The notes beneath the pieces are model-generated. The model ran no database searches, was not told the origin of the DNA, and was given only the letters and a program-made list of their open reading frames with translations. The position numbers were made by a program, and so were the translations under genes. A stretch of DNA of 64,000 nt. Source: an uncultured Desulfosarcina sp. (lineage in GTDB: Bacteria > Desulfobacterota > Desulfobacteria > Desulfobacterales > Desulfosarcinaceae). The stretch covers positions 1,426,001-1,490,000 of the forward strand of contig NZ_OY764190.1 in NCBI RefSeq assembly GCF_963668215.1, written 5' to 3'. This document shows positions 1 to 64,000 of the stretch, in pieces. Each line of letters opens with the position of its first letter. Position 1 is the first letter of the stretch.

Positions 1-1589
1 TAAGATGCTATACGGGGCAGAAAAACATGAAATGCGGTTCCATGATCGGGTTCGCTGCGGATAAAAATTTGCCCGCCGTGCCTTTTTACAAGACCGTGAA
101 CGACAGACAACCCCAGACCGGTTCCCTCGCTTCTGTTTTTCGTTGTAAAATAGGGATCGAAAACCTTATCTATCGTCACATTGTCCATCCCATAGCCCGT
201 ATCGCTAATCCCCAGATGAATATAGTCCCCGGGGGCAATGGCGAACCCAGGATGAAAATCGCTCGGTCCGATTTCAACCTCCTTCAGGGAAATGGTTATT
301 CTCCCCCCTTTGTCTCCAATCGCCTGGTATGCGTTCGTACAAAGGTTCATCACAATCTGATGAATTTGAACCCGATCGGCCAGGATGCGGCCGCATGAAG
401 AGGCGATTTCCTCATGGATCTCTATATTTGTGGGAATCGACGCCCGAAGGAATTTGATGACTTCCTTGATGAGAATGCTTACCTGGACTGGCCTGAATTC
501 CTGTTCAGACGTTTTGCTGAACGCAAGAATATTGTTGATAAGGTCTCGAGCCCTCATTCCTCCTTGCAACACCACTTCAAGCCTTCCTGCGATGGGGCTG
601 TCGGGCGGCAGATCTCTTAAACTAAGTTGCGTAAATCCAATCATGGAAGTTAAGATATTATTGAAATCATGGGCGATTCCACCTGCCAAAGTCCCGATCG
701 CCTCCAGCTTCTGGGCTTGGAGAAGCCGGCGTTTTGTTTCTTCCTTTTCGATTTCTGTCTCTTTGAGTTGCGTGACATCCTGACAGGTTCCAATTATCCG
801 GATCGGTTGGTTATTTTCATTATATTCGATATGGCCTATTGCATGAATATACTTGATTCTTTCATCCGGCAGCAGAATTCGATGGACATGATCGATCGCG
901 GTACCCTTTCCCATGGCAGCGGCAATCGAATCCTCAACCTTTTTTCTGTCCCCCGGGTGGACACGTTCAAAAAAGGATTCCAAAGATCCATCGAATTGCT
1001 TTTTATCGAACTCAAAAATCCTGAACATTTCCTCCGACCAGACGGGCTTTTTACTGTCAGGTACGAACTCCCAATGACCCAGTCTAGCGATTCGCTGGGC
1101 TTCCCGATGCAATCGTTCTCTCTTTATTAAGGCTGATTCGGTCTGTTTACGTGCAGTTATATCTTCAATCGTACCGTCAATCTGAAATGGGTTCCCTTGA
1201 CTGTCCCGAATCAACTGCAGCGCCATGTTCATAAACAGCGGCGAACCGTCGCGTTTTTTACCTTCCAGTTCCAGACCGGAAATCCGATCCTCTTTGATCA
1301 GTTTGATCAGCATCTGTTCCCGGATCCAGGGCTGATGGTAAATGTCAATGACTGGCGCCTTTAACAAAGACGCAACGGATGGATAGCCTAGCAATTTTGC
1401 CAAAGCGGAATTGGCCATAACAAATTTGCCGTTACCTTTTACACTTGTTCTGAACATGCCCACAGGCTGGTTCTCAATAAACTGGCGATACCAGGTTTCG
1501 CTCCCCTTAAAGGATTGCTCAGCTTCCTTTTCATCAGGGATGCCCTGTCCGACAGCCGGTGCATCATTTGTTATTTCTTCATTTTTCAT
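1..1589 (-). CDS. PAS sensor histidine kinase, 3' end beyond window
   Basis: An open frame runs from an ATG at 1589 leftwards to the window edge without a stop, so the C-terminus is missing. The N-terminal half holds PAS/PAC modules (about residues 28-150 and 165-280). The histidine-kinase core follows: the H-box reads AGGIAHDFNNIL near residue 300, then an N-box-type region (MNLCTNAYQA) and G-box motifs with FDPYFTTK and GTGLGLSVVHG. No membrane segment is seen, so it is probably a cytoplasmic sensor. Kinases of this build often end in a receiver domain; whether one follows here cannot be seen. The ligand and the partner regulator are unknown. The gene is transcribed away from the chemoreceptor gene to its right. 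Confidence 0.85.
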   Translation of the reverse strand, partial: MKNEEITNDAPAVGQGIPDEKEAEQSFKGSETWYRQFIENQPVGMFRTSVKGNGKFVMANSALAKLLGYPSVASLLKAPVIDIYHQPWIREQMLIKLIKEDRISGLELEGKKRDGSPLFMNMALQLIRDSQGNPFQIDGTIEDITARKQTESALIKRERLHREAQRIARLGHWEFVPDSKKPVWSEEMFRIFEFDKKQFDGSLESFFERVHPGDRKKVEDSIAAAMGKGTAIDHVHRILLPDERIKYIHAIGHIEYNENNQPIRIIGTCQDVTQLKETEIEKEETKRRLLQAQKLEAIGTLAGGIAHDFNNILTSMIGFTQLSLRDLPPDSPIAGRLEVVLQGGMRARDLINNILAFSKTSEQEFRPVQVSILIKEVIKFLRASIPTNIEIHEEIASSCGRILADRVQIHQIVMNLCTNAYQAIGDKGGRITISLKEVEIGPSDFHPGFAIAPGDYIHLGISDTGYGMDNVTIDKVFDPYFTTKNRSEGTGLGLSVVHGLVKRHGGQIFIRSEPDHGTAFHVFLPRIAS

Positions 1590-1858
1590 TTTGTAAACAA
1601 ACCCCGATCAGAATGTGCTTAAATTCGGCTGAACCGAATAAAAATCTATAGGATATAAATGGATACAGATTTGTTTCCGAATCATTGCCAGAAATATATT
1701 TTTCCTCAATCTTTTGATGAAACGAGAAAAGAGTAAATATCAGGAAAGCTTCTTTTCGTAAAGGTGTGCATCAGGGGAAAATCAAGCTTTCATTCATGGG
1801 AAAAGCCGTTTTCTCCCTTGCGGAGGGGAACGATTCAAATCGTAGCATTTTGGATGCG

Positions 1859-1889
1859 CCCGCCGGCCGATTGGGTTCCGGCCGGCGGG
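1859..1889 (-). terminator. Strong GC hairpin in the 1590-1967 gap
   Basis: Arms CCCGCCGGCCG and CGGCCGGCGGG (11 bp, perfect) enclose a 9-base loop. It lies about 80 bases beyond the stop of the chemoreceptor gene and before the start of the kinase gene. Neither strand has a clear T-run after it, so it may be a weak or factor-assisted terminator. Nothing else recognisable is seen in the 1590-1967 gap. Confidence 0.35.
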
Positions 1890-1967
1890 TGAGCATACAT
1901 CAAGATCAGGCAGGGTTAAAAACGTAAGCAATCATTATGATTTGCAATAGTAAGCTTCCTATAGAAC

Positions 1968-3971
1968 TTAAACCTTGAACTGTTCCACCATCCCCTTGAG
2001 GCTTTCCGCCAGTTTGGACAGTTCTTGAGCGCTGAGGTTGACCTGGCTGCTGCTGGTGGACATCTCGTCCATAGAAACACTCACGCCGGCAATGTCCCCG
2101 GAAATCTCACCGGCCACCGTGGAACTCTGGTTGACGTTTTCGTTGACCTCCTGGATGCCCTGGGAGGCCTGGGCCACGTTGGTGGCAATCTCCCTGGTGG
2201 CCGCCGACTGCTGTTCCACGGCCGTGGCGATGTTGGCCACTACGTCGTTGACATCGTTGATCACCTGGGTGATTTCGGCAATCTGGCCCACGGTAGTCGA
2301 TGTGGTTCCCTGGATGCCTTCGATCTTGTCCTTGATATCCTGGGTGGCCTCGGCAGTCTGCTTGGCCAGTTCCTTGATCTCGTTGGCCACCACGGCAAAG
2401 CCCTTGCCGGCCTCGCCGGCCCGGGCCGCCTCGATGGTGGCGTTGAGGGCCAGCAGGTTGACCTGCTCGCTGATGTCCGTGATGGTCTCGATCACTTTGC
2501 CAATGGAGTTGGCGGCGTTGCCCAACTGGTCCATATTGTTGGAGGCAGTGGAGGCCTTATGGGCCGCTTCGTCGGAAATGCCGCGTGCTTTTTCGGCGTT
2601 CTGGGCGATTTCGCCGATGGTAGCGGACATCTCTTCCGAGGCGGTGGCCACCATGTTGGTGTTGGTGGCGGACTGTTCCATGGCGGCGGCCACATTGTTC
2701 ATGTTGGCGCTCATCTCCTCAGCCGCGGCCGAGACGGTGTTGGACTTGTCGGTGACATTCTGGATGCCCTGGGTCATCTGCTCGGAGATGGCGGACAGCT
2801 CGGTGGAGGAGGAGGAGAGGGTTTCGACCCCGCCGGCGATATCCTTGATGATGCCCTGGAGTTTCTCGATGAAAGTGTTAAACCAGCGGGCCAGTTCGCC
2901 GACTTCGTCCTTGGTCGTGGCCTCCAGGCGCATGGTAAGGTCGCCTTCACCCTGGGCGATGTCCTTGAGACCGGCAACGGCGGCATTGATGGGTTTGACG
3001 ATGGCCCGGGCGGAGAAGAAAACGAGGACGGCGACGATCAGGCCGGCCACAACCGCAATGACGATATTGGCGTTGCGGATGGCGTTGGAGGCGGCCAGAA
3101 ACTCCGCAGCATCCTGGGTGGCACCGATAGACCAGCCGTTGACGCCCACCGGGGCAAACCCGGCAATTTTTGGCGTACCCTGGAACACATATTCCTCTAC
3201 ACCGGCTTCGCCGGCCTGCATGCGCTTCATTATCACGTTCATTTCTTTAATGTTGTTGAAATTGGTCTTTAGTATATTGTCGGATTTTGGATGGGCAATG
3301 CACAGACCGTCTCCGGCGGTCATGAAACCATAGCCAGTTTCTCCGACTTTTCGATTGGCGATCAGATCGGTAAAATACTCGGCCTTGATAACTGTACCCA
3401 AAGCGCCTAAAAACTCTCCATTCTTCGATTTGATGGCTGCACAAGCTATGGCAACTGGTTTACCGGTGGCCTTGGAAACCGTCATTTCACTGATTACGGC
3501 ACCGCTGCTCTGTTTGGCTCTTGGGAAATAATCACTGTTGGAAATATCGATTCCCTTGTATACGCTGCCGTTCTCCAGCACGCCGTTATAGATGTTGCCG
3601 TTGACATCGGCGATGAAAACGCCCTGGTACTGGCTTCCCATCCTTGAGAACTGATTTTTGATGGCATTGAAGACACCCTCCACCTGATCTGCGGCAGCAT
3701 CAACACCGTATGTTTTTACGGATTCGGCCAGATCGATGACCCGTTTCTGGGAGGCCATGGACGCAGCTTTGGTCATTTCGGAATCCAATATGCTTTTTGT
3801 CATACGCGCCAGATCCGATGCGATGCCCGAGGCCTGATGTTTGGATAGATCCATGAGCGCGGTCTTCGCTTTTGAGAATGATAAATAGCCCACGATAATC
3901 AGGGGGACCAGCACCGCCGTGACACCGCCGAGAATCAGTTTGGAAGAGATGGAATGCAGATTGATTTTCAT
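1968..3971 (-). CDS. Methyl-accepting chemotaxis protein with periplasmic Cache sensor
   Basis: This is a transmembrane chemoreceptor that would pass ligand binding to CheA/CheW. A first membrane helix (about residues 11-31) is followed by a periplasmic region of about 265 residues with double-Cache character. A second helix (about 299-322), a HAMP linker (to about 375) and a long cytoplasmic coiled-coil signalling domain follow. The hairpin tip is diagnostic: [20 protein letters not shown] near residues 500-520. The product ends MVEQFKV, with no CheR-binding pentapeptide. The start is supported by AAAGGAGC ahead of ATG 3971. It is a single gene with no che genes nearby. The ligand is unknown; the family senses small organic acids, amino acids or similar compounds. 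Confidence 0.95.
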
Positions 3972-4188
3972 GGCAAATGCTCCTTTGAAGGTGGTAATTA
4001 CGTTCCTGGCACAGCCGGATCAAACGATGTCCGATTTATCTGGCTTCCTGTTCAGACTGGCAGATTTGATTCGGTTGTACCCAACGCTTTTTCCATCGAC
4101 GGTAGGATTAAAATACTTGATGAGGAATTGGGGAGGGCAAAGGGAGGGCACAAACCCCTCCCTTAATTGAACAGGCGTGGTAGATCGA

Positions 4189-5499
4189 TTACTCGGCTAA
4201 GGTGTTCAAATAAGTATAAAGATTCAATCGGTTGTTTGTCAGGCCCAATTTTTTACGAATGTTTCTGCGATGCCATTTCACCGAACTCGGAGCCAGTCTC
4301 AGCGATTCCGCAATCTCTTTGGTATTCTTGCCCTCACGGATCAAATCGGCAATGCGAATTTCGGCGGGAGTGAAATCGATGTATTTGGCAAAAACGTTTG
4401 TAGACTGATGGGAAACGACTTCGTTCAGGTTGGTGTCGATGATGTTCGCATAGGCCCTTGCATCTGCGTCGATATTACATTTGTTCAATTCGTCGATATA
4501 AGGGAAAACAAACCGTTTCAAATTCACCAGAAGGTGCTCTTCCACAGCCCGTTTTTCGACCTCGCGATGATCCAGGGCGGCTTTCAATGCCAGGTTGACT
4601 TTCTCAAGGTAGCGACGCTTTTCGTCCAGTTCTCTCTCTCGGACCTCGAGGGCATCGATCATTTTCTTCCGGTCGGTGATATCCCGCACGATGGCCATTG
4701 CCTGAAGCGTATTGCCCACCTTGAAGCGGGTAAGGCTGACTTCGGTATCGAGGTAGGAACCATCCTTTCTGAGAAAACGCCATTCGTCAACAATGGGCGC
4801 ACTGTTCAATGCAGTGGCAATTACTTTTTCGACGGCTTCTTTTGACAATTGGCCATCAGGTTGAACGGCCGGGGAAATCTCCAGGGGTGAAATTCCGACC
4901 ATCTCCTTGCGGGTACGCTGGAAAAGATCCAGGGCTTTCTGGTTGCAAATCGAAATAGAACCGTTTTTCAGGAGAAGAATTGCGTCATTGGCGCATTCGA
5001 ACAGGTGGCGATAATGGATTTCGCGGGTATCCAACGCCTGCTCGGCCGCCCGCAATGCGGTGAGATCCTGGAGGGTTTCGATCGCGCCAATGATCCTTCC
5101 CTTTTCATCCTTGATCGGTGCGGCGGTAAAAAAAAGCCACTTGCCGTTCTTCCCGAAGTTGGGGAAAAAATCTTCGCCTTCATACCCGCCCCGAATCAGG
5201 GAAGAGTGCCTGCATTTACCATCGTAGCGCGCTGCCAGTTCTGAGTCACTGGTGCCCTTGACGATGAGGTCGGCCAACACCTCGCGACGTTCGGGATAGA
5301 AGACTTCCCGATACCTGTCCGTACCGACCAAATCCTCCGGTCCGAAACCGGTCAACGATTGACAAGCCCGATTCCAGTGGGTCAGCTTGCATGTTGCGTC
5401 TACCACAAAGGTAGGAATGGGAGTCCCTTCCAGGATATGTTTCGAACGCAGGATCTCTTTTCCCTGAGCCGCTGGTTTATCCGGAGATACCGACATCAT
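4189..5499 (-). CDS. PAS-PAS-LuxR type transcriptional regulator
   Basis: Two PAS/PAC modules (about residues 22-150 and 155-285) are followed by a helical linker and a C-terminal LuxR/GerE helix-turn-helix (about 370-430). The HTH includes FTPAEIRIADLIREGKNTKE and the recognition-helix region SSVKWHRRNIRKKLGL. There is no kinase domain, so the PAS modules probably act directly on DNA binding. The architecture is common in sulfate-reducing Desulfobacterota. It is cytoplasmic, with no membrane helix. The start ATG 5499 has AGAGGAA upstream; a second ATG follows directly. The target genes are unknown. The gene is transcribed away from the PAS protein on its right, so the two may share a control region. 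Confidence 0.85.
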   Translation of the reverse strand: MMSVSPDKPAAQGKEILRSKHILEGTPIPTFVVDATCKLTHWNRACQSLTGFGPEDLVGTDRYREVFYPERREVLADLIVKGTSDSELAARYDGKCRHSSLIRGGYEGEDFFPNFGKNGKWLFFTAAPIKDEKGRIIGAIETLQDLTALRAAEQALDTREIHYRHLFECANDAILLLKNGSISICNQKALDLFQRTRKEMVGISPLEISPAVQPDGQLSKEAVEKVIATALNSAPIVDEWRFLRKDGSYLDTEVSLTRFKVGNTLQAMAIVRDITDRKKMIDALEVRERELDEKRRYLEKVNLALKAALDHREVEKRAVEEHLLVNLKRFVFPYIDELNKCNIDADARAYANIIDTNLNEVVSHQSTNVFAKYIDFTPAEIRIADLIREGKNTKEIAESLRLAPSSVKWHRRNIRKKLGLTNNRLNLYTYLNTLAE

Positions 5500-5631
5500 C
5501 GATGAATTCCTCTATGGTACTTGGTTTGATATCCCAGAAGACGATTGTCCCCTTGCATTAAATTTGCTATTTTTAGCTTAACTGGTTTTTGTGGTCAACA
5601 GGGCCATAAAACCGAAAAGCGAGGTCTGGAC

Positions 5632-6291
5632 ATGCCCAATACTATCAAATACAGGATCAAAGAACTGGAACGAAAGCATCGCCTGATTACCGAAAACCTG
5701 GTGGATGCCGTCTGGCTAATCAATCCCGAAAGCTTAAAGTTCGAGTACATCACCCCCTCCATTTCCAGGATCAGTGGATTCGGAGCCAACGAAACAATCG
5801 GCACCTCGATCCTGGAACGACTGACACCGGAATCCGCCCGACGCGCCGTCGCGATGATCGCCGAGATCAAAGCGGCGGGTCAGAATGCCATACAGGCCTC
5901 CCATTCGATGGAGCTGGAACTGAACAAAAAAAACGGCGACACCTGCTGGGCCGAAGTCAGGGTCAAACTAGTCGAAGAGCCTGATGGCCCGCCTAAACTC
6001 GTAGGCGTTACCCGCGATATTTCAAATCGAAAAAACGCCGAGCTGAAGCTGGAGAATCAGAATCAGGCCTTGGCCCGGGCGCTGGCGGAAAAAGAGGAAT
6101 TATTGAAGGAAGTAAAGGTGCTGCGCAAGCTGTTGCCGATCTGCAGCGGATGCCGGCGAATCCGGGATGAAAACAACCAGTGGTGGCCTCTGGACGAATA
6201 TGTCAGAGCCCATACCGATACGAATTTCACCCATACCATCTGCCCGTCCTGCAAAGATATTTATTACCCCGACCTTAAAAATCGGACCTGA
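5632..6291 (+). CDS. PAS protein with C-terminal cysteine-pair domain
   Basis: A single PAS/PAC module (about residues 10-140) is followed by a short coiled coil (about 140-175) and a tail with CSGCRRIRD and HTICPSCKDIYYP, four cysteines that look like a zinc-ribbon-like site. There is no kinase, GGDEF or HTH domain. Small PAS proteins with this same tail are frequent in Desulfobacterota, but their output is not established. I chose ATG 5632 (preceded by GCGAGG) over the upstream in-frame start at 5545, because the extra 29 residues are not PAS-like and the upstream start has no ribosome site. It could be a redox or metal-responsive adaptor. Confidence 0.75.
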   Translation: MPNTIKYRIKELERKHRLITENLVDAVWLINPESLKFEYITPSISRISGFGANETIGTSILERLTPESARRAVAMIAEIKAAGQNAIQASHSMELELNKKNGDTCWAEVRVKLVEEPDGPPKLVGVTRDISNRKNAELKLENQNQALARALAEKEELLKEVKVLRKLLPICSGCRRIRDENNQWWPLDEYVRAHTDTNFTHTICPSCKDIYYPDLKNRT

Positions 6292-6398
6292 CTCCCCCCC
6301 GGCACCGATCCTTCCGAAAACAGCCAGTACTCGACAATTGTCCCATTACCGTGTATGAGCAACGGGATAATCTATCTTGATGTTCAGGTGAGGAAAGC

Positions 6399-8228
6399 AT
6401 GAAACAGGCAGTCGCAAAAGAACTGATGATGGGCAATGAAGCCATTGCCCGCGGATTGATCGAAAACGGGTGTGCCATGGCCACGGCCTATCCGGGCACC
6501 CCTTCTTCGGAAATTCTGGCGGCGGTGGCCAAAATCGCCCGTAGTTTAGACAGAAAGATGCACATCCAGTGGGCCGTGAACGAGAAAGTGGCTTTTGAAA
6601 TCGCCTACGCCGGCTGCCAGGCCGGGCTGCGAACGGCGGTAAGCATGAAGCAGGTGGGCCTCAACGTGGCCTCGGATCCGCTGATGAGCGCGGCGTACAT
6701 GGGCACGGCGGGCGGATTCGTGATCGTCAGCGCCGACGACCCCGGCCCCCACTCGTCCCAGACCGAGCAGGACAGCCGCATGATGGCCATGATGGCCAAG
6801 ATCCCCGTGTTGGACCCGGACTCCCCCCGCCAGGCCAAGGAGATGGTCGCCCTGGCCTATGGCCTCTCCGAAGCCTTTAAAACTCCGGTGATGCTGCGCC
6901 CCACCACGCGGGTGTGCCACTCCCGGCAGGATGTGCGCCCGGGTGAAATTCTTCCGCTGGAATCAAAAGCCGATTTCAAAAAAGATCCCCTGCGCTGGGC
7001 GGCCACCCCCAAATTCCGATTCCAGCTCCATCTGGAGTTGGAGGAAAAGCTGGCCCGCATGGCCAAACATCCGGACACCGCACCCCTGCTCCACAATCCC
7101 AAGGCCGATGCACGGCAGGCCGTGGTCGCCTCGGGGGTGGCCGCAGCCTACACGGCCGAAGCGCTCAAAGACCTCGGGCTGTGGGACCGGCTGCCGTTCT
7201 ATCAGGTGTTGCAGCCTTTTCCCCTGCACACCCCTTTTATCGAGCACCTGCTGACCACCTACGACAAAATCCTGGTGTTGGAGGAAACCACCGGGATCAT
7301 CGAGATGCAGCTGGCCGACCGTGGACGCGTCCAGGGAAAATTGAACCTCGTGGTCCCGCGGGTCGGCGAACTGCTGCCCGAAAAGGCCGAAGCGCTGCTG
7401 GCCGACTTTGCCGGCGTCCGCGTCGATATTCCCGAGCTGCCCCAGGTACCCGGACGGCGGCCGACCCTGTGCGCCGGATGTCCCCACCGGGCCAGTTTCT
7501 ATGCGATCAAGAAAGCGTCCCCGCGGGGCATTTACACCAGCGACATCGGCTGCTACACGCTGGGGTTGAACCTCAAGGCGGTGGACACGGTCCTGTGCAT
7601 GGGCGCGGCTGTCAGCCAGGCGGCCGGTTTTTTCCATGCCTATGAAGGGGCCGAAAAACGGCCCGACGTCGTGGCCACCATCGGCGACTCCACCTTTTTC
7701 CACGCCGGCGTGCCGGCCCTGATCGACGCCGTGGTCCAGAACGTCGGTTTCGTGCTGGTCATCCTGGACAACCGCACCACGGCCATGACCGGCAGCCAGC
7801 CCACACCGGCCACGGGAAAAAGCGCCACCGGAGAGGACCTGGCCAAGGTGAATCTGGAAGCCATCGTGCAGGGATGCGGGGTGGGATTTCTCGAAACCGG
7901 CGATCCCTACGACACCCAAACCTTCATCGCGATTCTCAAAAAAGCGGTGGCGTACAGCCGCGAGACGGGACCGGCCGTGGTCATCGCCCGCCATCCCTGC
8001 ATTCTCGATCTGGTGCGCCAGGGCAAGGCCCCCGAGCCCATCCAAATCACGGTGACCGAGGATTGCGACGGCTGCGGATACTGCCACCAGCACTTCGAGT
8101 GTCCGGGACTGATCGCGGTGGACGACGGCGGTCGCACCCAGGTGGACCCGCTGGTGTGCATCGGCTGCGGGGTCTGCCTGAACGTCTGTCCCAAGGGAGC
8201 CATCGTCGAAAAGAAAGAAGAAAAATGA
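6399..8228 (+). CDS. iorA: Indolepyruvate ferredoxin oxidoreductase, alpha subunit
   Basis: This is the large subunit of the oxygen-sensitive enzyme that converts aryl pyruvates (from aromatic amino acids) plus CoA to aryl-acetyl-CoA, reducing ferredoxin. The N-terminal pyrimidine-binding domain starts near residue 8 (MMGNEAIARGLIENG). The TPP-binding region includes GDSTFFHAGVPALIDAVV near residue 429 and LVILDNRTTAMTG. A 2[4Fe-4S] ferredoxin tail (about 554-605) has CDGCGYC and CIGCGVCLNVCPKG. The length of 609 is normal for the family. The stop overlaps the next start (ATGA), so it is translationally coupled to iorB. In acetyl-CoA-oxidising anaerobes the enzyme can also run in reverse for aromatic amino-acid synthesis; direction cannot be told from sequence. 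Confidence 0.95.
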   Translation: MKQAVAKELMMGNEAIARGLIENGCAMATAYPGTPSSEILAAVAKIARSLDRKMHIQWAVNEKVAFEIAYAGCQAGLRTAVSMKQVGLNVASDPLMSAAYMGTAGGFVIVSADDPGPHSSQTEQDSRMMAMMAKIPVLDPDSPRQAKEMVALAYGLSEAFKTPVMLRPTTRVCHSRQDVRPGEILPLESKADFKKDPLRWAATPKFRFQLHLELEEKLARMAKHPDTAPLLHNPKADARQAVVASGVAAAYTAEALKDLGLWDRLPFYQVLQPFPLHTPFIEHLLTTYDKILVLEETTGIIEMQLADRGRVQGKLNLVVPRVGELLPEKAEALLADFAGVRVDIPELPQVPGRRPTLCAGCPHRASFYAIKKASPRGIYTSDIGCYTLGLNLKAVDTVLCMGAAVSQAAGFFHAYEGAEKRPDVVATIGDSTFFHAGVPALIDAVVQNVGFVLVILDNRTTAMTGSQPTPATGKSATGEDLAKVNLEAIVQGCGVGFLETGDPYDTQTFIAILKKAVAYSRETGPAVVIARHPCILDLVRQGKAPEPIQITVTEDCDGCGYCHQHFECPGLIAVDDGGRTQVDPLVCIGCGVCLNVCPKGAIVEKKEEK

Positions 8229-8800
8229 AAGACAAACCCCGAAACCAAATCGTCATCAGCGGCGTGGGCGGCCAGGGGGTGCTGTTCATCACCCGGCTGT
8301 TGGCCGAAGCAGCCATTGCCAAGGGGCTGCCGGTGTTTACATCCGAAACCCACGGCATGGCCCAGCGCGGCGGCACGGTGATCTCCCACCTCAAGGTTGG
8401 GGAATTCAGCAGCCCGCTGATCAATCCCGGCCAGGCCGACGGTCTGATCGCCCTGAAAGCCGAAAACCTTTCGCAACACGGAGGCTACCTCAAAAAAGAC
8501 GGCTGGGCGACTGTTAACAGCCCCGCACCCGTGGAGGCTGCGGCAACCGGAGGGCTCTTTTTTATCGATGCGGACCGGTTGGCCCGGCAGATGGACGACA
8601 CCAAAACCCTGAACCTGCTGATGCTGGGGTTCACGCTGCACCAGATATCCGAGGTAGACGATAGCAGCGGCGGGCTGCACTGCGATTTGGATGATATTGC
8701 TGCCGTCCTGAAAAAACGGCTAAAAGGAAAAACACAACTGCTACAGAACGCTATCCGGGCCCTCGAAGCGGGCGCATCGGCCGTCACTGGAAGAGCATAG
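8225..8800 (+). CDS. iorB: Indolepyruvate ferredoxin oxidoreductase, beta subunit
   Basis: This is the gamma-type subunit of the 2-oxoacid:ferredoxin oxidoreductase family and partner of IorA. The N-terminus has the family glycine motif (VISGVGGQGVLFITRLLAEA), followed by SETHGMAQRGG, a strong IorB signature. The product is 191 residues, as usual. The start is ATG 8225, overlapping the iorA stop by four bases. An open frame extends much further upstream, but it lies inside iorA and is not protein-like. No further genes follow in this operon. Confidence 0.93.
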   Translation: MKDKPRNQIVISGVGGQGVLFITRLLAEAAIAKGLPVFTSETHGMAQRGGTVISHLKVGEFSSPLINPGQADGLIALKAENLSQHGGYLKKDGWATVNSPAPVEAAATGGLFFIDADRLARQMDDTKTLNLLMLGFTLHQISEVDDSSGGLHCDLDDIAAVLKKRLKGKTQLLQNAIRALEAGASAVTGRA

Positions 8801-8849
8801 ATTCTTTATGGGTCTGCGATTCAGCCGCCAGCCGATGGATAAAAACGAA

Positions 8850-9401
8850 TTATAAGGCGCAGGCCTTCATAATCTTCGAAACCTTTTTGTACACATCGGA
8901 AAACCGCAGCAGGCCGATAATTTCATTGTCCTCGACAACGAACAGCGAGTCGTGGCGGTTCATAACAAAAAGGTGGAAGCATTTGGCCAGAGCATCTTCG
9001 GTTCCGACAATCTGGCCTTCACCCGGTGCCTTGATGAAGTTTCGTATTTTAACCTCTATGGCCTTGCGACAAAGATCGTTGAACGGGTCTTCCCACAGCC
9101 GGTAGTCTTTCTGCATGGCCGTCCAGATATAGGTAAGCCCGGACCGCCGGATAATTTCACCCATGTTGATCTGCTCGTAATGTTTTTCAAGCCCCCGCAT
9201 CAGATCGATGGGTGATATTTTGGAGACAATCTTTCCGTGCTCATCTTCGACAAGCAGAATTCTCTGCTCGACTTTCCCGGCCAGATATCTTTCCTGTGCC
9301 TTTTCCAGGGCGACAAGCGCATCGAAAAAGGTTGTTTCGTCGGATATTTTTGGGAATCGATCCTTCGTGACCATGAGGTCCAGAACTTTCATTTTTTCCA
9401 T
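8850..9401 (-). CDS. CBS-domain protein
   Basis: The 183-residue protein carries two CBS-like segments, an N-terminal one beginning VLDLMVTKDRFPKI and a C-terminal one around DSLFVVEDNEIIGLLRFSDV. Such pairs bind adenine nucleotides and report energy state. It has no attached enzyme or channel domain. The start at 9401 (MEKMKV) is preferred over 9452 because AAGGAGT sits 9 bases upstream. It converges on iorB; the gap between them is about 50 bases. The partner is not evident. Confidence 0.8.
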   Translation of the reverse strand: MEKMKVLDLMVTKDRFPKISDETTFFDALVALEKAQERYLAGKVEQRILLVEDEHGKIVSKISPIDLMRGLEKHYEQINMGEIIRRSGLTYIWTAMQKDYRLWEDPFNDLCRKAIEVKIRNFIKAPGEGQIVGTEDALAKCFHLFVMNRHDSLFVVEDNEIIGLLRFSDVYKKVSKIMKACAL

Positions 9402-9786
9402 GTTGCTGTCACTCCTTGTGTTTGGGTGGGTGTTTGAGGTGGGGTCTCTCATATACTTTTGTTGCTGGTACTGTTAAATAGTATTCTGTTATTATAAGAA
9501 TATCGAAGCGATGGCGTTTTTGTCCAGTGTGAATTCCAAAACACCGGAATTGATCGAAGCGTGATTAGCTGAAACCATTTGAAAGTCTGCAATCCCCGGT
9601 TGCCGGCCACGGATTAAAATTGAATTAAATGGATAGTGTTGCGCCTGGCGCCTGCCGGAATGATGTATAGATGAGATTCTCAACTTTTTTCGGAACCGTC
9701 AAAACTGGGTTGATCCTTGGCCGGGAATCTATTACACCTGTCCCGGTCTGAACATTGATGTTGACTTTAAGCGATTGGGAGCGCCT
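9402..9786. other. Intergenic gap with no recognisable gene
   Basis: This 385-base stretch lies between the divergent CBS and ferritin-like genes. It has a small imperfect palindrome at about 9482-9504 (TATTCTG...AAGAATA) containing a TATAAT on the minus strand that could be a -10 box for the CBS gene, but no well-spaced -35 is visible. No RNA gene or coding frame is convincing. Confidence 0.4.
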
Positions 9787-10248
9787 ATGTTTACCGCCCA
9801 GGATATCCTTGATATTGCCATCCGGCTGGAAAGCAACGGTGAGAAAACCTACCGGGATGCCCGCGGGCATACGGAAAACGAGGATCTGAAATCGCTGCTG
9901 GAATGGATCGCCCGGGAGGAGCGAAATCATGGCCGCTGGTTCACCGAATTGAAGGATCGACTTTCCAAAGGCGAGGACGACCACCTGCTGGCAGAAATGA
10001 GCAAAGCCCTGGCCGAAGACGTGGTCCGGGAGCAGGCCTTTTCCCTGCAGGAGGTGAATTTCGAGGCCATCGCCGGCCCCGACGAAATGATTCGCACCTT
10101 CATCGGCTTCGAAGAGGACACCATCGCCTTTTACAACATCCTCAAGACCTTCGTTGACGACCCGACCATCGCCGCGAATCTGGATCAGATTGTCGCCGAG
10201 GAGAAAAAGCACGTCGCCCAGTTCAAGGCGCTGCTCTCTTCTCCCTGA
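9787..10248 (+). CDS. Ferritin-like / rubrerythrin-type di-iron protein
   Basis: A 153-residue four-helix-bundle protein of the ferritin-like superfamily. The metal-binding pattern is visible as ESNGEKTYRDA near residue 13, EERNHGRWF near residue 45, EEDTIAFYNIL in the third helix and EEKKHVAQF in the last helix, giving the paired E and ExxH ligands of a di-iron site. There is no rubredoxin domain, so it is a erythrin-like short form. The likely role is peroxide or iron handling in an anaerobe. I chose ATG 9787, which follows GGGAG, over an in-frame TTG at 9775. Confidence 0.82.
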   Translation: MFTAQDILDIAIRLESNGEKTYRDARGHTENEDLKSLLEWIAREERNHGRWFTELKDRLSKGEDDHLLAEMSKALAEDVVREQAFSLQEVNFEAIAGPDEMIRTFIGFEEDTIAFYNILKTFVDDPTIAANLDQIVAEEKKHVAQFKALLSSP

Positions 10249-10299
10249 GTTGCGCTCAATTTTGGTTTATGCGTCACTTACGGAGGAATATCGATATTC

Positions 10300-11478
10300 A
10301 TGGGTAGACAGTCGCAAACGCAACCCGAATTGCTGCTGCTGGTGGCCGGAGCAAAAGGTGCCATCGGCAGCACCCTGGCCGCCTCCATCGCGGCCATGCA
10401 GAACGACCCTCAACTGATACTGCAAGGGCTCACCACCGCCGGCAGGTTTGCCTTTATGGGCGATGTTCCCTCGGTGGTCATGGCCGGATGGGATCGTTCC
10501 GACGAGACCATCTCCGATGCCATCTGCCGCCATGGCGTGCTGCCCGAGGGTATTTGGCGGCCCCACGTGGACCGTCTGGCCGAGATGACCGTTTTCACCG
10601 CCCCGGCCGCCAAAGGCGCTATCGGCGACCAGTCAAAACGGATTGGCGACGATATCGCCCGCTGCCGCGACCGTTTCCCGGAAAGCCGGCCGGTACTGAT
10701 CAACCTGCTGCCGGCGGCCTGCGATGTGGCCAATCCAGACCGCTACCCGGACCCGAAGGCCCTCATGGCCGAAGACGCAGGCACCGTCCTTCCGGACCTG
10801 GCCTATGTCGCTGCCGCCATCGACGCCGGCATCCCCGTGGTCAACTTCACCCCCAACTCCGTGGAACTGCCGGTCATCTGCGATCTTGCCAGCCAGAAAA
10901 ACGTTCCCATCGCCGGGCGCGACGGCAAGACCGGCCAGACCTATTTCAAGGTGGTGCTGGCCTCGGCCCTCAAGGCGCGCGGACTTTATGTAGACGGCTG
11001 GTACAGCCTCAACATCCTGGGCAATGCCGATGGGCTCAACCTGATGGACCCGGACAACGCCTGCGGCAAGCTGAACAACAAGACCCGTCTTCTGGACGAC
11101 ATTCTCGGCTACCCGGTGGGCGAACGTCACGGACGGTCGACCCACAAGGTGCACATCGACTACTACCCGCCCCGCGGCGATGCCAAGGAGGCCTGGGACG
11201 TCATCGACATCACCGGCATCTTCGGCCTGCCCATGAGCCTGCGCCTCAACCTCCAGGGCCGCGATTCCATCCTGGCCGCCCCCATGGCCCTGGATCTGGC
11301 CCGTTGGGCGGCAGCCCTGCAAACGGCCGGCATCGGCGGCCCGGTTGCCGACCTGGGCTTTTACTTCAAAAAGCCGGTGGGGGACAACGCCCCGTTGACC
11401 TTCGAAGCGCAGTTGACGGCCCTGAAAAATCTGGAGACCCGTATCGAAACGCGCGTCAACGAAGCCGGCAAAAATTAA
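10300..11478 (+). CDS. myo-Inositol-3-phosphate synthase
   Basis: It converts glucose 6-phosphate to inositol 3-phosphate using NAD. The N-terminus has a Rossmann motif (LLVAGAKGAIGSTLA, residues 12-26). Family signatures follow: GKTGQTYFKVVLASALK, WYSLNILGNADG, KLNNKTRL and HKVHIDYYPPRGDAKEAWD. At 392 residues it matches the short archaeal/bacterial form. The next gene on the same strand is a TIM-barrel isomerase, so the pair may make or remodel inositol phosphates or an inositol lipid head group. GGAGG lies 13 bases ahead of the ATG, a long spacing. A structured palindrome (11517-11612) separates it from the next gene and may limit read-through. Confidence 0.9.
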   Translation: MGRQSQTQPELLLLVAGAKGAIGSTLAASIAAMQNDPQLILQGLTTAGRFAFMGDVPSVVMAGWDRSDETISDAICRHGVLPEGIWRPHVDRLAEMTVFTAPAAKGAIGDQSKRIGDDIARCRDRFPESRPVLINLLPAACDVANPDRYPDPKALMAEDAGTVLPDLAYVAAAIDAGIPVVNFTPNSVELPVICDLASQKNVPIAGRDGKTGQTYFKVVLASALKARGLYVDGWYSLNILGNADGLNLMDPDNACGKLNNKTRLLDDILGYPVGERHGRSTHKVHIDYYPPRGDAKEAWDVIDITGIFGLPMSLRLNLQGRDSILAAPMALDLARWAAALQTAGIGGPVADLGFYFKKPVGDNAPLTFEAQLTALKNLETRIETRVNEAGKN

Positions 11479-11516
11479 CCGTTTTTCGTTTCGCTACAAG
11501 TCTTTGAATTACGAGG

Positions 11517-11612
11517 CGTATAGAGATTGTTTTTGGCAAGGCCAGAGGGAGGAAGCTGTATGCGGTTATACCGCGACGACCGATAACGCCGTCCAAAAAT
11601 AATCTCTTTACG
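11517..11612. repeat. Structured palindromic repeat, copy A
   Basis: Outer arms of 20 bp (CGTATAGAGATTGTTTTTGG at 11517-11536 against CCAAAAATAATCTCTTTACG at 11593-11612) pair with one mismatch and one G-T pair. Inside lie CAAGGCC and AACGCCGT, then a central hairpin GTAT...ATAC. The core resembles copies B and C although the arms are unrelated. It sits between two co-directional genes and ends about 20 bases before the downstream start codon, so it could act at the RNA level. No T-run follows, so it is not a standard terminator. Confidence 0.75.
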
Positions 11613-11633
11613 TTGAATCGAAAGGAAGATCCT

Positions 11634-12479
11634 ATGGTTTTCGGCTACAGCACCAACGCCTTCGTTAAATTCTCGCTGCTGGATTCATTCGACCGCATCG
11701 CCCGGCTGGGTTTTAAAGGCGTCGAGATCATGTGCGACCAGCCCCATCTTTATCCCCCCGAGTATGACGAAGAGAAATTGAAAACGGTAAAAACCAGTCT
11801 TGAGAAGAACGGGTTGAAACCGACCAACCTGAACAGCTTCACCCTATTTGCCGTGGGCGACACCTATCTTCCCTCCTGGATCGAACCGGAGGAAGACCGC
11901 CGGAAAATCCGCGTGGACCACACCCTGGCCTGCCTGGATATCGCCGCCGTTATTGGATGCGGCAACATATCGATTCCGCCGGGCGGCCCCCTGCCCGCCG
12001 GCATGACCCGCCAGGAAGCCCTGCGCCTGTTTCACCAGGGCATGGATCAGGTCATTCCCAGGGCCGAGGAACTGGGCGTCCGTCTGCTTGTCGAGCCCGA
12101 GCCGGACCTGCTCATGGAGCGCACCTCGGAAATCAAACCCTTCGTGGCCGACATCCAGTCAGCCATCGTCGGCGTCAATTTCGACATCGGCCATTTTTTC
12201 TGCGCCGGCGAAGATCCGGCGGCAGCCTTCGAAGAACTCTTCCCCTGGGTGGGCCACATACACATCGAGGACATCGCCCCCACCCGTGAGCACAATCACC
12301 TTATCGCCGGCTTGGGCGCCATCGATTTTCCATCGGTTTTCGCCGCCATGAAACGTCTGGAGTACAGCCATGACATGAGTCTGGAGCTTTACCCCTACAC
12401 CGACCGTCCCGAGGAAGCCGGCCGGGAAAGCCTGGCGCACCTTCTGCCCATGATGCAGGCGGCGGGATTGACATCCTAG
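11634..12479 (+). CDS. Sugar phosphate isomerase/epimerase (AP-endonuclease-2 TIM barrel)
   Basis: A 281-residue TIM barrel of the xylose-isomerase-like family. Visible features are the N-terminal strand FGYSTNAF, FKGVEIMCDQP, LLVEPEPDLLMER, VNFDIGHFFCAGEDP and HIHIEDIAPTREHNHLIAGLG, which supply the usual Glu/Asp/His metal ligands. The family isomerises or epimerises sugars and inositol derivatives. Placement right after inositol-phosphate synthase suggests an inositol or sugar-phosphate substrate, but that is inference. ATG 11634 with AAGGAAG upstream was preferred over a TTG at 11613. Confidence 0.85.
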   Translation: MVFGYSTNAFVKFSLLDSFDRIARLGFKGVEIMCDQPHLYPPEYDEEKLKTVKTSLEKNGLKPTNLNSFTLFAVGDTYLPSWIEPEEDRRKIRVDHTLACLDIAAVIGCGNISIPPGGPLPAGMTRQEALRLFHQGMDQVIPRAEELGVRLLVEPEPDLLMERTSEIKPFVADIQSAIVGVNFDIGHFFCAGEDPAAAFEELFPWVGHIHIEDIAPTREHNHLIAGLGAIDFPSVFAAMKRLEYSHDMSLELYPYTDRPEEAGRESLAHLLPMMQAAGLTS

Positions 12480-12483
12480 CCGG

Positions 12484-14499
12484 TCAGCCAAGCACCTCCC
12501 GCAACCGTTTGGACAACTCGACAATCGTAAAGGGCTTTTGAATAAAGGCACGACAGCCCCGGGCCATAATTTCCTCGGCCTGGCCATCAATGCTGTAGCC
12601 GCTGGCCAGCAACACCGCGACATGGGGGTTAATAGCCTTCAATCGATCAAAGACCTCGTCGCCGCCCATCTGCGGCATGATGATATCCAGAATCACCAGG
12701 TCGATCCGATCCGCGTTTTGGGCATAAATGTCCAGGGCGGATTCTCCCGAACTGGCAGTGAGGACTGTATAACCGATCTTGTTGAGCAGTTTTTCGCCCA
12801 CTTCCAGCACCATGGATTCGTCGTCAACCAGCAGCACGGTTCCATGCCCCGAGACCGGCAGTTCGTATCGTCTGGATTCTTCGCGGGCGCTTTTCCGCGA
12901 AACGGGAAGATAAAAGAAAAATGTGCTTCCGCGGCCCGGTTCGCTGTCAACATCGATGGCGCCGTGATGGTTCTTGACGATGCCGAAGGCGGATGCCAAT
13001 CCGAGCCCGCTGCCCTGGCCGACTTTTTTGGTTGTGAAAAAAGGATCGAAAATCTTTTTGCGGACCTCCGGGTCGATTCCCGTGCCCGTATCCGTTACGG
13101 CAACCCGGACGTACCTGCCCGGCTGGATGCCATAAGCGGCGGCAACGTCCTCTGCAAGGTGAACGTTGTGTGCGCCGATAGTCAAACGCCCACCCTTGGG
13201 CATCGCATGCGATGCGTTGATGCATAGGTTGAGCAGCACCTGATCGATTTGCCCGCGATCTACTTCAACGGACCACAAGCCCTTTTCCACGGCCAGTTCG
13301 ATCTGAATCTCCTTTTTTGTGCGCCCGAACATTTCGGCGCTGTTGACGATCAGATCCTTCAGGTCGGTCGGTTTGGCTTCGTATTTACCGCCCCTGGCCA
13401 GCCCCAGCAGCTGACGGGTCAGACCGACGCCCCGCTGGACGTAGGTTTCGATGTTTTTCAGATGTTTGTGGTCCTTCGCACCCGGATCGTTTTCCATCAG
13501 AGCCAGGGAGGCATTGCCCTGGATGCCCATGAGGAGGTTGTTGAAATCGTGGGCGATGCCACCTGCCAGGGTTCCCAGGGATTCCAGTTTCTGGGTCTGT
13601 TGAAGCGTGGCTTCCAGCTGCTTTTTCGCCTCCTCGGCCTCCCGCAGGGCCGTCACATCATGGACCACGGCCATGGCCCGTTTGGGAAGGTCGCCTTCGA
13701 AAAAGAATCGAGCATGGACCAGGACACGGATGATTCGACCGTCCTTGCATTGGAACGAAAATTCGGCGGGAGCTGGGCGGCGGTCACCTGCCAATACTTC
13801 CTCGATCATTCGGTCAAAGGCGCTTTTATTCTCATCGGTCAAAAGGATGTTGGGATCGAGGGACAAAAATTCCTCTTCGCTGTAGCCGGTATACTTGCAC
13901 ATGACTTCGTTAACGCTGGTAAAACCCCGCGTTTCGATGTCGAACTCGCAGATGCCGGCGGGCGCATGATGAACCAGTTCCCTGTTCTTGGCTTCGCTTT
14001 CCCGCAAGGCGTTTTCAGCCCGTTTGCGTTCGGTCAGGTCATGGGTGAGGCCGTAAAAACCGAGCACCGTACCATCCTCTTCCACATAAGGAACATAATT
14101 GGCCTCCAGCCAGATGGTCCCTTGGCCCTTTTCGGGCAGCATCACCTCGAAACGGACATGGTTTCCAGCCAGTACTTCTCCAACCTGTTTTTCTATTTTG
14201 CCGTAATGGTCCTCTCCCAGGACGTCACGCATATGACGGCCGACAATGGCGTCTCGGCCAAGACCCAAAACACGCTCGTACTCGCGGTTTACGAACTGAA
14301 ACCGCCGGTCGGCATCGACGTAGGAAATACGGGCCGGCAGGTTGTCGGTCAAAAGGCGCAACCGCCGTTCATTTTCTCGCAGGGCGGACAGCTGGGCCTG
14401 GAGCTGGGGGTAGTAGCTTTTGCGGGTGGATTGCAGGCTCAGCCCCAAAAATTTTTCACGGGCATGATTGGCTTTGGCGGATGGGTCAGATTTCGACAT
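12484..14499 (-). CDS. PAS hybrid histidine kinase with receiver domain
   Basis: A soluble 671-residue kinase. An N-terminal coiled segment is followed by two PAS/PAC modules (about residues 45-175 and 180-305). Next come a HisKA region with the H-box AGGIAHDFNNLLMG (near 320) and a HATPase domain with FDPFFTTKKVGQGSGLGLAS. The C-terminal receiver (about 550-671) has LLVDDES and the phospho-acceptor aspartate in VILDIIMPQMGG, plus the conserved lysine in IQKPF. It has no transmembrane helix. The product would pass phosphate to its own receiver and then to an unknown phosphotransfer or response protein. It converges on the TIM-barrel gene; the stops are only about 5 bases apart. Confidence 0.92.
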   Translation of the reverse strand: MSKSDPSAKANHAREKFLGLSLQSTRKSYYPQLQAQLSALRENERRLRLLTDNLPARISYVDADRRFQFVNREYERVLGLGRDAIVGRHMRDVLGEDHYGKIEKQVGEVLAGNHVRFEVMLPEKGQGTIWLEANYVPYVEEDGTVLGFYGLTHDLTERKRAENALRESEAKNRELVHHAPAGICEFDIETRGFTSVNEVMCKYTGYSEEEFLSLDPNILLTDENKSAFDRMIEEVLAGDRRPAPAEFSFQCKDGRIIRVLVHARFFFEGDLPKRAMAVVHDVTALREAEEAKKQLEATLQQTQKLESLGTLAGGIAHDFNNLLMGIQGNASLALMENDPGAKDHKHLKNIETYVQRGVGLTRQLLGLARGGKYEAKPTDLKDLIVNSAEMFGRTKKEIQIELAVEKGLWSVEVDRGQIDQVLLNLCINASHAMPKGGRLTIGAHNVHLAEDVAAAYGIQPGRYVRVAVTDTGTGIDPEVRKKIFDPFFTTKKVGQGSGLGLASAFGIVKNHHGAIDVDSEPGRGSTFFFYLPVSRKSAREESRRYELPVSGHGTVLLVDDESMVLEVGEKLLNKIGYTVLTASSGESALDIYAQNADRIDLVILDIIMPQMGGDEVFDRLKAINPHVAVLLASGYSIDGQAEEIMARGCRAFIQKPFTIVELSKRLREVLG

Positions 14500-14556
14500 G
14501 ATGGCTTGATCCGACTGCTGAAAATTTCGGTTTTGTTTTGAGGGCTCCGTTTGGGC

Positions 14557-15723
14557 TTAATAAATTTCCTGAAAAATCGAGGCAATCTCATCAGATTGGG
14601 CCTGGCGCGGATTGGTTGCCAGGCAGGGGTCCTGAAATGCAAACTCGGCCAGTTGGGGCAGTTCTGTCAAAGCCACACCCATATCCCGCAGCCGCTGCGT
14701 GATCCCCAAGCTGCTCCGCAAAGAAGCAATCCGGTCCACGAGCGCCGCGGCGGTCTCCCCGGGTTCCTGCCCGTTTGTTCTCAATCCCATATCTCCGGCA
14801 AGCTGAATGTATTTATCGGATGCGGCTGGAAAATTGAAGCGCACCACTTTTTCCAATAAAAGAGAATTGCATTCTCCATGGTTTAAATCTTTGGCCCCAC
14901 CCAGACTGTGGGCCATGGCATGGACCAGCCCAAGGCTGGCATTGGAAAAGGCCAGACCGGCCATGAGGCTGGCCATCATCATGTTCTCCCTGAAAGTCAT
15001 GTTGGCCGGTTCCCGGTAGGCTCCTTCCAGATTGTCGGCGACCAGCCGGACAGCCTGCCTGGCGGCCATATCGGTCAACGGGGAAGCGGCCGTAGATACA
15101 TAGGCCTCGAAAGCGTGGCACAGGGCGTCCATGCCGGTGGCGGCCGTCAGATCCGACGGCACGGTCAATGTCGTTTCGGGATCGACCAGAGCGATATCGG
15201 GGATCACCATTTTGCTGATGATCGCAATTTTGCCTCCCCGTTCCGTGTCGGTGATGATGGCGAACTGGGAAACATCGGCCGATGACCCCGCTGTCGTGGG
15301 AATGAAGATCAGGGGCGGACCCGGACTGGGGACGGCATCCACACCTTCGAAATCGACCACATCACCCGGATTGCCCACCACGACGCCGATCCCCTTGGCG
15401 CAGTCCATGGGGCTGCCGCCACCCACGGCCAGAATCAGGTCGCAGCCCTGGCGGCGGCAGATTTCCGCGCCCGCCATGACCTCATGATCCTTGGGGTTGG
15501 GAGAAACCGCACTGAAAACCCGGTAAGCGATGCCGGCATCTTCCAGGCTGGCTTCCACCTTTTCCATCCACCCGGCGGCAATCACCCCCGGATCGGTAAC
15601 GATCAATACCTTTGACGCACCGAAATTCGCAACATGACGGCCGGCCAGCATTAACGCACCGGGGCCGTACACGATTTCCGGCACCAGGAATTTTCTCAAG
15701 CACAAGAGTGTAGACGGATCCAT
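14557..15723 (-). CDS. Iron-containing alcohol dehydrogenase
   Basis: A 388-residue group III alcohol dehydrogenase that interconverts alcohols and aldehydes/ketones with NAD(P). The nucleotide region is GGGSPMDCAKGIGVV. Metal-binding histidines are seen in MDALCHAFEAYVS, LVHAMAHSLGG and LNHGECNSLLL. I chose ATG 15723 (GGGAG eight bases upstream) over an in-frame TTG at 15780. A Fur-like palindrome at 15826-15840 lies upstream, which would suit an iron enzyme, though it could equally serve the divergent gene at 16071. The substrate cannot be told. Confidence 0.92.
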   Translation of the reverse strand: MDPSTLLCLRKFLVPEIVYGPGALMLAGRHVANFGASKVLIVTDPGVIAAGWMEKVEASLEDAGIAYRVFSAVSPNPKDHEVMAGAEICRRQGCDLILAVGGGSPMDCAKGIGVVVGNPGDVVDFEGVDAVPSPGPPLIFIPTTAGSSADVSQFAIITDTERGGKIAIISKMVIPDIALVDPETTLTVPSDLTAATGMDALCHAFEAYVSTAASPLTDMAARQAVRLVADNLEGAYREPANMTFRENMMMASLMAGLAFSNASLGLVHAMAHSLGGAKDLNHGECNSLLLEKVVRFNFPAASDKYIQLAGDMGLRTNGQEPGETAAALVDRIASLRSSLGITQRLRDMGVALTELPQLAEFAFQDPCLATNPRQAQSDEIASIFQEIY

Positions 15724-15825
15724 GCAATCAGCTCCCGGATCGAACGTTTCGATTTTCAAACGGCTGTCAACCAGATCCAAAAGACGTTGTGGTTAGGATA
15801 TCATATAAATTTATTTAAGCTCAAT

Positions 15826-15840
15826 AAATGATTATCATTT
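15826..15840. promoter_or_regulatory. Fur-like 7-1-7 inverted repeat
   Basis: AAATGAT-T-ATCATTT is a perfect 7-1-7 inverted repeat with the TGAT/ATCA core seen in Fur-family boxes. It lies in the divergent space between the iron-type alcohol dehydrogenase (start 15723) and the CoA-disulfide-reductase-like gene (start 16071). Nothing else striking is present in the 15724-16070 gap except the promoter below. Confidence 0.4.
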
Positions 15841-15883
15841 GCCAAACACCTGCCGACTTTCATGTCGACCAAAATTTGATCCC

Positions 15884-15911
15884 TTGACAGTCGGGAAAGA
15901 ATACTAATTAT
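15884..15911 (+). promoter_or_regulatory. Possible sigma-70 promoter
   Basis: TTGACA at 15884-15889 is followed after 16 bases by AATTAT (15906-15911), about 160 bases ahead of the gene at 16071. The -35 is consensus; the -10 is only moderate. Confidence 0.35.
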
Positions 15912-16070
15912 TTTTTAATTCGGGCATCTACCGCATAACGGGCAGACAATCAGGCAAGCAAGATCGATCCCGGAAGGAATAACTCGCATCGATGCCTGTT
16001 TGGCAAATGACAACTCCGCCCCGCGTCGGATGGCGGAAATAAGAATCGGGTCTTTTAAGAAAGGAAATCA

Positions 16071-17771
16071 ATGGCTCAGGATATACTCATCGTCGGCGGT
16101 GTGGCTCTTGGATCAAAGGCGGCCTGCCGCTTCAAACGTCTCGAACCCGGCTCCCGCGTCACGATCATCGATCAGGATCGCTTTGTATCCTACGGCGGGT
16201 GCGGCATTCCCTTCTACGTTTCCGGCGATGTCAACGATGTCAACGATCTGCGCAAAACCAGCTTCCACATGCTGCGCGACGAAGCTTTTTTCAAGAATTG
16301 CAAGGATATCGAAGTACTCACCCGAACCCGTGTCGAGCGCATCGACCGGGAAAACCGGCAGATCCACATCCTTCGGGAGGATGGATCCACCGATGCCTTA
16401 CCCTACGACCAGCTTGTTCTGGGAACGGGCAGCAGCCCCCGGCGCCTGCCCATCCCCGGCGCGGATCTTCCCATGGTGCACACGGCATCCAACCTCAACG
16501 ATGCCCAGGCCATCAAGGAACTGATGACCAACGGCAAAGTCGAGCGCGCGGTCGTCATCGGCGGGGGATTCATCGGCCTGGAAATGGCCGAGGCTCTGGC
16601 CGACATGTGGGAAGTGGAAACCACCATTGTCGAGTATACCAGCCAGATCATGCCGGGCTTCGTAAGCTCCATGTTCGCCCGTATGGCCCAGCACGAGATG
16701 GAAAAAAACGGGGTCCGCTTCTACCTTGGCGAGCAGGTCCAGGCCATTGAGGGAACCGATTCCGTAAAAGCCGTAGTGACGGACAAACGCCGGCTGGAGG
16801 CCGATCTGGTTGTCATGGCCGTCGGGGTCACCCCCAATGTGGAGCTGGCCCGGGACGCCGGCCTGACCATCGGACCCACCGGCGCCATTGCGGTGGACGA
16901 GCATCTGCGAACGTCCGACCCCACCATCTATGCCGGCGGCGACTGCGCCGAGGTCCGCAACCTGGTGACCGGCCAGCCTGGCTATTTCCCCTTGGGCTCC
17001 ATGGCCAACCGTCAAGGCCGGGTGATCGGCACCAACCTGGCCGGCGGCAACGCCCTGTTCAAGGGGGCTGTGGGCGCCTTTGCGGTGAAAACCTTCGATG
17101 CCGCCCTGGCCGGCGCCGGACTGAGCATCGAGAGCGCGCGCAAGGCCGGTTACGACGCCGTCAGCGTTCAGGCCGCCCAACTCGACCGGGCCCACTTTTA
17201 TCCGAAAAAATCCATGCTGCACCTGGAATTGGTCGTGGATCGCCAATCCCGGCGCATCCTCGGTGTTCAGGGATTCGGCAAGGACGGCGATGCCGTGGTC
17301 GGCCGGATCAACGCGGTGGCCGCCATACTGGAGGACCACCCCACCATCGATCGGCTCAGCAACGTGGAGCTGGCCTATTCACCTCCCTTCTCGTCGGCCA
17401 TGGATGCCCTCAACAGCCTGGCCAATGCGGCCGAGAACATGCTGGATGGACGCTTCCAGCCCATCGACGCCGAGGGGTTCGCCCAAAAATGGTCCCAGGG
17501 CAACGGCAACCTCATGATTCTCGACTGCCGCGCCCGACAGGATGGCGAGGCCTTTGCCGAAAAATACCCCGAGCGCTGGATCAACATTCCCCAGGACGAA
17601 CTTCGGCGGCGTTTCGGGGAAGTTCCCCGGGATAAGGATCTGATCCTGCTTTGCAACACCGGGGTGCGCTCCTACGAAGCCCAATTGAACCTCAGGGAGA
17701 TGGGAATGAAAGACCCGGTCAGCGTCCAGGGTGGAATCGTGACCTTGAAGGAATGCGGGCTGGATTTGTAA
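16071..17771 (+). CDS. CoA-disulfide reductase / persulfide reductase-like flavoprotein with rhodanese domain
   Basis: A 566-residue fusion. Residues 1-450 are an FAD/NAD(P)H disulfide oxidoreductase: FAD motif ILIVGGVALGSKAA, catalytic Cys near residue 44 in SYGGCGIPFYVSGD, second nucleotide motif VVIGGGFIGLEMAEAL (about 161-176), and YAGGDCAEV near residue 285. Residues 470-566 are a rhodanese domain with the active-site Cys near 528 in LLCNTGVRSYEA. This build (CoADR-Rhd) reduces CoA disulfides, CoA persulfides or polysulfide using NADH, and in sulfur-metabolising anaerobes it links sulfane sulfur to CoA thiols. AGGAAA precedes the ATG. It is a single-gene unit ending at a clear terminator. 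Confidence 0.9.
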   Translation: MAQDILIVGGVALGSKAACRFKRLEPGSRVTIIDQDRFVSYGGCGIPFYVSGDVNDVNDLRKTSFHMLRDEAFFKNCKDIEVLTRTRVERIDRENRQIHILREDGSTDALPYDQLVLGTGSSPRRLPIPGADLPMVHTASNLNDAQAIKELMTNGKVERAVVIGGGFIGLEMAEALADMWEVETTIVEYTSQIMPGFVSSMFARMAQHEMEKNGVRFYLGEQVQAIEGTDSVKAVVTDKRRLEADLVVMAVGVTPNVELARDAGLTIGPTGAIAVDEHLRTSDPTIYAGGDCAEVRNLVTGQPGYFPLGSMANRQGRVIGTNLAGGNALFKGAVGAFAVKTFDAALAGAGLSIESARKAGYDAVSVQAAQLDRAHFYPKKSMLHLELVVDRQSRRILGVQGFGKDGDAVVGRINAVAAILEDHPTIDRLSNVELAYSPPFSSAMDALNSLANAAENMLDGRFQPIDAEGFAQKWSQGNGNLMILDCRARQDGEAFAEKYPERWINIPQDELRRRFGEVPRDKDLILLCNTGVRSYEAQLNLREMGMKDPVSVQGGIVTLKECGLDL

Positions 17772-17805
17772 AGCGGCCTTGAAGACGCCCCTCCCTCAAT
17801 AAACA

Positions 17806-17866
17806 AAAGGGCCCGGGTTTCAACGCCTCCGAATACTACCGGGGCTGGAACCGGGCCCTTCTTGTT
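17806..17866. terminator. Bidirectional intrinsic terminator
   Basis: Arms AAGGGCCCGGGTT and AACCGGGCCCTT pair over about 11 bp, with CTTCTTGTTCT after it on the plus strand and CTTTTGTTTA on the minus strand. It lies between convergent genes ending at 17771 and 17924 and would serve both. Confidence 0.75.
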
Positions 17867-17923
17867 CTGAAATGCAATTTCTACTGCTGCGCCCGATTCC
17901 GCTGGAAGACCGCCATCCGTTTT

Positions 17924-18781
17924 TTACGGCCTCCAGGCATCCTGCGGATAGCGCACCCCCCATTTATCGTAGATCGCCTTCAGTTCTCCGGATACAGCCA
18001 ATTCCAGAATGCGCCGATCGAAGATGCGTATCAGCCGGTCGGATTTTTCAGTGGGGGCGAACGCCACATAGGCATTTTCGCCCCAAAGGATCTCCAGCCG
18101 GTAGGGCTTCATGTCCATGGACTGCTCCGCGATGTAAAATTCGATATCGATCAACGCGTCGATGTAAACGTCATAGTGTTCGCTTTTTAGCAGCAGCCAT
18201 GCCCGAGCATAATCGTCCACTTCCGTCCAGCGTGAAAAATGGACAGGCTTGAGATGGGCGAAGGTATGGTAGTCGTAGCCCCGAAGCCAAACGGCGCTTT
18301 TACCATCCAGGCTTTTCAACCCGTCCCAGGATGAAATCCGATCCTTTTTGAAAACCACGGCGGTATATTCCACAAAAAGCGGCCAGCGGGGGATGCGCTG
18401 CCCCTCTTCTTGGGCGTGTTCGCGCCATACGCAAAGCATGGCGTCTGCTTGTTTGTCGCTGACCATCAGCTGGGCCCGTTTCCAGGGAACGAAATTGAAT
18501 TTCATTTCAATTCCCTCGGGAGAATACACCCGTTTCACAATCTCGAAAAAAAGTCCGCTGCCGTCGGCGTTGGTCTGCCCGTCCCACTGCGGTGTAGCGA
18601 TATCGATGAAATCGGCCCCGGCAACATCTCCCGCCAAGACGGCACCGGTGGCCGGCAGCCACAGGAAAAGGGTCAGAAAGAAAAGGATCGGAAGCGAATG
18701 CCGTGCGCGCAGGTGGGCCGCGGCAGTGAAATTCGCGCGAGGTGACGGGTTTCGGCTGGCCAAACGTGTAAGTGTTTGCAT
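17924..18781 (-). CDS. Periplasmic solute-binding protein, family 3 (SBP-A)
   Basis: A 285-residue secreted protein. After a positively charged N-terminus, a hydrophobic signal segment (LPILFFLTLFLWLPATGAVL) ends near an Ala cleavage site. The mature part has family-3 binding-protein features: IDIATPQWDGQTNADGSG, FNFVPWKRAQLMV and ADAMLCVWRE. No permease or ATPase gene is adjacent, so it may deliver to a distant transporter or act as a sensor. I chose ATG 18781 (GGGAG five bases upstream) over a GTG at 18826. It is a paralogue of the protein at 20003-20866 in the same motifs. Confidence 0.82.
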   Translation of the reverse strand: MQTLTRLASRNPSPRANFTAAAHLRARHSLPILFFLTLFLWLPATGAVLAGDVAGADFIDIATPQWDGQTNADGSGLFFEIVKRVYSPEGIEMKFNFVPWKRAQLMVSDKQADAMLCVWREHAQEEGQRIPRWPLFVEYTAVVFKKDRISSWDGLKSLDGKSAVWLRGYDYHTFAHLKPVHFSRWTEVDDYARAWLLLKSEHYDVYIDALIDIEFYIAEQSMDMKPYRLEILWGENAYVAFAPTEKSDRLIRIFDRRILELAVSGELKAIYDKWGVRYPQDAWRP

Positions 18782-19091
18782 GGCAACTCCCGTTTTGCAC
18801 TGCGGATGGTCAAGCGGCAGGATCACGCTTGTGGATCAATCGGGGATTTTTTCTGAAATCGGCCTCCCTTGGATAAGGAGCCTTATGTATTTGCAAAAAA
18901 CAGTTACTACAAAACGGAAGTGAACACAAAGCATAAAAAAGACGATTTGATCGACTGCTGCATCGCTTTTTGGAAAAGAATCGTTGAATGGCAAACACGG
19001 ATATTGTTCTTTGGACCATGCCGTCTTATTTGCCTCCACGGGCGAAATTGCGCTATGTTGACCGGACGCAACCAAGGAGATCTGCCGAACG
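18782..19091. other. Divergent intergenic gap
   Basis: 310 bases between the divergently transcribed binding-protein gene and the gene at 19092. It is more AT-rich than the flanks and likely holds both promoters. I see no consensus promoter pair, RNA gene or convincing short frame. Confidence 0.35.
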
Positions 19092-19979
19092 ATGTTCATA
19101 GATATAAGAGACCGCCCTTCCATCGGCCATGACGACGTCCTGGACCTGAACTTCATCAATTCTTCGGCTCCCTGTGTATTCAGAAAGCATTTCCGTCAGG
19201 GGCTGCGATCCCACATCATGGAAATCCTCGATCCGTTGGACATAGAGACCGAACGGAATGGGGCCATCGCCGCCGACGGCATGCGCTGGTTTCCCAAAGC
19301 CCGGCCGCAGCGCATGCTGCGCATCTTCCGCTCGCGACTGCGCACCCTGGACAACGCCCTGAAAGAAATCGGGCGGGTGAAAACCGTCGAGCGCTACCTG
19401 GCCCCGAATTTCATGGCCACCTCTCAAGAGTGCATTGTGGACTACCAGGGACCGGAAGGCCGGGATCTATTGCTGTGCGGTTTTCAGGAATATGTGGCCG
19501 GCAGCATTGTGGACCCGTGGACGATTCTCGACCGATCCGACCTGCTGCCGGCGCTATACGATGGCGCGGCAGGACCTGCCGATGGAGACGCCCCGCCCAT
19601 GAACCGATGGGTCCGGACCGTGCGTCAAAATGCCAGGGAGTTCGTTGCGCGAATCAAGCGCATGATCGTCGAAGCCGCGACCATTCCGGACCTTGCCGGA
19701 GCCGGCAATCTGATCGTAACCGCATCCGGCGAGACCCGCCTGGTGGATATCAACAACATCTCGCCGGTCGATTTCGAGGGGGCCATTTTCCTGGACGAGA
19801 AAGGGTACCCCGTGTGCGACAAATCGATCGAAGCACTGTCCCTCATCGAAGAAAAGGTCGCCGGCCAACCGATCGACAAGTATAACGGATTGTATAAGCG
19901 CTTTTTCGATCCTGTCCGGTGGGCGGCCGTCAAGGCCAGGGAGAGAGAGTTCTGGAACCGAATCCAAAACATCGCGTGA
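19092..19979 (+). CDS. Unknown protein, kinase-like nucleotide-binding motif
   Basis: A 295-residue soluble protein I do not recognise with certainty. The C-terminal third has GNLIVTASGETRLVDINNIS, which resembles the catalytic-loop/metal-loop region (N...D) of small protein-kinase-like or YrbL-type phosphotransferases. The N-terminal part contains LDLNFINSSAPCVFRKHFRQ, in which a lysine-rich strand could bind phosphate. No signal peptide or membrane helix is visible. AAGGAGA lies about 10 bases upstream of the ATG. It is flanked on both sides by paralogous binding-protein genes on the other strand. A phosphotransferase role is a guess. Confidence 0.55.
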   Translation: MFIDIRDRPSIGHDDVLDLNFINSSAPCVFRKHFRQGLRSHIMEILDPLDIETERNGAIAADGMRWFPKARPQRMLRIFRSRLRTLDNALKEIGRVKTVERYLAPNFMATSQECIVDYQGPEGRDLLLCGFQEYVAGSIVDPWTILDRSDLLPALYDGAAGPADGDAPPMNRWVRTVRQNAREFVARIKRMIVEAATIPDLAGAGNLIVTASGETRLVDINNISPVDFEGAIFLDEKGYPVCDKSIEALSLIEEKVAGQPIDKYNGLYKRFFDPVRWAAVKAREREFWNRIQNIA

Positions 19980-20002
19980 CATCATTGGGGCAAGGCTGTT
20001 TT

Positions 20003-20866
20003 CTACTTCTCTATCGATTGAAAGTCAGGATAAAAGGCATTCCATTTTTCGTACAGCTTTCTGAGCGAGTCTGTTTTTATCAGTTCATCCATCCGGCTGT
20101 CGTAGATTTCGATCAGTTTTTTCGATTTTTCCGTCTTTGCAAATCGAACGAACAGGTTTTTTACCATCACGACCTTTATCTGAAAATCAGCCAGGTCGAT
20201 CTTGTTCCGATTGACGTACCTGTTGATCGCATTCAATGAATTCATAAAAAAACCGACGCGATCCAACGCCAGCATCTTCCATCCCTGCTCGCTTTTGCTC
20301 ACTTCATGATAATTCACTTTCACGGGCAGATATTTATGATAATTGTATCCCCGCACCCAGACGACATCTTTATTTTCGATGGTAGTTACTCCGTTCCATT
20401 TCTCCACGGAGTCCGTTTTGTAAACAACGGCTGTATATTCAGTATCTAGTGGATATTTTGGGAAAAAGGCATCGACGGTATTATACGAGCCCAACATGGC
20501 ATCGCTGCTTTTCAAATCCACCCTTTTAACGGCTCTTGCCCAGGGAACAAATTCGATTTTAACCACGATCCCAACCGGCTCGTATACCATTTGCAGCAGC
20601 TCAAAATACAATCCTGTCCCGTCTTTATTGGTTATGCCCTCCCAGGCGGGCGTAACGATGTCAATTGTCGAAATTTTATTTTCTTCTGCAAATGCCACAC
20701 AAGTGCTGATGGAAAAAAGAATCAGGATTTGTCCCAATCCAAAAATGAATTTCAGCTTATCGTTAAAATCGTGCAACGATGCAACCCTTTCGGCCAACCC
20801 CTTTTGTGTATATGTTCTATTAAAATAGAGAGCACTTAATAGCAAGCTTCCTCTTTCTCCACACAA
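20003..20866 (-). CDS. Periplasmic solute-binding protein, family 3 (SBP-B)
   Basis: A paralogue of the protein at 17924-18781. Matching blocks are IDIVTPAWEGITNKDGTG, IEFVPWARAVKRVD and SDAMLGSY, then a VVYKTDSVEKWNG region. A hydrophobic export segment (LGQILILFSISTCVAFAEE) ends with an Ala-type cleavage site. The start is uncertain: the frame opens with a TTG at 20866 and no ATG with a good ribosome site precedes the signal segment, so the true start may be a later TTG. There is no transporter gene nearby. Codon use is more AT-rich than in SBP-A, so the two may have separate origins rather than a recent duplication. Confidence 0.75.
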   Translation of the reverse strand: MCGERGSLLLSALYFNRTYTQKGLAERVASLHDFNDKLKFIFGLGQILILFSISTCVAFAEENKISTIDIVTPAWEGITNKDGTGLYFELLQMVYEPVGIVVKIEFVPWARAVKRVDLKSSDAMLGSYNTVDAFFPKYPLDTEYTAVVYKTDSVEKWNGVTTIENKDVVWVRGYNYHKYLPVKVNYHEVSKSEQGWKMLALDRVGFFMNSLNAINRYVNRNKIDLADFQIKVVMVKNLFVRFAKTEKSKKLIEIYDSRMDELIKTDSLRKLYEKWNAFYPDFQSIEK

Positions 20867-20920
20867 CGTCGATCCACCAGAAATATCCGGCCGGCGACAG
20901 AAACGATTCCAACGGCAGCA

Positions 20921-21073
20921 TTACGGCGGCCATCGGGAAAGCAAATGCCACCTGGCACTCAATTCAATCCCGTCGCAATTGCTCAGCCTTGCCCGGCTCC
21001 GGTGTACCCCCGATTTCACGTTCAACCAAAGCAGAACGATCACAAGAATTATAAACATCACCAGAACAGACAT
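20921..21073 (-). CDS. Small predicted membrane protein (50 residues)
   Basis: ATG 21073 is preceded by AAAGGAGAGGGGGAA, an excellent ribosome site. The product starts MSVLVMFIILVIVLLWLNVK, a single membrane helix, followed by a short charged tail (about 30 residues). It lies in the 20867-21257 gap, upstream of the binding-protein gene on the same strand. Homologues would be needed to confirm it is real. Confidence 0.4.
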   Translation of the reverse strand: MSVLVMFIILVIVLLWLNVKSGVHRSRARLSNCDGIELSARWHLLSRWPP

Positions 21074-21176
21074 TTCCCCCTCTCCTTTTATTTACCGGCG
21101 ATCTCCCCGATGGGAAAACTGGTTTGCAAAGCCGGCCGAATTATAAAAAAGATGGGTAATGTCTGGAATGGGAATT

Positions 21177-21197
21177 GAATCCTTTTTGAAAGGATTC
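21177..21197 (-). terminator. Possible terminator after metW
   Basis: GAATCCTTT and AAAGGATTC form a 9-bp stem with a three-base loop, 60 bases beyond the metW stop. A second weaker hairpin (GAATCACGG...CCGTGGATTC, about 21213-21240) lies closer. T-runs are weak, so termination is only suggested. Confidence 0.35.
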
Positions 21198-21257
21198 GAT
21201 TAACAATTCACGGAATCACGGGGCATTGACCGTGGATTCAAAAGAATGGGGAATTCT

Positions 21258-21905
21258 TCATGGGGCTGTCGATGCACCACTGCCGCTGCGTGTGATCACG
21301 AACAGCCCGATATGGGCCAGCAGGTTGACGGCACGTTTCCAGAAAAGCCGCTTCACCCAGCGACCGCCCATGAGGTAGCGCTGGTGAACGATGTCGATCT
21401 TCTCCCTTCGGCAATAATCGAAGAAATCCTGGATGGAGAGCACCCGGATATTGGGGGTGTCGTACCATTCGAAGGGCAGGGCCGGCGACTTGGGCGCCCG
21501 GCCGCCGAAAAACAATCCCCGGCGAAGCTGCCACTGGGCGAAATTGGGGAATCCCAATATGCCGTATCGCCCGATGCGCAGGACCTCTTCAAGAACCAGC
21601 ATGGGATGCTTGACTACCTGTAAGGTCTGGTTGAGAATCACGTAGTCGTAGGACTGGTCGGGAAAATCCGTGAGGCCGTCGTCCAGGTTGCCTTGGTAGA
21701 CATTCAAGCCGCTGGCCAGGCCGTTGACCAGTTGCATGCCGTCGATGTCCAGCCCCGTGCCCCGAATTCGTTTTTCACGCACCAGTTGATTGAGCAGGCT
21801 GCAGTCTCCGCAGCCCAGATCCAGCACCCGCGCCCCTTCGGGAACCAGGGTCAGGATCATATCCCGGTCGGTGCGGCTGAGCCGGTCCACGTATTGCGAT
21901 GTCAT
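21258..21905 (-). CDS. metW: MetW, methionine biosynthesis methyltransferase-like protein
   Basis: A 215-residue class I SAM-methyltransferase-fold protein. The SAM motif is VLDLGCGDCSLLNQL, followed by GTGLDIDGMQLVNGLASG. Downstream come NLDDGLTDFPDQSYDYVILN and the MetW-typical VVKHPMLVLEEVLRIG and GFPNFAQWQLR. MetW works with MetX in homoserine acyl transfer in many proteobacteria. ATG 21905 overlaps the metX stop by four bases (ATGA) and is preceded by GAGGAGG. The long upstream extension of the frame lies in metX and is not used. Confidence 0.93.
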   Translation of the reverse strand: MTSQYVDRLSRTDRDMILTLVPEGARVLDLGCGDCSLLNQLVREKRIRGTGLDIDGMQLVNGLASGLNVYQGNLDDGLTDFPDQSYDYVILNQTLQVVKHPMLVLEEVLRIGRYGILGFPNFAQWQLRRGLFFGGRAPKSPALPFEWYDTPNIRVLSIQDFFDYCRREKIDIVHQRYLMGGRWVKRLFWKRAVNLLAHIGLFVITRSGSGASTAP

Positions 21906-23041
21906 GGGGACACCTCCTCGCTCACGCCGGTGAGAAATCCGGAAACGATACGGGTCAGCTTCTCCTCCTCCAGCAAAAAGGCATCGTGCCCGTGGGGGGA
22001 TTCGATATCGATAAAAGAGACATCTTTTCCCCGGGAGAGCAATGCCCGCACGATTTCCCGGCTCTGGTCCGTTGGAAACAGCCAATCCGTGGAGTAGGAA
22101 ACGAACAGGTAGCGCGCCCGGGCATCGGCAAAGGCATCTTTCAGGGGGCCGTATGTTCGGGCGATGTCGAAATAGTCCATGGCTTTGGTAATATACAGAT
22201 AGCTGTTGGCGTCGAAGCGCTTGGTAAAGGCGCTGCCCTGGTAATCCAGGTAGGACTCGATGGCGAACTCGGTGGAAAAGTTGTAGCTGAGACGGTTGGC
22301 CGACTGCAGGCGCCGGCCGAACTTCTCATCCAGCAGCAGTTCGGACAGGTAGGTAATGTGGCCCACCATGCGGGCGATGGCCAGCCCCTTTTCAGGCCCT
22401 TTGTCGTTGTAGCTGCCGCCCTGCCACTCCGGATCGCGGGTGATGGCGCTGCGTCCCACGGCATTGAAGGCAATGGCCTGGGTGGACAGCCGCGCGGCCG
22501 AGGCGATGCAGATGGCCGACCGCACCATTTCGGGATAACGCAGGCTCCACTCCAGCACCTGGAAGCCCCCCATGGAACCGCCGGCGACGCTGTAGAGCCG
22601 GGTAATGCCCAGATGGTCGATCAGCCGCTTCTGGGCCGCCACCATGTCGCCGATGGTTACCACGGGGAAATCCAGGCCGTAGGGTGCACCGGTTTCCGGA
22701 TTGATGCTGCCCGGTCCGGTGGACCCGCGGCACCCGGCAATGACATTGGAACAGATCACCCAGTATCGTTCGGTATCGAAGGCCTTGCCCGGACCGATCA
22801 TGCCGTCCCACCAGCCCGTGTAGCGGTCGTGGGGGCTGTGAACACCGGCGGCGTGATGGTCGCCGGAAAGGGCGTGGCAGATCAGGATGGCGTTGCTGCG
22901 ATCCTCGTTGGGCTGACCATAAGTCTCGTAGGCAATCTCAACCGGTCCCAACGTATAGCCCGACTCCAACGGCAGCGGTTTTTCGCGGCTGCCGAAAACG
23001 AAAACCTCCGGGGTGACTTGCCCGACCGATTGTCTCTCCAT
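21902..23041 (-). CDS. metX: Homoserine O-acetyltransferase
   Basis: A 379-residue alpha/beta-hydrolase that acylates homoserine for methionine synthesis. Visible signatures are YETYGQPNEDRSNAILICHA, the oxyanion/active-site block WWDGMIGPGKAFDT, the nucleophile elbow GGSMGGFQVLEW, DWLFPTDQSREIV and the catalytic His in SPHGHDAFLLEE. It lies 22 bases after metY and overlaps metW, forming metYXW. Whether the acyl donor is acetyl- or succinyl-CoA depends on a few residues; pairing with an O-acetylhomoserine sulfhydrylase favours acetyl. Confidence 0.94.
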   Translation of the reverse strand: MERQSVGQVTPEVFVFGSREKPLPLESGYTLGPVEIAYETYGQPNEDRSNAILICHALSGDHHAAGVHSPHDRYTGWWDGMIGPGKAFDTERYWVICSNVIAGCRGSTGPGSINPETGAPYGLDFPVVTIGDMVAAQKRLIDHLGITRLYSVAGGSMGGFQVLEWSLRYPEMVRSAICIASAARLSTQAIAFNAVGRSAITRDPEWQGGSYNDKGPEKGLAIARMVGHITYLSELLLDEKFGRRLQSANRLSYNFSTEFAIESYLDYQGSAFTKRFDANSYLYITKAMDYFDIARTYGPLKDAFADARARYLFVSYSTDWLFPTDQSREIVRALLSRGKDVSFIDIESPHGHDAFLLEEEKLTRIVSGFLTGVSEEVSP

Positions 23042-23063
23042 TCGTCTCCTCTCCCACCTGCCG

Positions 23064-24550
<1,487 letters not shown>

Positions 24551-24625
24551 ATCAATTTTTAAAAAGAAGTAAGACGGGTGGTTTCGATTGTCAAGCTGGA
24601 CGACGGTGTTAACCCCAGCGTTGCA

Positions 24626-24721
24626 AAAGCCGGAGGGAGCCAGAGCCAAGGCGCCAAGGGTGAAGCCGTAGTGGTCTACTGCAATCCCTTGGCAACGCCG
24701 GATCTGGTTTCCTCCGGCTTT
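24626..24721. repeat. Structured palindromic repeat, copy B
   Basis: Outer arms AAAGCCGGAGGGAGCCAGA (24626-24644) and TCTGGTTTCCTCCGGCTTT (24703-24721) pair over 19 bp with two G-T pairs. Inside are CAAGGCG (24647) and CAACGCCGG (24693), an inner stem CCAAGGG/CCCTTGG, then TGAAGCC and a central hairpin GTAG-TGGT-CTAC. Same plan as copies A and C. It lies upstream of the SAM riboswitch and downstream of nothing obvious; the rest of 24551-24880 shows no gene. Confidence 0.75.
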
Positions 24722-24880
24722 CCCGCCAGGGTAAAAAAAGAGAAAATTATCGTTACCCCTGGAATACACACATGGTGCATACCAGAGCGCAGGCAAAAAT
24801 AATGAATTATATATATCATTTCAAATAGTAACGAAAATTTTCGCATTTTTTATGCAACGATGGGGTTAATCCATCAACGT

Positions 24881-25816
24881 CTATTTGGCCTTCAACGGTC
24901 GGCATGTCTTGCGGAAAAGACGCATCCGTAAAGCCGGCAAATCGAGTTTGGCCAGCGACAGGGCGTTTCCAGCCAAAATGACAGCGACGCCGGTTACAGC
25001 CGGCAATGACCAGCGGTAGTCCTCGAACAGGGTGGATATGGCCAAGGCGACGATGGGAAACAGCAGCGAGGCGTATGCGGCCCGGTCCGCACCGATGCGT
25101 CCCACCAGGGTCAGGTAGCAGCCGAAGGCCACCACCGAACCGAAAAGGGCTAAATAAACAAGGGAGAGGATGTAGGTTGGCGACGGATCGAAGCCGAAGT
25201 GCTTGCCCGCAACCATTGCCGCTGCAAGGAGGGACAGAACGCCGTATGCCATGCCGTAGGCGTTTGTCTGGACGACCGGCAGGCCGTGCCGCTGGTTGCG
25301 GGCCGACAGGATGTTGCCCAAAGAGGCCATCAGGGTGGCGGTCACGCTCAACAAAAACCCCTTGAAACCGGCATCGTCCAGACTGAATTCGGAAAGCTCG
25401 GGCCAGAACACCAGGCCGATGCCCATGATGCCCAGCACAGCTCCGGCGACGACGTTGCCCCGGATGGGGGCGCTTAGGAAGATACGCCCGTTAAGGATGT
25501 TCCAAAAAACGATGGTGGAGAAGACCACGGCTACGATTCCGCTGGTCAAGTGCACTTCAGCCAGGTAGACCAGCCAGTAGTTGACGCCGAACAGGCAGGC
25601 GCCCTGCAGGGCGATGAACAGGTGGTCGCGCAGGGTAAAACGCATCTTCAAGCCACGCAGGCCGCACCAGGCGAAGAGTAGAGCCGTTGCCAGACAAAAC
25701 CGGTAAACTACTGAAACCAGGGGGTCCACATGCCCCAGCTGGAACTTGATCCCAAGCCAGGTCGATCCCCAGATGAACACTGTGAGGGTATAAAGGAACA
25801 GGTTTCTGGTCGGCAC
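24881..25816 (-). CDS. EamA-family (DMT) transporter
   Basis: A 311-residue inner-membrane protein with about ten hydrophobic helices in two EamA repeats. The first repeat starts LFLYTLTVFIWGSTWLGIKF, the second around AYGVLSLLAAAMVAG. YLTLVGRIGADRAAYASLLF and PIVALAISTLFEDYRW are typical of the RhaT/YdcZ-like drug/metabolite exporters. The start is a GTG at 25816 with AAGGAAGG upstream. The substrate is unknown, often amino acids or metabolites. Confidence 0.9.
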   Translation of the reverse strand: MPTRNLFLYTLTVFIWGSTWLGIKFQLGHVDPLVSVVYRFCLATALLFAWCGLRGLKMRFTLRDHLFIALQGACLFGVNYWLVYLAEVHLTSGIVAVVFSTIVFWNILNGRIFLSAPIRGNVVAGAVLGIMGIGLVFWPELSEFSLDDAGFKGFLLSVTATLMASLGNILSARNQRHGLPVVQTNAYGMAYGVLSLLAAAMVAGKHFGFDPSPTYILSLVYLALFGSVVAFGCYLTLVGRIGADRAAYASLLFPIVALAISTLFEDYRWSLPAVTGVAVILAGNALSLAKLDLPALRMRLFRKTCRPLKAK

Positions 25817-26142
25817 GGTACCCCCGCCTTCCTTTGGGTTTTTCTCTTAAAGGGGAAGCATGATTTCAAAATTGGAATATATTGTGTCGTACCATATTCC
25901 TGAATATAGTCACAGATACAGAATTCAATAAAAAAACAAATAACAGTATTATGGCAGAAAAACGATTATCGTAAACCGCCCCGTAAAGGCGGGCGTTGCT
26001 TATTGGTTCGAAGATATAGTTATCGTGCCGACCCGGCTATAAATTGACAAATCGCCACAATTCTGACAAGTTGCAACGATCCTGATCGCAAGAAACCATC
26101 AACCTCAATAGACGGCCCACTGAAGCCGACAACACCAATCTC
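25817..26142. other. Divergent intergenic gap with small palindrome
   Basis: 326 bases between divergent EamA and UbiA genes. GGAATAT and ATATTCC form an inverted repeat around 25874-25900 with a 13-base spacer, close to the EamA start and a possible operator. A GGCGGGC/GCCCCG region near 25978-25995 is self-complementary but short. No gene is seen. Confidence 0.35.
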
Positions 26143-27075
26143 ATGACCTTACAAGCCATTCTCACCCATCCGCGTCTAAAGCTCTTTCTCGCGCTGTCCC
26201 GCACACCCCACGGGATAATCGATATCGCCACGCCAATGCTGGCCGCCCTGCTATGCCTGGGACATTTTCCTCCGCCGACCACGATCCTGTTGGGGATCAT
26301 TACCGTCTTCGCCGGCTATACAGCCGTTTATGCCCTCAATGATCTGGTGGACTATCGAACGGACAGGGAAAAGGTCCGCGCCGGGGGCTACGAAGACGGT
26401 GAGGATTATATCGACGGGGTGCTGGTTCGGCACCCGCTGGCCAAGGGCGTATTGAGCCTGCCCGAAGGCATTGTGTGGGCCGGGGGATGGGCTCTGGTGG
26501 CCATGGTCGGCGCCTGGCTGCTCAATCCGGTGTGTCTTGCCGTCTTTCTGGTCGGCGGTCTGCTGGAGGTTGTTTATTGTCTGCTGTGGCGGGTAACGCC
26601 GTTCAGGGCGCTGATCAACGGCATCGTCAAAACCTTGGGCTCCGTCGCCGCCGTGTACGCCGTCAATCCGCAACCGTCCATGGTTTTTCTTATCACCCTC
26701 TTTCTCTGGATCTTTTTCTGGGAGATCGGCGGGCAGAACATCCCCAACGACTGGACCGATATCGAAGAAGATCGCCGATTCAATGCCAAAACCATTCCCG
26801 TCAAACTAGGCCTCAGGCGGGCCGGTCTGTTGTCCCTGGTTTGTCTGGTGGCAGCCTTTTTCCTGACCTTTCTGACGCTATGGATTTCACCGCTGGTTTT
26901 CGGCGCCATCCACCTGATAGCCGCCGCCGGCCTGGGCATCTGGCTGTTGCTGCTGCCCGCCATGCGACTGGTGGAAACCAACGACCGCAGCCAGGCCATG
27001 ACGCTGTTCAACAGGGCCAGCCACTTTCCCCTTAGCATGTTTGCGGTCGTGCTGGTGCGGCTTCTGTTTCTATAA
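26143..27075 (+). CDS. UbiA-family prenyltransferase
   Basis: A 310-residue polytopic membrane protein. The two aspartate-rich motifs of the family are present: NDLVDYRTDREK near residue 67 and NDWTDIEEDRRFNAKTIPVK near residue 202. About eight or nine hydrophobic helices surround them. UbiA enzymes attach polyprenyl chains to aromatic acids, to haem or to other acceptors. With UbiE- and UbiG-like methyltransferases convergent next door, a quinone role (menaquinone in this kind of organism) is likely, but the acceptor cannot be read from sequence. Confidence 0.87.
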   Translation: MTLQAILTHPRLKLFLALSRTPHGIIDIATPMLAALLCLGHFPPPTTILLGIITVFAGYTAVYALNDLVDYRTDREKVRAGGYEDGEDYIDGVLVRHPLAKGVLSLPEGIVWAGGWALVAMVGAWLLNPVCLAVFLVGGLLEVVYCLLWRVTPFRALINGIVKTLGSVAAVYAVNPQPSMVFLITLFLWIFFWEIGGQNIPNDWTDIEEDRRFNAKTIPVKLGLRRAGLLSLVCLVAAFFLTFLTLWISPLVFGAIHLIAAAGLGIWLLLLPAMRLVETNDRSQAMTLFNRASHFPLSMFAVVLVRLLFL

Positions 27076-27084
27076 TCAACCCAC

Positions 27085-27897
27085 TCATTTCATGCCCACA
27101 TGGGCCACAGATATCCCGTTGGTCATCGATTTCCAGTGCACGTCGCGCAGTCCCAGGCCGGTCAGCATATCCGCCAGTTCGTCCGGCAGGGGAAACATGC
27201 GGATGGTTTCGGGCAGGCAGGCATAGGATTCGGCCGAGCCCACCAGCAACTGCCCCAGCGCCGGCATGACGTTGAAGGAGTAAAAGTCGTACAGGGCGCA
27301 AAACAATGGGTTGGTGGGCCGTGAAAACTCCAGGCAGAGGAAACGGCCCCCGGGCTTGAGCACCCGCACCATTTCGGAAAACCCCTGCCGCAGATGGGTC
27401 AAATTGCGAATGCCGAAACCCACCATGGCGCAGTCGAAGCTGTTGTCGGGAAAGGCGATCCGCTCGGCGTCGCCCTGGACATAGCCGATTTGGCTGTATT
27501 TCGCATAGGGATCGATCTTGTGGCGGCCGGCCGCGATCATGGCGTAGTTGATGTCGTAAATGGTCACCTGGCCGGTGGGTCCGGTGCGCCGGGCGGCCAG
27601 CATCGCCAGATCACCTGTGCCGCCGCACACGTCCAGCACCCTGTCTCCCTTTTTTACGCCGAGCATGCGTACGGCCGACCGTTTCCAGGCATGCTGGATG
27701 CCGAAGCTGAGCAGGGAGTTCATGAAGTCGTATTTGGGCGCCACCCGCTCGAAATGGACCCGAACGGCGTCGGCCTTCTTCTTCTCGTCATACTCGCGAA
27801 TGCCGAAGCGGGCCTTGCCGGTGGCGCGAATATGATCGTCCAACTGCTCTTTGCGTTTGTTGTCGTCGAACCAGTTCGGATTTTTCCAGAAAGCCAT
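27085..27897 (-). CDS. Demethylmenaquinone methyltransferase (UbiE/MenG family)
   Basis: A 270-residue SAM methyltransferase. [50 protein letters not shown], and VLKPGGRFLCLEFSRPTNP are hallmark UbiE/MenG blocks. It would methylate demethylmenaquinone at the last step of menaquinone synthesis. It has an N-terminal extension of about 35 residues compared with the usual start. It is 16 bases downstream of the UbiG-like gene, so the two form an operon. Confidence 0.9.
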   Translation of the reverse strand: MAFWKNPNWFDDNKRKEQLDDHIRATGKARFGIREYDEKKKADAVRVHFERVAPKYDFMNSLLSFGIQHAWKRSAVRMLGVKKGDRVLDVCGGTGDLAMLAARRTGPTGQVTIYDINYAMIAAGRHKIDPYAKYSQIGYVQGDAERIAFPDNSFDCAMVGFGIRNLTHLRQGFSEMVRVLKPGGRFLCLEFSRPTNPLFCALYDFYSFNVMPALGQLLVGSAESYACLPETIRMFPLPDELADMLTGLGLRDVHWKSMTNGISVAHVGMK

Positions 27898-27913
27898 TAT
27901 CGTCCCTTCCGGA

Positions 27914-28615
27914 TCATTTTTTAAAGTGCATCAGATAATTCATCTTGGTACTGCGGCACAGCGCCGCATACCCGCCGAAAGGAATGTAGCGCAGCCCGGA
28001 AAGATTCTCAAAATGCAAACCGGCCGCCCGGCCCCACTGTTTCAGCTCCTCGGGCCTGACCAGTTTCCCGTATGTATGAGTGCCTTTTCTCACAATGCCC
28101 ATGACATGCTCGGCGGCCACGATTACCAGCAGCCAGGAAAGCCAGGTTCGGTTGACCGTGGCGAAAAAAACGTCTCCGCCGGCTTTTACCAGGCGGCCGC
28201 AGGCGTTAAGAATGGATGCCGGCCGGGGAACGTGTTCGAGCAGTTCCATGCAGACGACCACATCGTAGCGGCCCGGCGCTTCTTCCGCCAACTTTTCCGC
28301 CGTGGTCTGCCGGTAGTCGATCTGCAGACCGCCAGCCCGTGTATGCGCCCGGGCCACCGCCAGGGAAGCTCCGACCATGTCGATGCCGGTCACCAGACCT
28401 CCGGCCGCGGCCAGGCCCTCGGAAAGCAACCCACCGCCGCAGCCCACGTCCAGCAACTGTTTGCCGTTGACGTCGACGCGATCACACACATAGCCCAGGC
28501 GCACGGGATTGATATCGTGCAGGGCCTTGAATTCGCCGTAGCGGTCCCACCAGATGTCGGCCATGGCCGAAAAACGGGCGATTTCGCCGGCGTCGATATT
28601 GTCGATAGTATTCAT
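27914..28615 (-). CDS. UbiG-like class I SAM methyltransferase
   Basis: A 233-residue protein matching UbiG (O-methyltransferase of ubiquinone synthesis): IARFSAMADIWWDRYGEFKA, LHDINPVRLGYV, LLDVGCGGGLLSEGLA, VVCMELLEHVPRPASIL and a C-terminal block WLLVIVAAEHVMGIVRKGTH. I chose ATG 28615 (AAGGCG upstream) over the longer frame. Ubiquinone would be unexpected in a strict anaerobe, so the real substrate may be another quinone or phenolic. Co-transcribed with the UbiE-like gene. Confidence 0.85.
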   Translation of the reverse strand: MNTIDNIDAGEIARFSAMADIWWDRYGEFKALHDINPVRLGYVCDRVDVNGKQLLDVGCGGGLLSEGLAAAGGLVTGIDMVGASLAVARAHTRAGGLQIDYRQTTAEKLAEEAPGRYDVVVCMELLEHVPRPASILNACGRLVKAGGDVFFATVNRTWLSWLLVIVAAEHVMGIVRKGTHTYGKLVRPEELKQWGRAAGLHFENLSGLRYIPFGGYAALCRSTKMNYLMHFKK

Positions 28616-28915
28616 GGGTGCTGTCTGCGCCTTTCGAATCGATAGGAGATAACAGATCGAAGATTGCGGATCAAGATCGATGAGCCGTTTCAACGGGTAT
28701 TCGTATCTGGCTTTGCGCATACCAACGCCACTTTCAACGTGTTGCCCGACAATGGCCTTGACCGTCGATGGCCAACTGGGTTACGCATACGTATCCCGCT
28801 CTTTTTTCTGAACCGAAGCTACCGACAAGAATCAATTCGCTGAATTCTACCGGACGGTTTGTCTCACTCAGGAACAGGGATGGATCAGTCACATTCACAC
28901 CTTGAGGTGGCATGC
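28616..28915. other. Divergent intergenic gap
   Basis: 300 bases between the UbiG-like gene and the lipoprotein gene. No consensus promoter, RNA or credible frame is seen. Confidence 0.3.
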
Positions 28916-29869
28916 ATGAACAAAAACGCAATTCTAATTATTTTGCTTCTTTTTCTCACACTGTGCATTTGCTGTTCAAAATCGGTAGAGCTGCAGACCC
29001 AATGCAAAACCCATTATACATTCCGCGATGGCGTTCCATGCAAAACTTTTATGCAGGAACACCTGTCGGAAGACTTTCTGGATGTCACCTTTACCAAAAG
29101 GCCCAAGGTTTCCCAAGACAACAATTTCTGGGTATTCACCTGGAACGGAATCGATGTCATCCTGCCCCCTGCAGCGTTTGAGCATATATTCCTCTTTAAA
29201 GATTCGGGCGGCCAATATCTCCTTCATTTGTCCGCAGCCGATGACATCCGAATCAGTCTGCTCGCCAATAAAAATGAATTGTTTGAGGACGTTTTTGCCG
29301 TTTCGGAGATCGGGGAACCTAAAGTGACCACTACGGCAAAAGGGATCGCCGCGACCGAAGCCATGTATGGCGGCCCTGTCCGATTTTCCGAGTTGATGAC
29401 GCTTGCCTACGAATGCACACCCAAAGAGATCACCTGCTGCGCTGAAAAGGGCGAAGAGGAAATGGGAAAGGTTGTCGCCTTGATCATGAAGGTGATCGAC
29501 GGGCCTGACATCGTTGCCGCCTACAAAGGCGTAGGCCGGTATAATGGCTGGCTTACGAAAAGCAGATCAGGCGGCCGAGTGGAATATCGGCTGAACATTC
29601 TATCGGAAAGCGATGAGGAGCACATCTATCAGGCTACCTACCAGATAACCGAAAACGCCCCGTATCATACCTTTCCGCATTTGGTGGGGGCGGTGGACCG
29701 CCATGACGCCGCGCAGCCGCCGGATTGGGTTCCGGCACTGGAAGCGGCGTTGAAAGAAGATTCCGCCGAGGCCTGGCAAGACTTTCTATCTGCCGCCGAA
29801 GAAGGGGGCATCAGCGAAAAAAGCCGCTCATCCGTGAGAAAAATTATCGAGAAGAAAAACACCCCCTAA
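28916..29869 (+). CDS. Predicted lipoprotein of unknown function
   Basis: A 317-residue exported protein. The start MNKNAILIILLLFLTLCICC gives a lipoprotein signal with cysteines near residues 17-20. The mature part is soluble, with no recognised domain. Features include EMYGGPVRFSELMTLAYECT-like text near the middle and VALIMKVIDGPDIVAAYKGV. I chose ATG 28916, preceded by GAGGTGG, over two upstream in-frame ATGs. It stands alone. Confidence 0.7.
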   Translation: MNKNAILIILLLFLTLCICCSKSVELQTQCKTHYTFRDGVPCKTFMQEHLSEDFLDVTFTKRPKVSQDNNFWVFTWNGIDVILPPAAFEHIFLFKDSGGQYLLHLSAADDIRISLLANKNELFEDVFAVSEIGEPKVTTTAKGIAATEAMYGGPVRFSELMTLAYECTPKEITCCAEKGEEEMGKVVALIMKVIDGPDIVAAYKGVGRYNGWLTKSRSGGRVEYRLNILSESDEEHIYQATYQITENAPYHTFPHLVGAVDRHDAAQPPDWVPALEAALKEDSAEAWQDFLSAAEEGGISEKSRSSVRKIIEKKNTP

Positions 29870-29888
29870 CCGTCTTCCATCGGACCGA

Positions 29889-30012
29889 TCATGATTTCCA
29901 GACCTTTCGCACGCTCTCGATGGCCGCGCAGACGACGGCCTCTTTTTCCCGCTTACGGTTGTATACGAAATTCAAATCGATGCGGCCGACCACCTCGTCC
30001 CAGATGGATTTA
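29889..30012 (-). pseudogene. Possible C-terminal gene remnant
   Basis: On the minus strand a frame reads KSIWDEVVGRIDLNFVYNRK and continues about 20 residues to a stop at 29889. Composition and codon use look like real protein, but there is no ATG; it is closed upstream by a stop inside the amidohydrolase gene in another frame. It starts right where the amidohydrolase ends. It may be the tail of a deleted gene. Confidence 0.35.
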
Positions 30013-31281
30013 GGCCATAAACAACCGTCTGTCCCGATCCCCCGCCCGGATCAGGCTGCCTCCGACGATGGTGTGTTCGGGAATGATCCGCCTGCCGCAG
30101 GCCAATGCATGGCCGCCGGTATCGACGTATTCGAACGTGCCCTCGGCAATGGAGAAGAGGGTCAGATCCATGGGCCTTCCGATCTGTATTTCCGACTCGA
30201 TTGTCAACAGCCGCCTTGGCCGGGATGAGATTCGTTCGGTCACCTCTTCGATGCTCAACCCCAGGGCAAGAAATTTCGAGGCGACGTTGGCCAACGTCCG
30301 GCTTTTGAACCAGGAGGGCAGCAGCCACAAATCCGTACTGATCGTGAAATCCATGAAATCCTGATCGAAAGCCCTTCTCGCGGAGTCGAATTCAAAACTC
30401 CCCACACCATGGCCGACATCGAAAAGGACGCCTTCGGCTTTTGCCTGGAGGGCTTCGGGCCTCACGTTTCCGGAAGCATCGACAATGGAATTGTTACTTT
30501 TTCTGAAACAATGGGTGATGACATCCCCGGGTTTGGACATTCCCAGAAAATCGACGATCGATGGTGCCGGATTGCCAAGGTGGTACATCACCGGCAGTCG
30601 CCGTTCCTTTCCCAGTTCCGCCGTCACACCCGCCAGATAAGCCGGGTTCTCGTCCGGCGTGTTCATTGAATCCAGGCGCACTTTCAATCCCTTGATGACA
30701 TGTGGATACTGATCGATAAGGCGACACGCGCCGTTGACATCCTCGACGCCTGGCCTGCTCTTAAAGAGAATGTTTCTATATTGGATACCGTTTTTCCTGA
30801 CATTGAGAAAAACATAAACCGGGATATTGGCGCGCCTGTGACATCGATTCATGAAAGCCTCAAAAGTCTCGGGGCCATAGGTTCCCGCCTCCACAATCGC
30901 CGTGATACCCATTTCAGGCCCCAAAAGATCGAGATCCACACCGACGCCGCCCAGATGGCAATGAAAATCGACCCATCCCGGAGAGATGAAAAACCGCGAA
31001 CAATCGATGACTTTGGCATCCGCAACCCTGCGGCCGGCCTCCTCCTTTCCGATTTTGACAATGACGCCGTTTTCCATGATCAGATCCGTTTTTTCAAAAG
31101 CTCCGTTCAGGAAAACCGATCCATCCTTGAGGATGTATGCAGGGTGTCGGACTGCGCCGGGGGAAGAGGACCGCTTGGCACACCCATAGAAAAAGCCCGC
31201 ATTCAGGAAAAAGGGAAAAGCGGCGACACTGCTGCCTATCGCTTGGAGAAAACGTCGGCGGTTGGTCTCTGGAAGTTTCAT
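30010..31281 (-). CDS. Tat-exported amidohydrolase-superfamily enzyme
   Basis: A 423-residue protein starting MKLPETNRRRFLQAIGSSVA, a twin-arginine signal with a hydrophobic core, then a cysteine that could be lipidated (FFYGCAKRS). The metal-binding HxH is in WVDFHCHLGGVGVD near residue 115. Further amidohydrolase ligands lie in YHLGNPAP, ITHCFRKS and the aspartate of FTISTDLWLLPS. It resembles dihydroorotase/deacetylase-like members. Periplasmic location is unusual for this superfamily. ATG 31281 was chosen because it places the RR motif near the N-terminus; the ribosome site is weak. Substrate unknown. Confidence 0.8.
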   Translation of the reverse strand: MKLPETNRRRFLQAIGSSVAAFPFFLNAGFFYGCAKRSSSPGAVRHPAYILKDGSVFLNGAFEKTDLIMENGVIVKIGKEEAGRRVADAKVIDCSRFFISPGWVDFHCHLGGVGVDLDLLGPEMGITAIVEAGTYGPETFEAFMNRCHRRANIPVYVFLNVRKNGIQYRNILFKSRPGVEDVNGACRLIDQYPHVIKGLKVRLDSMNTPDENPAYLAGVTAELGKERRLPVMYHLGNPAPSIVDFLGMSKPGDVITHCFRKSNNSIVDASGNVRPEALQAKAEGVLFDVGHGVGSFEFDSARRAFDQDFMDFTISTDLWLLPSWFKSRTLANVASKFLALGLSIEEVTERISSRPRRLLTIESEIQIGRPMDLTLFSIAEGTFEYVDTGGHALACGRRIIPEHTIVGGSLIRAGDRDRRLFMA

Positions 31282-31423
31282 TTTCGATATCTTGGCAAAG
31301 TAAACGGGGGATGGACGGTTACAGAAACCCTGCCCTTTATGGGCCATCTTATCGGCTGCCATGCGGGTTGCCAAGCAAAAAGGCGATCACCCCGATTCTC
31401 AGGGAAAGCCGATGCCCACGGAC

Positions 31424-31472
31424 AAGGTCCGGCGCCCGTCTTGACCATCGAGTCGGACCCGCGCCGGACTTG
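31424..31472. repeat. Long hairpin in divergent gap 31282-31626
   Basis: GTCCGGCGC (31427-31435) and GCGCCGGAC (31461-31469) pair perfectly, extended by CAAG/CTTG with one bulge, around a 25-base loop. It lies between the amidohydrolase and hybrid-kinase genes, which diverge. It lacks the core of repeat family A-C. No gene is seen in this gap. Confidence 0.45.
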
Positions 31473-31626
31473 TTGACACAAATGACGTTTCATCTTAGTC
31501 TATTACATTAATGCGCTTTCCTGACATTGCAGTACCCGCGCACACCCTGGCGGCTTCCGACGTTCTCTTTGCGATCGGTTTCCCAATAAAATCAGGTCGA
31601 TCAAACCTGGAGGGCACCGAATCATC

Positions 31627-34260
31627 ATGGCCGGAAAACCAACATACGAAGCCCTTTTTCAACAGGTTCGGGAACTGGAAAAGGTCCTGGCCGAAAAAGA
31701 ACGCAAGGAAAAGGCCCTGCAACGGCGGATTCTGGCGCTGACCCAGCCCCGCGACAGCACCGCCGAGGGACTTGAACTCGAAGATCTGTTCGACATGGAC
31801 GATATCCAGCGCCTCCAGGATGAATTTTCCAGAGCCACAGGTGTGGCTTCGATCATCACCCGGGTGGATGGCAGCCCGATCACCCATCCGAGTAATTTCT
31901 GCAGGCTATGCGAAAAAATTATTCGTAAAACGGAAAAAGGATTCGCCAACTGCTGCAAATCCGATGCGGCCCTTGGCAAGCTGAGTTCCGACGGGCCAAT
32001 CGTCCAGCCCTGCATGAGCGGCGGTCTCTGGGACGCGGGTGCCGGGATCTCGATCAGCGGAAGGCATATCGCCAACTGGCTCATCGGTCAGGTGCGTGAC
32101 GAAACCCAGACCGAAGAAAACATGTGCGCCTATGCCCGGTTGATCGGGGTCGACGAGGCGATCATGATCGAGGCCTTCCGGGAAGTGCCGTCCATGTCCG
32201 TCGAGACGTTCGGGCACATTGCCCAAATGCTCTTCACCCTGGCCAACCAATTATCCGCCATTGCCTATCAGAACGTCCAGCAGGTCCGTTTCATCGCCGA
32301 TCTCAAGCGGGCGGAGGAGGCCCTGAAAGAGAGCGAGGCACGCCTGCAAACCCTGATCCGAACCCTTCCCGACCTGATTTGGTTGAAGGATCCCCAGGGG
32401 GTTTATCTTTCCTGCAATCCGCGATTCGAAGCCCACTTCGGGGCCAAGGAAAAAGACATTGTCGGTAAAACAGACTACGATTTTCTGAGCAAAAAAAGGG
32501 CCGAACTCCATCGCAAGGAGGATCGGCAGGTCCTTGAGGAGGGACGCCCGAGCCGGAACGAAAGCGAGTTTACCTTCGCCAGCGACGGCCACCACGAAAT
32601 TCTCGAAACCATCAAGACCCCCATGTATCGCAGCGACGGCAGACTCATTGGCGTGCTGGGAATCGGCCGAGACACCACCGATCGGAAAAAAGCCGAAACA
32701 AAGCTTCAACGCTCGCGGGAGAGATATCAATCGCTTTACCAGGAATCGCTGAAACAGACCAAGCTTTACGAATCCCTGCTGCGATCCGCCCCCATCCCTC
32801 TGGTGATATACGACCTCGACGGCCAGGCGACTTACGTCAACCCGGCGTTTACAGGCACCTTCGGATTTACCATGGAGGACGTCGAGGGCCGGCGGATTCC
32901 CTTCATACCCAAGGAAGAAGAGGAACAATCGCTGGCTGCCGTCCAAAAGGTGCTCTCCGGTGATCCGGTTTTCAGCATGGCAAATCGCCGGTTGACCAAG
33001 GATGGCCGCACACTGGATGTCCAGGTCAGCTCTTCCTGTTATGACGACGATGCGGGCAACCGTGCCGGAATCGTCGTTTTCCTCAAGGATGTCACCCGGG
33101 TGAAACACACCGAAGCGCAACTCATGCAGGCTCAGAAGATGGAATCCGTGGGACGCTTGGCCGGAGGAGTGGCCCATGACTTCAACAACATGCTCAGTGT
33201 GATTCTCGGCCATACCGAGCTGGAAATGGCCCAACTGGACGAGACCCAGCCACTGTTCAAAAGCCTGAATGTAATTCGCCAGGCCGCTACCCGATCGGCA
33301 GATCTCACCCGGCAGCTGTTGGCCTTCGCCCGCAAGCAGACCGTCACGCCTAAAGTGCTCGATCTGAACAAGACCCTGGAAGGAATGCTGAAAATGCTGC
33401 GCCGCTTGCTGGGAGAGGACATCAATCTGACCTGGCGGCCGAAAGAGGACCTTTGGCCGGTCAAAATAGACGCCTCCCAGGTGGACCAGCTGCTGACCAA
33501 TCTTTGCGTCAACGCTCGCGATGCAATCAAGGATGTGGGGAAAATCATAATCGAAACGGACACGATCATTTTTGACACAGCCTATTGCCGGGAGCACCAG
33601 GGTTTTATTCCCGGCGAGTTCGTCGTACTGGCGGTCAGCGACAATGGCCGAGGTATGGACAGGGACACCCAGGAAAAAATTTTCGAACCGTTTTTCACCA
33701 CCAAGGGACCTGGGCAGGGTACCGGTCTGGGACTCTCTACGGTCTACGGCATCGTCAAACAGAACAACGGCTTTCTCAACGTTTACAGCGAGCCGGGCAT
33801 GGGAACGACTTTCAAGATCTACCTGCCGAGTTATCTGGGGCAGACGGTCGAAGAGATAAGACTTGAAGCGGAAACGGTTCCCCACGGAAACGGTGAAGTG
33901 GTGCTTATCGTGGAGGATGAACCGCTGATTCTCAACCTGGCGGGCAAAATACTGCAAAACGTCGGCTATACGGTTCTCCCGGCGGGCAGTCCCACGAAAG
34001 CACTGCGGATGGCACAGGCGCACACCGGCGATATCGCGCTGGTCGTCACCGATGTGGTCATGCCCGAGTTGAATGGCCGGGAGCTGGTCATGCGCCTGAA
34101 AAGCTTTTATCCTGACATCAAATGCCTCTTCATGTCCGGTTACACCGCCGATGTAATCGCCCATCGCGGCGTGATCGACGAAGACTTTAATTTTATCCAG
34201 AAACCTTTCTCCACACGAGATCTCGCGCTCAAGGTCGCCGAAGCGATGACAGGCGAGTAG
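31627..34260 (+). CDS. PocR-domain hybrid sensor histidine kinase
   Basis: An 877-residue cytoplasmic kinase. After a coiled coil (about 3-40) there is a PocR sensory domain (about 50-225) with [15 protein letters not shown] and [12 protein letters not shown], a cysteine pattern that may hold a ligand or metal. Two PAS modules follow (about 235-355 and 380-495). Next come the HisKA H-box [14 protein letters not shown], a HATPase with [20 protein letters not shown], and a receiver (about 755-875) with the phosphosite in [12 protein letters not shown] near 811. PocR domains sense small hydrocarbon-derived compounds such as propanediol. The gene is alone, so its output is unknown. Confidence 0.92.
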
Positions 34261-34332
34261 ATTCCTGCGGTTGAACGCATGAAAAAAAGCATATTTTGAA
34301 AAGTATTCTTCTAAATAATTCCGGAGAAATCG

Positions 34333-34806
34333 ATGAATTATTGGCTGATGAAATCCGAACCTTCGGTGTTCGGCATCGATGATCTGAAATCGATGCCGAA
34401 CCGGACGGAACACTGGGACGGCGTGCGCAATTACCAGGCCCGCAACATGATGCGCGATACGATGAAAGTCGGCGACAGCGCTTTCTTTTATCACTCCAAC
34501 TGCAAGGTACCGGGGATTGTCGGATTGATGGAAGTGGTGCGCGAAGGCTACCCGGACCACACCGCCTTCGAACCCGGCAGCAAGTATTTCGATGAGAAAA
34601 GCGACCCAAACAACCCGCGCTGGTATATGGTTGACGTCAAATATCTCCGACACACCAAACGGGTCATTCCCCTGACCGAACTCAAGGCGCATGCAGCGCT
34701 TGAAAACATGCCGCTGGTGCGCAGGGGAAACCGGCTTTCGATCATGCCGGTGTCCAAAAACGAGTGGCAATTTATCCTGTCCCTTGAGAATCGACCGGAA
34801 CCGTAA
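34333..34806 (+). CDS. EVE-domain protein
   Basis: The 157-residue product is a single EVE domain: MNYWLMKSEPSVFGIDDL, WDGVRNYQARNMMRDTMKVG, FFYHSNCKVPGIVGLMEVVR and PRWYMVDVKYLRH. EVE domains share the PUA fold and bind modified bases in RNA or DNA. GGAG lies just upstream of the ATG. No restriction or modification genes are adjacent. Function in bacteria is not settled. Confidence 0.93.
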   Translation: MNYWLMKSEPSVFGIDDLKSMPNRTEHWDGVRNYQARNMMRDTMKVGDSAFFYHSNCKVPGIVGLMEVVREGYPDHTAFEPGSKYFDEKSDPNNPRWYMVDVKYLRHTKRVIPLTELKAHAALENMPLVRRGNRLSIMPVSKNEWQFILSLENRPEP

Positions 34807-35115
34807 TGAAGCTGGTGACAGGCAAATTGGATGCGTTTATCCAGACAACTGGAGTTTTATAGCGAACCCAATTATATTTTTTATTTGGTCAACCAATACC
34901 TCTCGCAGTGAAAACGATAGCCATTCATAGTGAAAAAAGAAATCAATCCACTGTAATGGCCATCGTTATGATTTGCCGGTTCAAAACCGCCCAACCAACA
35001 TACGCTCAAGGAGGTGGCAGGGCACGCAGCATCAAATTGCTTTTGGAATCTTCGTTCTGATTTCGGCTCCGGGTTTTACGAGAAAAGATAATAAAGGTTG
35101 CAGCGGGAGGTTGCC
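34807..35115. other. Intergenic gap
   Basis: 309 bases, AT-richer in the first half (34861-34960). No promoter pair, RNA or gene is convincing. It likely holds the promoter of the two-gene unit at 35116. Confidence 0.3.
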
Positions 35116-36003
35116 ATGCATCGTTTCCACGGTTTTGCCCTGGCCGTTTTCCTCATCCTGGCAGGTTCGACGGCCGCCACTTCGCAGGAGATCGCCTTCG
35201 AGTCCGACATCCGCATGGGAGAAAACGGCCGGGTCCAGGGCCGGCTGATCGCGTCCGGCGAACGCTACCGGATCGACTTCCAGCGGGACGATAATCCTTT
35301 GGCGCTACTGGTAGACGGTCCCGGCGGCCAGACGTATATCATCGATCCGTCGGCAAATACCTGCCAAAACGTCGCTACCCGGGACCGCCAAAGCCTGGAT
35401 TTGAATCCCATCGAGGTGTTCCGGTCGACCGCCGGGTTTTATGCCCGGGAAACCCGCGGGCGGTCGGCCGTCAACGGGATCGACTGCCAACAGATCGATT
35501 ACCGCAGCGGAGGCGGCCTTCTGATGACCGCCTGGTTCGCCGACAATCTCTCCATTCCCGTCAAAGTAGTCAATCCCCGCTTTCCACAAATGAATATCGA
35601 ACTGCTGGACATCCGTCGCGGCACCATCGACCCGGATCGGCTGCTCCTGCCGGCAGATTGCCGGCCCGCTCCCGGACAGGCAGGACAAGCGTCCGCGGCC
35701 CGGGCCGAACAGACCGAATGGCACATCGTTGCAGGCAGTTCCCAGACCGTGTCTCTGGCGCAGGGTGAGGATTTTACCCTGACGGTCGCCGACGATGCAG
35801 CCGACGGCAAGGAGACCCGCGGGCAGATGATTTTCCACCGCAACGCCCCACAGCCCGCCGATCGGGTAGCGGCCCCGCTCAAGGTGCCCAACGGCCAATC
35901 GTTCGAGCTGTCCTACCCGGCCTCCGCCCTGATCACGGCCGTGGAATTCGACCTTTCCCAGGGCGGCCTGTACGTGAAAAAAGCCGCTGCCGCAAAGAAA
36001 TAG
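35116..36003 (+). CDS. Secreted protein of unknown function (DUF4412-like N-terminal half)
   Basis: A 295-residue exported protein. The signal peptide is MHRFHGFALAVFLILAGSTA with cleavage near residues 21-24. The first half (EIAFESDIRMGENGRVQGRL, YIIDPSANTCQNV, CQQIDYRSGGGLLMTAWFAD) resembles DUF4412-type periplasmic domains. The last 100 residues look like a separate beta-rich domain. ATG 35116 has GGGAGG six bases upstream. It is 13 bases before the next gene, so both are co-transcribed and probably act together outside the cytoplasm. Confidence 0.7.
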   Translation: MHRFHGFALAVFLILAGSTAATSQEIAFESDIRMGENGRVQGRLIASGERYRIDFQRDDNPLALLVDGPGGQTYIIDPSANTCQNVATRDRQSLDLNPIEVFRSTAGFYARETRGRSAVNGIDCQQIDYRSGGGLLMTAWFADNLSIPVKVVNPRFPQMNIELLDIRRGTIDPDRLLLPADCRPAPGQAGQASAARAEQTEWHIVAGSSQTVSLAQGEDFTLTVADDAADGKETRGQMIFHRNAPQPADRVAAPLKVPNGQSFELSYPASALITAVEFDLSQGGLYVKKAAAAKK

Positions 36004-36016
36004 AAAGGACTCGACC

Positions 36017-37582
36017 ATGATCGATTATCGTTCGTTCATCGGAGTTCTGATGGTTTTCGCCGCTTCGTTTCTCATAGCCATGCCGGCAGCGGCGGATTAT
36101 GAATGCAGTAAGTGCCCGAAACGGGATGTCGCCGTTTTTGCCGTGACCGTCCCGCCCATCACCCAGGATGCCATGCTCAGCTACGGGGATTGGTTCATGA
36201 TGCATCTGGCCAGCGGCGGCGTTTATGAAGCCCTGTTCGAGGACGATCCCAGCAAGTCCTGCCTGAATTTCATCGAAGCCCAGATGGCGGTGGAGGGCTC
36301 CGATGCCGGCCATGCCTTCCAATACGGCATGGCCGGCATGGCGGCGCCCGAAGGCAGCATCACCCACGCGGACTACATCGTCACCGGTTCCATCGCCATT
36401 CCGCTGCTGGAACGCGATTACTTCATCACGCTCAGCGTCCAGGCGGCTGATTCCCGGGAAGTGGTGGCTACCGCAACCGAACCCTACGATGCCTCGATGG
36501 ATTGGCACGATAACGGCGAGCGGATTGCCCGGCAGTTCATGCCCCTGATGGAGAAAATCCGCGATTTCGAAAGGCGCAAGCGCCGCGAGAGTCCGGCCGT
36601 GGCCATCTACATGAACGAGGAGGGTCTCACCGTGACGCCGGATCGTGACTTCATCAAGACCCACGATACCGTAAAGGTGACCTATCGCCTGGTGGACTGC
36701 GACGGACAGCCCCTCAAGGTCCGTATCTTTGCGCCCTTTGCTACGCTGGGCCGGCTGGATGTCAAACCGCCGCCGCAGACCGATGACAACGGCGAACTGG
36801 AGCTGGAATTCATCGCCGGCGGCAAAACGGGCACCGCCCTATTGACCGCCGAATTTCCCTATGTGCTGCCCTTCGGACGTGAGAATACAGGCGGCGGCGA
36901 AGGCCGCATTCGAATCGTGGACCATGCCCTGTGGGCCAGCGTGAAGGTTTTCCATGAAGGGCATGTCAACCAGGATGAGGAAGAGGACGGCCATATCGAA
37001 AAACAAAGCAACCACAACAGCCGGGCCTTTTCGGTATACATGTATTTCGAGGATAAACCGTTTCGCGTCTATTATGCGGAAGGCAGCCTGACGCCCATCC
37101 GATTCAAACACCGACTGGCCGGCATCGTGCCCGGCCGATTCAACTACACCAATTCGGGCAGCTCCTACGAGGCGCGCCGATCCATCGCCGGACTGGACTG
37201 GGAGATTAAAGCCTCCTACGCCAACATGACCCAAAGCGGTCCCATCGGCCTCTACCAGGAAGATGCCGATTACCTCACTTACGAGATCGATCCCCAGAGC
37301 AAAAAGGTGACCCGCGTGACCTTGCCGGTGATCGATATGCATTATACGGTCACCCACAACCGCACCTGCCAGAAAAAGGATTACTACCGGAATACCACCA
37401 GCGACTGCAGCGACACCTGGCATACCGAAGAGACCATCAGCACAACGATGCCGGCCGAAAAGCGCTGCGAAGAGATCGCGGACGCCGGCCCGACCATGGC
37501 CGCCGGAAGATGCAAAATCCCCCGATCCGGGAAATACAGCACCGGCAGCACCACCTACGAATGGGAGTTTCATCGGGAGTAG
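36017..37582 (+). CDS. Secreted protein of unknown function (521 residues)
   Basis: The signal peptide (VLMVFAASFLIAMPAAADY) ends near residue 26, followed by a CSKC pair. Residues 30-190 resemble the nucleotide-free lipoprotein-like domain of GNA1162/TolB-type proteins (ADYIVTGSIAIPLLERDYFI). The middle is beta-rich, and the C-terminal 100 residues carry several cysteines (CQKKDYY, CSDTWH, RCEEI, GRCKI) that could form disulfides. Partner of the upstream secreted protein. No known family recognised; a role in cell-surface or envelope structure is only a guess. Confidence 0.65.
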   Translation: MIDYRSFIGVLMVFAASFLIAMPAAADYECSKCPKRDVAVFAVTVPPITQDAMLSYGDWFMMHLASGGVYEALFEDDPSKSCLNFIEAQMAVEGSDAGHAFQYGMAGMAAPEGSITHADYIVTGSIAIPLLERDYFITLSVQAADSREVVATATEPYDASMDWHDNGERIARQFMPLMEKIRDFERRKRRESPAVAIYMNEEGLTVTPDRDFIKTHDTVKVTYRLVDCDGQPLKVRIFAPFATLGRLDVKPPPQTDDNGELELEFIAGGKTGTALLTAEFPYVLPFGRENTGGGEGRIRIVDHALWASVKVFHEGHVNQDEEEDGHIEKQSNHNSRAFSVYMYFEDKPFRVYYAEGSLTPIRFKHRLAGIVPGRFNYTNSGSSYEARRSIAGLDWEIKASYANMTQSGPIGLYQEDADYLTYEIDPQSKKVTRVTLPVIDMHYTVTHNRTCQKKDYYRNTTSDCSDTWHTEETISTTMPAEKRCEEIADAGPTMAAGRCKIPRSGKYSTGSTTYEWEFHRE

Positions 37583-37640
37583 TTGGCGCCAGGGACGCCG
37601 CGGGAGCAGTTGCCGGAGCGGCTGTGATACACGTTCGCAA

Positions 37641-38477
37641 TTAAGAAGCCGCTTTTCTTGCGATCATGCGTTTCTCCTCCAAAGGGGGCGGCGGAACCGG
37701 TTCGTCCACGATCGTGCAGATGGCACCGAACTTCGGGGGGCAGACATCGAGGCAGGTGCCGCAGTGGATGCATCGCTTTTGATCGATGACATGAATGCGG
37801 TTTTTCCTGCCGTCGATGGCATTGACGGGGCACCGCCGGCTGCAGATCATACAGGCCTGACAACGATCCGGATCGATATAAAACGACGGCACACTGCCGA
37901 GCAGTTCTTCGATCTCGTCCATGGTGTAAAGATCATCGTAGGCCGCAGGATTCTCGCGCAGGTGCAAGGAGAGTTTCTCCTTTTTCACCAGCTTGATATA
38001 CGGAATCAAGCGGGTCACTGCGGCCAGGCCCGCTTCCAATTCATCCGGTTTTTCACCCTCGGCCTGGCCGAGCGGTCCCAGCCCTTCGATCTCGCGGCTG
38101 AATTCGTTCATCAGATTGGCAAAGCGGATCCCTTCCCCGGCGGAGACCCATTCGATCCGCAACCGTCGCGGATCGACGCCCGCATGGGCAAGCAGTTTTT
38201 TGGCCAGTTGAACCATGCTCATGGCCTCGTAGTTGCCGTGGGTAATGTAGTGGCAGTCGTCGAGATGACAGCCCCCAACGAGCATGCCGTCGGCACCGTT
38301 GGAAAAGGCGTGGAAAATGTGCTTTATATCGGCCCTCGCGGAGCACATCACCCGGATCAGCCGGATATGCGGGGGATATTGAAAGCGCGACACGCCACAT
38401 AAATCCGCGCCCCCGTAGCAGCACCAATTGCAGATAATCCCGACGATTTTTGGCGGCAACGCGATCTTTGCACTCAT
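37641..38477 (-). CDS. MvhD/HdrC-like electron-transfer protein fused to ferredoxin
   Basis: A 278-residue protein. Residues 8-135 are an MvhD domain (hydrogenase delta-subunit type, [2Fe-2S]-binding): CNWCCYGGADLCGVSRFQYP, VMCSARADIKHIFHAFSNGA and GGCHLDDCHY. Residues 200-250 are a 2[4Fe-4S] ferredoxin: CQACMICSRRCPVNA and CIHCGTCLDVCPPKF. Between them lies a helical linker of about 60 residues. It shuttles electrons to or from HdrA. It starts 33 bases after the HdrA stop with AAGGAGA upstream, so it is the second gene of the operon. No hydrogenase, formate dehydrogenase or HdrBC genes are next to it. Confidence 0.9.
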   Translation of the reverse strand: MSAKIALPPKIVGIICNWCCYGGADLCGVSRFQYPPHIRLIRVMCSARADIKHIFHAFSNGADGMLVGGCHLDDCHYITHGNYEAMSMVQLAKKLLAHAGVDPRRLRIEWVSAGEGIRFANLMNEFSREIEGLGPLGQAEGEKPDELEAGLAAVTRLIPYIKLVKKEKLSLHLRENPAAYDDLYTMDEIEELLGSVPSFYIDPDRCQACMICSRRCPVNAIDGRKNRIHVIDQKRCIHCGTCLDVCPPKFGAICTIVDEPVPPPPLEEKRMIARKAAS

Positions 38478-38510
38478 AGCGGCAAGTTCTCCTTACGCAC
38501 GCTTCAGGGT

Positions 38511-41500
38511 TTATGGATTGACGACGATTTCCGGCCGGAGCGCCGCACGGATCTGGTTCAACAGTGCATCATCGGTGTAATGTTTGAGCTGGATCGCCCC
38601 AGTGGGACAGCGGGCGTTGCAAAGTCCGTCGCCTTTGCAAAGCACCGGATTGACCATCGCTTTTTCGCCCTGCCGGGTCTTCTTGATCGTGATGGCGCCG
38701 AAAGCACAGGCGCTGACACAGATCCCGCACCCCAGACACCGGTCCTCATCCACTTCACAGACGGAGCCGGAGGCGGCCACCGTATCGTTGGCCAGCAGGG
38801 TCAATGCGCGGCCGGCGGCGCCATATGCCTGGCTGATGGTTTCGGCGATCAGCTTCGGGTAGTGCGCTGTCCCGCACAGAAAAACGCCTTCGGCCCCGCA
38901 ATCGACGGGCCGCAGCTTGGCATGGGCCTCCTGGAAGAAGCCGTCCGCGCCCAGAGTCGCCTTGAACCATTGGGCGGTTTCCCTGGCGTCGGAACGGGGA
39001 ACGATGGCCGACGCCAGCACAAGCCAGTCGGCGTCGATGCCCAGCACACGGTCCAGGATCGGATCGGTCGCCCGAATCCGAAGCGTCGATTCTTGGCCCG
39101 TACCGGCCGATTCCACCGCAGGCATCCGCTCCGTTGTATAGCGGATAAAGCGCACCCCCTTGTCGGCCGCTTTTCGGTAGAAATCCTCCTTGAATCCGTA
39201 AGTCCGCATATCCCGGAAGAGAATGGTGACGTCCATTTCGGGATTCAGGACCTTCAGCTGTAATGCCTGCTTGATTGACGTGCTGCAGCAGATCCGGCTG
39301 CAATAATTCCGATCCGCGGTGCGGCACCCGACACACTGGATCATCACCACACTTTGCGCTGTGCGAAGATCCGCATCGGCGGCGGCGATCTTCTCTTCCA
39401 GTTGGAGTTGGGTGACGACCCGCGGATTCTGCCCGTACAGGTATTCGGCGGGTTGATGAAGATCGGCACCCACGGCGATAACCGTTGCACCGTGCCGAAT
39501 CTCGGCGCAACCCCGTTCGGATTCGATTCGGGTAACGAAGTTGCCCACGTAGCCGCCGGCATCGGTAATGACCGCATCCGTGTAAACATGAACCAAAGGG
39601 TGCCGGTAGACGCCACGGATGAGATCTCGCAGATGCGATTGGACATCGAAGCCTTCCAGGGTGGTGTGAAGCCGACGGGCCATGCCTCCCAGTTCGGAAT
39701 CCTTTTCCAGCAGGTAGACCTCATGTCCCTGCCCGGCGATGCTCAGCGCGCAAGTCAGGCCGGCAATGCCGCCGCCCACGACCAGCGCCCGGTTGTCCAT
39801 GGGCAGATCGTATTCCTTGAGCGGTTCGAGGAAATGGGCCCTGGCCACCGACATGCGAATGATGTCCTTGGCTTTGCGGGTGGCGGCCGATCCCTCTTTC
39901 GAATGGACCCAGGAGCAATGCTCCCTGATGTTGGCCATGTCGAAATAGTAAGGATTGATCCCCGCTTCCCGCAGCGTGTCGCGAAACAGCGGTTCATGGG
40001 TCCGGGGGGTGCAGGCGGCTACGATTACGCGATTCAGCCCCCGTTCGCGGATATCTTCTGCCAGCATGGCGGCGGCTTCGGTGGAGCAGATGAAAAGATT
40101 TTCCTCGGCGTGAACCACATGGGGCAGGGTGCGGGCATAATCGACCGTGGACGGCACATCCACGACGCGGCCGATGTTAGCACCGCAGTGGCAGACGTAA
40201 ACGCCGATACGGGGCTCCTCGCGCGAGACGTCCCGCTCCGGCGGATAGACCCTGTCGCTGGATAGGTTCCCCCGCCGGTAATCGAGCCGCTGGCCGCACT
40301 GCGCGCCGCAGCCGGAGGCGGTAACCACTGACTCGGGAATGTCCATGGGCCCCTGGAAGGCACCGCCGACGAATATTCCCGGTCGCGTGGTTTCCATGGG
40401 GTTGAAAGGGTTTGTTCGGCAGAAGCCATGGCCGTTCAGTTGGATGCCGAATATCCCGGCCAGTTTGTTGAAATCACGCGGCGGGGCCAACCCGACGGAG
40501 AGGACCACCATATCGAAGGTCTCCTCTTTCACGCCCTTGTCCGCAGTCGTATAGCGGATGGCGACATCCCCGGTATCCGGGTTCTGCCCGGCAATCGACG
40601 CATAACTCCTGATGAAGCGGACTCCCGGAAGCTGCCGGGCGCGTTCGAAGAACCGTTCGAACTCCTTGCCGTAGGCGCGAATATCGTTGTGGAAAACCGT
40701 GCAGCGGGCCTCGGCGTCGTGATCCTTGGTGAGAATGACCTGCTTTTGGGTATAGGTGCAGCACACGGCCGAGCAGTAGCTGTTTTCCCCGGAAGTCGCC
40801 TTGCGGGAACCGACACACTGGATCCAGGCGATGTTGCGGGGATGGCGTTTGTCCGAACGCCGCAGGATCTCCCCCTCGTAAGGGCCTGTGGCGCACAGCA
40901 GCCGTTCGTAGTCCATGGCGGTGACCACGTTGGCCAGTTCGCCGTAACGATACGCTTCCCGCAGCCTCGGATCGAAGGGCGCATACCCCGGCGACAGGAT
41001 CAGTGCCCCGACATTGACCGTTACCGTCGTTGCCGTCTGGCTGAAATCGATGGCATCGGTTTTACAGACGGATTCGCAGATTCGACAGGATCGATTTTTC
41101 AGGTAGAGGCAGCTTTGATCGATATACGGCTTGAGCGGAATGGCCTGGGCAAAATAGATGTGAATGGCCTTATTCGCCGATATCTCCTGATTAAACGGAT
41201 CCGGATAGGTGGCCGGGCAGTATTCCGCGCAAACCGTGCAGCCGGTGCAGCGGCTCTCCACGATGTAGCGGGGCTTTTTCATCAGGGTAACGGTAAAGTC
41301 TCCCGCCTCGCCATCGACCTTTACGACTTCGGCATAGGTCATGATCTCGATATTGGGATGCCGGTTGCATTCCACGAACTTGGGCGATTCGATGCACATG
41401 GAGCAGTCGTTGGTGGGAAACGTCTTGTCCAACTGGGCCATGTGACCGCCGATGGTCGGCGCCGTATCCACCAGAATCACCCTGAAGCCGGCGGTGCCCA

Positions 41501-41612
41501 GATCCAGCGCTGCCTGGATGCCGCTGATTCCGCCACCGACAACCATCACGTCACCGAAATGCAGATGGTCCGGCAGGCATGAAACCGCATTGGCTGTGGG
41601 ACTGTCTTCCAT
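38511..41612 (-). CDS. hdrA: Double-length HdrA-like FAD/Fe-S protein
   Basis: A 1033-residue flavoprotein related to heterodisulfide reductase subunit A, carrying two FAD modules in tandem. Module 1 begins VMVVGGGISGIQAALDLGTA (about residue 21), with the HdrA cysteine motif CSMCIESPKFVEC near 66 and a ferredoxin site CTGCTVCAEYCPATYP near 119. Module 2 begins ALVVGGGIAGLTCALSIAGQ near residue 607. The C-terminus has CLGCGICVSACAFGAI near 955 and CKGDGLCNARCPTGAI near 989. Usual HdrA is about 650 residues. I chose ATG 41612 (AAGGGAG upstream) over 41687. With the MvhD protein it forms a two-gene electron-transfer, possibly electron-bifurcating, unit. Confidence 0.9.
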   Translation of the reverse strand: MEDSPTANAVSCLPDHLHFGDVMVVGGGISGIQAALDLGTAGFRVILVDTAPTIGGHMAQLDKTFPTNDCSMCIESPKFVECNRHPNIEIMTYAEVVKVDGEAGDFTVTLMKKPRYIVESRCTGCTVCAEYCPATYPDPFNQEISANKAIHIYFAQAIPLKPYIDQSCLYLKNRSCRICESVCKTDAIDFSQTATTVTVNVGALILSPGYAPFDPRLREAYRYGELANVVTAMDYERLLCATGPYEGEILRRSDKRHPRNIAWIQCVGSRKATSGENSYCSAVCCTYTQKQVILTKDHDAEARCTVFHNDIRAYGKEFERFFERARQLPGVRFIRSYASIAGQNPDTGDVAIRYTTADKGVKEETFDMVVLSVGLAPPRDFNKLAGIFGIQLNGHGFCRTNPFNPMETTRPGIFVGGAFQGPMDIPESVVTASGCGAQCGQRLDYRRGNLSSDRVYPPERDVSREEPRIGVYVCHCGANIGRVVDVPSTVDYARTLPHVVHAEENLFICSTEAAAMLAEDIRERGLNRVIVAACTPRTHEPLFRDTLREAGINPYYFDMANIREHCSWVHSKEGSAATRKAKDIIRMSVARAHFLEPLKEYDLPMDNRALVVGGGIAGLTCALSIAGQGHEVYLLEKDSELGGMARRLHTTLEGFDVQSHLRDLIRGVYRHPLVHVYTDAVITDAGGYVGNFVTRIESERGCAEIRHGATVIAVGADLHQPAEYLYGQNPRVVTQLQLEEKIAAADADLRTAQSVVMIQCVGCRTADRNYCSRICCSTSIKQALQLKVLNPEMDVTILFRDMRTYGFKEDFYRKAADKGVRFIRYTTERMPAVESAGTGQESTLRIRATDPILDRVLGIDADWLVLASAIVPRSDARETAQWFKATLGADGFFQEAHAKLRPVDCGAEGVFLCGTAHYPKLIAETISQAYGAAGRALTLLANDTVAASGSVCEVDEDRCLGCGICVSACAFGAITIKKTRQGEKAMVNPVLCKGDGLCNARCPTGAIQLKHYTDDALLNQIRAALRPEIVVNP

Positions 41613-42021
41613 GCTGTCGCTCCCTTTTCTGTTGTCCGGCGGCCTCGGTTCCTCCCCGAATCGCCGTGACCCCGTCGTTACGGACATGAATCTGTAAAAG
41701 CGAGCGGGATGACCGGAGCGAAGCGGCGACGCATCGCTGCATCAGCCGCCAACGAAAATCCACGTGCCGGGGGCAGTGGATGACACGTTATGATGGAAAC
41801 AGGAAAAAGGCGGGACTAACCGTCCCCCCGACACCGATCAACCCGATGGGTGTCTACACGGACACCCGCTTTCGGAAAACCTCAGGTAAATCCGATGTGG
41901 CGGAAGTTTGGGAGCATGATGACGTGAAATGTTTGAGGGTATAACACATGGAACTGAATAGCCATTTTGTAGCTACATTAGCGCTATTTGAGTGCAAAGT
42001 CAATTGGTCAATACGGTTGCG
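41613..42021. other. Intergenic gap, composition boundary
   Basis: GC falls sharply near 41860, marking the start of an AT-rich accessory patch. GGGTGTC and GACACCC (about 41849-41868) form a 7-bp hairpin without a T-run. No gene is seen on either strand. Confidence 0.35.
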
Positions 42022-42058
42022 TTGACAATAAATACCTAATTGGTATAATTTATATACC
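42022..42058 (+). promoter_or_regulatory. Consensus promoter and operator of brnTA
   Basis: TTGACA (42022-42027) and TATAAT (42044-42049) are both perfect consensus, 16 bases apart. The brnT ATG is only 9 bases after the -10 box, so the transcript would have about 2-4 leader bases and no ribosome site. Half-sites ATACC (42032), GGTAT (42042) and TATACC (42053) form overlapping inverted repeats across the spacer and -10, a likely site for BrnA autorepression. Confidence 0.75.
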
Positions 42059-42319
42059 ATGAATTTTGAATTTGACCCGAAAAAATCAGACAGCAATAAA
42101 AAAAAACACGGGATTGATTTTATTGCGGCCCAAGCGCTTTGGGACGATATTGATTTATTAGAGATTCCAGCCAGAACAACTGATGAAGCGAGATTTCTGG
42201 TACTTGGCAAAATAGGCGAGAAACACTGGGCTGGGATTATTACCTATCGCAATGGCAACATACGCATTATCTCAGTACGGCGTGCCAGGAATGAGGAAAT
42301 TGAGATTTATGAAAGCTAA
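42059..42319 (+). CDS. brnT: BrnT-family toxin
   Basis: An 86-residue RelE-fold ribonuclease toxin. Family marks are FEFDPKKSDSNKKKHGIDF, then a central DDIDLLEIPARTTDEARFLV and the C-terminal IRIISVRRARNEEIEIYE. It would cleave RNA and arrest growth unless bound by the antitoxin encoded just downstream. Low GC compared with the flanks suggests acquisition. The ATG lies immediately after a consensus -10 box, implying a leaderless message. The gene overlaps the antitoxin start by 11 bases. Confidence 0.93.
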   Translation: MNFEFDPKKSDSNKKKHGIDFIAAQALWDDIDLLEIPARTTDEARFLVLGKIGEKHWAGIITYRNGNIRIISVRRARNEEIEIYES

Positions 42320-42539
42320 AGACCTAGATAAAAAATTCGATGAGGGGAAAAGCATTATAGAACATCTTGACCTCTCCAAAGTAAGACGGCCGAACCAGGA
42401 GCAAAAAAGGGTTAATGTCGATTTCCCTCTATGGATGATTCAATCGTTGGACAAAGAAGCAAAGCGTCTTGGTGTTCCACGGCAGTCGATTATTAAAATT
42501 TGGCTTGCTGAACGATTGAATAAATCCGCTGCCGGTTAG
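42309..42539 (+). CDS. brnA: BrnA-type antitoxin, ribbon-helix-helix
   Basis: A 76-residue protein. The C-terminal half (KRVNVDFPLWMIQSLDKEAK, then LGVPRQSIIKIWLAERL) is a ribbon-helix-helix/CopG-type DNA-binding domain; the N-terminal half is the toxin-neutralising part. ATG 42309 follows GAGGAA and overlaps the brnT end. The stop codon is the first base pairs of structured repeat copy C, so the repeat begins exactly at the gene end. Confidence 0.88.
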   Translation: MKAKDLDKKFDEGKSIIEHLDLSKVRRPNQEQKRVNVDFPLWMIQSLDKEAKRLGVPRQSIIKIWLAERLNKSAAG

Positions 42540-42698
42540 GGTTCGCGCAAAAATAAATTCGCAGAATTGGGTGTTGAGTCGCCCGTCTGACAAGGCGCGA
42601 GAACGTAAGGCATATTTGGAATATTCCGACGTTTTCGCAACGCCGTCGGGCGGGATGAATCGACGACGAAAATGTGAATTTATTTTTGCGCGAGCCCT
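42538..42698. repeat. Structured palindromic repeat, copy C
   Basis: Outer arms of about 23 bp (AGGGTTCGCGCAAAAATAAA from 42538; partner TTTATTTTTGCGCGAGCCCT ending 42698) pair with one G-T. A second stem is CGCCCG/CGGGCG. The core has CAAGGCG (42591) and CAACGCCGT (42638), an inner stem CGAGAACG/CGTTTTCG and a central ATAT-TTGGA-ATAT hairpin. Same plan as copies A and B, with longer arms. Twenty-six bases before the insertion sequence. Confidence 0.75.
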
Positions 42699-42724
42699 TA
42701 GTGGCCGAACCTGCCGTTTCGCAT

Positions 42725-44619
42725 CATACTTTCGACACCCCTTTTCCTTGAAACGAACTGAATTTATTTCCCAATGAGCCTGGAACGTTATAGGCTTTAA
42801 CGTATTGATATTACGTTAAATGTTTATGCCTAGACTTTGTTAATAATATCTGATAGTTATGCCCTCACGTGTTCAATATGAGCTTAGGGAGGGCAAAATG
42901 GAGAATCTGGTTCCCGATAATCTGACATTTTCAGAAGTCGGCCATCTGCCGATCATCAAAGACTTCGCCAAAAAGATTGAGCTGGTCGAGACACTGGACA
43001 CCCTGGTTGACAGCGAAATGGAACTCTCACCGGGAGTCGCTATTCTGGCCATGGTGTTGGACACACTTTCGGGAAGAACCCCTTTGTACCGGATGGAAGA
43101 ATTCTTTCAGGAGAAGGACACTGAATTGATGTTGGGTTGCGATGTCAAACCGGAACTTTTCTGTGACTACAATATTGGCCGTGTGCTGGACAAGATCTTC
43201 GACACCGGCACACAAAAGGTGTTCTCGCAGATCGCTCAAAATGCCATTGGCGTGTTTGACGTCGATCCCCGTCGTTTACATTTCGATACCACCTCCATCA
43301 GTGTTTTCGGAGATTATGACTTTGTCGATCCACCACTTAAAATCACCTATGGTCACAGCAAGGACAAGCGTCCGGATCTGAAGCAGTTTATCGTTTCAAT
43401 GCTGTGCGTGGATCGGAACATCCCCATCTTGGGGACCACCGAAGACGGCAACGCTTCGGATAAAACGTTGAACAACGAACTTTTAGGAGGCGTCTCAAAG
43501 CACATGGCCCGGCACGGGCTTAAACCGGGAGCCTTCGTATACGTAGCGGACTCGGCTTTTGTCACGCCGGACAATCTCGAAAAATCGAGAGATAAAAACG
43601 TAAAATTCCTGACCCGGCTGCCAGCCACCTACAAGGAGTGTAGCCGTGCCATCTCCGAGGCCGTTATCGCCGAGAATTGGATTGATTTTGGCGAACTCAA
43701 TCAGACACCGGCTACGAAAAAACGCCCTGCTGCGATTTACCGTGGATTTGAAACCACCGTAGAGCTCTATGGTGAAACCTACCGCGCCATCGTTGTGCAC
43801 TCTTCCGCTCATGACAAACGTCGCCATAAGCGTATTGATCGATTGCTTGAGCAAAAACGCAAAGATCTGGAAACCCACGGCAAAAAGATTAACGCAGGTC
43901 CCTTTTATTGCCGGGCCGATGCCGAGGCTGCAGCAGAAAAGATCGGTAAAGCCACCCCAAACAGCTATCACAGACTACGGTATGAAATCAGGGAAAAGGC
44001 CAAATATCGCCGGGGAAGACCCGCCAAAGGAAAACCACGTACGCCCATCGGTTACGAATATCTTCTTGATGTCAAGATTGAAAAGGATACGGATGCAATC
44101 ACTCCCTTGCGTCTTGAGGCCGGATGCTTTGTTTTATTAACCAACCTGTCCGGGACCAAGGAGCAGGTCCAATGGCCCGCCGTTACTCTTTTGGAGTTGT
44201 ATAAGAACCAGAGCGGTATCGAACAAAACTTCGGATTTTTGAAAGACCCGGTAATCGTCAACTCCATCTTTTTGAAAAAGCCGAAACGTATCGAAGTGCT
44301 TGGTTTGATCCTTGTAATCGCACTTCTGATTTGGCGCTTGATGGAGCGCTGTATGCGTCAACATCTGGAAAGAACGAAAAGCGAAATCAGCGGCTGGAAA
44401 AATCGCCCGACCAAGCGACCGACCTCTTTCATGATGACGACGAAATTCTTAAGCATACTGGTAGCGAAATCAGGAAAACGAAGACAACTGGTCAGGCCGT
44501 TAAAGCCTGTTCAGCTGGAATTTCTACAGGCTATGGGAGTTGACCCGGAAGTCTTTATCAAACCGTAAAGGCAAAAATTAATTGCACGTAAAACTATTAA
44601 CAGGGGTGTCGAAAGTACG
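42725..44619 (+). mobile_element. IS1634-like (IS4-group) insertion sequence, complete
   Basis: Terminal inverted repeats CATACTTTCGACACCCCT (left, from 42725) and CGTACTTTCGACACCCCT (right, complement ending 44619) differ at one base. A 6-bp direct repeat TCGCAT flanks the element (42719-42724 and 44620-44625), marking the target duplication. The element is 1895 bp with one intact transposase, so it may still be active. Confidence 0.88.
42898..44568 (+). CDS. IS1634-family DDE transposase
   Basis: A 556-residue transposase with an RNase-H-type catalytic core. Acidic residues are visible in FDTTSISVFGDY (first D), VYVADSAFVTPDNL (second D) and YKNQSGIEQNFGFLKDPVIV (E in a Y-x-R/Q-x-IE-x6-K context). 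FLKDP and LTNLSG are typical of IS1634/IS4 relatives. ATG 42898 follows AGGGAGG; an upstream in-frame ATG at 42859 has none. No frameshift or internal stop is seen. Confidence 0.9.
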   Translation: MENLVPDNLTFSEVGHLPIIKDFAKKIELVETLDTLVDSEMELSPGVAILAMVLDTLSGRTPLYRMEEFFQEKDTELMLGCDVKPELFCDYNIGRVLDKIFDTGTQKVFSQIAQNAIGVFDVDPRRLHFDTTSISVFGDYDFVDPPLKITYGHSKDKRPDLKQFIVSMLCVDRNIPILGTTEDGNASDKTLNNELLGGVSKHMARHGLKPGAFVYVADSAFVTPDNLEKSRDKNVKFLTRLPATYKECSRAISEAVIAENWIDFGELNQTPATKKRPAAIYRGFETTVELYGETYRAIVVHSSAHDKRRHKRIDRLLEQKRKDLETHGKKINAGPFYCRADAEAAAEKIGKATPNSYHRLRYEIREKAKYRRGRPAKGKPRTPIGYEYLLDVKIEKDTDAITPLRLEAGCFVLLTNLSGTKEQVQWPAVTLLELYKNQSGIEQNFGFLKDPVIVNSIFLKKPKRIEVLGLILVIALLIWRLMERCMRQHLERTKSEISGWKNRPTKRPTSFMMTTKFLSILVAKSGKRRQLVRPLKPVQLEFLQAMGVDPEVFIKP

Positions 44620-44669
44620 TCGCATTAACGCAGCCCCTGGATCGGCCCGCTTGCAATACTCGCTTCCAT

Positions 44670-45404
44670 TCAAAGTGTCTCTGCCGTGCGGACAAAACCG
44701 GCGGCAAAGACCGTTCCCTGCTGAAAAAACCGGAAACGGATCGTATCGTTGTCCTTGACCAGCCCGCCCTGAACAGCCTGGACATCCCGGTCGATCTCCT
44801 TCAAGTACTGGATGCCCACTTCTCCGATGCTGCCGTCGGCCACGCCCGAACGGTTGACCAGCGTGTCCAGGTAATCCAGATAGACCGTATTGTTCACGTG
44901 GCCGTTGGGATCGTAATCTCCCTCGCGGGTGGTAAGGGTCAGCGTCTGTTCCGGCTCGAAGGTCTTGTCCACGGCAAAATCGATGGCGCCGGATTCCAGT
45001 GCTTCGTCCGGCTCGTCGGTGTAAGGCGCCGATACCTTCTCCGGAATCTTGGCAATGCGTTTGCGGCCGATATCGTAGTAGAGCCATTGGCTGGCGGCGG
45101 CGGCAACCTGCTCATCCCCGCATGAAACGATAAAATCCCTGCCGGCCCGGAATCCGGCCGAACCTTTATGCCAGGTTCTCACGGTGAGCGGTTCCCGGTA
45201 TCCGGGCATCCGCTGGATCTTTACCCGTATCCGGTTCAGGATCCAGACCGCACCGGCCGCGACCATGGTCTGGGTATCCAGGCCCACCGAATCCGAATGG
45301 TGCAGGGCCGCTCGCTGAAACCGCTGGAACAGCGCCGGCAGCTTCATGCGAAAATGCGTATCCACCTCTTCGTATTCCACAATGGATGTCTGCTCGATTT
45401 TCAT
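44670..45404 (-). CDS. Acyl-ACP/acyl-CoA thioesterase
   Basis: A 244-residue double hot-dog protein of the acyl-ACP thioesterase family. YEEVDTHFRMKLPALFQRFQ opens the first fold; DYDPNGHVNNTVYLDYLDTL in the second holds the catalytic Asn/His (HVNN) region. It would release fatty acids from ACP or CoA. It starts 15 bases after the big oxidoreductase, so the two are co-transcribed. The insertion sequence landed about 45 bases beyond its stop and did not damage it, but may have separated it from its terminator. Confidence 0.87.
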   Translation of the reverse strand: MKIEQTSIVEYEEVDTHFRMKLPALFQRFQRAALHHSDSVGLDTQTMVAAGAVWILNRIRVKIQRMPGYREPLTVRTWHKGSAGFRAGRDFIVSCGDEQVAAAASQWLYYDIGRKRIAKIPEKVSAPYTDEPDEALESGAIDFAVDKTFEPEQTLTLTTREGDYDPNGHVNNTVYLDYLDTLVNRSGVADGSIGEVGIQYLKEIDRDVQAVQGGLVKDNDTIRFRFFQQGTVFAAGFVRTAETL

Positions 45405-45419
45405 GAAAGCCTCATGGTC

Positions 45420-48400
45420 TTAAAAGTCGACGGTCCGCGCCCGCTTGCGCCACGCAGGCGTTTGATCGGGCCATTTCTCTCCGTCCAGCCCCATGGCCAG
45501 TTCTTCGGCCAGGTGCCGAACCCGGATTCCAAGGATTTCCTGCCGACCGAGACCGGAAAGGCAGGAAGGGCAATTGGTGAGAACGATCTTCTCGGTTTGC
45601 GACGACTCGCCCATCGCGTCCCGCAGGGCATCCTGTTTCCGCGCCCGCATGGCCGCGGCGATATCGGGCCGGCTCAGGGCCAGGGTCCCGGCCTCGCCGC
45701 AGCAGTGGGGCACGGCGACTACCGGGCTTCCCAGGCGGCCCAACAAGACTTCTCCCTCCCCCTCCAGGGAATCGTGGCAGGGCGCATGATACATCCGGGG
45801 TCCCGGAATCCCGACCGAAAGGCCATGCTCCACGGCCAGCCGGCTGACATCGACAATCGGACAGCCGAACATGGCGGCGGCCTGCATGTCGACCAGGGAT
45901 TCCATGCAGGTGCCGCAGCTGACAGCCAGGGCATCGAAGCGCAAATGGCCGAGCCGCTCACGGATCTGGTTCAGAATCACCGCCGTGCGCATGGCCTGGC
46001 GGCGGTGCAGATCGGTTTTGGCGTTGACCCGCGCCGGGAAACCGCAGCACAGAAACGGCGGCGGCAGGATCACGCGGGCGCCCGTGGACAGCAGAACATG
46101 GATGGCGGCCAAGGCCACCCGTGAATAGAGGCGCTCGGAACCGCAGCCGGGAAAATAGAAAACCGTGTGCCCGACGTCGCCGGACGGTTCGACGATCACC
46201 GCCTGATTCCTGCCGCAAGCCGGCAGGCGGTCGAAAAGGGTTCCGGCAGGCACCGGCGGCATGGGGGTGCGCAGCAAGGCCAGCCGGTCCGCCGGCCGCG
46301 GCGTTCGTGCACCCGACAGATGCCGGAGCATCCAGGCGCCGGCCCGCTGGAGCCGGCTGCCCGCCCACAGGGCCGTGGGCCGCACCACGGCATTGAACAT
46401 CGGAGAACGGCTGTCCAGGTATGTCAAAGCCATGCCGGTGGCCGCTTTGGTTTTGCGATAGCGGCGGGCGGCGAGAATCCTGCGCTCCAGGATCGCGACC
46501 TCGCCGCTGTCGATATCCACCGGGCAGGGCGGCTGGCATTTGTGGCAGATAGTGCAGTGGTCGGCCACCTGGCCCAGATATTTCAAGGCGTTGAGCCCGG
46601 TGGAGCGAAAGCGCTGGGTCTCGTACAAAATCGCCTCGATAAGGGCCACCACGGCCAGGTTCTTGTTGCGCGGGTGGTAAAACAGGTTTTCTCCGGGATG
46701 GAACACGCAGCAGGGGGTCTTGCAACGGCCGCAGCGCACGCAGCCGGAAATCTTCTCGGCCAGGGCCTCCAGTTCGGCATGGCGCAGGATATTGGCCTCC
46801 AGTTCCAGCAGGTTGAACGAAGGGGCGAAGACCAGCCTCGGCGCCTGCGGATCGCTGAGCTTGCCCGGATTCATGATCCCGTCCGGGTCCACCTGCTCCC
46901 GATAGCGGGCCAGTTCTTCGAGGCGGTCCGGATCGAGATACTTGAACTTGGTGAACCCGATGCCGTGCTCCCCGCTGACGACGCCGTCCAGTTCTACCGC
47001 TTTGGCCATGACCGCATCGGCGGTTTCGGCGGCCCGGATCATCATCTCCCGGTCATTGGAGAACACCGGGATATTGACGTGGATATTGCCGTCCCCGGCA
47101 TGCATGTGGGTGGCGATGACGATCAGGCGCGAGCGCGTATCCGCGTAAATCTCCTCGATCTCACGGTTGATCTTGACGTAGCCGCTGAACAGCTCGGCCA
47201 GCTCGTCCTTGAGCCGCCGGATGTGGGTTTCCTCCTGGAGGTGGTGCTTGCCGGCCAGCCGGAGGCGCTCCAGGGCAGCCATGAACAACTCCTTGGCGGC
47301 AGGCAGTTTGGCGGCCAGCCACTCGGGGTCTTCCAGGGGCTGGGCCGTTTCCAGGTGGGCGCCCAGGCGAAACACCAGGTCCTTCTGGTTGCGACGCTGC
47401 TCCTCGGCGTTGACGTCGTCGGCGAACTGGGCGAACTCGGCCAGGGCGTCGATGGGCAGCACGATGTCTTCGTTGAGCTTGAACGACCGGGTCCGGCGGG
47501 CGATGGCCCCCAGCCGTTTGCGGTCCCGCCAGAAGCGCTCGGCTTCGCTCTCGGAATCGGCCACGAACAGATGGGTGTTGGGGTAGAGCGACATCAACTG
47601 CTTGAGCCGCACCAGCCCCCGTTCAATCTGGGCGCGGTCATGCCCCACCATGTCCATGAGCAGCACCGCCTTGGGTTGATCCTGGCGGGGGGCCTTGACC
47701 TTGTACCCGATGGCCCGCACGTAGGCGTCGTCGAAATGCTCCAGGGCCATGAGGGTTTCTTCTCCCCGGTTGGCGAACGCCTCGCAGATGGCGGCAATGG
47801 CCCGGCTGGCCTCGTCCATGTCCGCGCCAAAGAACTCCAGGCAGCAGGTGGCTTTCTCTTCGTAGGCCCGGTGAAGAATGAAGCGGGCCGACGTGATGAT
47901 GCCGTCGGTGCCCTCTTTCTGGATGCCGGGCAATCCGGACAGGGCCTTGTTGGTGATGTCCTTGCCCAGACCGGCCTGCCGGATCTGAAGCCCGTCCAGG
48001 GAGATCTTGCGCACAATGGCGCCGGCATCGTCCAGCACATCGAAATCGATGCGGTCTTCGGGCCGGATGCGGCGCAGGCTGTGCGCGCTTCGCCGGACCG
48101 TGTACAGCCGGCCGTCGGGCATGGCGATGGAAAAGGAAAGCAGGTTGTCGATGGCCGTGCCCCAGAGCACGGCGGTCTTGCCGCCGGCATTTTCGGCGAT
48201 ATTGCCCCCGATGGTGCAAGCCCAGGCGCTGGTCGGATCGGTGGCAAAGACCAGGCCCTGTTCCTTGGCGGCGGTCATGGCCGCCTGGGTGATCACCCCG
48301 GCCTCCAGGTGAATGACGGGAACTGCCTGCCGGCCTTGTGCGGTCTCCATTTCAACGGTTTCGATGCCGTGGATGCGGTTGAGGCCCTCGGTGTTGACGA

Positions 48401-49046
48401 TCACGCATCCGTTGTCCAGGGGCACGCTGCCGCCGGTCAAGCCGGTGCCCCCACCCCGGGGAATGACCTTGAAGCCGTCGGCGCCAAGAACCCGGATCAA
48501 TTCCGGAACCTGATCTTCCCGGTTGGGGCGCACCACGGCCAGCGGCAGGTGCAGGCGCCAGTTGGTGGCGTCGGTCACATGGGCGTTGAGCGTGAACGGG
48601 TCAGTGAAAATGTTGTCCCTGCCGATCAGCGCGGCCAGGCGTTTGTGAATCCGCCGCTGGCGGTCGCCAATCTTCCGGATGCCGGTATCGGTCGCTTCCA
48701 GGCAGCGGCGGCAGTCCTCCAGCACCGTCGATCCTTCGGGATACCCGTCAGATTGATCGGGCACGGCAGCGGCCGCCATTTCCAGATCCAGGGCTGCGGC
48801 CTCGAAAAACCGTCGATGGCGGCGGGGGGAAACGATCAGTTCGTTGCGCACGAAGGGATTGCGCCGGAGCATGAACATGTCGCCGAAAAAACGCATCAGG
48901 GGGTGCAGGGCCGGACCGCTACTTTTCAGCAGCCGGCTTTTCTGCAGGCGCCGGTATCCCTGGTCGCCGATGAGCAGGCGCACGATCTGACTGTCGTCGG
49001 CGCTGGTGTAATTGTATGGAATTTTCCGGATGTCGCTTGCGGCCAT
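45420..49046 (-). CDS. Fused FAD-linked oxidase / Fe-S / CCG-domain dehydrogenase (DUF3683 type)
   Basis: A 1208-residue protein joining several modules. Residues 1-130 form the DUF3683 N-terminal region. An FAD-binding PCMH domain (about 165-310) has VIPRGGGTGLTGGSVPL. A FAD-oxidase C-terminal domain follows (about 420-740) with THMHAGDGNIHVNIPVF and SGEHGIGFTK. Two Fe-S sites are CVRCGRCKTPCCVFHP (near 769) and CTICHKCQPPCPVDI (near 828). Two CCG cysteine blocks (FLCCGFPAR, VPHCCGEAG) close the protein. It resembles GlcD-GlcF or D-lactate dehydrogenases fused to an electron carrier. Likely substrate is a 2-hydroxyacid, but this is not proven. Operon with the thioesterase. Confidence 0.9.
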   Translation of the reverse strand: MAASDIRKIPYNYTSADDSQIVRLLIGDQGYRRLQKSRLLKSSGPALHPLMRFFGDMFMLRRNPFVRNELIVSPRRHRRFFEAAALDLEMAAAAVPDQSDGYPEGSTVLEDCRRCLEATDTGIRKIGDRQRRIHKRLAALIGRDNIFTDPFTLNAHVTDATNWRLHLPLAVVRPNREDQVPELIRVLGADGFKVIPRGGGTGLTGGSVPLDNGCVIVNTEGLNRIHGIETVEMETAQGRQAVPVIHLEAGVITQAAMTAAKEQGLVFATDPTSAWACTIGGNIAENAGGKTAVLWGTAIDNLLSFSIAMPDGRLYTVRRSAHSLRRIRPEDRIDFDVLDDAGAIVRKISLDGLQIRQAGLGKDITNKALSGLPGIQKEGTDGIITSARFILHRAYEEKATCCLEFFGADMDEASRAIAAICEAFANRGEETLMALEHFDDAYVRAIGYKVKAPRQDQPKAVLLMDMVGHDRAQIERGLVRLKQLMSLYPNTHLFVADSESEAERFWRDRKRLGAIARRTRSFKLNEDIVLPIDALAEFAQFADDVNAEEQRRNQKDLVFRLGAHLETAQPLEDPEWLAAKLPAAKELFMAALERLRLAGKHHLQEETHIRRLKDELAELFSGYVKINREIEEIYADTRSRLIVIATHMHAGDGNIHVNIPVFSNDREMMIRAAETADAVMAKAVELDGVVSGEHGIGFTKFKYLDPDRLEELARYREQVDPDGIMNPGKLSDPQAPRLVFAPSFNLLELEANILRHAELEALAEKISGCVRCGRCKTPCCVFHPGENLFYHPRNKNLAVVALIEAILYETQRFRSTGLNALKYLGQVADHCTICHKCQPPCPVDIDSGEVAILERRILAARRYRKTKAATGMALTYLDSRSPMFNAVVRPTALWAGSRLQRAGAWMLRHLSGARTPRPADRLALLRTPMPPVPAGTLFDRLPACGRNQAVIVEPSGDVGHTVFYFPGCGSERLYSRVALAAIHVLLSTGARVILPPPFLCCGFPARVNAKTDLHRRQAMRTAVILNQIRERLGHLRFDALAVSCGTCMESLVDMQAAAMFGCPIVDVSRLAVEHGLSVGIPGPRMYHAPCHDSLEGEGEVLLGRLGSPVVAVPHCCGEAGTLALSRPDIAAAMRARKQDALRDAMGESSQTEKIVLTNCPSCLSGLGRQEILGIRVRHLAEELAMGLDGEKWPDQTPAWRKRARTVDF

Positions 49047-49296
49047 GGACGCTCTTTCTCTCTTACGGGAAAGCGGTTTTCAAATCACAATTCGGCGCAA
49101 TTGGCAACCGCTGCGGCTTGATGGCTTTATTCATCAATCATTTCAAATGTGTATAATAATTTTAAAATGTTTTTTATGCAACGATGGGCAGAATGTGGTA
49201 TAGAAAACGGTTAATTTAGTTGATTGCCATTGCATTGCTCGATCGATCCTGTTCATCCAGTATCATCTATCCAACACCGGCAGGGGGAGGAAAGGC
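49047..49296. other. Divergent intergenic gap
   Basis: 250 bases between the divergent oxidoreductase and TerB-like genes. It is AT-rich at 49120-49230 and probably holds both promoters. No consensus pair is obvious. Confidence 0.3.
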
Positions 49297-49719
49297 ATGT
49301 CAGGCGCCAGTCAGGAAAAAAGCTCCGCTTCATTCGACCGCGAAACCTATGTAAAAATGCTGATCACCATTGCCCGGGCCGACAAGGAAAACGGCCCGCC
49401 GGAGTACCGCTTCATCCGCAGGCAGGCCATCCAGATGGGCGTCAACTACCAGAAAGTCCTGCATGAAACGGACCCGGATTTCGACATCGGCACCCATAAG
49501 GTCTCCCGCCTGACCGCCATGCGCGTTCTCAAAGATGCCATCATGATCGCCTCCATGGACGGCAACTTCACCCTGCCTGAAAAGCAGAAAATCTATACCT
49601 ATGCGGAAAGATTGGACATTCCCCGCACTGATGTGGACACGCTGGAAGTTCTCGTCCGGGAGTTGAAAGTGTTGGATGATCGATGGAAGGAACTGGTGGC
49701 CGGGCATCCCCATGAATGA
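49297..49719 (+). CDS. TerB-like helical protein
   Basis: A 140-residue all-helical protein. DRETYVKMLITIARADKENG and AMRVLKDAIMIASMDGNFTL with LPEKQKIYTYAERLDI resemble the TerB/tellurite-resistance helical fold, where DG near the second repeat binds metal. GGGAGGAAAGGC precedes the ATG. It overlaps the next gene by 8 bases, so both are translated together. The role is unknown; TerB proteins often link membrane proteins to signalling. Confidence 0.7.
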   Translation: MSGASQEKSSASFDRETYVKMLITIARADKENGPPEYRFIRRQAIQMGVNYQKVLHETDPDFDIGTHKVSRLTAMRVLKDAIMIASMDGNFTLPEKQKIYTYAERLDIPRTDVDTLEVLVRELKVLDDRWKELVAGHPHE

Positions 49720-50782
49720 CACCGGCTTTCTCGACTCCCTTTTGGGCATCCTCAACGCGATGTCGGCCAATCTTAAGGCGGGTCTTGCGCGGCTGGACGG
49801 ACTGTGGCGGTTTTTTTCGGCCCTGGACCCCTGGTTTTCACTAGCCCTGTTCCTAGCCTGCTCCATGCTCATGGTCTACCGCCTCAACGTATTGGAGCGC
49901 AAGGGCCTCGAAGGCACCGTGCTGGGCACGCTGGTCATGCCCTACGCCTCCGGGTTTCCCAATCTGGTGTTTGCCTATTCCCTGGGCCGCCAGGGCGGCA
50001 GCGGTGCAGTCATCGTCGAAAACTGCATCGTCAACAATGTCACCAACCTGACCCTGCTCATCGGTTTGCCGGCCCTGATCTGGGGTCTGAACGTCCTGCC
50101 CAACCGGTCTGTACGCAATGTGCGCCCTTCCGCGTCCAAACTCCAGCAGCTCAACACCCTGTCCTTGATGCTCACCCTCGTGGCCCTGTTCTTTTTCACC
50201 GGCGCCTTGTGGGCATTGGGACGCGACGGCCGCCTGGATTTCGGCGACGGTCTGGTGCTGGTGGGCCTTTTTCTCTTCTGGCAGGTCCTGCACGTATTCG
50301 ACGTTCTCAAATACAACATCCACCAGCGGCGCTCGCTGCCGTGGACCGTTTTCGTGGACGTCCTGCTGGTGGTCATTCTGGGGGCCGGCGTGCTTTCCGG
50401 AATCGACCGCCTGGTGGCCTGGGTCATGGCCCTGGGTCCCGGCTTTATTCTCTACGATCAGTTGGGCATTCTCAGCGGCTGCCTCATGGTGCTGCCCAAC
50501 GCGGTTCTGGCGATGTACTATGCCTGGGCCCGGCGGGCGGACATCGTTTACAGCTCCCAGGTGGGAGACGGTCATATCTGCATCCCCATGTGCATCGGCC
50601 TTTTTGCCCTATTTTCCGTCATCCAGGTGCCGGACCGGATGGTTCTGGGCATCCTGGTGATTCTCGGGGCCGGACTGCTGCATCTCTTTTTCGTCGCCAT
50701 CGTCGGCCGGCTTCCCCGCTTCATGGGGGCATTGCTGACCATTGCCTATGGGGTGTTCCTTTACACCGGATTCATGGGATAA
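49712..50782 (+). CDS. Divergent CaCA-type cation exchanger-like membrane protein
   Basis: A 356-residue protein with about ten membrane helices. Two repeats resemble the alpha repeats of sodium/calcium exchangers: first PYASGFPNLVFAYSLGRQGG with VENCIVNNVTNL, second SGCLMVLPNAVLAMYYAWAR with VGDGHICIPMCIG. In the known family the P-E glutamates bind Ca2+; here both are P-N (FPN and LPN), so cation choice or activity must differ. The start ATG 49712 lies within the end of the TerB-like gene. Co-translated with it, so they may be partners. Confidence 0.7.
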   Translation: MNDTGFLDSLLGILNAMSANLKAGLARLDGLWRFFSALDPWFSLALFLACSMLMVYRLNVLERKGLEGTVLGTLVMPYASGFPNLVFAYSLGRQGGSGAVIVENCIVNNVTNLTLLIGLPALIWGLNVLPNRSVRNVRPSASKLQQLNTLSLMLTLVALFFFTGALWALGRDGRLDFGDGLVLVGLFLFWQVLHVFDVLKYNIHQRRSLPWTVFVDVLLVVILGAGVLSGIDRLVAWVMALGPGFILYDQLGILSGCLMVLPNAVLAMYYAWARRADIVYSSQVGDGHICIPMCIGLFALFSVIQVPDRMVLGILVILGAGLLHLFFVAIVGRLPRFMGALLTIAYGVFLYTGFMG

Positions 50783-50821
50783 CGATTTCGCAGAAAGTCC
50801 GATATCTGCGCTGCAATTCCA

Positions 50822-52024
50822 ATGAAAAACAACCATACCCGATTCATCATTCTATGGATTGCCCTGACCGCTGTTCTGCTCCTTTGCGCCTGCCAGGACG
50901 CTGCCAGGGATCAGTTGACGGCCGATCTGCAAACCGGCATTACCGATGACGAAATTCTGATCGGCTCATCACTGGCCCTGGGAGGGCACGCCGGATATCT
51001 GGGCACCCAGACCCTGCACGGAGCCATGGCTTATCTGCGGCACATCAATACCGCCGGCGGCGTCAACGGCCGCCGCATCCGGGTCGTGGCCTACGACGAC
51101 GGCTATGATCCGCCCCACTGCCTGGTGAACACCCAGCGCCTGCTCATCGAAGACCGCGTCTTTGCCCTTTTTTGCTACGTGGGCACGCCCACCACCGTCA
51201 GGGTGCTTCCCCTGATCGAAGAAGCCCGCATCCCCCTGGTCGGGATGTTCACCGGCGCGAATGCCCTGCGGGAACCGTTAAATCCCTATTTGATCAATGT
51301 CCGGGCGTCTTACTACCAGGAAACCGCCGCCGCCGTCCGCTACCTGGTCAAACGCCTGAACATCAGTGAGATCGCCGTTTTCTACCAGTACGACGCCTAT
51401 GGATTCGACGGATTGCGGGGTACCGAACTGGCATTGAAGGCCTTCGGTCTGGTGCCGGTGGCCAATGGCAGTTATGTCCGGGGCACCCTGGATGTGGAAG
51501 CCGGCCTGGACCGTATCCGCGCCAGCGGTGCGCGTTCCGTGGTAATGATCGGCACCTACGAACCCTGCGCCAAGTTTATCCGCATGGCCAGGCAAGACGG
51601 CTATGATCCGGTGTTTTACAATGTCTCTTTCGTGGGCGCGGATGCACTGGCCCGCCTGCTGGGCGAAAACGGAGAAGGCGTAATTGTCTCTCAGGTGGTG
51701 CCGCCTCCCGAAACCATCGGGGAGGACAAACCACTTTGGGGGGCCGAAGAATACGTCAAGCTTCTGGCGGCCTATTATCCGGAAGACCGCCCCAATTTTG
51801 TCGGCCTCGAGGGGTATATCAACGCCCGCGTGCTGGTGGAAGGGCTGAGGCGGGCCGGCCGGCAATTGGACCGTGAATCCTTTGTCCGGGCCATCGAGTC
51901 CATTCGGGACTACGATCTGGGCATCGCCAATCCGCTTTCCTTCAGTTCCCTGGACCATCAGGGCCTGGAGCGGGTTTATTTTACGAAGATAGAGGGCGGT
52001 CGGTTCGTCCTGCTGGAAGACTGA
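50822..52024 (+). CDS. Branched-chain amino-acid-type ABC binding lipoprotein
   Basis: A 400-residue type I periplasmic binding protein (LivK/amide-binding family). The lipoprotein signal is IALTAVLLLCACQDAARDQ. The mature protein starts ITDDEILIGSSLALGGHAGY, with YLRHINTAGGVNGRRIRVVA, LVGMFTGANALREPLNPYL and VVMIGTYEPCAKFIRMARQD. No permease or ATPase genes are adjacent; a membrane-bound sensor kinase follows after 87 bases, so this lipoprotein more likely feeds ligand to the kinase. The ribosome site is weak. Confidence 0.87.
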   Translation: MKNNHTRFIILWIALTAVLLLCACQDAARDQLTADLQTGITDDEILIGSSLALGGHAGYLGTQTLHGAMAYLRHINTAGGVNGRRIRVVAYDDGYDPPHCLVNTQRLLIEDRVFALFCYVGTPTTVRVLPLIEEARIPLVGMFTGANALREPLNPYLINVRASYYQETAAAVRYLVKRLNISEIAVFYQYDAYGFDGLRGTELALKAFGLVPVANGSYVRGTLDVEAGLDRIRASGARSVVMIGTYEPCAKFIRMARQDGYDPVFYNVSFVGADALARLLGENGEGVIVSQVVPPPETIGEDKPLWGAEEYVKLLAAYYPEDRPNFVGLEGYINARVLVEGLRRAGRQLDRESFVRAIESIRDYDLGIANPLSFSSLDHQGLERVYFTKIEGGRFVLLED

Positions 52025-52111
52025 GGGTTTCGTTCATAGACCCGGCATTGACCGGTTTGAACATCGTTGATCAAAACACCGGAAAAGAGCGAGCCCCTCA
52101 CCTGGAGCCCT

Positions 52112-53950
52112 ATGCCACTGGAAAAGATAAAACGCTCCTCTTTGAAGAACAAAATCTTCTTCTCCATCACATTGGTGATTCTTCTCATCAGCGTGTTGAT
52201 CGCCCTTTTTACCCGATGGGTGCTTATCTCCAGCCTGACATCCGAACTCAAACGGCGGGGGTTGGGAATCGGCCAGAGCATCGCCGAGAGTTGTCGGGGG
52301 CCTATTCTGACGGAAGATATTCCACAGCTCACCAGCCTCCTGTTCGACGCCCGCCTGGGCGAACGCAAGCTTCTCATCGTCTATGTCTACATACAGGACA
52401 AAAAGGACCGCGTGCTGGCCCACACCTTCACCCATCCTTTTCCCCAGGGCCTGACCGATGCCAACCCCCTGCCGCCCGATCGGCCCAACGCCATCCGTTT
52501 GCTGAAGATGACGGGCAGCTCCGTTTATGATGTCGCCATCCCGGTGCTGGAGGGAATCTACCGGATCGGAACCGTTCATCTGGGGGTGGATAAAAACCAT
52601 ATCGATCAGTTGATCGGAAAACTGCGCACCACATTTTTGGGGTTTGTTTCCACGGTAACCATCATCTTTTTCGTCATCAGCCACGGCCTGGCGCGCTATA
52701 TCACCCGCCCGATTTCGCAGCTTACCCGGGTTTCCGATGAAATCAGCCGGGGGAATTTCAATTTTTCCGTTCCCTTGGAAGATCGCATGGGCGGCGAAGA
52801 CGAGGTCCGCCAGCTGGCCAGTTCCTTCATGAACATGGCCCAGCGGATCAAAGAGTCCCAGGTTCGCCTTCAGGAGTCCGAGGCCAAATACCGGTCCCTG
52901 TTCAACAGCGGCCCAAACCCCATTTTCGCTCTGGATCAGGACCGGCACCGTATTCTGGATGCCAACCCCAGGGCCGAAGCCGTGTTCGGCTACGCCCGGG
53001 AAGAACTTATCGGACGGCCCTTTTCGGACTTGGGCCCCATTGACGATTCGGGCCGGCAGCGCATCGGCGGTAAAAACGAAGAAGTGGCCATCTCCAAGGT
53101 ACAATATACGAAAAAGGGCGGCAGCCCCATCCACGTCAACGTGCATGCCATCCCGGCCCGCTATGGCTCCGTTGATGCCCTGATTGTGGCCACCACGGAC
53201 ATCAGCGAAATGGTGGAAAAGGACAGCCAACTGATTCAGGCCAGCAAAATGACCACCCTGGGGGAGATGTCCGCCGGCATCGCCCACGAAGTCAACCAAC
53301 CCCTCAACGCCATAAAAATGGGCAGCGAATTTCTGGAATTCATGGTCCAGTCCGGAAAGGAGATCCCCAAAGCGGACCTGTTGCACGTGGTGGCGGAAAT
53401 CAGCGGACAGGTGGATCGTGCCGTGGCCATCATTCAGCGGCTGCGGGATTTCGGACGCAAATCGGATTTCAGCAAGAACCAGGTGCAGATTAACGACTGT
53501 GTGCGGAGCGTTCTGGAGATCATCGGCCGGCAGTTGACCCTGCAGAACATTCGCCTGGACCTTGAGCTTGCAGACGGAATCGCTCCGGTAATGGCCCACA
53601 ACAATCGCTTGGAGCAGGTGATTTTCAACCTGCTCACCAACGCGCGCGATGCCATCGTTCAGCGGCAGGAAAACGGCGACGACGACCTCGATCATTGCAT
53701 CCGCATCGCCAGTAAACAGGACAACAGGCACGTTCGCCTGACCGTATCCGACACCGGAGTGGGCATTTCGGAAACGGTCAAGGATCGGATCTTCGAAGCT
53801 TTTTTTACCACCAAGCAGATGGGCGAAGGCATGGGGCTGGGGCTGTCCATCACCAATGAGATCGTCGAGGATTACGGCGGCACCATCCGGATCGGCAGCG
53901 GCATCCATGGCGGCACCGCCTTCGTTCTCACTTTTCCGGCCGCCGGATAA
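52112..53950 (+). CDS. Membrane sensor histidine kinase with HAMP and PAS domains
   Basis: A 612-residue kinase. TM1 is about residues 13-36 ([20 protein letters not shown]), then a periplasmic sensor of about 130 residues and TM2 near 180-200 ([20 protein letters not shown]). A HAMP domain, a PAS module (about 265-380), an H-box [19 protein letters not shown] near 395 and a HATPase domain with [20 protein letters not shown] follow. The EVNQPL H-box is of the DctB/NtrB subfamily. No receiver gene is adjacent. ATG 52112 (GGAG upstream) was preferred over TTG 52067. Next gene is 30 bases on. Confidence 0.9.
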
Positions 53951-53980
53951 AAACATAGGATAAAAACGAAAGGAGACGAC

Positions 53981-54298
53981 ATGTATCTTCCCCAGGTCTA
54001 CCAGAAATTCCAGGAACGGTTCCCTGAAGTCTTCAACCATTTCAAACAGCTCGGCAAGGCAACCCGGGAGGCGGGGCCCCTGGACGAGAAAACCCAGGAC
54101 CTGATCAAATTGGGCATCGCTGCGGGGGCAAACTCGCGTGGGGGCGTGATGTCGAATACCCGCAAGGCCATGGCTGCCGGCGCAACGGTTGAAGAGGTAG
54201 AACATGCCATTCTTCTGGCAATGACCACAACCGGCTTTCCCAACACGATTGCGGCTTTGAGTTGGGTGCAGGAGGTGCTGGCGGAAACGAAAGGCTGA
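53981..54298 (+). CDS. Carboxymuconolactone-decarboxylase-family protein without CxxC
   Basis: A 105-residue CMD-fold protein (LDEKTQDLIKLGIAAGANSR, then NTRKAMAAGATVEEVEHAIL). AhpD-type members have CxxC and a histidine in the loop; here the matching residues are non-cysteine (GANSRGGVMSN), so a peroxidase/disulfide role is doubtful. AAAGGAG precedes the ATG. It is the last gene of a binding-protein/kinase/CMD unit. A decayed second copy exists at 57390-57535. Confidence 0.85.
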   Translation: MYLPQVYQKFQERFPEVFNHFKQLGKATREAGPLDEKTQDLIKLGIAAGANSRGGVMSNTRKAMAAGATVEEVEHAILLAMTTTGFPNTIAALSWVQEVLAETKG

Positions 54299-54371
54299 TT
54301 GAACCAATAAAAAAATGGCGTGATTGGTTTGACGACAGTTTGCATGAAATAGAAAACAGCAAAAATTTTTA

Positions 54372-54441
54372 GCCCTCACCACGGCATAAACTCGGACCGG
54401 GGCCAAACTGCGTCCCCGTCCGGTTATGCCGAACGTTATAC
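54372..54441. repeat. attC-like imperfect palindrome 1
   Basis: CGGCATAAACTCGGACCGGGG (54382) pairs with TCCCCGTCCGGTTATGCCG (54413-54431), leaving unpaired bases on one side as in integron attC sites. GAAC then GTTATAC (54435-54441) resembles the core site GTTRRRY with one mismatch. The expected left core site is weak. It would mark the 5' boundary of the Mrr-like gene cassette. No T-run follows, so it is not a usual terminator. Confidence 0.45.
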
Positions 54442-54465
54442 ATCAGCAAATAAGGTGGAAATTCG

Positions 54466-55347
54466 ATGAAAAGTCATAACCAGATGCCGAAATACCATGA
54501 ACTTATGAACCCACTTCTCGCAGCCCTTCATGAGTTAGGCGGTTCTGGTTCTATTGAAGAGATCGCACAAAAAGTTTCGGAATTATCTGAATTGCCCGAA
54601 GAGGTTTTGAATATACCGCATAATCCGGAAAAAAGTAGTCAAACGGAGATCGAATATCGTTTAGCATGGGCTCGCACTTATTTAAAAAAATATGGCATAT
54701 TGGAAAATTCAGATAGGGGTATTTGGCTAATTGTTCCAGAAAAACGTGATGTGAAATCGGTTGATTCTCAAGTCGTTGTAAAAACAGTACGAGACGAACA
54801 CAAAAAACAGAAAGAAGCTGTCGAAAAAGAAAAAGCATCTGAAGAAGACACAGATACAGATATTGAAATTCCAGATGAGGCTGAGTCCTGGCGCAGCAGC
54901 CTCCATCATGTCCTCATACATGAAATATCACCAGATGCTTTTGAAAGATTGGCAAAAAGGATTTTAAGAGAGTCTGGTTTTGTACAGGTTGAAGTAACCG
55001 GTCGTTCTGGCGATGGCGGCATCGACGGTAAAGGCATAATGCGATTAAGTGGCTTGCTAAGTTTTCACGTAATTTTTCAGTGCAAAAAATATAAAGGTAC
55101 TGTCACCGCTTCAGATATCCGTGATTTCAGGGGCGCAATGATAGGACGGGCTGACAAGGGGCTGTTTATTACAACAGGCACTTTTACTCGAGATGCCATC
55201 CGAGAGGCTACAAGAGACGGTGCGCCACCAATCGACCTCGTTGATGGAGACCAACTCGCTGACAAGCTGAAGGAATTGGGCCTTGGAATAAAGAAGGAAA
55301 TGGTTGAAAAAATTTCAGTTGATACTGAGTGGTTCAAATCAATATAG
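54466..55347 (+). CDS. Mrr-like restriction endonuclease
   Basis: A 293-residue protein. The N-terminus (YHELMNPLLAALHELGGSGS, EIAQKVSELSELPEEVL) is a winged-helix Mrr_N domain. A charged linker near 100-135 follows. The C-terminal Mrr_cat domain has SGDGGIDGKGIM and the PD-(D/E)xK-type FQCKKYKGTVTASDIRDF. Mrr enzymes cut methylated or otherwise modified DNA. Low GC and AT-rich codons differ from the flanking genes, and attC-like palindromes lie on both sides, suggesting acquisition as a cassette. AAGGTGG lies upstream of the ATG. Confidence 0.87.
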   Translation: MKSHNQMPKYHELMNPLLAALHELGGSGSIEEIAQKVSELSELPEEVLNIPHNPEKSSQTEIEYRLAWARTYLKKYGILENSDRGIWLIVPEKRDVKSVDSQVVVKTVRDEHKKQKEAVEKEKASEEDTDTDIEIPDEAESWRSSLHHVLIHEISPDAFERLAKRILRESGFVQVEVTGRSGDGGIDGKGIMRLSGLLSFHVIFQCKKYKGTVTASDIRDFRGAMIGRADKGLFITTGTFTRDAIREATRDGAPPIDLVDGDQLADKLKELGLGIKKEMVEKISVDTEWFKSI

Positions 55348-55348
55348 A

Positions 55349-55421
55349 ATTCAACAAGCAAATTAACTCGGATGCAAATTCCGCTGCGCTCCATTTGTAC
55401 CGGTTAGTTGCAGCGTGGGAC
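55349..55421. repeat. attC-like imperfect palindrome 2
   Basis: ATTCAAC (55349-55355) matches the attC R'' consensus RYYYAAC. It is followed by GCAAATTAAC, TCGGATGCAAAT, a GC loop (TCCGCTGCGCTCC), ATTTGTACCGG, TTAGTTGC and GTGGGAC (55415-55421), one mismatch from GTTRRRY. The arms pair with an unpaired A on one side, the extrahelical base typical of attC. It starts two bases beyond the Mrr-like gene stop, as attC sites do. Confidence 0.5.
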
Positions 55422-55433
55422 AAAAATGAAGGG

Positions 55434-55688
55434 TCAGTAGTGATATCTCAGTTGGGCAATGAGAATCGCATCTTCTGAAACTTTATAAACGAATCGATGT
55501 TCGTCATTTATCCGCCTGGACCAGTATCCGGATAGGGCATGTTTCAATGGTTCAGGTTTGCCAACACCCTCAAAAGGGCTGCGTTTTGTTTCTTTAATGA
55601 GGGTGTTGATACGGCGAAGGATTTTTTTTACCGTTTTTTGCCAATAGAGGTAATCGTCCCAGGCATGATCTGAGAAGATGAGCCTCAC
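55434..55688 (-). CDS. yoeB: YoeB-family toxin
   Basis: An 84-residue ribosome-dependent mRNA endonuclease of the Txe/YoeB family. Signatures are IFSDHAWDDYLYWQKTVKKI, SPFEGVGKPEPLKHALSGYW, SRRINDEHRFVYKV and the terminal QLRYHY, containing the Glu, Arg, His and Tyr residues that act in E. coli YoeB. It starts with GTG, overlapping the antitoxin stop (GTGA), so translation is coupled. Confidence 0.95.
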   Translation of the reverse strand: MRLIFSDHAWDDYLYWQKTVKKILRRINTLIKETKRSPFEGVGKPEPLKHALSGYWSRRINDEHRFVYKVSEDAILIAQLRYHY

Positions 55689-55936
55689 TCTATAAGTTCC
55701 TTTTCATTTCCTTTGCCATTTTCGAGCTGGGCGACCGATTCGATCAGACGTCTGGTGTTTTTTGGTGACCGCAACAGGTAGGCTGTCTCTTCAAGGGCTT
55801 CAAAGTCCTCAAGGGACATAATGACCACCGATTCCGACGATTTTCGTGTCACAATTATCGGGGCGCGGTCTCTGCAAACTTTTTCCATTGTTTTCGCAAG
55901 GTTTTGCCTTGCAGCGGTATAGGTTATGGCTTCCAT
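55685..55936 (-). CDS. yefM: YefM/Phd-family antitoxin
   Basis: An 83-residue antitoxin. The Phd/YefM DNA-binding N-terminus is MEAITYTAARQNLAKTMEKV, followed by APIIVTRKSSESVVIMSLED and an acidic unstructured C-terminal part that masks the toxin. ATG 55936 has AGGAGG upstream; the longer frame to 56011 is not needed. It would repress its own operon through the TGTACA sites just upstream. Confidence 0.95.
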   Translation of the reverse strand: MEAITYTAARQNLAKTMEKVCRDRAPIIVTRKSSESVVIMSLEDFEALEETAYLLRSPKNTRRLIESVAQLENGKGNEKELIE

Positions 55937-55948
55937 GTCGTTACCTCC

Positions 55949-55987
55949 TGTACAGTATGTTGTACAAGTACGTGGTTTTTTGTCAAC
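55949..55987 (-). promoter_or_regulatory. yefM-yoeB promoter and paired TGTACA operators
   Basis: Two TGTACA cores (55949-55954 and 55961-55966) lie 12 bases apart centre to centre, the arrangement known for the E. coli yefM-yoeB operator. On the minus strand TTGACA (55980-55985) is followed after about 16 bases by TACAAC, overlapping a TGTACA site, so binding would block RNA polymerase. Confidence 0.75.
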
Positions 55988-55993
55988 GTTTAT

Positions 55994-56087
55994 CTTGCCC
56001 CAACCTGTCATTTCGCCAGAAATCCAGGGCCGGGTGGCGTGCCAGGGTCACAGCCTTGGCTTCTGCTGAACTCCACGTTGGGGCAAG
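55994..56087. repeat. attC-like imperfect palindrome 3
   Basis: CTTGCCCCAAC (55994-56004) and GTTGGGGCAAG (56077-56087) are perfect 11-bp outer arms resembling attC R''/R' sites. Inside, CAGAAATCCAGGGC (56017) pairs with GCCTTGGCTTCTG (56053) with one extra A. It lies just upstream of the yefM promoter region and would bound the toxin-antitoxin cassette. Confidence 0.45.
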
Positions 56088-56095
56088 CGCTCAAG

Positions 56096-56204
56096 GTAAG
56101 CGTTCACAGGGTACCGCATCTGCTTTGTTCCCGGGCACTTGAAGTATGACCAATACGTCGGCGTGCCCGGCGCCTCACATCTGCGGCACCCTGTAAACGC
56201 TTAC
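56096..56204. repeat. Structured palindromic repeat, possible copy D
   Basis: Outer arms (GTAAGCGTTCACAGGGTACC from 56096; GGCACCCTGTAAACGCTTAC ending 56204) pair over about 23 bp with two mismatches/G-T pairs. The inner stem CCGGGCAC/GTGCCCGG encloses TTGAA and a central GTAT-GACCA-ATAC hairpin, as in copies A-C, but the left CAAGGC box is missing. The rest of 56205-56402 shows no gene. Confidence 0.55.
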
Positions 56205-56402
56205 TGGTCAGGCAGTTGCAGCACATTAGGCATTTCAACCCCGTGAATACGTACCGCTCAAGATACGGATTACCAGGTGGTGACCGGCCATCTTCCTCAC
56301 TGTTCGGTTATCGAAATATGATGTGGGTTCGGATTTTTATTCTAACGATAAATAAAGCGACATAGCTGGAACGAAACGCTGACTAAGTTCGCCTGTTGAC
56401 GT

Positions 56403-57134
56403 TCACTTGTAATACCCATTTTCGATTCGATCAATAACTCCATCCCCACGCATTTCTTTAAGGACGCTGTCAATTTCATCGATTCTGTCTTTGTATGACG
56501 AATGTTTGCCCACACACAAATAAAAGGATACTGAAGATAAATTATGAGGGAAAATTTTAATCAGAGGATCGTAGCCTTGGCGGTGCATTTCAAAAATAGT
56601 CCGTGTGGATAAAATAACAACATCCGCGCGACCTTGAATTAAAAAAGGGAAGATACTATCGATATCCGATAGCCAGTGGACATTCATATTTTTTAAATGC
56701 TGCTGGGCCCATCCGTCTCCGAGATAGTCTACGATCGTATAATCTTTAAGTTGCTCAATGGTCGTGATTTGTTCTATTTCGCTGATTTTTGGATGATTTT
56801 GCCGAGTAGCAAGTTTAAGTGTAAATACGATGATGGGTTCATTTCCAACCACTGTGTAGCTGCGACGCTCTTGGGTTGGCAGGGTAACAAACGCATCGGC
56901 CAGACCAGTTTTTACCATTTGTTGAGCACGCTTCAACGGATATCCAAAATGGGAAACTGGAATGCCCAATCGTTTGCCAACGGCCTCATCTACAATATCA
57001 ACAAGGATGCCGCGAACTTTGCCATTTTCATTCCATGAACGCGGTCGATAATCGTCATAATACACAAAACGCATTGGTTCTTCAGCCAAAACGAGCGTGG
57101 GAAGCAATAATAGAAAAATTAAGATCACTCGCAT
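56403..57134 (-). CDS. Periplasmic solute-binding protein, family 3 (SBP-C)
   Basis: A 243-residue exported protein. The signal peptide is MRVILIFLLLLPTLVLAEEP. Family-3 features are MRFVYYDDYRPRSWNENGKV, GILVDIVDEAVGKRLGIPVS, GYPLKRAQQMVKTGLADAFV and a C-terminal KDRIDEIDSVLKEMRGDG. Codon use is AT-rich. There is no transporter gene beside it. I chose ATG 57134, which starts the signal peptide; the ribosome site is weak. It is only distantly related to SBP-A and SBP-B. Confidence 0.8.
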   Translation of the reverse strand: MRVILIFLLLLPTLVLAEEPMRFVYYDDYRPRSWNENGKVRGILVDIVDEAVGKRLGIPVSHFGYPLKRAQQMVKTGLADAFVTLPTQERRSYTVVGNEPIIVFTLKLATRQNHPKISEIEQITTIEQLKDYTIVDYLGDGWAQQHLKNMNVHWLSDIDSIFPFLIQGRADVVILSTRTIFEMHRQGYDPLIKIFPHNLSSVSFYLCVGKHSSYKDRIDEIDSVLKEMRGDGVIDRIENGYYK

Positions 57135-57389
57135 CTTAGTCACAAAAGTTGGATAAAGTTCACCTGAGCCGGCATTTATGCCACCCCTATTTTTGTTTGC
57201 ACCAATCTCCACTATCGTCAAGTTGGGTCATTCTATAAAGTTGGAAGCAAACGAATGTTTCAAGCTACCACATAATATGTCGTTCATTCAACCAATCCTT
57301 GTTCGGTATATCCAAGGCAAAAAATAGAACCCGATCAATTTTAGGCAAGACGCTTCCATCTACACGCGGTATTTGTGTTCACTCTCGCA

Positions 57390-57540
57390 GTAAAGGTATT
57401 CAAGGAAGGCACGGCCGCTTGATGAAGAACGCAGTACTTGATCAAATTGGGTATCGCTGCTGATGGAAACGCGTATGAAGAGCGATGTCGAATGGCCGTA
57501 AAGCCATGGCTGCCGGTGCAACGGTTGAACCAGCATTGGT
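57390..57540 (+). pseudogene. Decayed CMD-family gene fragment
   Basis: In the plus strand, one frame gives QYLIKLGIAADGN and, after a frame change, RKAMAAGATVE; the intact gene at 53981 reads QDLIKLGIAAGAN and RKAMAAGATVE. The fragment has stops ahead of it and no start. So a second copy of the CMD gene once existed here and has decayed. No other gene is seen in 57135-57572. Confidence 0.7.
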
Positions 57541-57572
57541 ACCGCAAGACATCGTCGATATGAAGAAAGCGT

Positions 57573-57929
57573 TTACTTCCGCTCGTCGTTTGGGTTAAAA
57601 CCCGGCATGTAGAATTTCGGTGTATCCAGGCAGCCACCCAAATACGCCGATAGCACGTCCTCGACCTCGCCGGCGATTCCGTTGGTCAATTCGATCTTGA
57701 CGCGCTTGAGAATTTTCCCGAAAGCCTCGCTGATACCACCACAAATAATAACGGAAACTCCCAGATTTTCGAAAATACGACACCTTTCATTCAAGGTCAT
57801 ATTGTCGAGGAAGATACTTTCGCGACCGACTTCAGATCCATTTTTACAATTGATCACCAGCATATGCTTGCATGTATCAAATACCGGTGATACCCGCTTT
57901 TGAAATGTCGGGATGGCAATCTTTGTCAT
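57573..57929 (-). CDS. NifX/NifB-C-terminal-like dinitrogenase cofactor-family protein
   Basis: A 118-residue protein of the DiNase_FeMo-co fold: KIAIPTFQKRVSPVFDTCKH, GRESIFLDNMTLNERCRIFE, LGVSVIICGGISEAF and a tail. Such proteins carry metal clusters or small redox cofactors, not only in nitrogen fixation. No nif genes are in the window. It is the last gene of a six-gene minus-strand run from 62033. It starts 68 bases after the previous gene. Confidence 0.85.
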   Translation of the reverse strand: MTKIAIPTFQKRVSPVFDTCKHMLVINCKNGSEVGRESIFLDNMTLNERCRIFENLGVSVIICGGISEAFGKILKRVKIELTNGIAGEVEDVLSAYLGGCLDTPKFYMPGFNPNDERK

Positions 57930-57997
57930 TTTAAAGAGTCTTTATTCTTAGCGCAAATAGCATTTGTATTTGCACGCTATTCATAAAGTTACTTTTA

Positions 57998-58903
57998 TCA
58001 GTGACAGCCGCAGGACGAGGCTAATTCGGACACATAGTGCCTATGCGCAAGGGACCACCAATTCTTGTTGATGGTTATCGGCAGGTTTCCATCCACTTCT
58101 TCATCATGAAAATGACCACAGGGAAATGTTCGCTTGTAGAAAGGCGCTTCTCCGCATTCTTCGATATCGAACTGCATGGGTTCAGTATTTATCTGCTCAT
58201 AACAATCAGCTACGGCATAATGGACGGTCAACCTGTAACCGTTGATGGCTTTATTCAGTTGGGCACTCACTTTGCCACGTTCTATAATGACTTCAAAACC
58301 TGGTGTTCTGGAACATTGAACCTGAACGGGTGCCTGTTTGCCGGCATTGGCATACAGGCACATTAAACAGTCAAACAAGGGGTAAGCGATTTCCAATCCC
58401 GGTATGTCCCGATCGATCTCGTCCACGACAAACTTTCGGGCAATATCCAGGACGGGAAAGGTCTGATTAGTCTTAGAAGCATAGCGGCTTCGGAGGATGT
58501 CCAGCGTCTCAACACAGAAGCTGGACATATTTGCCTCGTCATCCATAGTAATTGTAAGCACCGCTACATTAAAAAGATCCGAAGGAATTTTTTCCCTGCA
58601 CTCAAAAACCGGTGTATGTGTTTCATCGAAAAAGCGACTTTGAATAAGTTTTTGTTCAACGAAAGAAAACGATGAATAACATGCGCCATCAGGATACGGA
58701 TAACATTTGACGGCAAAAGCGGCTTTATAGAAATTCTTACCTTTGTGTTTCTTTTCTTCGGTTTCTATGAGCGCCAAATGATAAACACCGGGTGCATCAG
58801 CCAGCCAGATGTACCACGCAGGCGGGCCTCCCCACACCTGGCTGAAAGCCTTCAGACCGACATCGGCCCTGAATTGCTCGCTCCAGGACGAAACAATCAG
58901 CAT
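57998..58903 (-). CDS. Unknown protein, Cys/His-rich C-terminus
   Basis: A 301-residue soluble protein I do not recognise. Cysteines are scattered (AVKCYPYPDGACYSSFSF, FDCLMCLYANAGK, QVQCSRTPGF, VADCYEQ, FPCGHFHDEE) and the C-terminus ends SELASSCGCH, a possible metal or cluster site. There is no signal peptide or membrane helix. It sits between two other genes of the sigma-54 operon, 40 bases after the small Arg-rich protein. Adjacent metal-linked genes (NifX-like, MBL-fold) suggest a redox or metal role. Confidence 0.55.
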   Translation of the reverse strand: MLIVSSWSEQFRADVGLKAFSQVWGGPPAWYIWLADAPGVYHLALIETEEKKHKGKNFYKAAFAVKCYPYPDGACYSSFSFVEQKLIQSRFFDETHTPVFECREKIPSDLFNVAVLTITMDDEANMSSFCVETLDILRSRYASKTNQTFPVLDIARKFVVDEIDRDIPGLEIAYPLFDCLMCLYANAGKQAPVQVQCSRTPGFEVIIERGKVSAQLNKAINGYRLTVHYAVADCYEQINTEPMQFDIEECGEAPFYKRTFPCGHFHDEEVDGNLPITINKNWWSLAHRHYVSELASSCGCH

Positions 58904-58943
58904 CCCTTCGATCCGACTTCTGAAAAAGCTTTCGAGTTCGATA

Positions 58944-59216
58944 TTAAAATCCTCCTTTTTTAATGAAAAGTTCTTTCACGATATCTTTTTTCGGACGGCC
59001 TTCTGTTTCGATATCGTACTTTCTCGCGGTTTCAAGCAAAATATCATCCGGATACGCCAGTGTCAGGGCATAGCTCGATTCATAGGAATCGAAGAATTGG
59101 TCGAACTCGGCTTTCTGTCGCGCCTCCTCCAAGCCGTCTTCAAATCCCTGCAAACACCGACCCGCCTGATGCAGAAAATATTTGCTCAAAAACCGCCGTC
59201 TGCCGCTATCCGTCAT
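58944..59216 (-). CDS. Small protein of unknown function (90 residues)
   Basis: MTDSGRRRFLSKYFLHQAGR begins with an RRRFL motif like the start of a twin-arginine signal or of 4Fe-4S maturation proteins, but no hydrophobic core follows, so export is unlikely. The remainder (EFDQFFDSYESSYALTLAYP) is helical and acidic. It starts 12 bases after the membrane-protein stop. It could be a dedicated chaperone for the Tat-exported enzyme encoded upstream. Confidence 0.55.
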   Translation of the reverse strand: MTDSGRRRFLSKYFLHQAGRCLQGFEDGLEEARQKAEFDQFFDSYESSYALTLAYPDDILLETARKYDIETEGRPKKDIVKELFIKKGGF

Positions 59217-59228
59217 GGTTCAGCCTGT

Positions 59229-60452
59229 CTACTTCTTTCTTTTTAACGGCCATCCATCAAAGAATTCGCTCTGTATCAGAATGATACTTAAAAACAGCAA
59301 TGCCCAAACCAGCGGAGTATCCCCCGGTTGGGCAAAACCTTCCACTTTGGCCAGAAAAAAGGTGGCCAGCGGTGAATAGTAAAACCAGTAAATGAGCAAT
59401 CCCAGGACAACAGCGATGATACTTCGGATCAGAGCCCGCAGCCACAGGCTGTCAAAGTTGGGGAAATTGTTAAAATAGTTTTTCCAGATAAATGCCGCTA
59501 AAACAAAAAAACCGGCAATTTCACCGGCGTGGATATATCGCCAGTCCGGGCCGTCGGTATATTGACCGCCCACAAACGGCTCCATCCACACATAATTAAA
59601 AATCATCAGCAGAATAAATATCAGGATGATGCCTAAGGTCAGGGTGCTGAAAAATACGGCAAAACCTTTGCCGAACGTGCTTTCACCGTCCACTTCATAC
59701 CGGTCCCATGGTTTGCCCTCCCATAGAAGATCGGAAAAGACGATCCAGACAAGCGTACACAAAATGAGCCCCAGGCTGAAAAACGCGCTGCCGGTACCGG
59801 CCAATTCCTCCCACCAGGGAGTCACGGCAGCTTTATCCTGCGCGGGATAAAAAAGATAGCAGACATGGGAATGGAATAGAAAAATATAGAAAAGCACTGT
59901 AAAAAAAACGATGGCAAATAACTTGGACCATGCCTGTACGCCATAAGTGTCCTTCTGCCAGGGCCAGCGTCCGAAACCAAGACCCCAGAACAGCGCCATC
60001 CAAAGAAATGCTGTAAAAAAATAGACAATGGCCGTGGAGGCGTTTTCGCGCGCCACAAAAGGCTCCGCCCCAATGCCGCCGGAAGCCACAATAGAATCCG
60101 GACTGAAATAGGCGATACCGAATTTTCCGATAAACCCCCAGAAAACGATGTAATTCAACCCGATCATTAATAAAAAAGCGATGATTGTCAGCAGTATCCC
60201 TTTGGCGATGGGGTTGTCTTTCTGGGATAGTCGATTATACCATGCAGGCCATTCCAGAACCTTTGCCATGAGAATAATGCCCGACAGAAATACCACGATC
60301 AATGAAAAGCCATACATGGGCGTATATAATTTCATGACCGTGTTTGGATTCATAAAAATATACCAGAGGAACCATACGATCAAAAACACGGCAACGAGAT
60401 TAACCAGTCCGAAAAAATAGTTGAATTTGAAATCCGAACTCTCCTCGGTCAT
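59229..60452 (-). CDS. Ten-helix membrane protein of unknown function
   Basis: A 407-residue polytopic protein with about ten helices, for example LVNLVAVFLIVWFLWYIFM, FTAFLWMALFWGLGFGRWPW, FAVFFSTLTLGIILIFILLM and TPLVWALLFLSIILIQSEFF. Tryptophan-rich loops and a few histidines (FLFHSHVCYLFYPAQDK, WRYIHAGEIAGFF) could bind haem or quinone. I find no resemblance to a known transporter family. GGAAGGAGG lies ahead of the ATG. It is third in the run after the cytochrome and MBL-fold genes, so it may be their membrane electron or substrate partner. Confidence 0.7.
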   Translation of the reverse strand: MTEESSDFKFNYFFGLVNLVAVFLIVWFLWYIFMNPNTVMKLYTPMYGFSLIVVFLSGIILMAKVLEWPAWYNRLSQKDNPIAKGILLTIIAFLLMIGLNYIVFWGFIGKFGIAYFSPDSIVASGGIGAEPFVARENASTAIVYFFTAFLWMALFWGLGFGRWPWQKDTYGVQAWSKLFAIVFFTVLFYIFLFHSHVCYLFYPAQDKAAVTPWWEELAGTGSAFFSLGLILCTLVWIVFSDLLWEGKPWDRYEVDGESTFGKGFAVFFSTLTLGIILIFILLMIFNYVWMEPFVGGQYTDGPDWRYIHAGEIAGFFVLAAFIWKNYFNNFPNFDSLWLRALIRSIIAVVLGLLIYWFYYSPLATFFLAKVEGFAQPGDTPLVWALLFLSIILIQSEFFDGWPLKRKK

Positions 60453-60476
60453 ACAAACCTCCTTCCGCTATTAGGG

Positions 60477-60512
60477 AAAAAAGGGGAGCCTTGGGATAGG
60501 ACATCCCCTTTC
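60477..60512 (-). terminator. Intrinsic terminator inside the operon
   Basis: On the minus strand AAAGGGGA and TCCCCTTT pair around a loop of about 15 bases, followed by TTTTTTCCC. It lies between the MBL-fold gene (ends 60554) and the membrane protein gene (starts 60452), so downstream genes would be transcribed at a lower level, or from another promoter. Confidence 0.7.
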
Positions 60513-60553
60513 TCTCCATCCCACCACATTGACCCTAAAGGCAGAGCGAATGA

Positions 60554-61651
60554 TCAGAACGTGACTGTATCCCCATTGGTGAGGAAAACATTGCTGGCTT
60601 TGGCCACCGTTGAAAATTTCTTGTAGGATTTATATTTATCCGTTCCTTTTACAACCGGAACGCCAGAAGCGGCCGCCTTTTCAGCCCATATCCAGCCGGT
60701 GCAGTGGTTGCATCCGAGCTTTTCAATCTTGAATGACTTAACGCCTTTGATGATATCGTCAAATTTGGGATCCCAGGTCTCAAACAGACTGATGTGCAGG
60801 CCGCCATAGCAACCATAGGGTTTGTATCCCTGGAAGTTCCGCCTCGCATAGGAAAACAGTGAAAGAATTCCGGGATGGCAGCAACCGGTTACCGTAACCA
60901 CGCCTTTGTCTTTTACGTTAAAATAGAGCACGTTTTCGCCCCGCACCCTCAAAAGAATCGGCACATCGAAATTTCGAACCGCCACACCGGGCATCAACCG
61001 ATAAATGCCTTCGCCGTTTTCACCTTTGGGGTCGCACAGTACCAGTTTCCCCGTATGAGGATAATCGTTCTTGCAGATATGATCCATCTGGCCCGTTTCT
61101 TTGTTCTTTGCTGTGTGATGGGCCTTGTCCTTCAGCAGCGCCATATCTTCAGGGTAGTAGGTTGCCGGCGCATACAAAGTGATATCCTGCTTGCGTTTCA
61201 AGGTGGATTCGACGCCCCAGTAGTGATCCAGATGCCAGTGCGAAAGAACCCAGAATTCGATTTCATCTTTGCTGATCAAGGAGGCGACATCGCTTTTTTC
61301 TTCGTAAATATAATCCATCCACTCATTGTTCCAGCCGAAGTCCATCATGAATTTGCGTTCCTGGCCTTCAAGTGTGGTGACCGTAATCAAAACCGCATAC
61401 CCACCGGCATTGTCCCATTTCCAGGGAATCGTGTATTGATTGGTCATGGCCCCGCCGTAATCCATGATATCCTTTTTGAAAACATCGTTGTCGAACCAGC
61501 TCGTTTCCGTCAACACATCAATTTTAAGTCCCTTAATTTCACCGATATCCAGCTTTTTGGCTGCTTCAGCAGGACTTGGAATCACAGCCCCTGTCATGGA
61601 AGAGGCTATCCCGGTGGCCGCCATTGATTTAAGAAAAGTTCTTCGTTTCAT
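60554..61651 (-). CDS. Tat-exported metallo-beta-lactamase-fold enzyme
   Basis: A 365-residue protein. MKRRTFLKSMAATGIASSMT is a twin-arginine signal, with cleavage near AEA at about residue 31. The MBL metal motif SHWHLDHYWG is near residue 137; further ligands lie in VTGCCHPGILSLF and NHCTGWIWAEKA. The arrangement resembles the YhfI/PqsE-like and methanopterin-related MBL groups rather than beta-lactamases. Periplasmic hydrolysis or oxidation of a small substrate is likely. AAGGAG is upstream. It starts 49 bases after the cytochrome gene. Confidence 0.85.
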   Translation of the reverse strand: MKRRTFLKSMAATGIASSMTGAVIPSPAEAAKKLDIGEIKGLKIDVLTETSWFDNDVFKKDIMDYGGAMTNQYTIPWKWDNAGGYAVLITVTTLEGQERKFMMDFGWNNEWMDYIYEEKSDVASLISKDEIEFWVLSHWHLDHYWGVESTLKRKQDITLYAPATYYPEDMALLKDKAHHTAKNKETGQMDHICKNDYPHTGKLVLCDPKGENGEGIYRLMPGVAVRNFDVPILLRVRGENVLYFNVKDKGVVTVTGCCHPGILSLFSYARRNFQGYKPYGCYGGLHISLFETWDPKFDDIIKGVKSFKIEKLGCNHCTGWIWAEKAAASGVPVVKGTDKYKSYKKFSTVAKASNVFLTNGDTVTF

Positions 61652-61700
61652 GAGTTCTCCTTTTCAAGTAAGAATAAATGATATCTGTGGCCTATTTTAT

Positions 61701-62033
61701 TTATCCAGCTTCTCTTTCCATGCCCTTTCTGAGATCGTAAAGCAGGTCGATAATCATATCCGCTTCATCTGCTGTCAGATCCATGCCGTATTTGTGCATG
61801 ACGTTGACCACAAGGTGCCAATCATCGCGTGTACGACCCGGTTTTTCGGGATCGGCGACCGAGTCGTGGCAGCCAAGGCATTTTTTTGCATAAACGGCGA
61901 ACGCCTGCTTATGGGCAACAGACTTACTTTTTGCCATGCTCTGATTCGCCACGATGCAAAGTCCCCCCAGCAAAAAAAGCGCACAAATAAAAAAAGTGGA
62001 TACCCTCCACCAATCCATATGCCTTTTCTTCAT
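61701..62033 (-). CDS. Small c-type cytochrome
   Basis: A 110-residue protein. VSTFFICALFLLGGLCIVAN is an N-terminal anchor or signal. One haem-binding site is visible, KKCLGCHDSV near residue 54, then a helical C-terminus with a likely Met ligand (AVNVMHKYGMDLTADEADMI). It is periplasmic. First gene of the sigma-54 operon; AAGAGGAGGG precedes the ATG. It could be the electron acceptor for the MBL enzyme encoded next. Confidence 0.85.
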   Translation of the reverse strand: MKKRHMDWWRVSTFFICALFLLGGLCIVANQSMAKSKSVAHKQAFAVYAKKCLGCHDSVADPEKPGRTRDDWHLVVNVMHKYGMDLTADEADMIIDLLYDLRKGMEREAG

Positions 62034-62175
62034 AAAGCCCTCCTCTTTCCTTTTCCCTGTTTGGGCTGCAAGAAATTTTGAGCTGAAACCACCTTGCAGC
62101 TTTTTAAAACGAAATGTTCGGGGGTGAAAAATGGTGTGAAATGTAATGATAGTTCTATTCGAGAAGATTAATGGG

Positions 62176-62190
62176 GCAAAATGTGTTCCA
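62176..62190 (-). promoter_or_regulatory. Sigma-54 promoter ahead of the cytochrome operon
   Basis: The minus strand reads TGGAACA-CATT-TTGC, matching the -24/-12 consensus TGGCACG-N4-TTGC at nine of eleven fixed positions, with GG and GC ten bases apart. It lies 143 bases ahead of the cytochrome ATG. A 14-bp perfect AT palindrome (TTATAATATTATAA, 62221-62234) is upstream and could be an activator site. Confidence 0.75.
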
Positions 62191-62248
62191 ATATATGCAA
62201 ATTTAATATTTTTTTAATTATTATAATATTATAAAGCTAATTTATTAT

Positions 62249-62276
62249 TTGACAGGTATTTGCTTTCTGTGATTAT
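62249..62276 (+). promoter_or_regulatory. Possible sigma-70 promoter of the activator gene
   Basis: TTGACA (62249-62254) and GATTAT (62271-62276) are 16 bases apart, about 95 bases ahead of the regulator ATG. The -35 is consensus, the -10 four of six. Confidence 0.4.
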
Positions 62277-62370
62277 TAAGGCGAAAGTAGAACAAAATGC
62301 AGCTATTTTATGTGCGGTAGGTACCAATTTGCACCTGTTGGCAAACCATCAGCGGAAAGGACGCAACAGT

Positions 62371-63714
62371 ATGTTCGAGTTGGACAAGCCTTTTCCCAGA
62401 TTGTATCGAAGCATCCTGGATTCCATCGCCGATGGTGTCTATACGGTTGATTTGAACTGGCGGGTGACGTCTTTCAACAAAGCCGCCGAAAGGATCACCG
62501 GGATCAGAAATGAAGAGGCGATCGGGCGCAAGTGTTTCGAAGTGCTTCGAAGCAGTATGTGCGAAGATCAGTGCATCCTGAAACAGGTCATGGAAGACCG
62601 AAAAACCGTTCCTAACCGCCCAATTTACATTATCCGTGCCGATCAGAAACAAATTCCCATTAACATGACGACCGGTATTTTAAAAAATGCAGAAAACCGG
62701 ATCATCGGCGGTGTGATGTCCTTCCGAGATTTATCCGACATCAATACGCTTCATAAAGAACTCCAAAAGCAGCATACGTTTGAAGACATCATTAGTAAAA
62801 ACAAGCAAATGCAAAAAATTTTCTCAATTCTCCCCCAAATCGCCCAAAGCAGGAGCACGGTTTTGATCGAAGGGGAAAGCGGCACCGGAAAAGAACTTGT
62901 TGCGCGGGCGATTCATAATAACAGCTTCCAGGCAAAAGGCCCTTTTGTGGCTGTGAACTGCAGTGCATTACCGGACAGTCTGTTTGAGTCCGAATTGTTC
63001 GGATATAAGGTCGGCGCCTTTACGGACGCTAAAAAAGACAAACCCGGTCGGTTCGACCAGGCTCAGAAGGGAACAATTTTATTGGATGAAATCGGTGATA
63101 TCTCTTTGGCTGTTCAAGCCAAATTGCTTCGTGTATTGGAACAAAAAATATACGAGCCCCTGGGTTCTGTCGAACCGGTTCACACCAATGCCAGGGTTAT
63201 TGCCGCCACTCACCATAACCTGTATCAAATGGTGCAGAACAGAAACTTCCGGGAAGATCTGTATTATCGCATCAACGTTGTCCGGCTGGCATTACCGCCG
63301 CTACGGGACCGCAAAGAAGATATCCCGTCGCTGATCGATCATTTCATTGAGCGATTCAATGTTCTCAATGGGAAAGAGATATTGGGCGTATCACAGGAGG
63401 CCTTGGCCTTGCTGATGTTATACGATTGGCAAGGAAATGTGAGAGAACTCGAAAATACCATCGAGCATGCTTTTGTCATGTGCCGTGAAAAGCTCATTCG
63501 CCGAGAGCACCTGCCAGGTAGGTTTTTGCCGTTAGACAAAAAAATTCAAGGCCCTCCCAGCCGGGTGCTGAAGGATATCGAAAAAGAAGCCATTACCCAG
63601 GCACTGGAGCGAAACCAATGGAACAAAAGCAAAACAGCAAGAGAACTCGGCATTCATAAAAATACATTGCGACGCAAAATAATCCGGTTTAACGTCTCAG
63701 AAAATCAAGAATAG
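62371..63714 (+). CDS. Sigma-54-dependent activator, PAS-AAA+-Fis
   Basis: A 447-residue enhancer-binding protein. A PAS domain (about 10-125) begins RSILDSIADGVYTVDLNW. The AAA+ domain (about 150-390) has Walker A GESGTGKELVARAIH, the sigma-54 contact loop as GAFTDA, Walker B GTILLDEIGD and the R-fingers. The C-terminal Fis-type HTH is ARELGIHKNTLRRKI. In most relatives the loop is GAFTGA; GAFTDA is a recurrent variant. ATG 62371 has GGAAAGGA upstream; a TTG at 62260 is unlikely. It is divergent from the sigma-54 promoter and operon, and so is the expected activator. Confidence 0.92.
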   Translation: MFELDKPFPRLYRSILDSIADGVYTVDLNWRVTSFNKAAERITGIRNEEAIGRKCFEVLRSSMCEDQCILKQVMEDRKTVPNRPIYIIRADQKQIPINMTTGILKNAENRIIGGVMSFRDLSDINTLHKELQKQHTFEDIISKNKQMQKIFSILPQIAQSRSTVLIEGESGTGKELVARAIHNNSFQAKGPFVAVNCSALPDSLFESELFGYKVGAFTDAKKDKPGRFDQAQKGTILLDEIGDISLAVQAKLLRVLEQKIYEPLGSVEPVHTNARVIAATHHNLYQMVQNRNFREDLYYRINVVRLALPPLRDRKEDIPSLIDHFIERFNVLNGKEILGVSQEALALLMLYDWQGNVRELENTIEHAFVMCREKLIRREHLPGRFLPLDKKIQGPPSRVLKDIEKEAITQALERNQWNKSKTARELGIHKNTLRRKIIRFNVSENQE

Positions 63715-63734
63715 ATCGGCTGCGATTCTATCGC

Positions 63735-64000
63735 TCACGCCGCCGCCGTTCCGGCGCCCAAAACATGCGTGAATCCCTTCTCGGAAGCCATCAGATCCAG
63801 ATGCAGGGAAACCACCTGCTCCAGGGGAGGGAAAAAGACGCGCTCCAGTTTGCGGGTATCCACGACCTTCAGATAATGCCGGCAGGCATTGCACAGGTAC
63901 ACGCGGTACTCGGGTTCATTCTCGCTGTAAAGGTATTCCAGGGAGGCGCTGTCCCGGTTGCCGCAAAACAGGCAAACCATGCGCTCGACCGGCCAGCGAT
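63735..64000 (-). CDS. fdhE: FdhE-like protein, N-terminus beyond window
   Basis: The frame is open to the right edge, so the start is not visible. It continues upstream of a Met at 63980 with RWPVER, then CLFCGNRDSASLEYLYSEN, YRVYLCNACRHYLKVVDTRK and QVVSLHLDLMASEKGF. This matches the C-terminal half of FdhE, which helps assemble or activate formate dehydrogenase; the CxxC pairs bind iron. It converges on the sigma-54 activator gene. A formate dehydrogenase operon is probably to the right. Confidence 0.8.
   Translation of the reverse strand, partial: RWPVERMVCLFCGNRDSASLEYLYSENEPEYRVYLCNACRHYLKVVDTRKLERVFFPPLEQVVSLHLDLMASEKGFTHVLGAGTAAA

Follow-up and report, generated by a model that had tools for sequence, protein, structure and literature searches.

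The locus described here occupies positions 57,573 to 63,714 of a 64,000-nucleotide stretch of DNA from an uncultured Desulfosarcina sp. (contig NZ_OY764190.1), and that whole stretch is referred to below as the window. The ORF list and positions confirmed the arrangement given in an earlier note on this DNA, namely six ORFs on the minus strand, one divergent plus-strand ORF encoding an activator and a GG-N10-GC site:

62260..63714, plus strand: PAS-AAA+-Fis sigma-54 activator, divergent from the operon
62190-62175, minus strand: sigma-54 (-24/-12) promoter-like site TGGAACACATTTTGCC, with the first gene 157 bases downstream
61701..62033, minus strand: small c-type cytochrome, 110 aa, one CxxCH; optional part (ORF list; 22 of 67 loci)
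60554..61651, minus strand: MBL-fold enzyme, 365 aa, with a Tat-type signal and HxHxDH, GCCHPG, GGLH and NHCTG motifs; core gene
59229..60452, minus strand: ten-helix membrane protein, 407 aa, without a Pfam family; core gene
58944..59216, minus strand: p90, 90 aa; core gene (56 of 67 loci)
57998..58903, minus strand: p301, 301 aa; core gene (61 of 67 loci)
57573..57929, minus strand: NifX-like (Nitro_FeMo-Co) protein, 118 aa; optional part (Pfam; 17 of 67 loci)
57361..57529, no strand assigned: remnants (blastn of the window against itself)

The remnants match the FdhE-like gene (63898-63947) at 86 % and a further gene (54066-54193) at 77 %. The last gene of the operon is NifX-like by its Nitro_FeMo-Co domain (PF02579, 31.1 bits, cut-off 26.3), and NCBIfam gave a single match, to the C-terminal portion of MrpORP and well under the cut-off.

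The divergent activator carries PAS, Sigma54_activat (224.6 bits) and HTH_8 (56.5 bits) domains in Pfam and so belongs among the sigma-54 enhancer-binding proteins; its PAS domain contains a C-x8-C-x3-C motif. The listed start codon is TTG, and an ATG at about 62371 is a possible start. The score of the promoter-like site TGGAACACATTTTGCC was reached by 2 of 200 shuffles. Sites scoring at least 12 were present upstream in 13 of the 16 loci where a homologous activator is divergently encoded versus 13 of the 42 without an activator (Fisher p = 0.0007; window and loci with fewer than 150 bases upstream left out, and four loci with a same-strand activator kept apart from both groups). When sites were instead judged by each locus's own shuffles (p <= 0.05), the counts were 6/16 versus 9/42 (p = 0.18), and three loci possess an activator with a site scoring below 12 (L037, L070 and L074). 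Sigma-54 control, as proposed in the earlier note, is predicted with modest and mixed comparative support, the first comparison linking the site to a divergent activator and the second not. GntR-type regulators are found at the module in other lineages.

The earlier note had treated all six minus-strand genes as a set. Among 67 loci (66 fetched with an MBL gene, plus the window), four of them recur in conserved order, and the recurring unit is a core of the Tat-signal MBL, the ten-helix protein (63 loci), p301 (61) and p90 (56), while the cytochrome and NifX-like genes are optional. The ten-helix gene is absent from four loci, two of which lie at contig ends (L072, L074) and two of which encode an MBL without a Tat signal (L038, L039). 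Of the 55 loci that contain both p90 and p301, 41 are arranged as mbl-mem-p90-p301 and 14 as mbl-mem-p301-p90. A ten-helix profile search of 395 genomes of the phylum returned matches in 28, of which 18 were close (at least 275 bits), and an MBL gene adjoins in all 18. The identities of the MBL and ten-helix proteins correlate (r = 0.95 over 53 loci, with no control gene run; five repeats, L104, L105, L107, L108 and L110, as well as L009, the window and the GTPase-fusion loci are excluded). The module is distributed mainly in Desulfo-/Deltaproteobacteria.

Three of the four core proteins (ten-helix, p90 and p301) have no match above cut-off in Pfam or NCBIfam. With the sets of terms used, the literature search returned no paper on this gene set; the earlier note had likewise named no pathway for it. 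The main text of PMC4641369 does not mention lactamase, CobW or TonB, that of PMC2770081 does not mention lactamase or fusion, and PMC4531530 is, in the portion covered, unrelated. Assignment of all genes to one described pathway was set aside, as family models cover only the named proteins and those terms returned no paper on such a pathway.

The MBL begins with MKRRTFLKSMAATG, a Tat-type signal, upholding the earlier observation; the Pfam TAT_signal score is 15.2 bits, under the cut-off. Using a simple motif rule (a twin-arginine motif followed by a hydrophobic stretch), such signals were called in 77 of 78 MBLs with a ten-helix gene and in 7 of 17 without. After removal of repeats (among the 78, L104, L105, L107, L108 and L110 repeat L032, L028, L062, L051 and L064, respectively; among the 17, L142 repeats L038), the counts are 72/73 versus 7/16 (p = 2e-7). 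Tat-MBLs without a ten-helix gene occur at six loci, L136-L141, as well as at L072; the profile search returned no ten-helix match in the genomes of L136-L141, two of which are less than 80 % complete. The HxHxDH motif is present as SHWHLDHYWG, and across 28 sequences H138, H140, D142, H143, C257, H259, G283-G284, H286, H316 and C317 are invariant. Relatives in the PDB are 2p4z (profile match, E 5e-18), 7dck and 3h3e, and with its HxHxDH and GCxHxG/GGxH/HCxG motifs the protein falls within the 2p4z/7dck subgroup. From its signal and retained metal-binding motifs, the MBL is predicted to be an exported metallo-enzyme, in line with the periplasmic location suggested earlier.

The earlier note had also envisaged a membrane/cytochrome electron path, and we considered that the MBL and ten-helix protein might form a periplasm-facing metallo-redox enzyme passing electrons to the c-type cytochrome. 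The window's cytochrome has its CxxCH as CLGCH, as noted before, and shows weak similarity, under cut-offs, to Cytochrome_CBB3 and to SorB, the latter counting in favour of such an enzyme. In 22 of the 67 loci a homologue lies near the core genes, with the CxxCH and Arg/Trp positions conserved. The conserved His/Glu residues of the ten-helix protein and the likely metal factor p301 would also suit a redox enzyme. However, no cytochrome of this family, the only one searched for, was detected in the other 45 loci, nor in any mbl-mem-p301-p90 locus or GTPase-fusion locus (L111-L121), and the names given to the MBL's relatives in the PDB are those of hydrolases or lactamase-domain proteins. An electron path as the core function was therefore rejected on the 45 loci, and a redox enzyme of this kind is an unlikely reading of the module.

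The AlphaFold2 model of the membrane protein contains ten long helices (mean pLDDT 87.7), bearing out the earlier count. E136 and R305 are invariant and H196 and H308 near-invariant; in the model, all four lie at helix ends facing low-K/R loops and are predicted to be periplasmic. The protein returned no Pfam match above cut-off, no PDB sequence match and no significant fold match to the PDB, and no sequence or fold similarity to TRAP or other transporters was detected. A JGI label of 'AAT family amino acid transporter' was rejected for want of Pfam support, as was a five-fold hairpin repeat, since hhalign of the hairpins gave probabilities of 5.8 % or lower.

Distant ten-helix homologues (89-130 bits, E 2.5e-25 or better) occur without an MBL. 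Acyl-CoA enzymes make up 18 of their 21 immediate same-strand neighbours versus 54 of 244 other genes (p = 8e-9): five AMP-ligases, nine CoA-transferases of two families, two thiolases, one acyl-CoA dehydrogenase and one mutase. Neighbours were typed by phmmer (E <= 1e-8) against six reference proteins, five of them confirmed by Pfam and the sixth, the AMP-ligase, typed separately. Gene calls matching reference enzymes took priority both next to the ten-helix gene and among the background genes. The proportion was 10/11 in the 17 distant loci fetched after the reference proteins had been chosen; 9 of 26 distant loci have no same-strand neighbour within 500 bases. These neighbours suggest a link to carboxylic acids, and the contexts of the relatives point to organic acids. 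The distant homologues lack H196 and E136 in 9/9 cases and share 67-89 % identity with the first one of the group, so the loci are not independent and their function may differ from that of the module's ten-helix protein. The earlier idea that the system detoxifies or oxidises a small compound gained no support, the relatives' contexts pointing to organic acids instead.

Around the module itself, there is little enrichment for acid-metabolism neighbours. With the five repeats and the window left out, AMP-ligases account for 3 of 146 near genes versus 1 of 374 (p = 0.07), TRAP DctM for four versus three (p = 0.10) and CoA-transferases for none; only SDR passes, at five versus one (p = 0.008) in four loci. 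Enrichment of TRAP/GlcD genes beside the module was not significant. The genes found near MBL-only relatives encode a Liv-type ABC importer (L140), TRAP DctPQ (L146), a GlcD-like FAD oxidase (L136) or an aldehyde dehydrogenase (L149), and the second module of the window's genome is near TRAP DctM/DctP. Importers of the TRAP or ABC type in the vicinity of some MBL genes, that second module among them, together with the clustering of conserved residues on the predicted periplasmic face, would fit a ten-helix protein that is not a permease. It would instead anchor the MBL in the membrane, provide its assembly site or act as its second catalytic subunit, with separate transporters using the product. 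Ten conserved helices are more than a mere anchor would require, and an anchor would not have MBL-less relatives beside CoA-activating enzymes; we regard this role as improbable.

In p301, a confident model gave no significant PDB match. Its tail ends in Cys/His (SCGCH), with C298 invariant and C300 conserved in at least 90 % of stand-alone p301 proteins. A sister branch carries p301 as a fusion with a COG0523/CobW-type GTPase, and alignment of p301 with the N-terminal domain of the fusions gave an hhalign probability of 99.6 % (E 1.3e-24) versus 0.3 % for a reversed control. All five fusions scanned are CobW by Pfam, the P-loop is present, and CxCC was found in 14 of 15 examined. Two genomes (G157, G235) encode a p301-GTPase with no ten-helix match, that of G235 being without CxCC. 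Window p301 ends at residue 301 with no GTPase domain, and in the absence of P-loop and CxCC we take it to be a partner domain rather than a COG0523 member. None of the six PF02492 matches in this genome has CxCC, leaving no obvious COG0523 partner for window p301; L156, likewise without CxCC, appears HypB-like by eye. On the strength of the fusion, p301 is probably a metal-loading factor. The metal or cofactor accessory expected by the earlier note is therefore likely present, with the strongest evidence falling on p301 rather than on the NifX-like protein, whose gene is in only 17 of 67 loci. p90 begins with a Tat-like RRxF(L/F) lacking a hydrophobic segment; this pattern matches 32 of 56 homologues, and the others often have KRxFF by eye.

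The COG0523-type fusion, and a NifX-like gene in 17 loci, would also suit acquisition of a metal or metal complex. In such a system a metal complex would enter through an outer-membrane receptor and have its ligand broken by the MBL, after which the ten-helix protein would pass the metal into the cell to p301/COG0523. In L113, L115, L117 and L118, a TonB-like gene lies downstream of the p301-GTPase gene; clustering placed an ExbB-like gene with it in three of these loci and an ExbD-like gene in two. These four are among 11 fusion-branch loci, however, and a TonB-like gene is absent from the recurrent neighbours (at least four loci) of the window's branch; the regulators observed are PAS/sigma-54 and GntR (Fur/Zur-type sites being outside the search), and the distant ten-helix relatives adjoin acyl-CoA enzymes. 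Metal uptake is accordingly a decidedly unlikely purpose.

The explanation we tentatively favour is that the four-gene module comprises an exported metallo-hydrolase releasing an organic acid and a ten-helix protein importing it. With its predicted Tat export signal, the MBL would likely act in the periplasm on a small compound of the ester or lactone type, hydrolysing it, and the ten-helix partner would likely import the acid released. Counting against this are the scarcity of acid-metabolism neighbours around the module, the divergence of the distant ten-helix homologues and the 9 of 26 distant loci with no near same-strand neighbour, as are the Tat-MBLs and p301-GTPases found without a ten-helix match, the failure to recognise a transporter fold and the want of an obvious COG0523 partner here. 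Before the MBL is exported, or the ten-helix protein assembled, p301, with p90, may load metal into the former or into the Glu/His site of the latter. In some lineages the NifX-like protein would aid metal or cluster supply, and the cytochrome may serve as an optional redox partner. Transcription here would start from the sigma-54 promoter, with the PAS activator (GntR-type regulators in other lineages) switching the module on upon sensing the substrate or a metal/redox signal. A broader and more doubtful proposal is that the ten-helix protein founds an undescribed family of membrane importers that take up carboxylates and depend on a metal. One branch would work with CoA-activating enzymes; the other would have joined a metallo-hydrolase exported by Tat, and p301 as a metallochaperone of its own, in an undescribed hydrolyse-and-import machine.

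Four proteins, three of them without a Pfam or NCBIfam match above cut-off, are thereby joined in one testable unit, which includes two (the ten-helix protein and p301) with confident models and no significant match to solved folds. The GTPase fusion is the first hint of function for p301, and the CoA-enzyme neighbours provide one for the ten-helix family. If the favoured explanation is true, anaerobes would have a new route for the uptake of an organic compound, and COG0523 metallochaperones would gain a new client.

Among known systems, the MBL aligns at its HxHxDH, G-C-x-H-x-G, G-G-x-H and H-C-x-G motifs with PDB entries 2p4z and 7dck, 'metal-dependent hydrolases of beta-lactamase superfamily II', a group which we take to be COG1237. 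The module MBLs differ in the Tat-type signal of 77/78 of those linked to a partner, and may also differ in the adjoining ten-helix protein. TRAP-type uptake with a periplasmic step resembles our model, in which a periplasmic step would be followed by organic-acid import; TRAP genes adjoin some modules, and the ten-helix protein has no detected sequence or fold similarity to TRAP. NifX/NafY-type proteins share the Nitro_FeMo-Co domain, above the Pfam cut-off, with the window's protein, whose gene, unlike theirs, is an optional part of the module and, by eye, has no nitrogenase or ORP gene next to it in the stretch examined. Finally, p301 homologues are fused to GTPases of the COG0523/CobW G3E metallochaperone type, which includes ZigA, CobW and the nitrile hydratase activator (PMC2770081), whereas window p301 has no GTPase domain and keeps the terminal Cys/His tail.

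The ORF listing of the window places all six genes of the minus-strand run, and the activator gene diverging from them, at the coordinates given in the earlier note. Pfam assigned PAS, Sigma54_activat and HTH_8 domains to the activator and a Nitro_FeMo-Co domain to the product of the last gene of the operon; the ten-helix protein, the 90-aa protein (p90) and the 301-aa protein (p301) returned nothing above the Pfam cut-off and no NCBIfam match. The features concerned are as follows.

62033-57573, minus strand: operon encoding a cytochrome, a metallo-beta-lactamase-family enzyme (MBL) with a Tat-type signal, the ten-helix protein, p90, p301 and a NifX-like protein
62260-63714, plus strand: activator
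62190-62175: promoter-like site TGGAACACATTTTGCC, its score equalled by 2 of 200 shuffles
57361-57410: 86 % match to the FdhE-like gene at 63898-63947 (window against itself)
57404-57529: 77 % match to the small gene at 54066-54193 (window against itself)

The remnants at 57361-57529 adjoin the operon, so that FdhE-like sequence lies on either side of the module, an arrangement suggestive of its insertion or of a duplication of the locus.

Recurrence was seen for a core of four genes rather than for the whole operon. An MBL search of the species genome collection returned 66 loci, labelled mostly Desulfo-, Syntrophaceae or Deltaproteobacteria, with a few Rhodoferax, Betaproteobacteria, Nitrospiraceae and Methylomirabilis. 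Together with the window (67 loci), the ten-helix gene was found in 63, p301 in 61 and p90 in 56, but the cytochrome in only 22 and the NifX-like gene in 17; a strong activator homologue lay nearby in 24. Where both small genes occurred (55 loci), the order was p90-p301 in 41 and p301-p90 in 14. A redox enzyme working with the cytochrome is a rival explanation, against which stands the failure to detect that gene in 45 of the 67 loci.

Among 395 phylum genomes, the ten-helix profile matched 28. MBL adjoined the ten-helix gene in all 18 genomes scoring at least 275 bits (19 loci: 8 with stand-alone p301, counting both copies of this genome, and 11 of a fusion type) and in none of the nine scoring 89-130 bits; the remaining match (G023) is a fragment at a contig end, next to p90. 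MBL itself was found in 41/395 genomes (E <= 1e-40) and p301 in 16/395 (E <= 1e-4), the p301 profile missing several MBL-adjacent fusions. Occurrence is patchy, the close ten-helix form being present in 2 of the 24 genomes examined of family f93. This genome carries a second copy (C1:2,300,826-2,304,283; locus L109, C1:2293000-2312000), which is diverged, has the order MBL, ten-helix, p301, p90 and lies near TRAP DctM/DctP genes.

Other neighbours were also observed. A GntR-type regulator (Pfam for L113, clustering for the others) lies by the module in L014, L023, L031, L045, L046, L111, L113 and L116-L118, beside a further protein, which has PAS domains in L031 and matched nothing in Pfam in L113. 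In L113, L115, L117 and L118, a TonB-like gene follows the p301-GTPase gene, with an ExbB-like gene in three and an ExbD-like gene in two. Directly upstream of MBL in L057, L059, L064, L065 and L072, where the cytochrome was not detected, is the gene of a small protein of ~109 aa, whose start looks signal-like by eye and which in L064 matched no Pfam family.

The sigma-54 promoter claimed previously has a matching site. Upstream sites scoring at least 12 were found in 13/16 loci with a divergent homologous activator vs 13/42 without a nearby activator (Fisher p = 0.0007); shuffles of each individual locus (p <= 0.05) gave 6/16 vs 9/42 (p = 0.18), so the comparative backing is modest. The activator PAS domain contains a C-x8-C-x3-C-type motif, shared by 15 of 23 homologues scoring >500 bits and by L154, and is a candidate site for a metal or Fe-S cluster.

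Predicted export of MBL goes with the ten-helix gene: a Tat-type signal was found in 77/78 loci with that gene vs 7/17 without it (72/73 vs 7/16 with repeats removed, p = 2e-7), and a close MBL relative in L038/L039 lacks both signal and partner. L142 likewise holds an MBL relative lacking both, upstream of genes for a class-V aminotransferase and, by eye, an IscU-like protein; the aminotransferase, again by eye, resembles IscS. MBL and ten-helix identities were correlated (r = 0.95 over 53 loci), although common ancestry may account for part of this since the comparison included no unrelated control gene.

Loci L111-L121 encode proteins of 607-692 aa in which the p301 homologue, as N-terminal part, is joined to a C-terminal GTPase of the CobW/COG0523 type (five by Pfam, the rest by P-loop). 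Profile comparison matched p301 to this N-terminal part (probability 99.6 %, E 1.3e-24; reversed control 0.3 %). Of 15 fusions examined, 14 carry CxCC (10/10 in one set, 4/5 in another), the exception being L150, from a genome without a ten-helix match. Stand-alone p301 has a C-terminal Cys/His tail, which reads SCGCH in the window and varies among relatives. In genome G125, the p301-GTPase, activator homologue, NifX-like gene and p90 share one contig (L154), with the ten-helix and MBL genes on another (L119). The p301 model (pLDDT 89.9) is of a protein with no relative in Pfam, PDB-sequence or Foldseek searches. From the fusions, we infer that p301 is a metal-handling partner; a metal-acquisition system is another rival explanation.

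The AlphaFold2 model of the ten-helix protein has ten long helices (mean pLDDT 87.7), and Pfam, PDB-sequence and Foldseek searches returned no relative. Both termini are predicted to be inside and the odd loops periplasmic, because the five odd loops hold ~3.0 K+R residues on average, against 9.2 for the termini and the even-numbered loops. E136, H196, R305 and H308, at predicted periplasmic helix ends, are conserved in 13/13 aligned MBL-linked sequences. Distant homologues without MBL (L122-L130 and L163-L179; 26 loci, 9 plus 17 fetched once the reference proteins had been selected) are His-rich (HAAEIAG, HHYFDD, HVHW); two of nine scanned weakly match PF15420, and the scan gave no further Pfam family.

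Counting directly adjacent same-strand genes within 500 bases of the distant ten-helix gene, 18/21 encode acyl-CoA enzymes vs 54/244 other gene calls of the same loci (p = 8e-9), in loci that come from related genomes and of which 9/26 have no qualifying neighbour; the later-fetched loci gave 10/11. The 18 comprise five AMP-ligases, six family III and three family I CoA-transferases, two thiolases, one acyl-CoA dehydrogenase and one mutase. Ligases and transferases, unrelated families that share the task of carboxylic-acid activation, make up 14/18. Most simply read, the membrane protein delivers the acid. We infer the same for the MBL module only by extension, because acid-metabolism neighbours are few in the MBL-linked branch. 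A membrane subunit with a non-transport role is a further rival, which the distant neighbours do not favour.

In the delivery reading, which we prefer, MBL would be metallated in the cytoplasm with the aid of p301 and, in some lineages, of the fused GTPase or the NifX-like protein, then be exported via Tat and hydrolyse a small ester- or lactone-type compound, the ten-helix protein bringing in the released acid. p90, whose Tat-like start comes without a hydrophobic segment, may act in assembly. The periplasmic metallo-enzyme with a membrane/cytochrome electron path proposed in the earlier note is partly supported: the coherent recurring module and a probable metal-handling partner stand, but the cytochrome is too rare for a general part. 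The module is coherent and, as far as the searches reach, undescribed, with three proteins outside any curated family.
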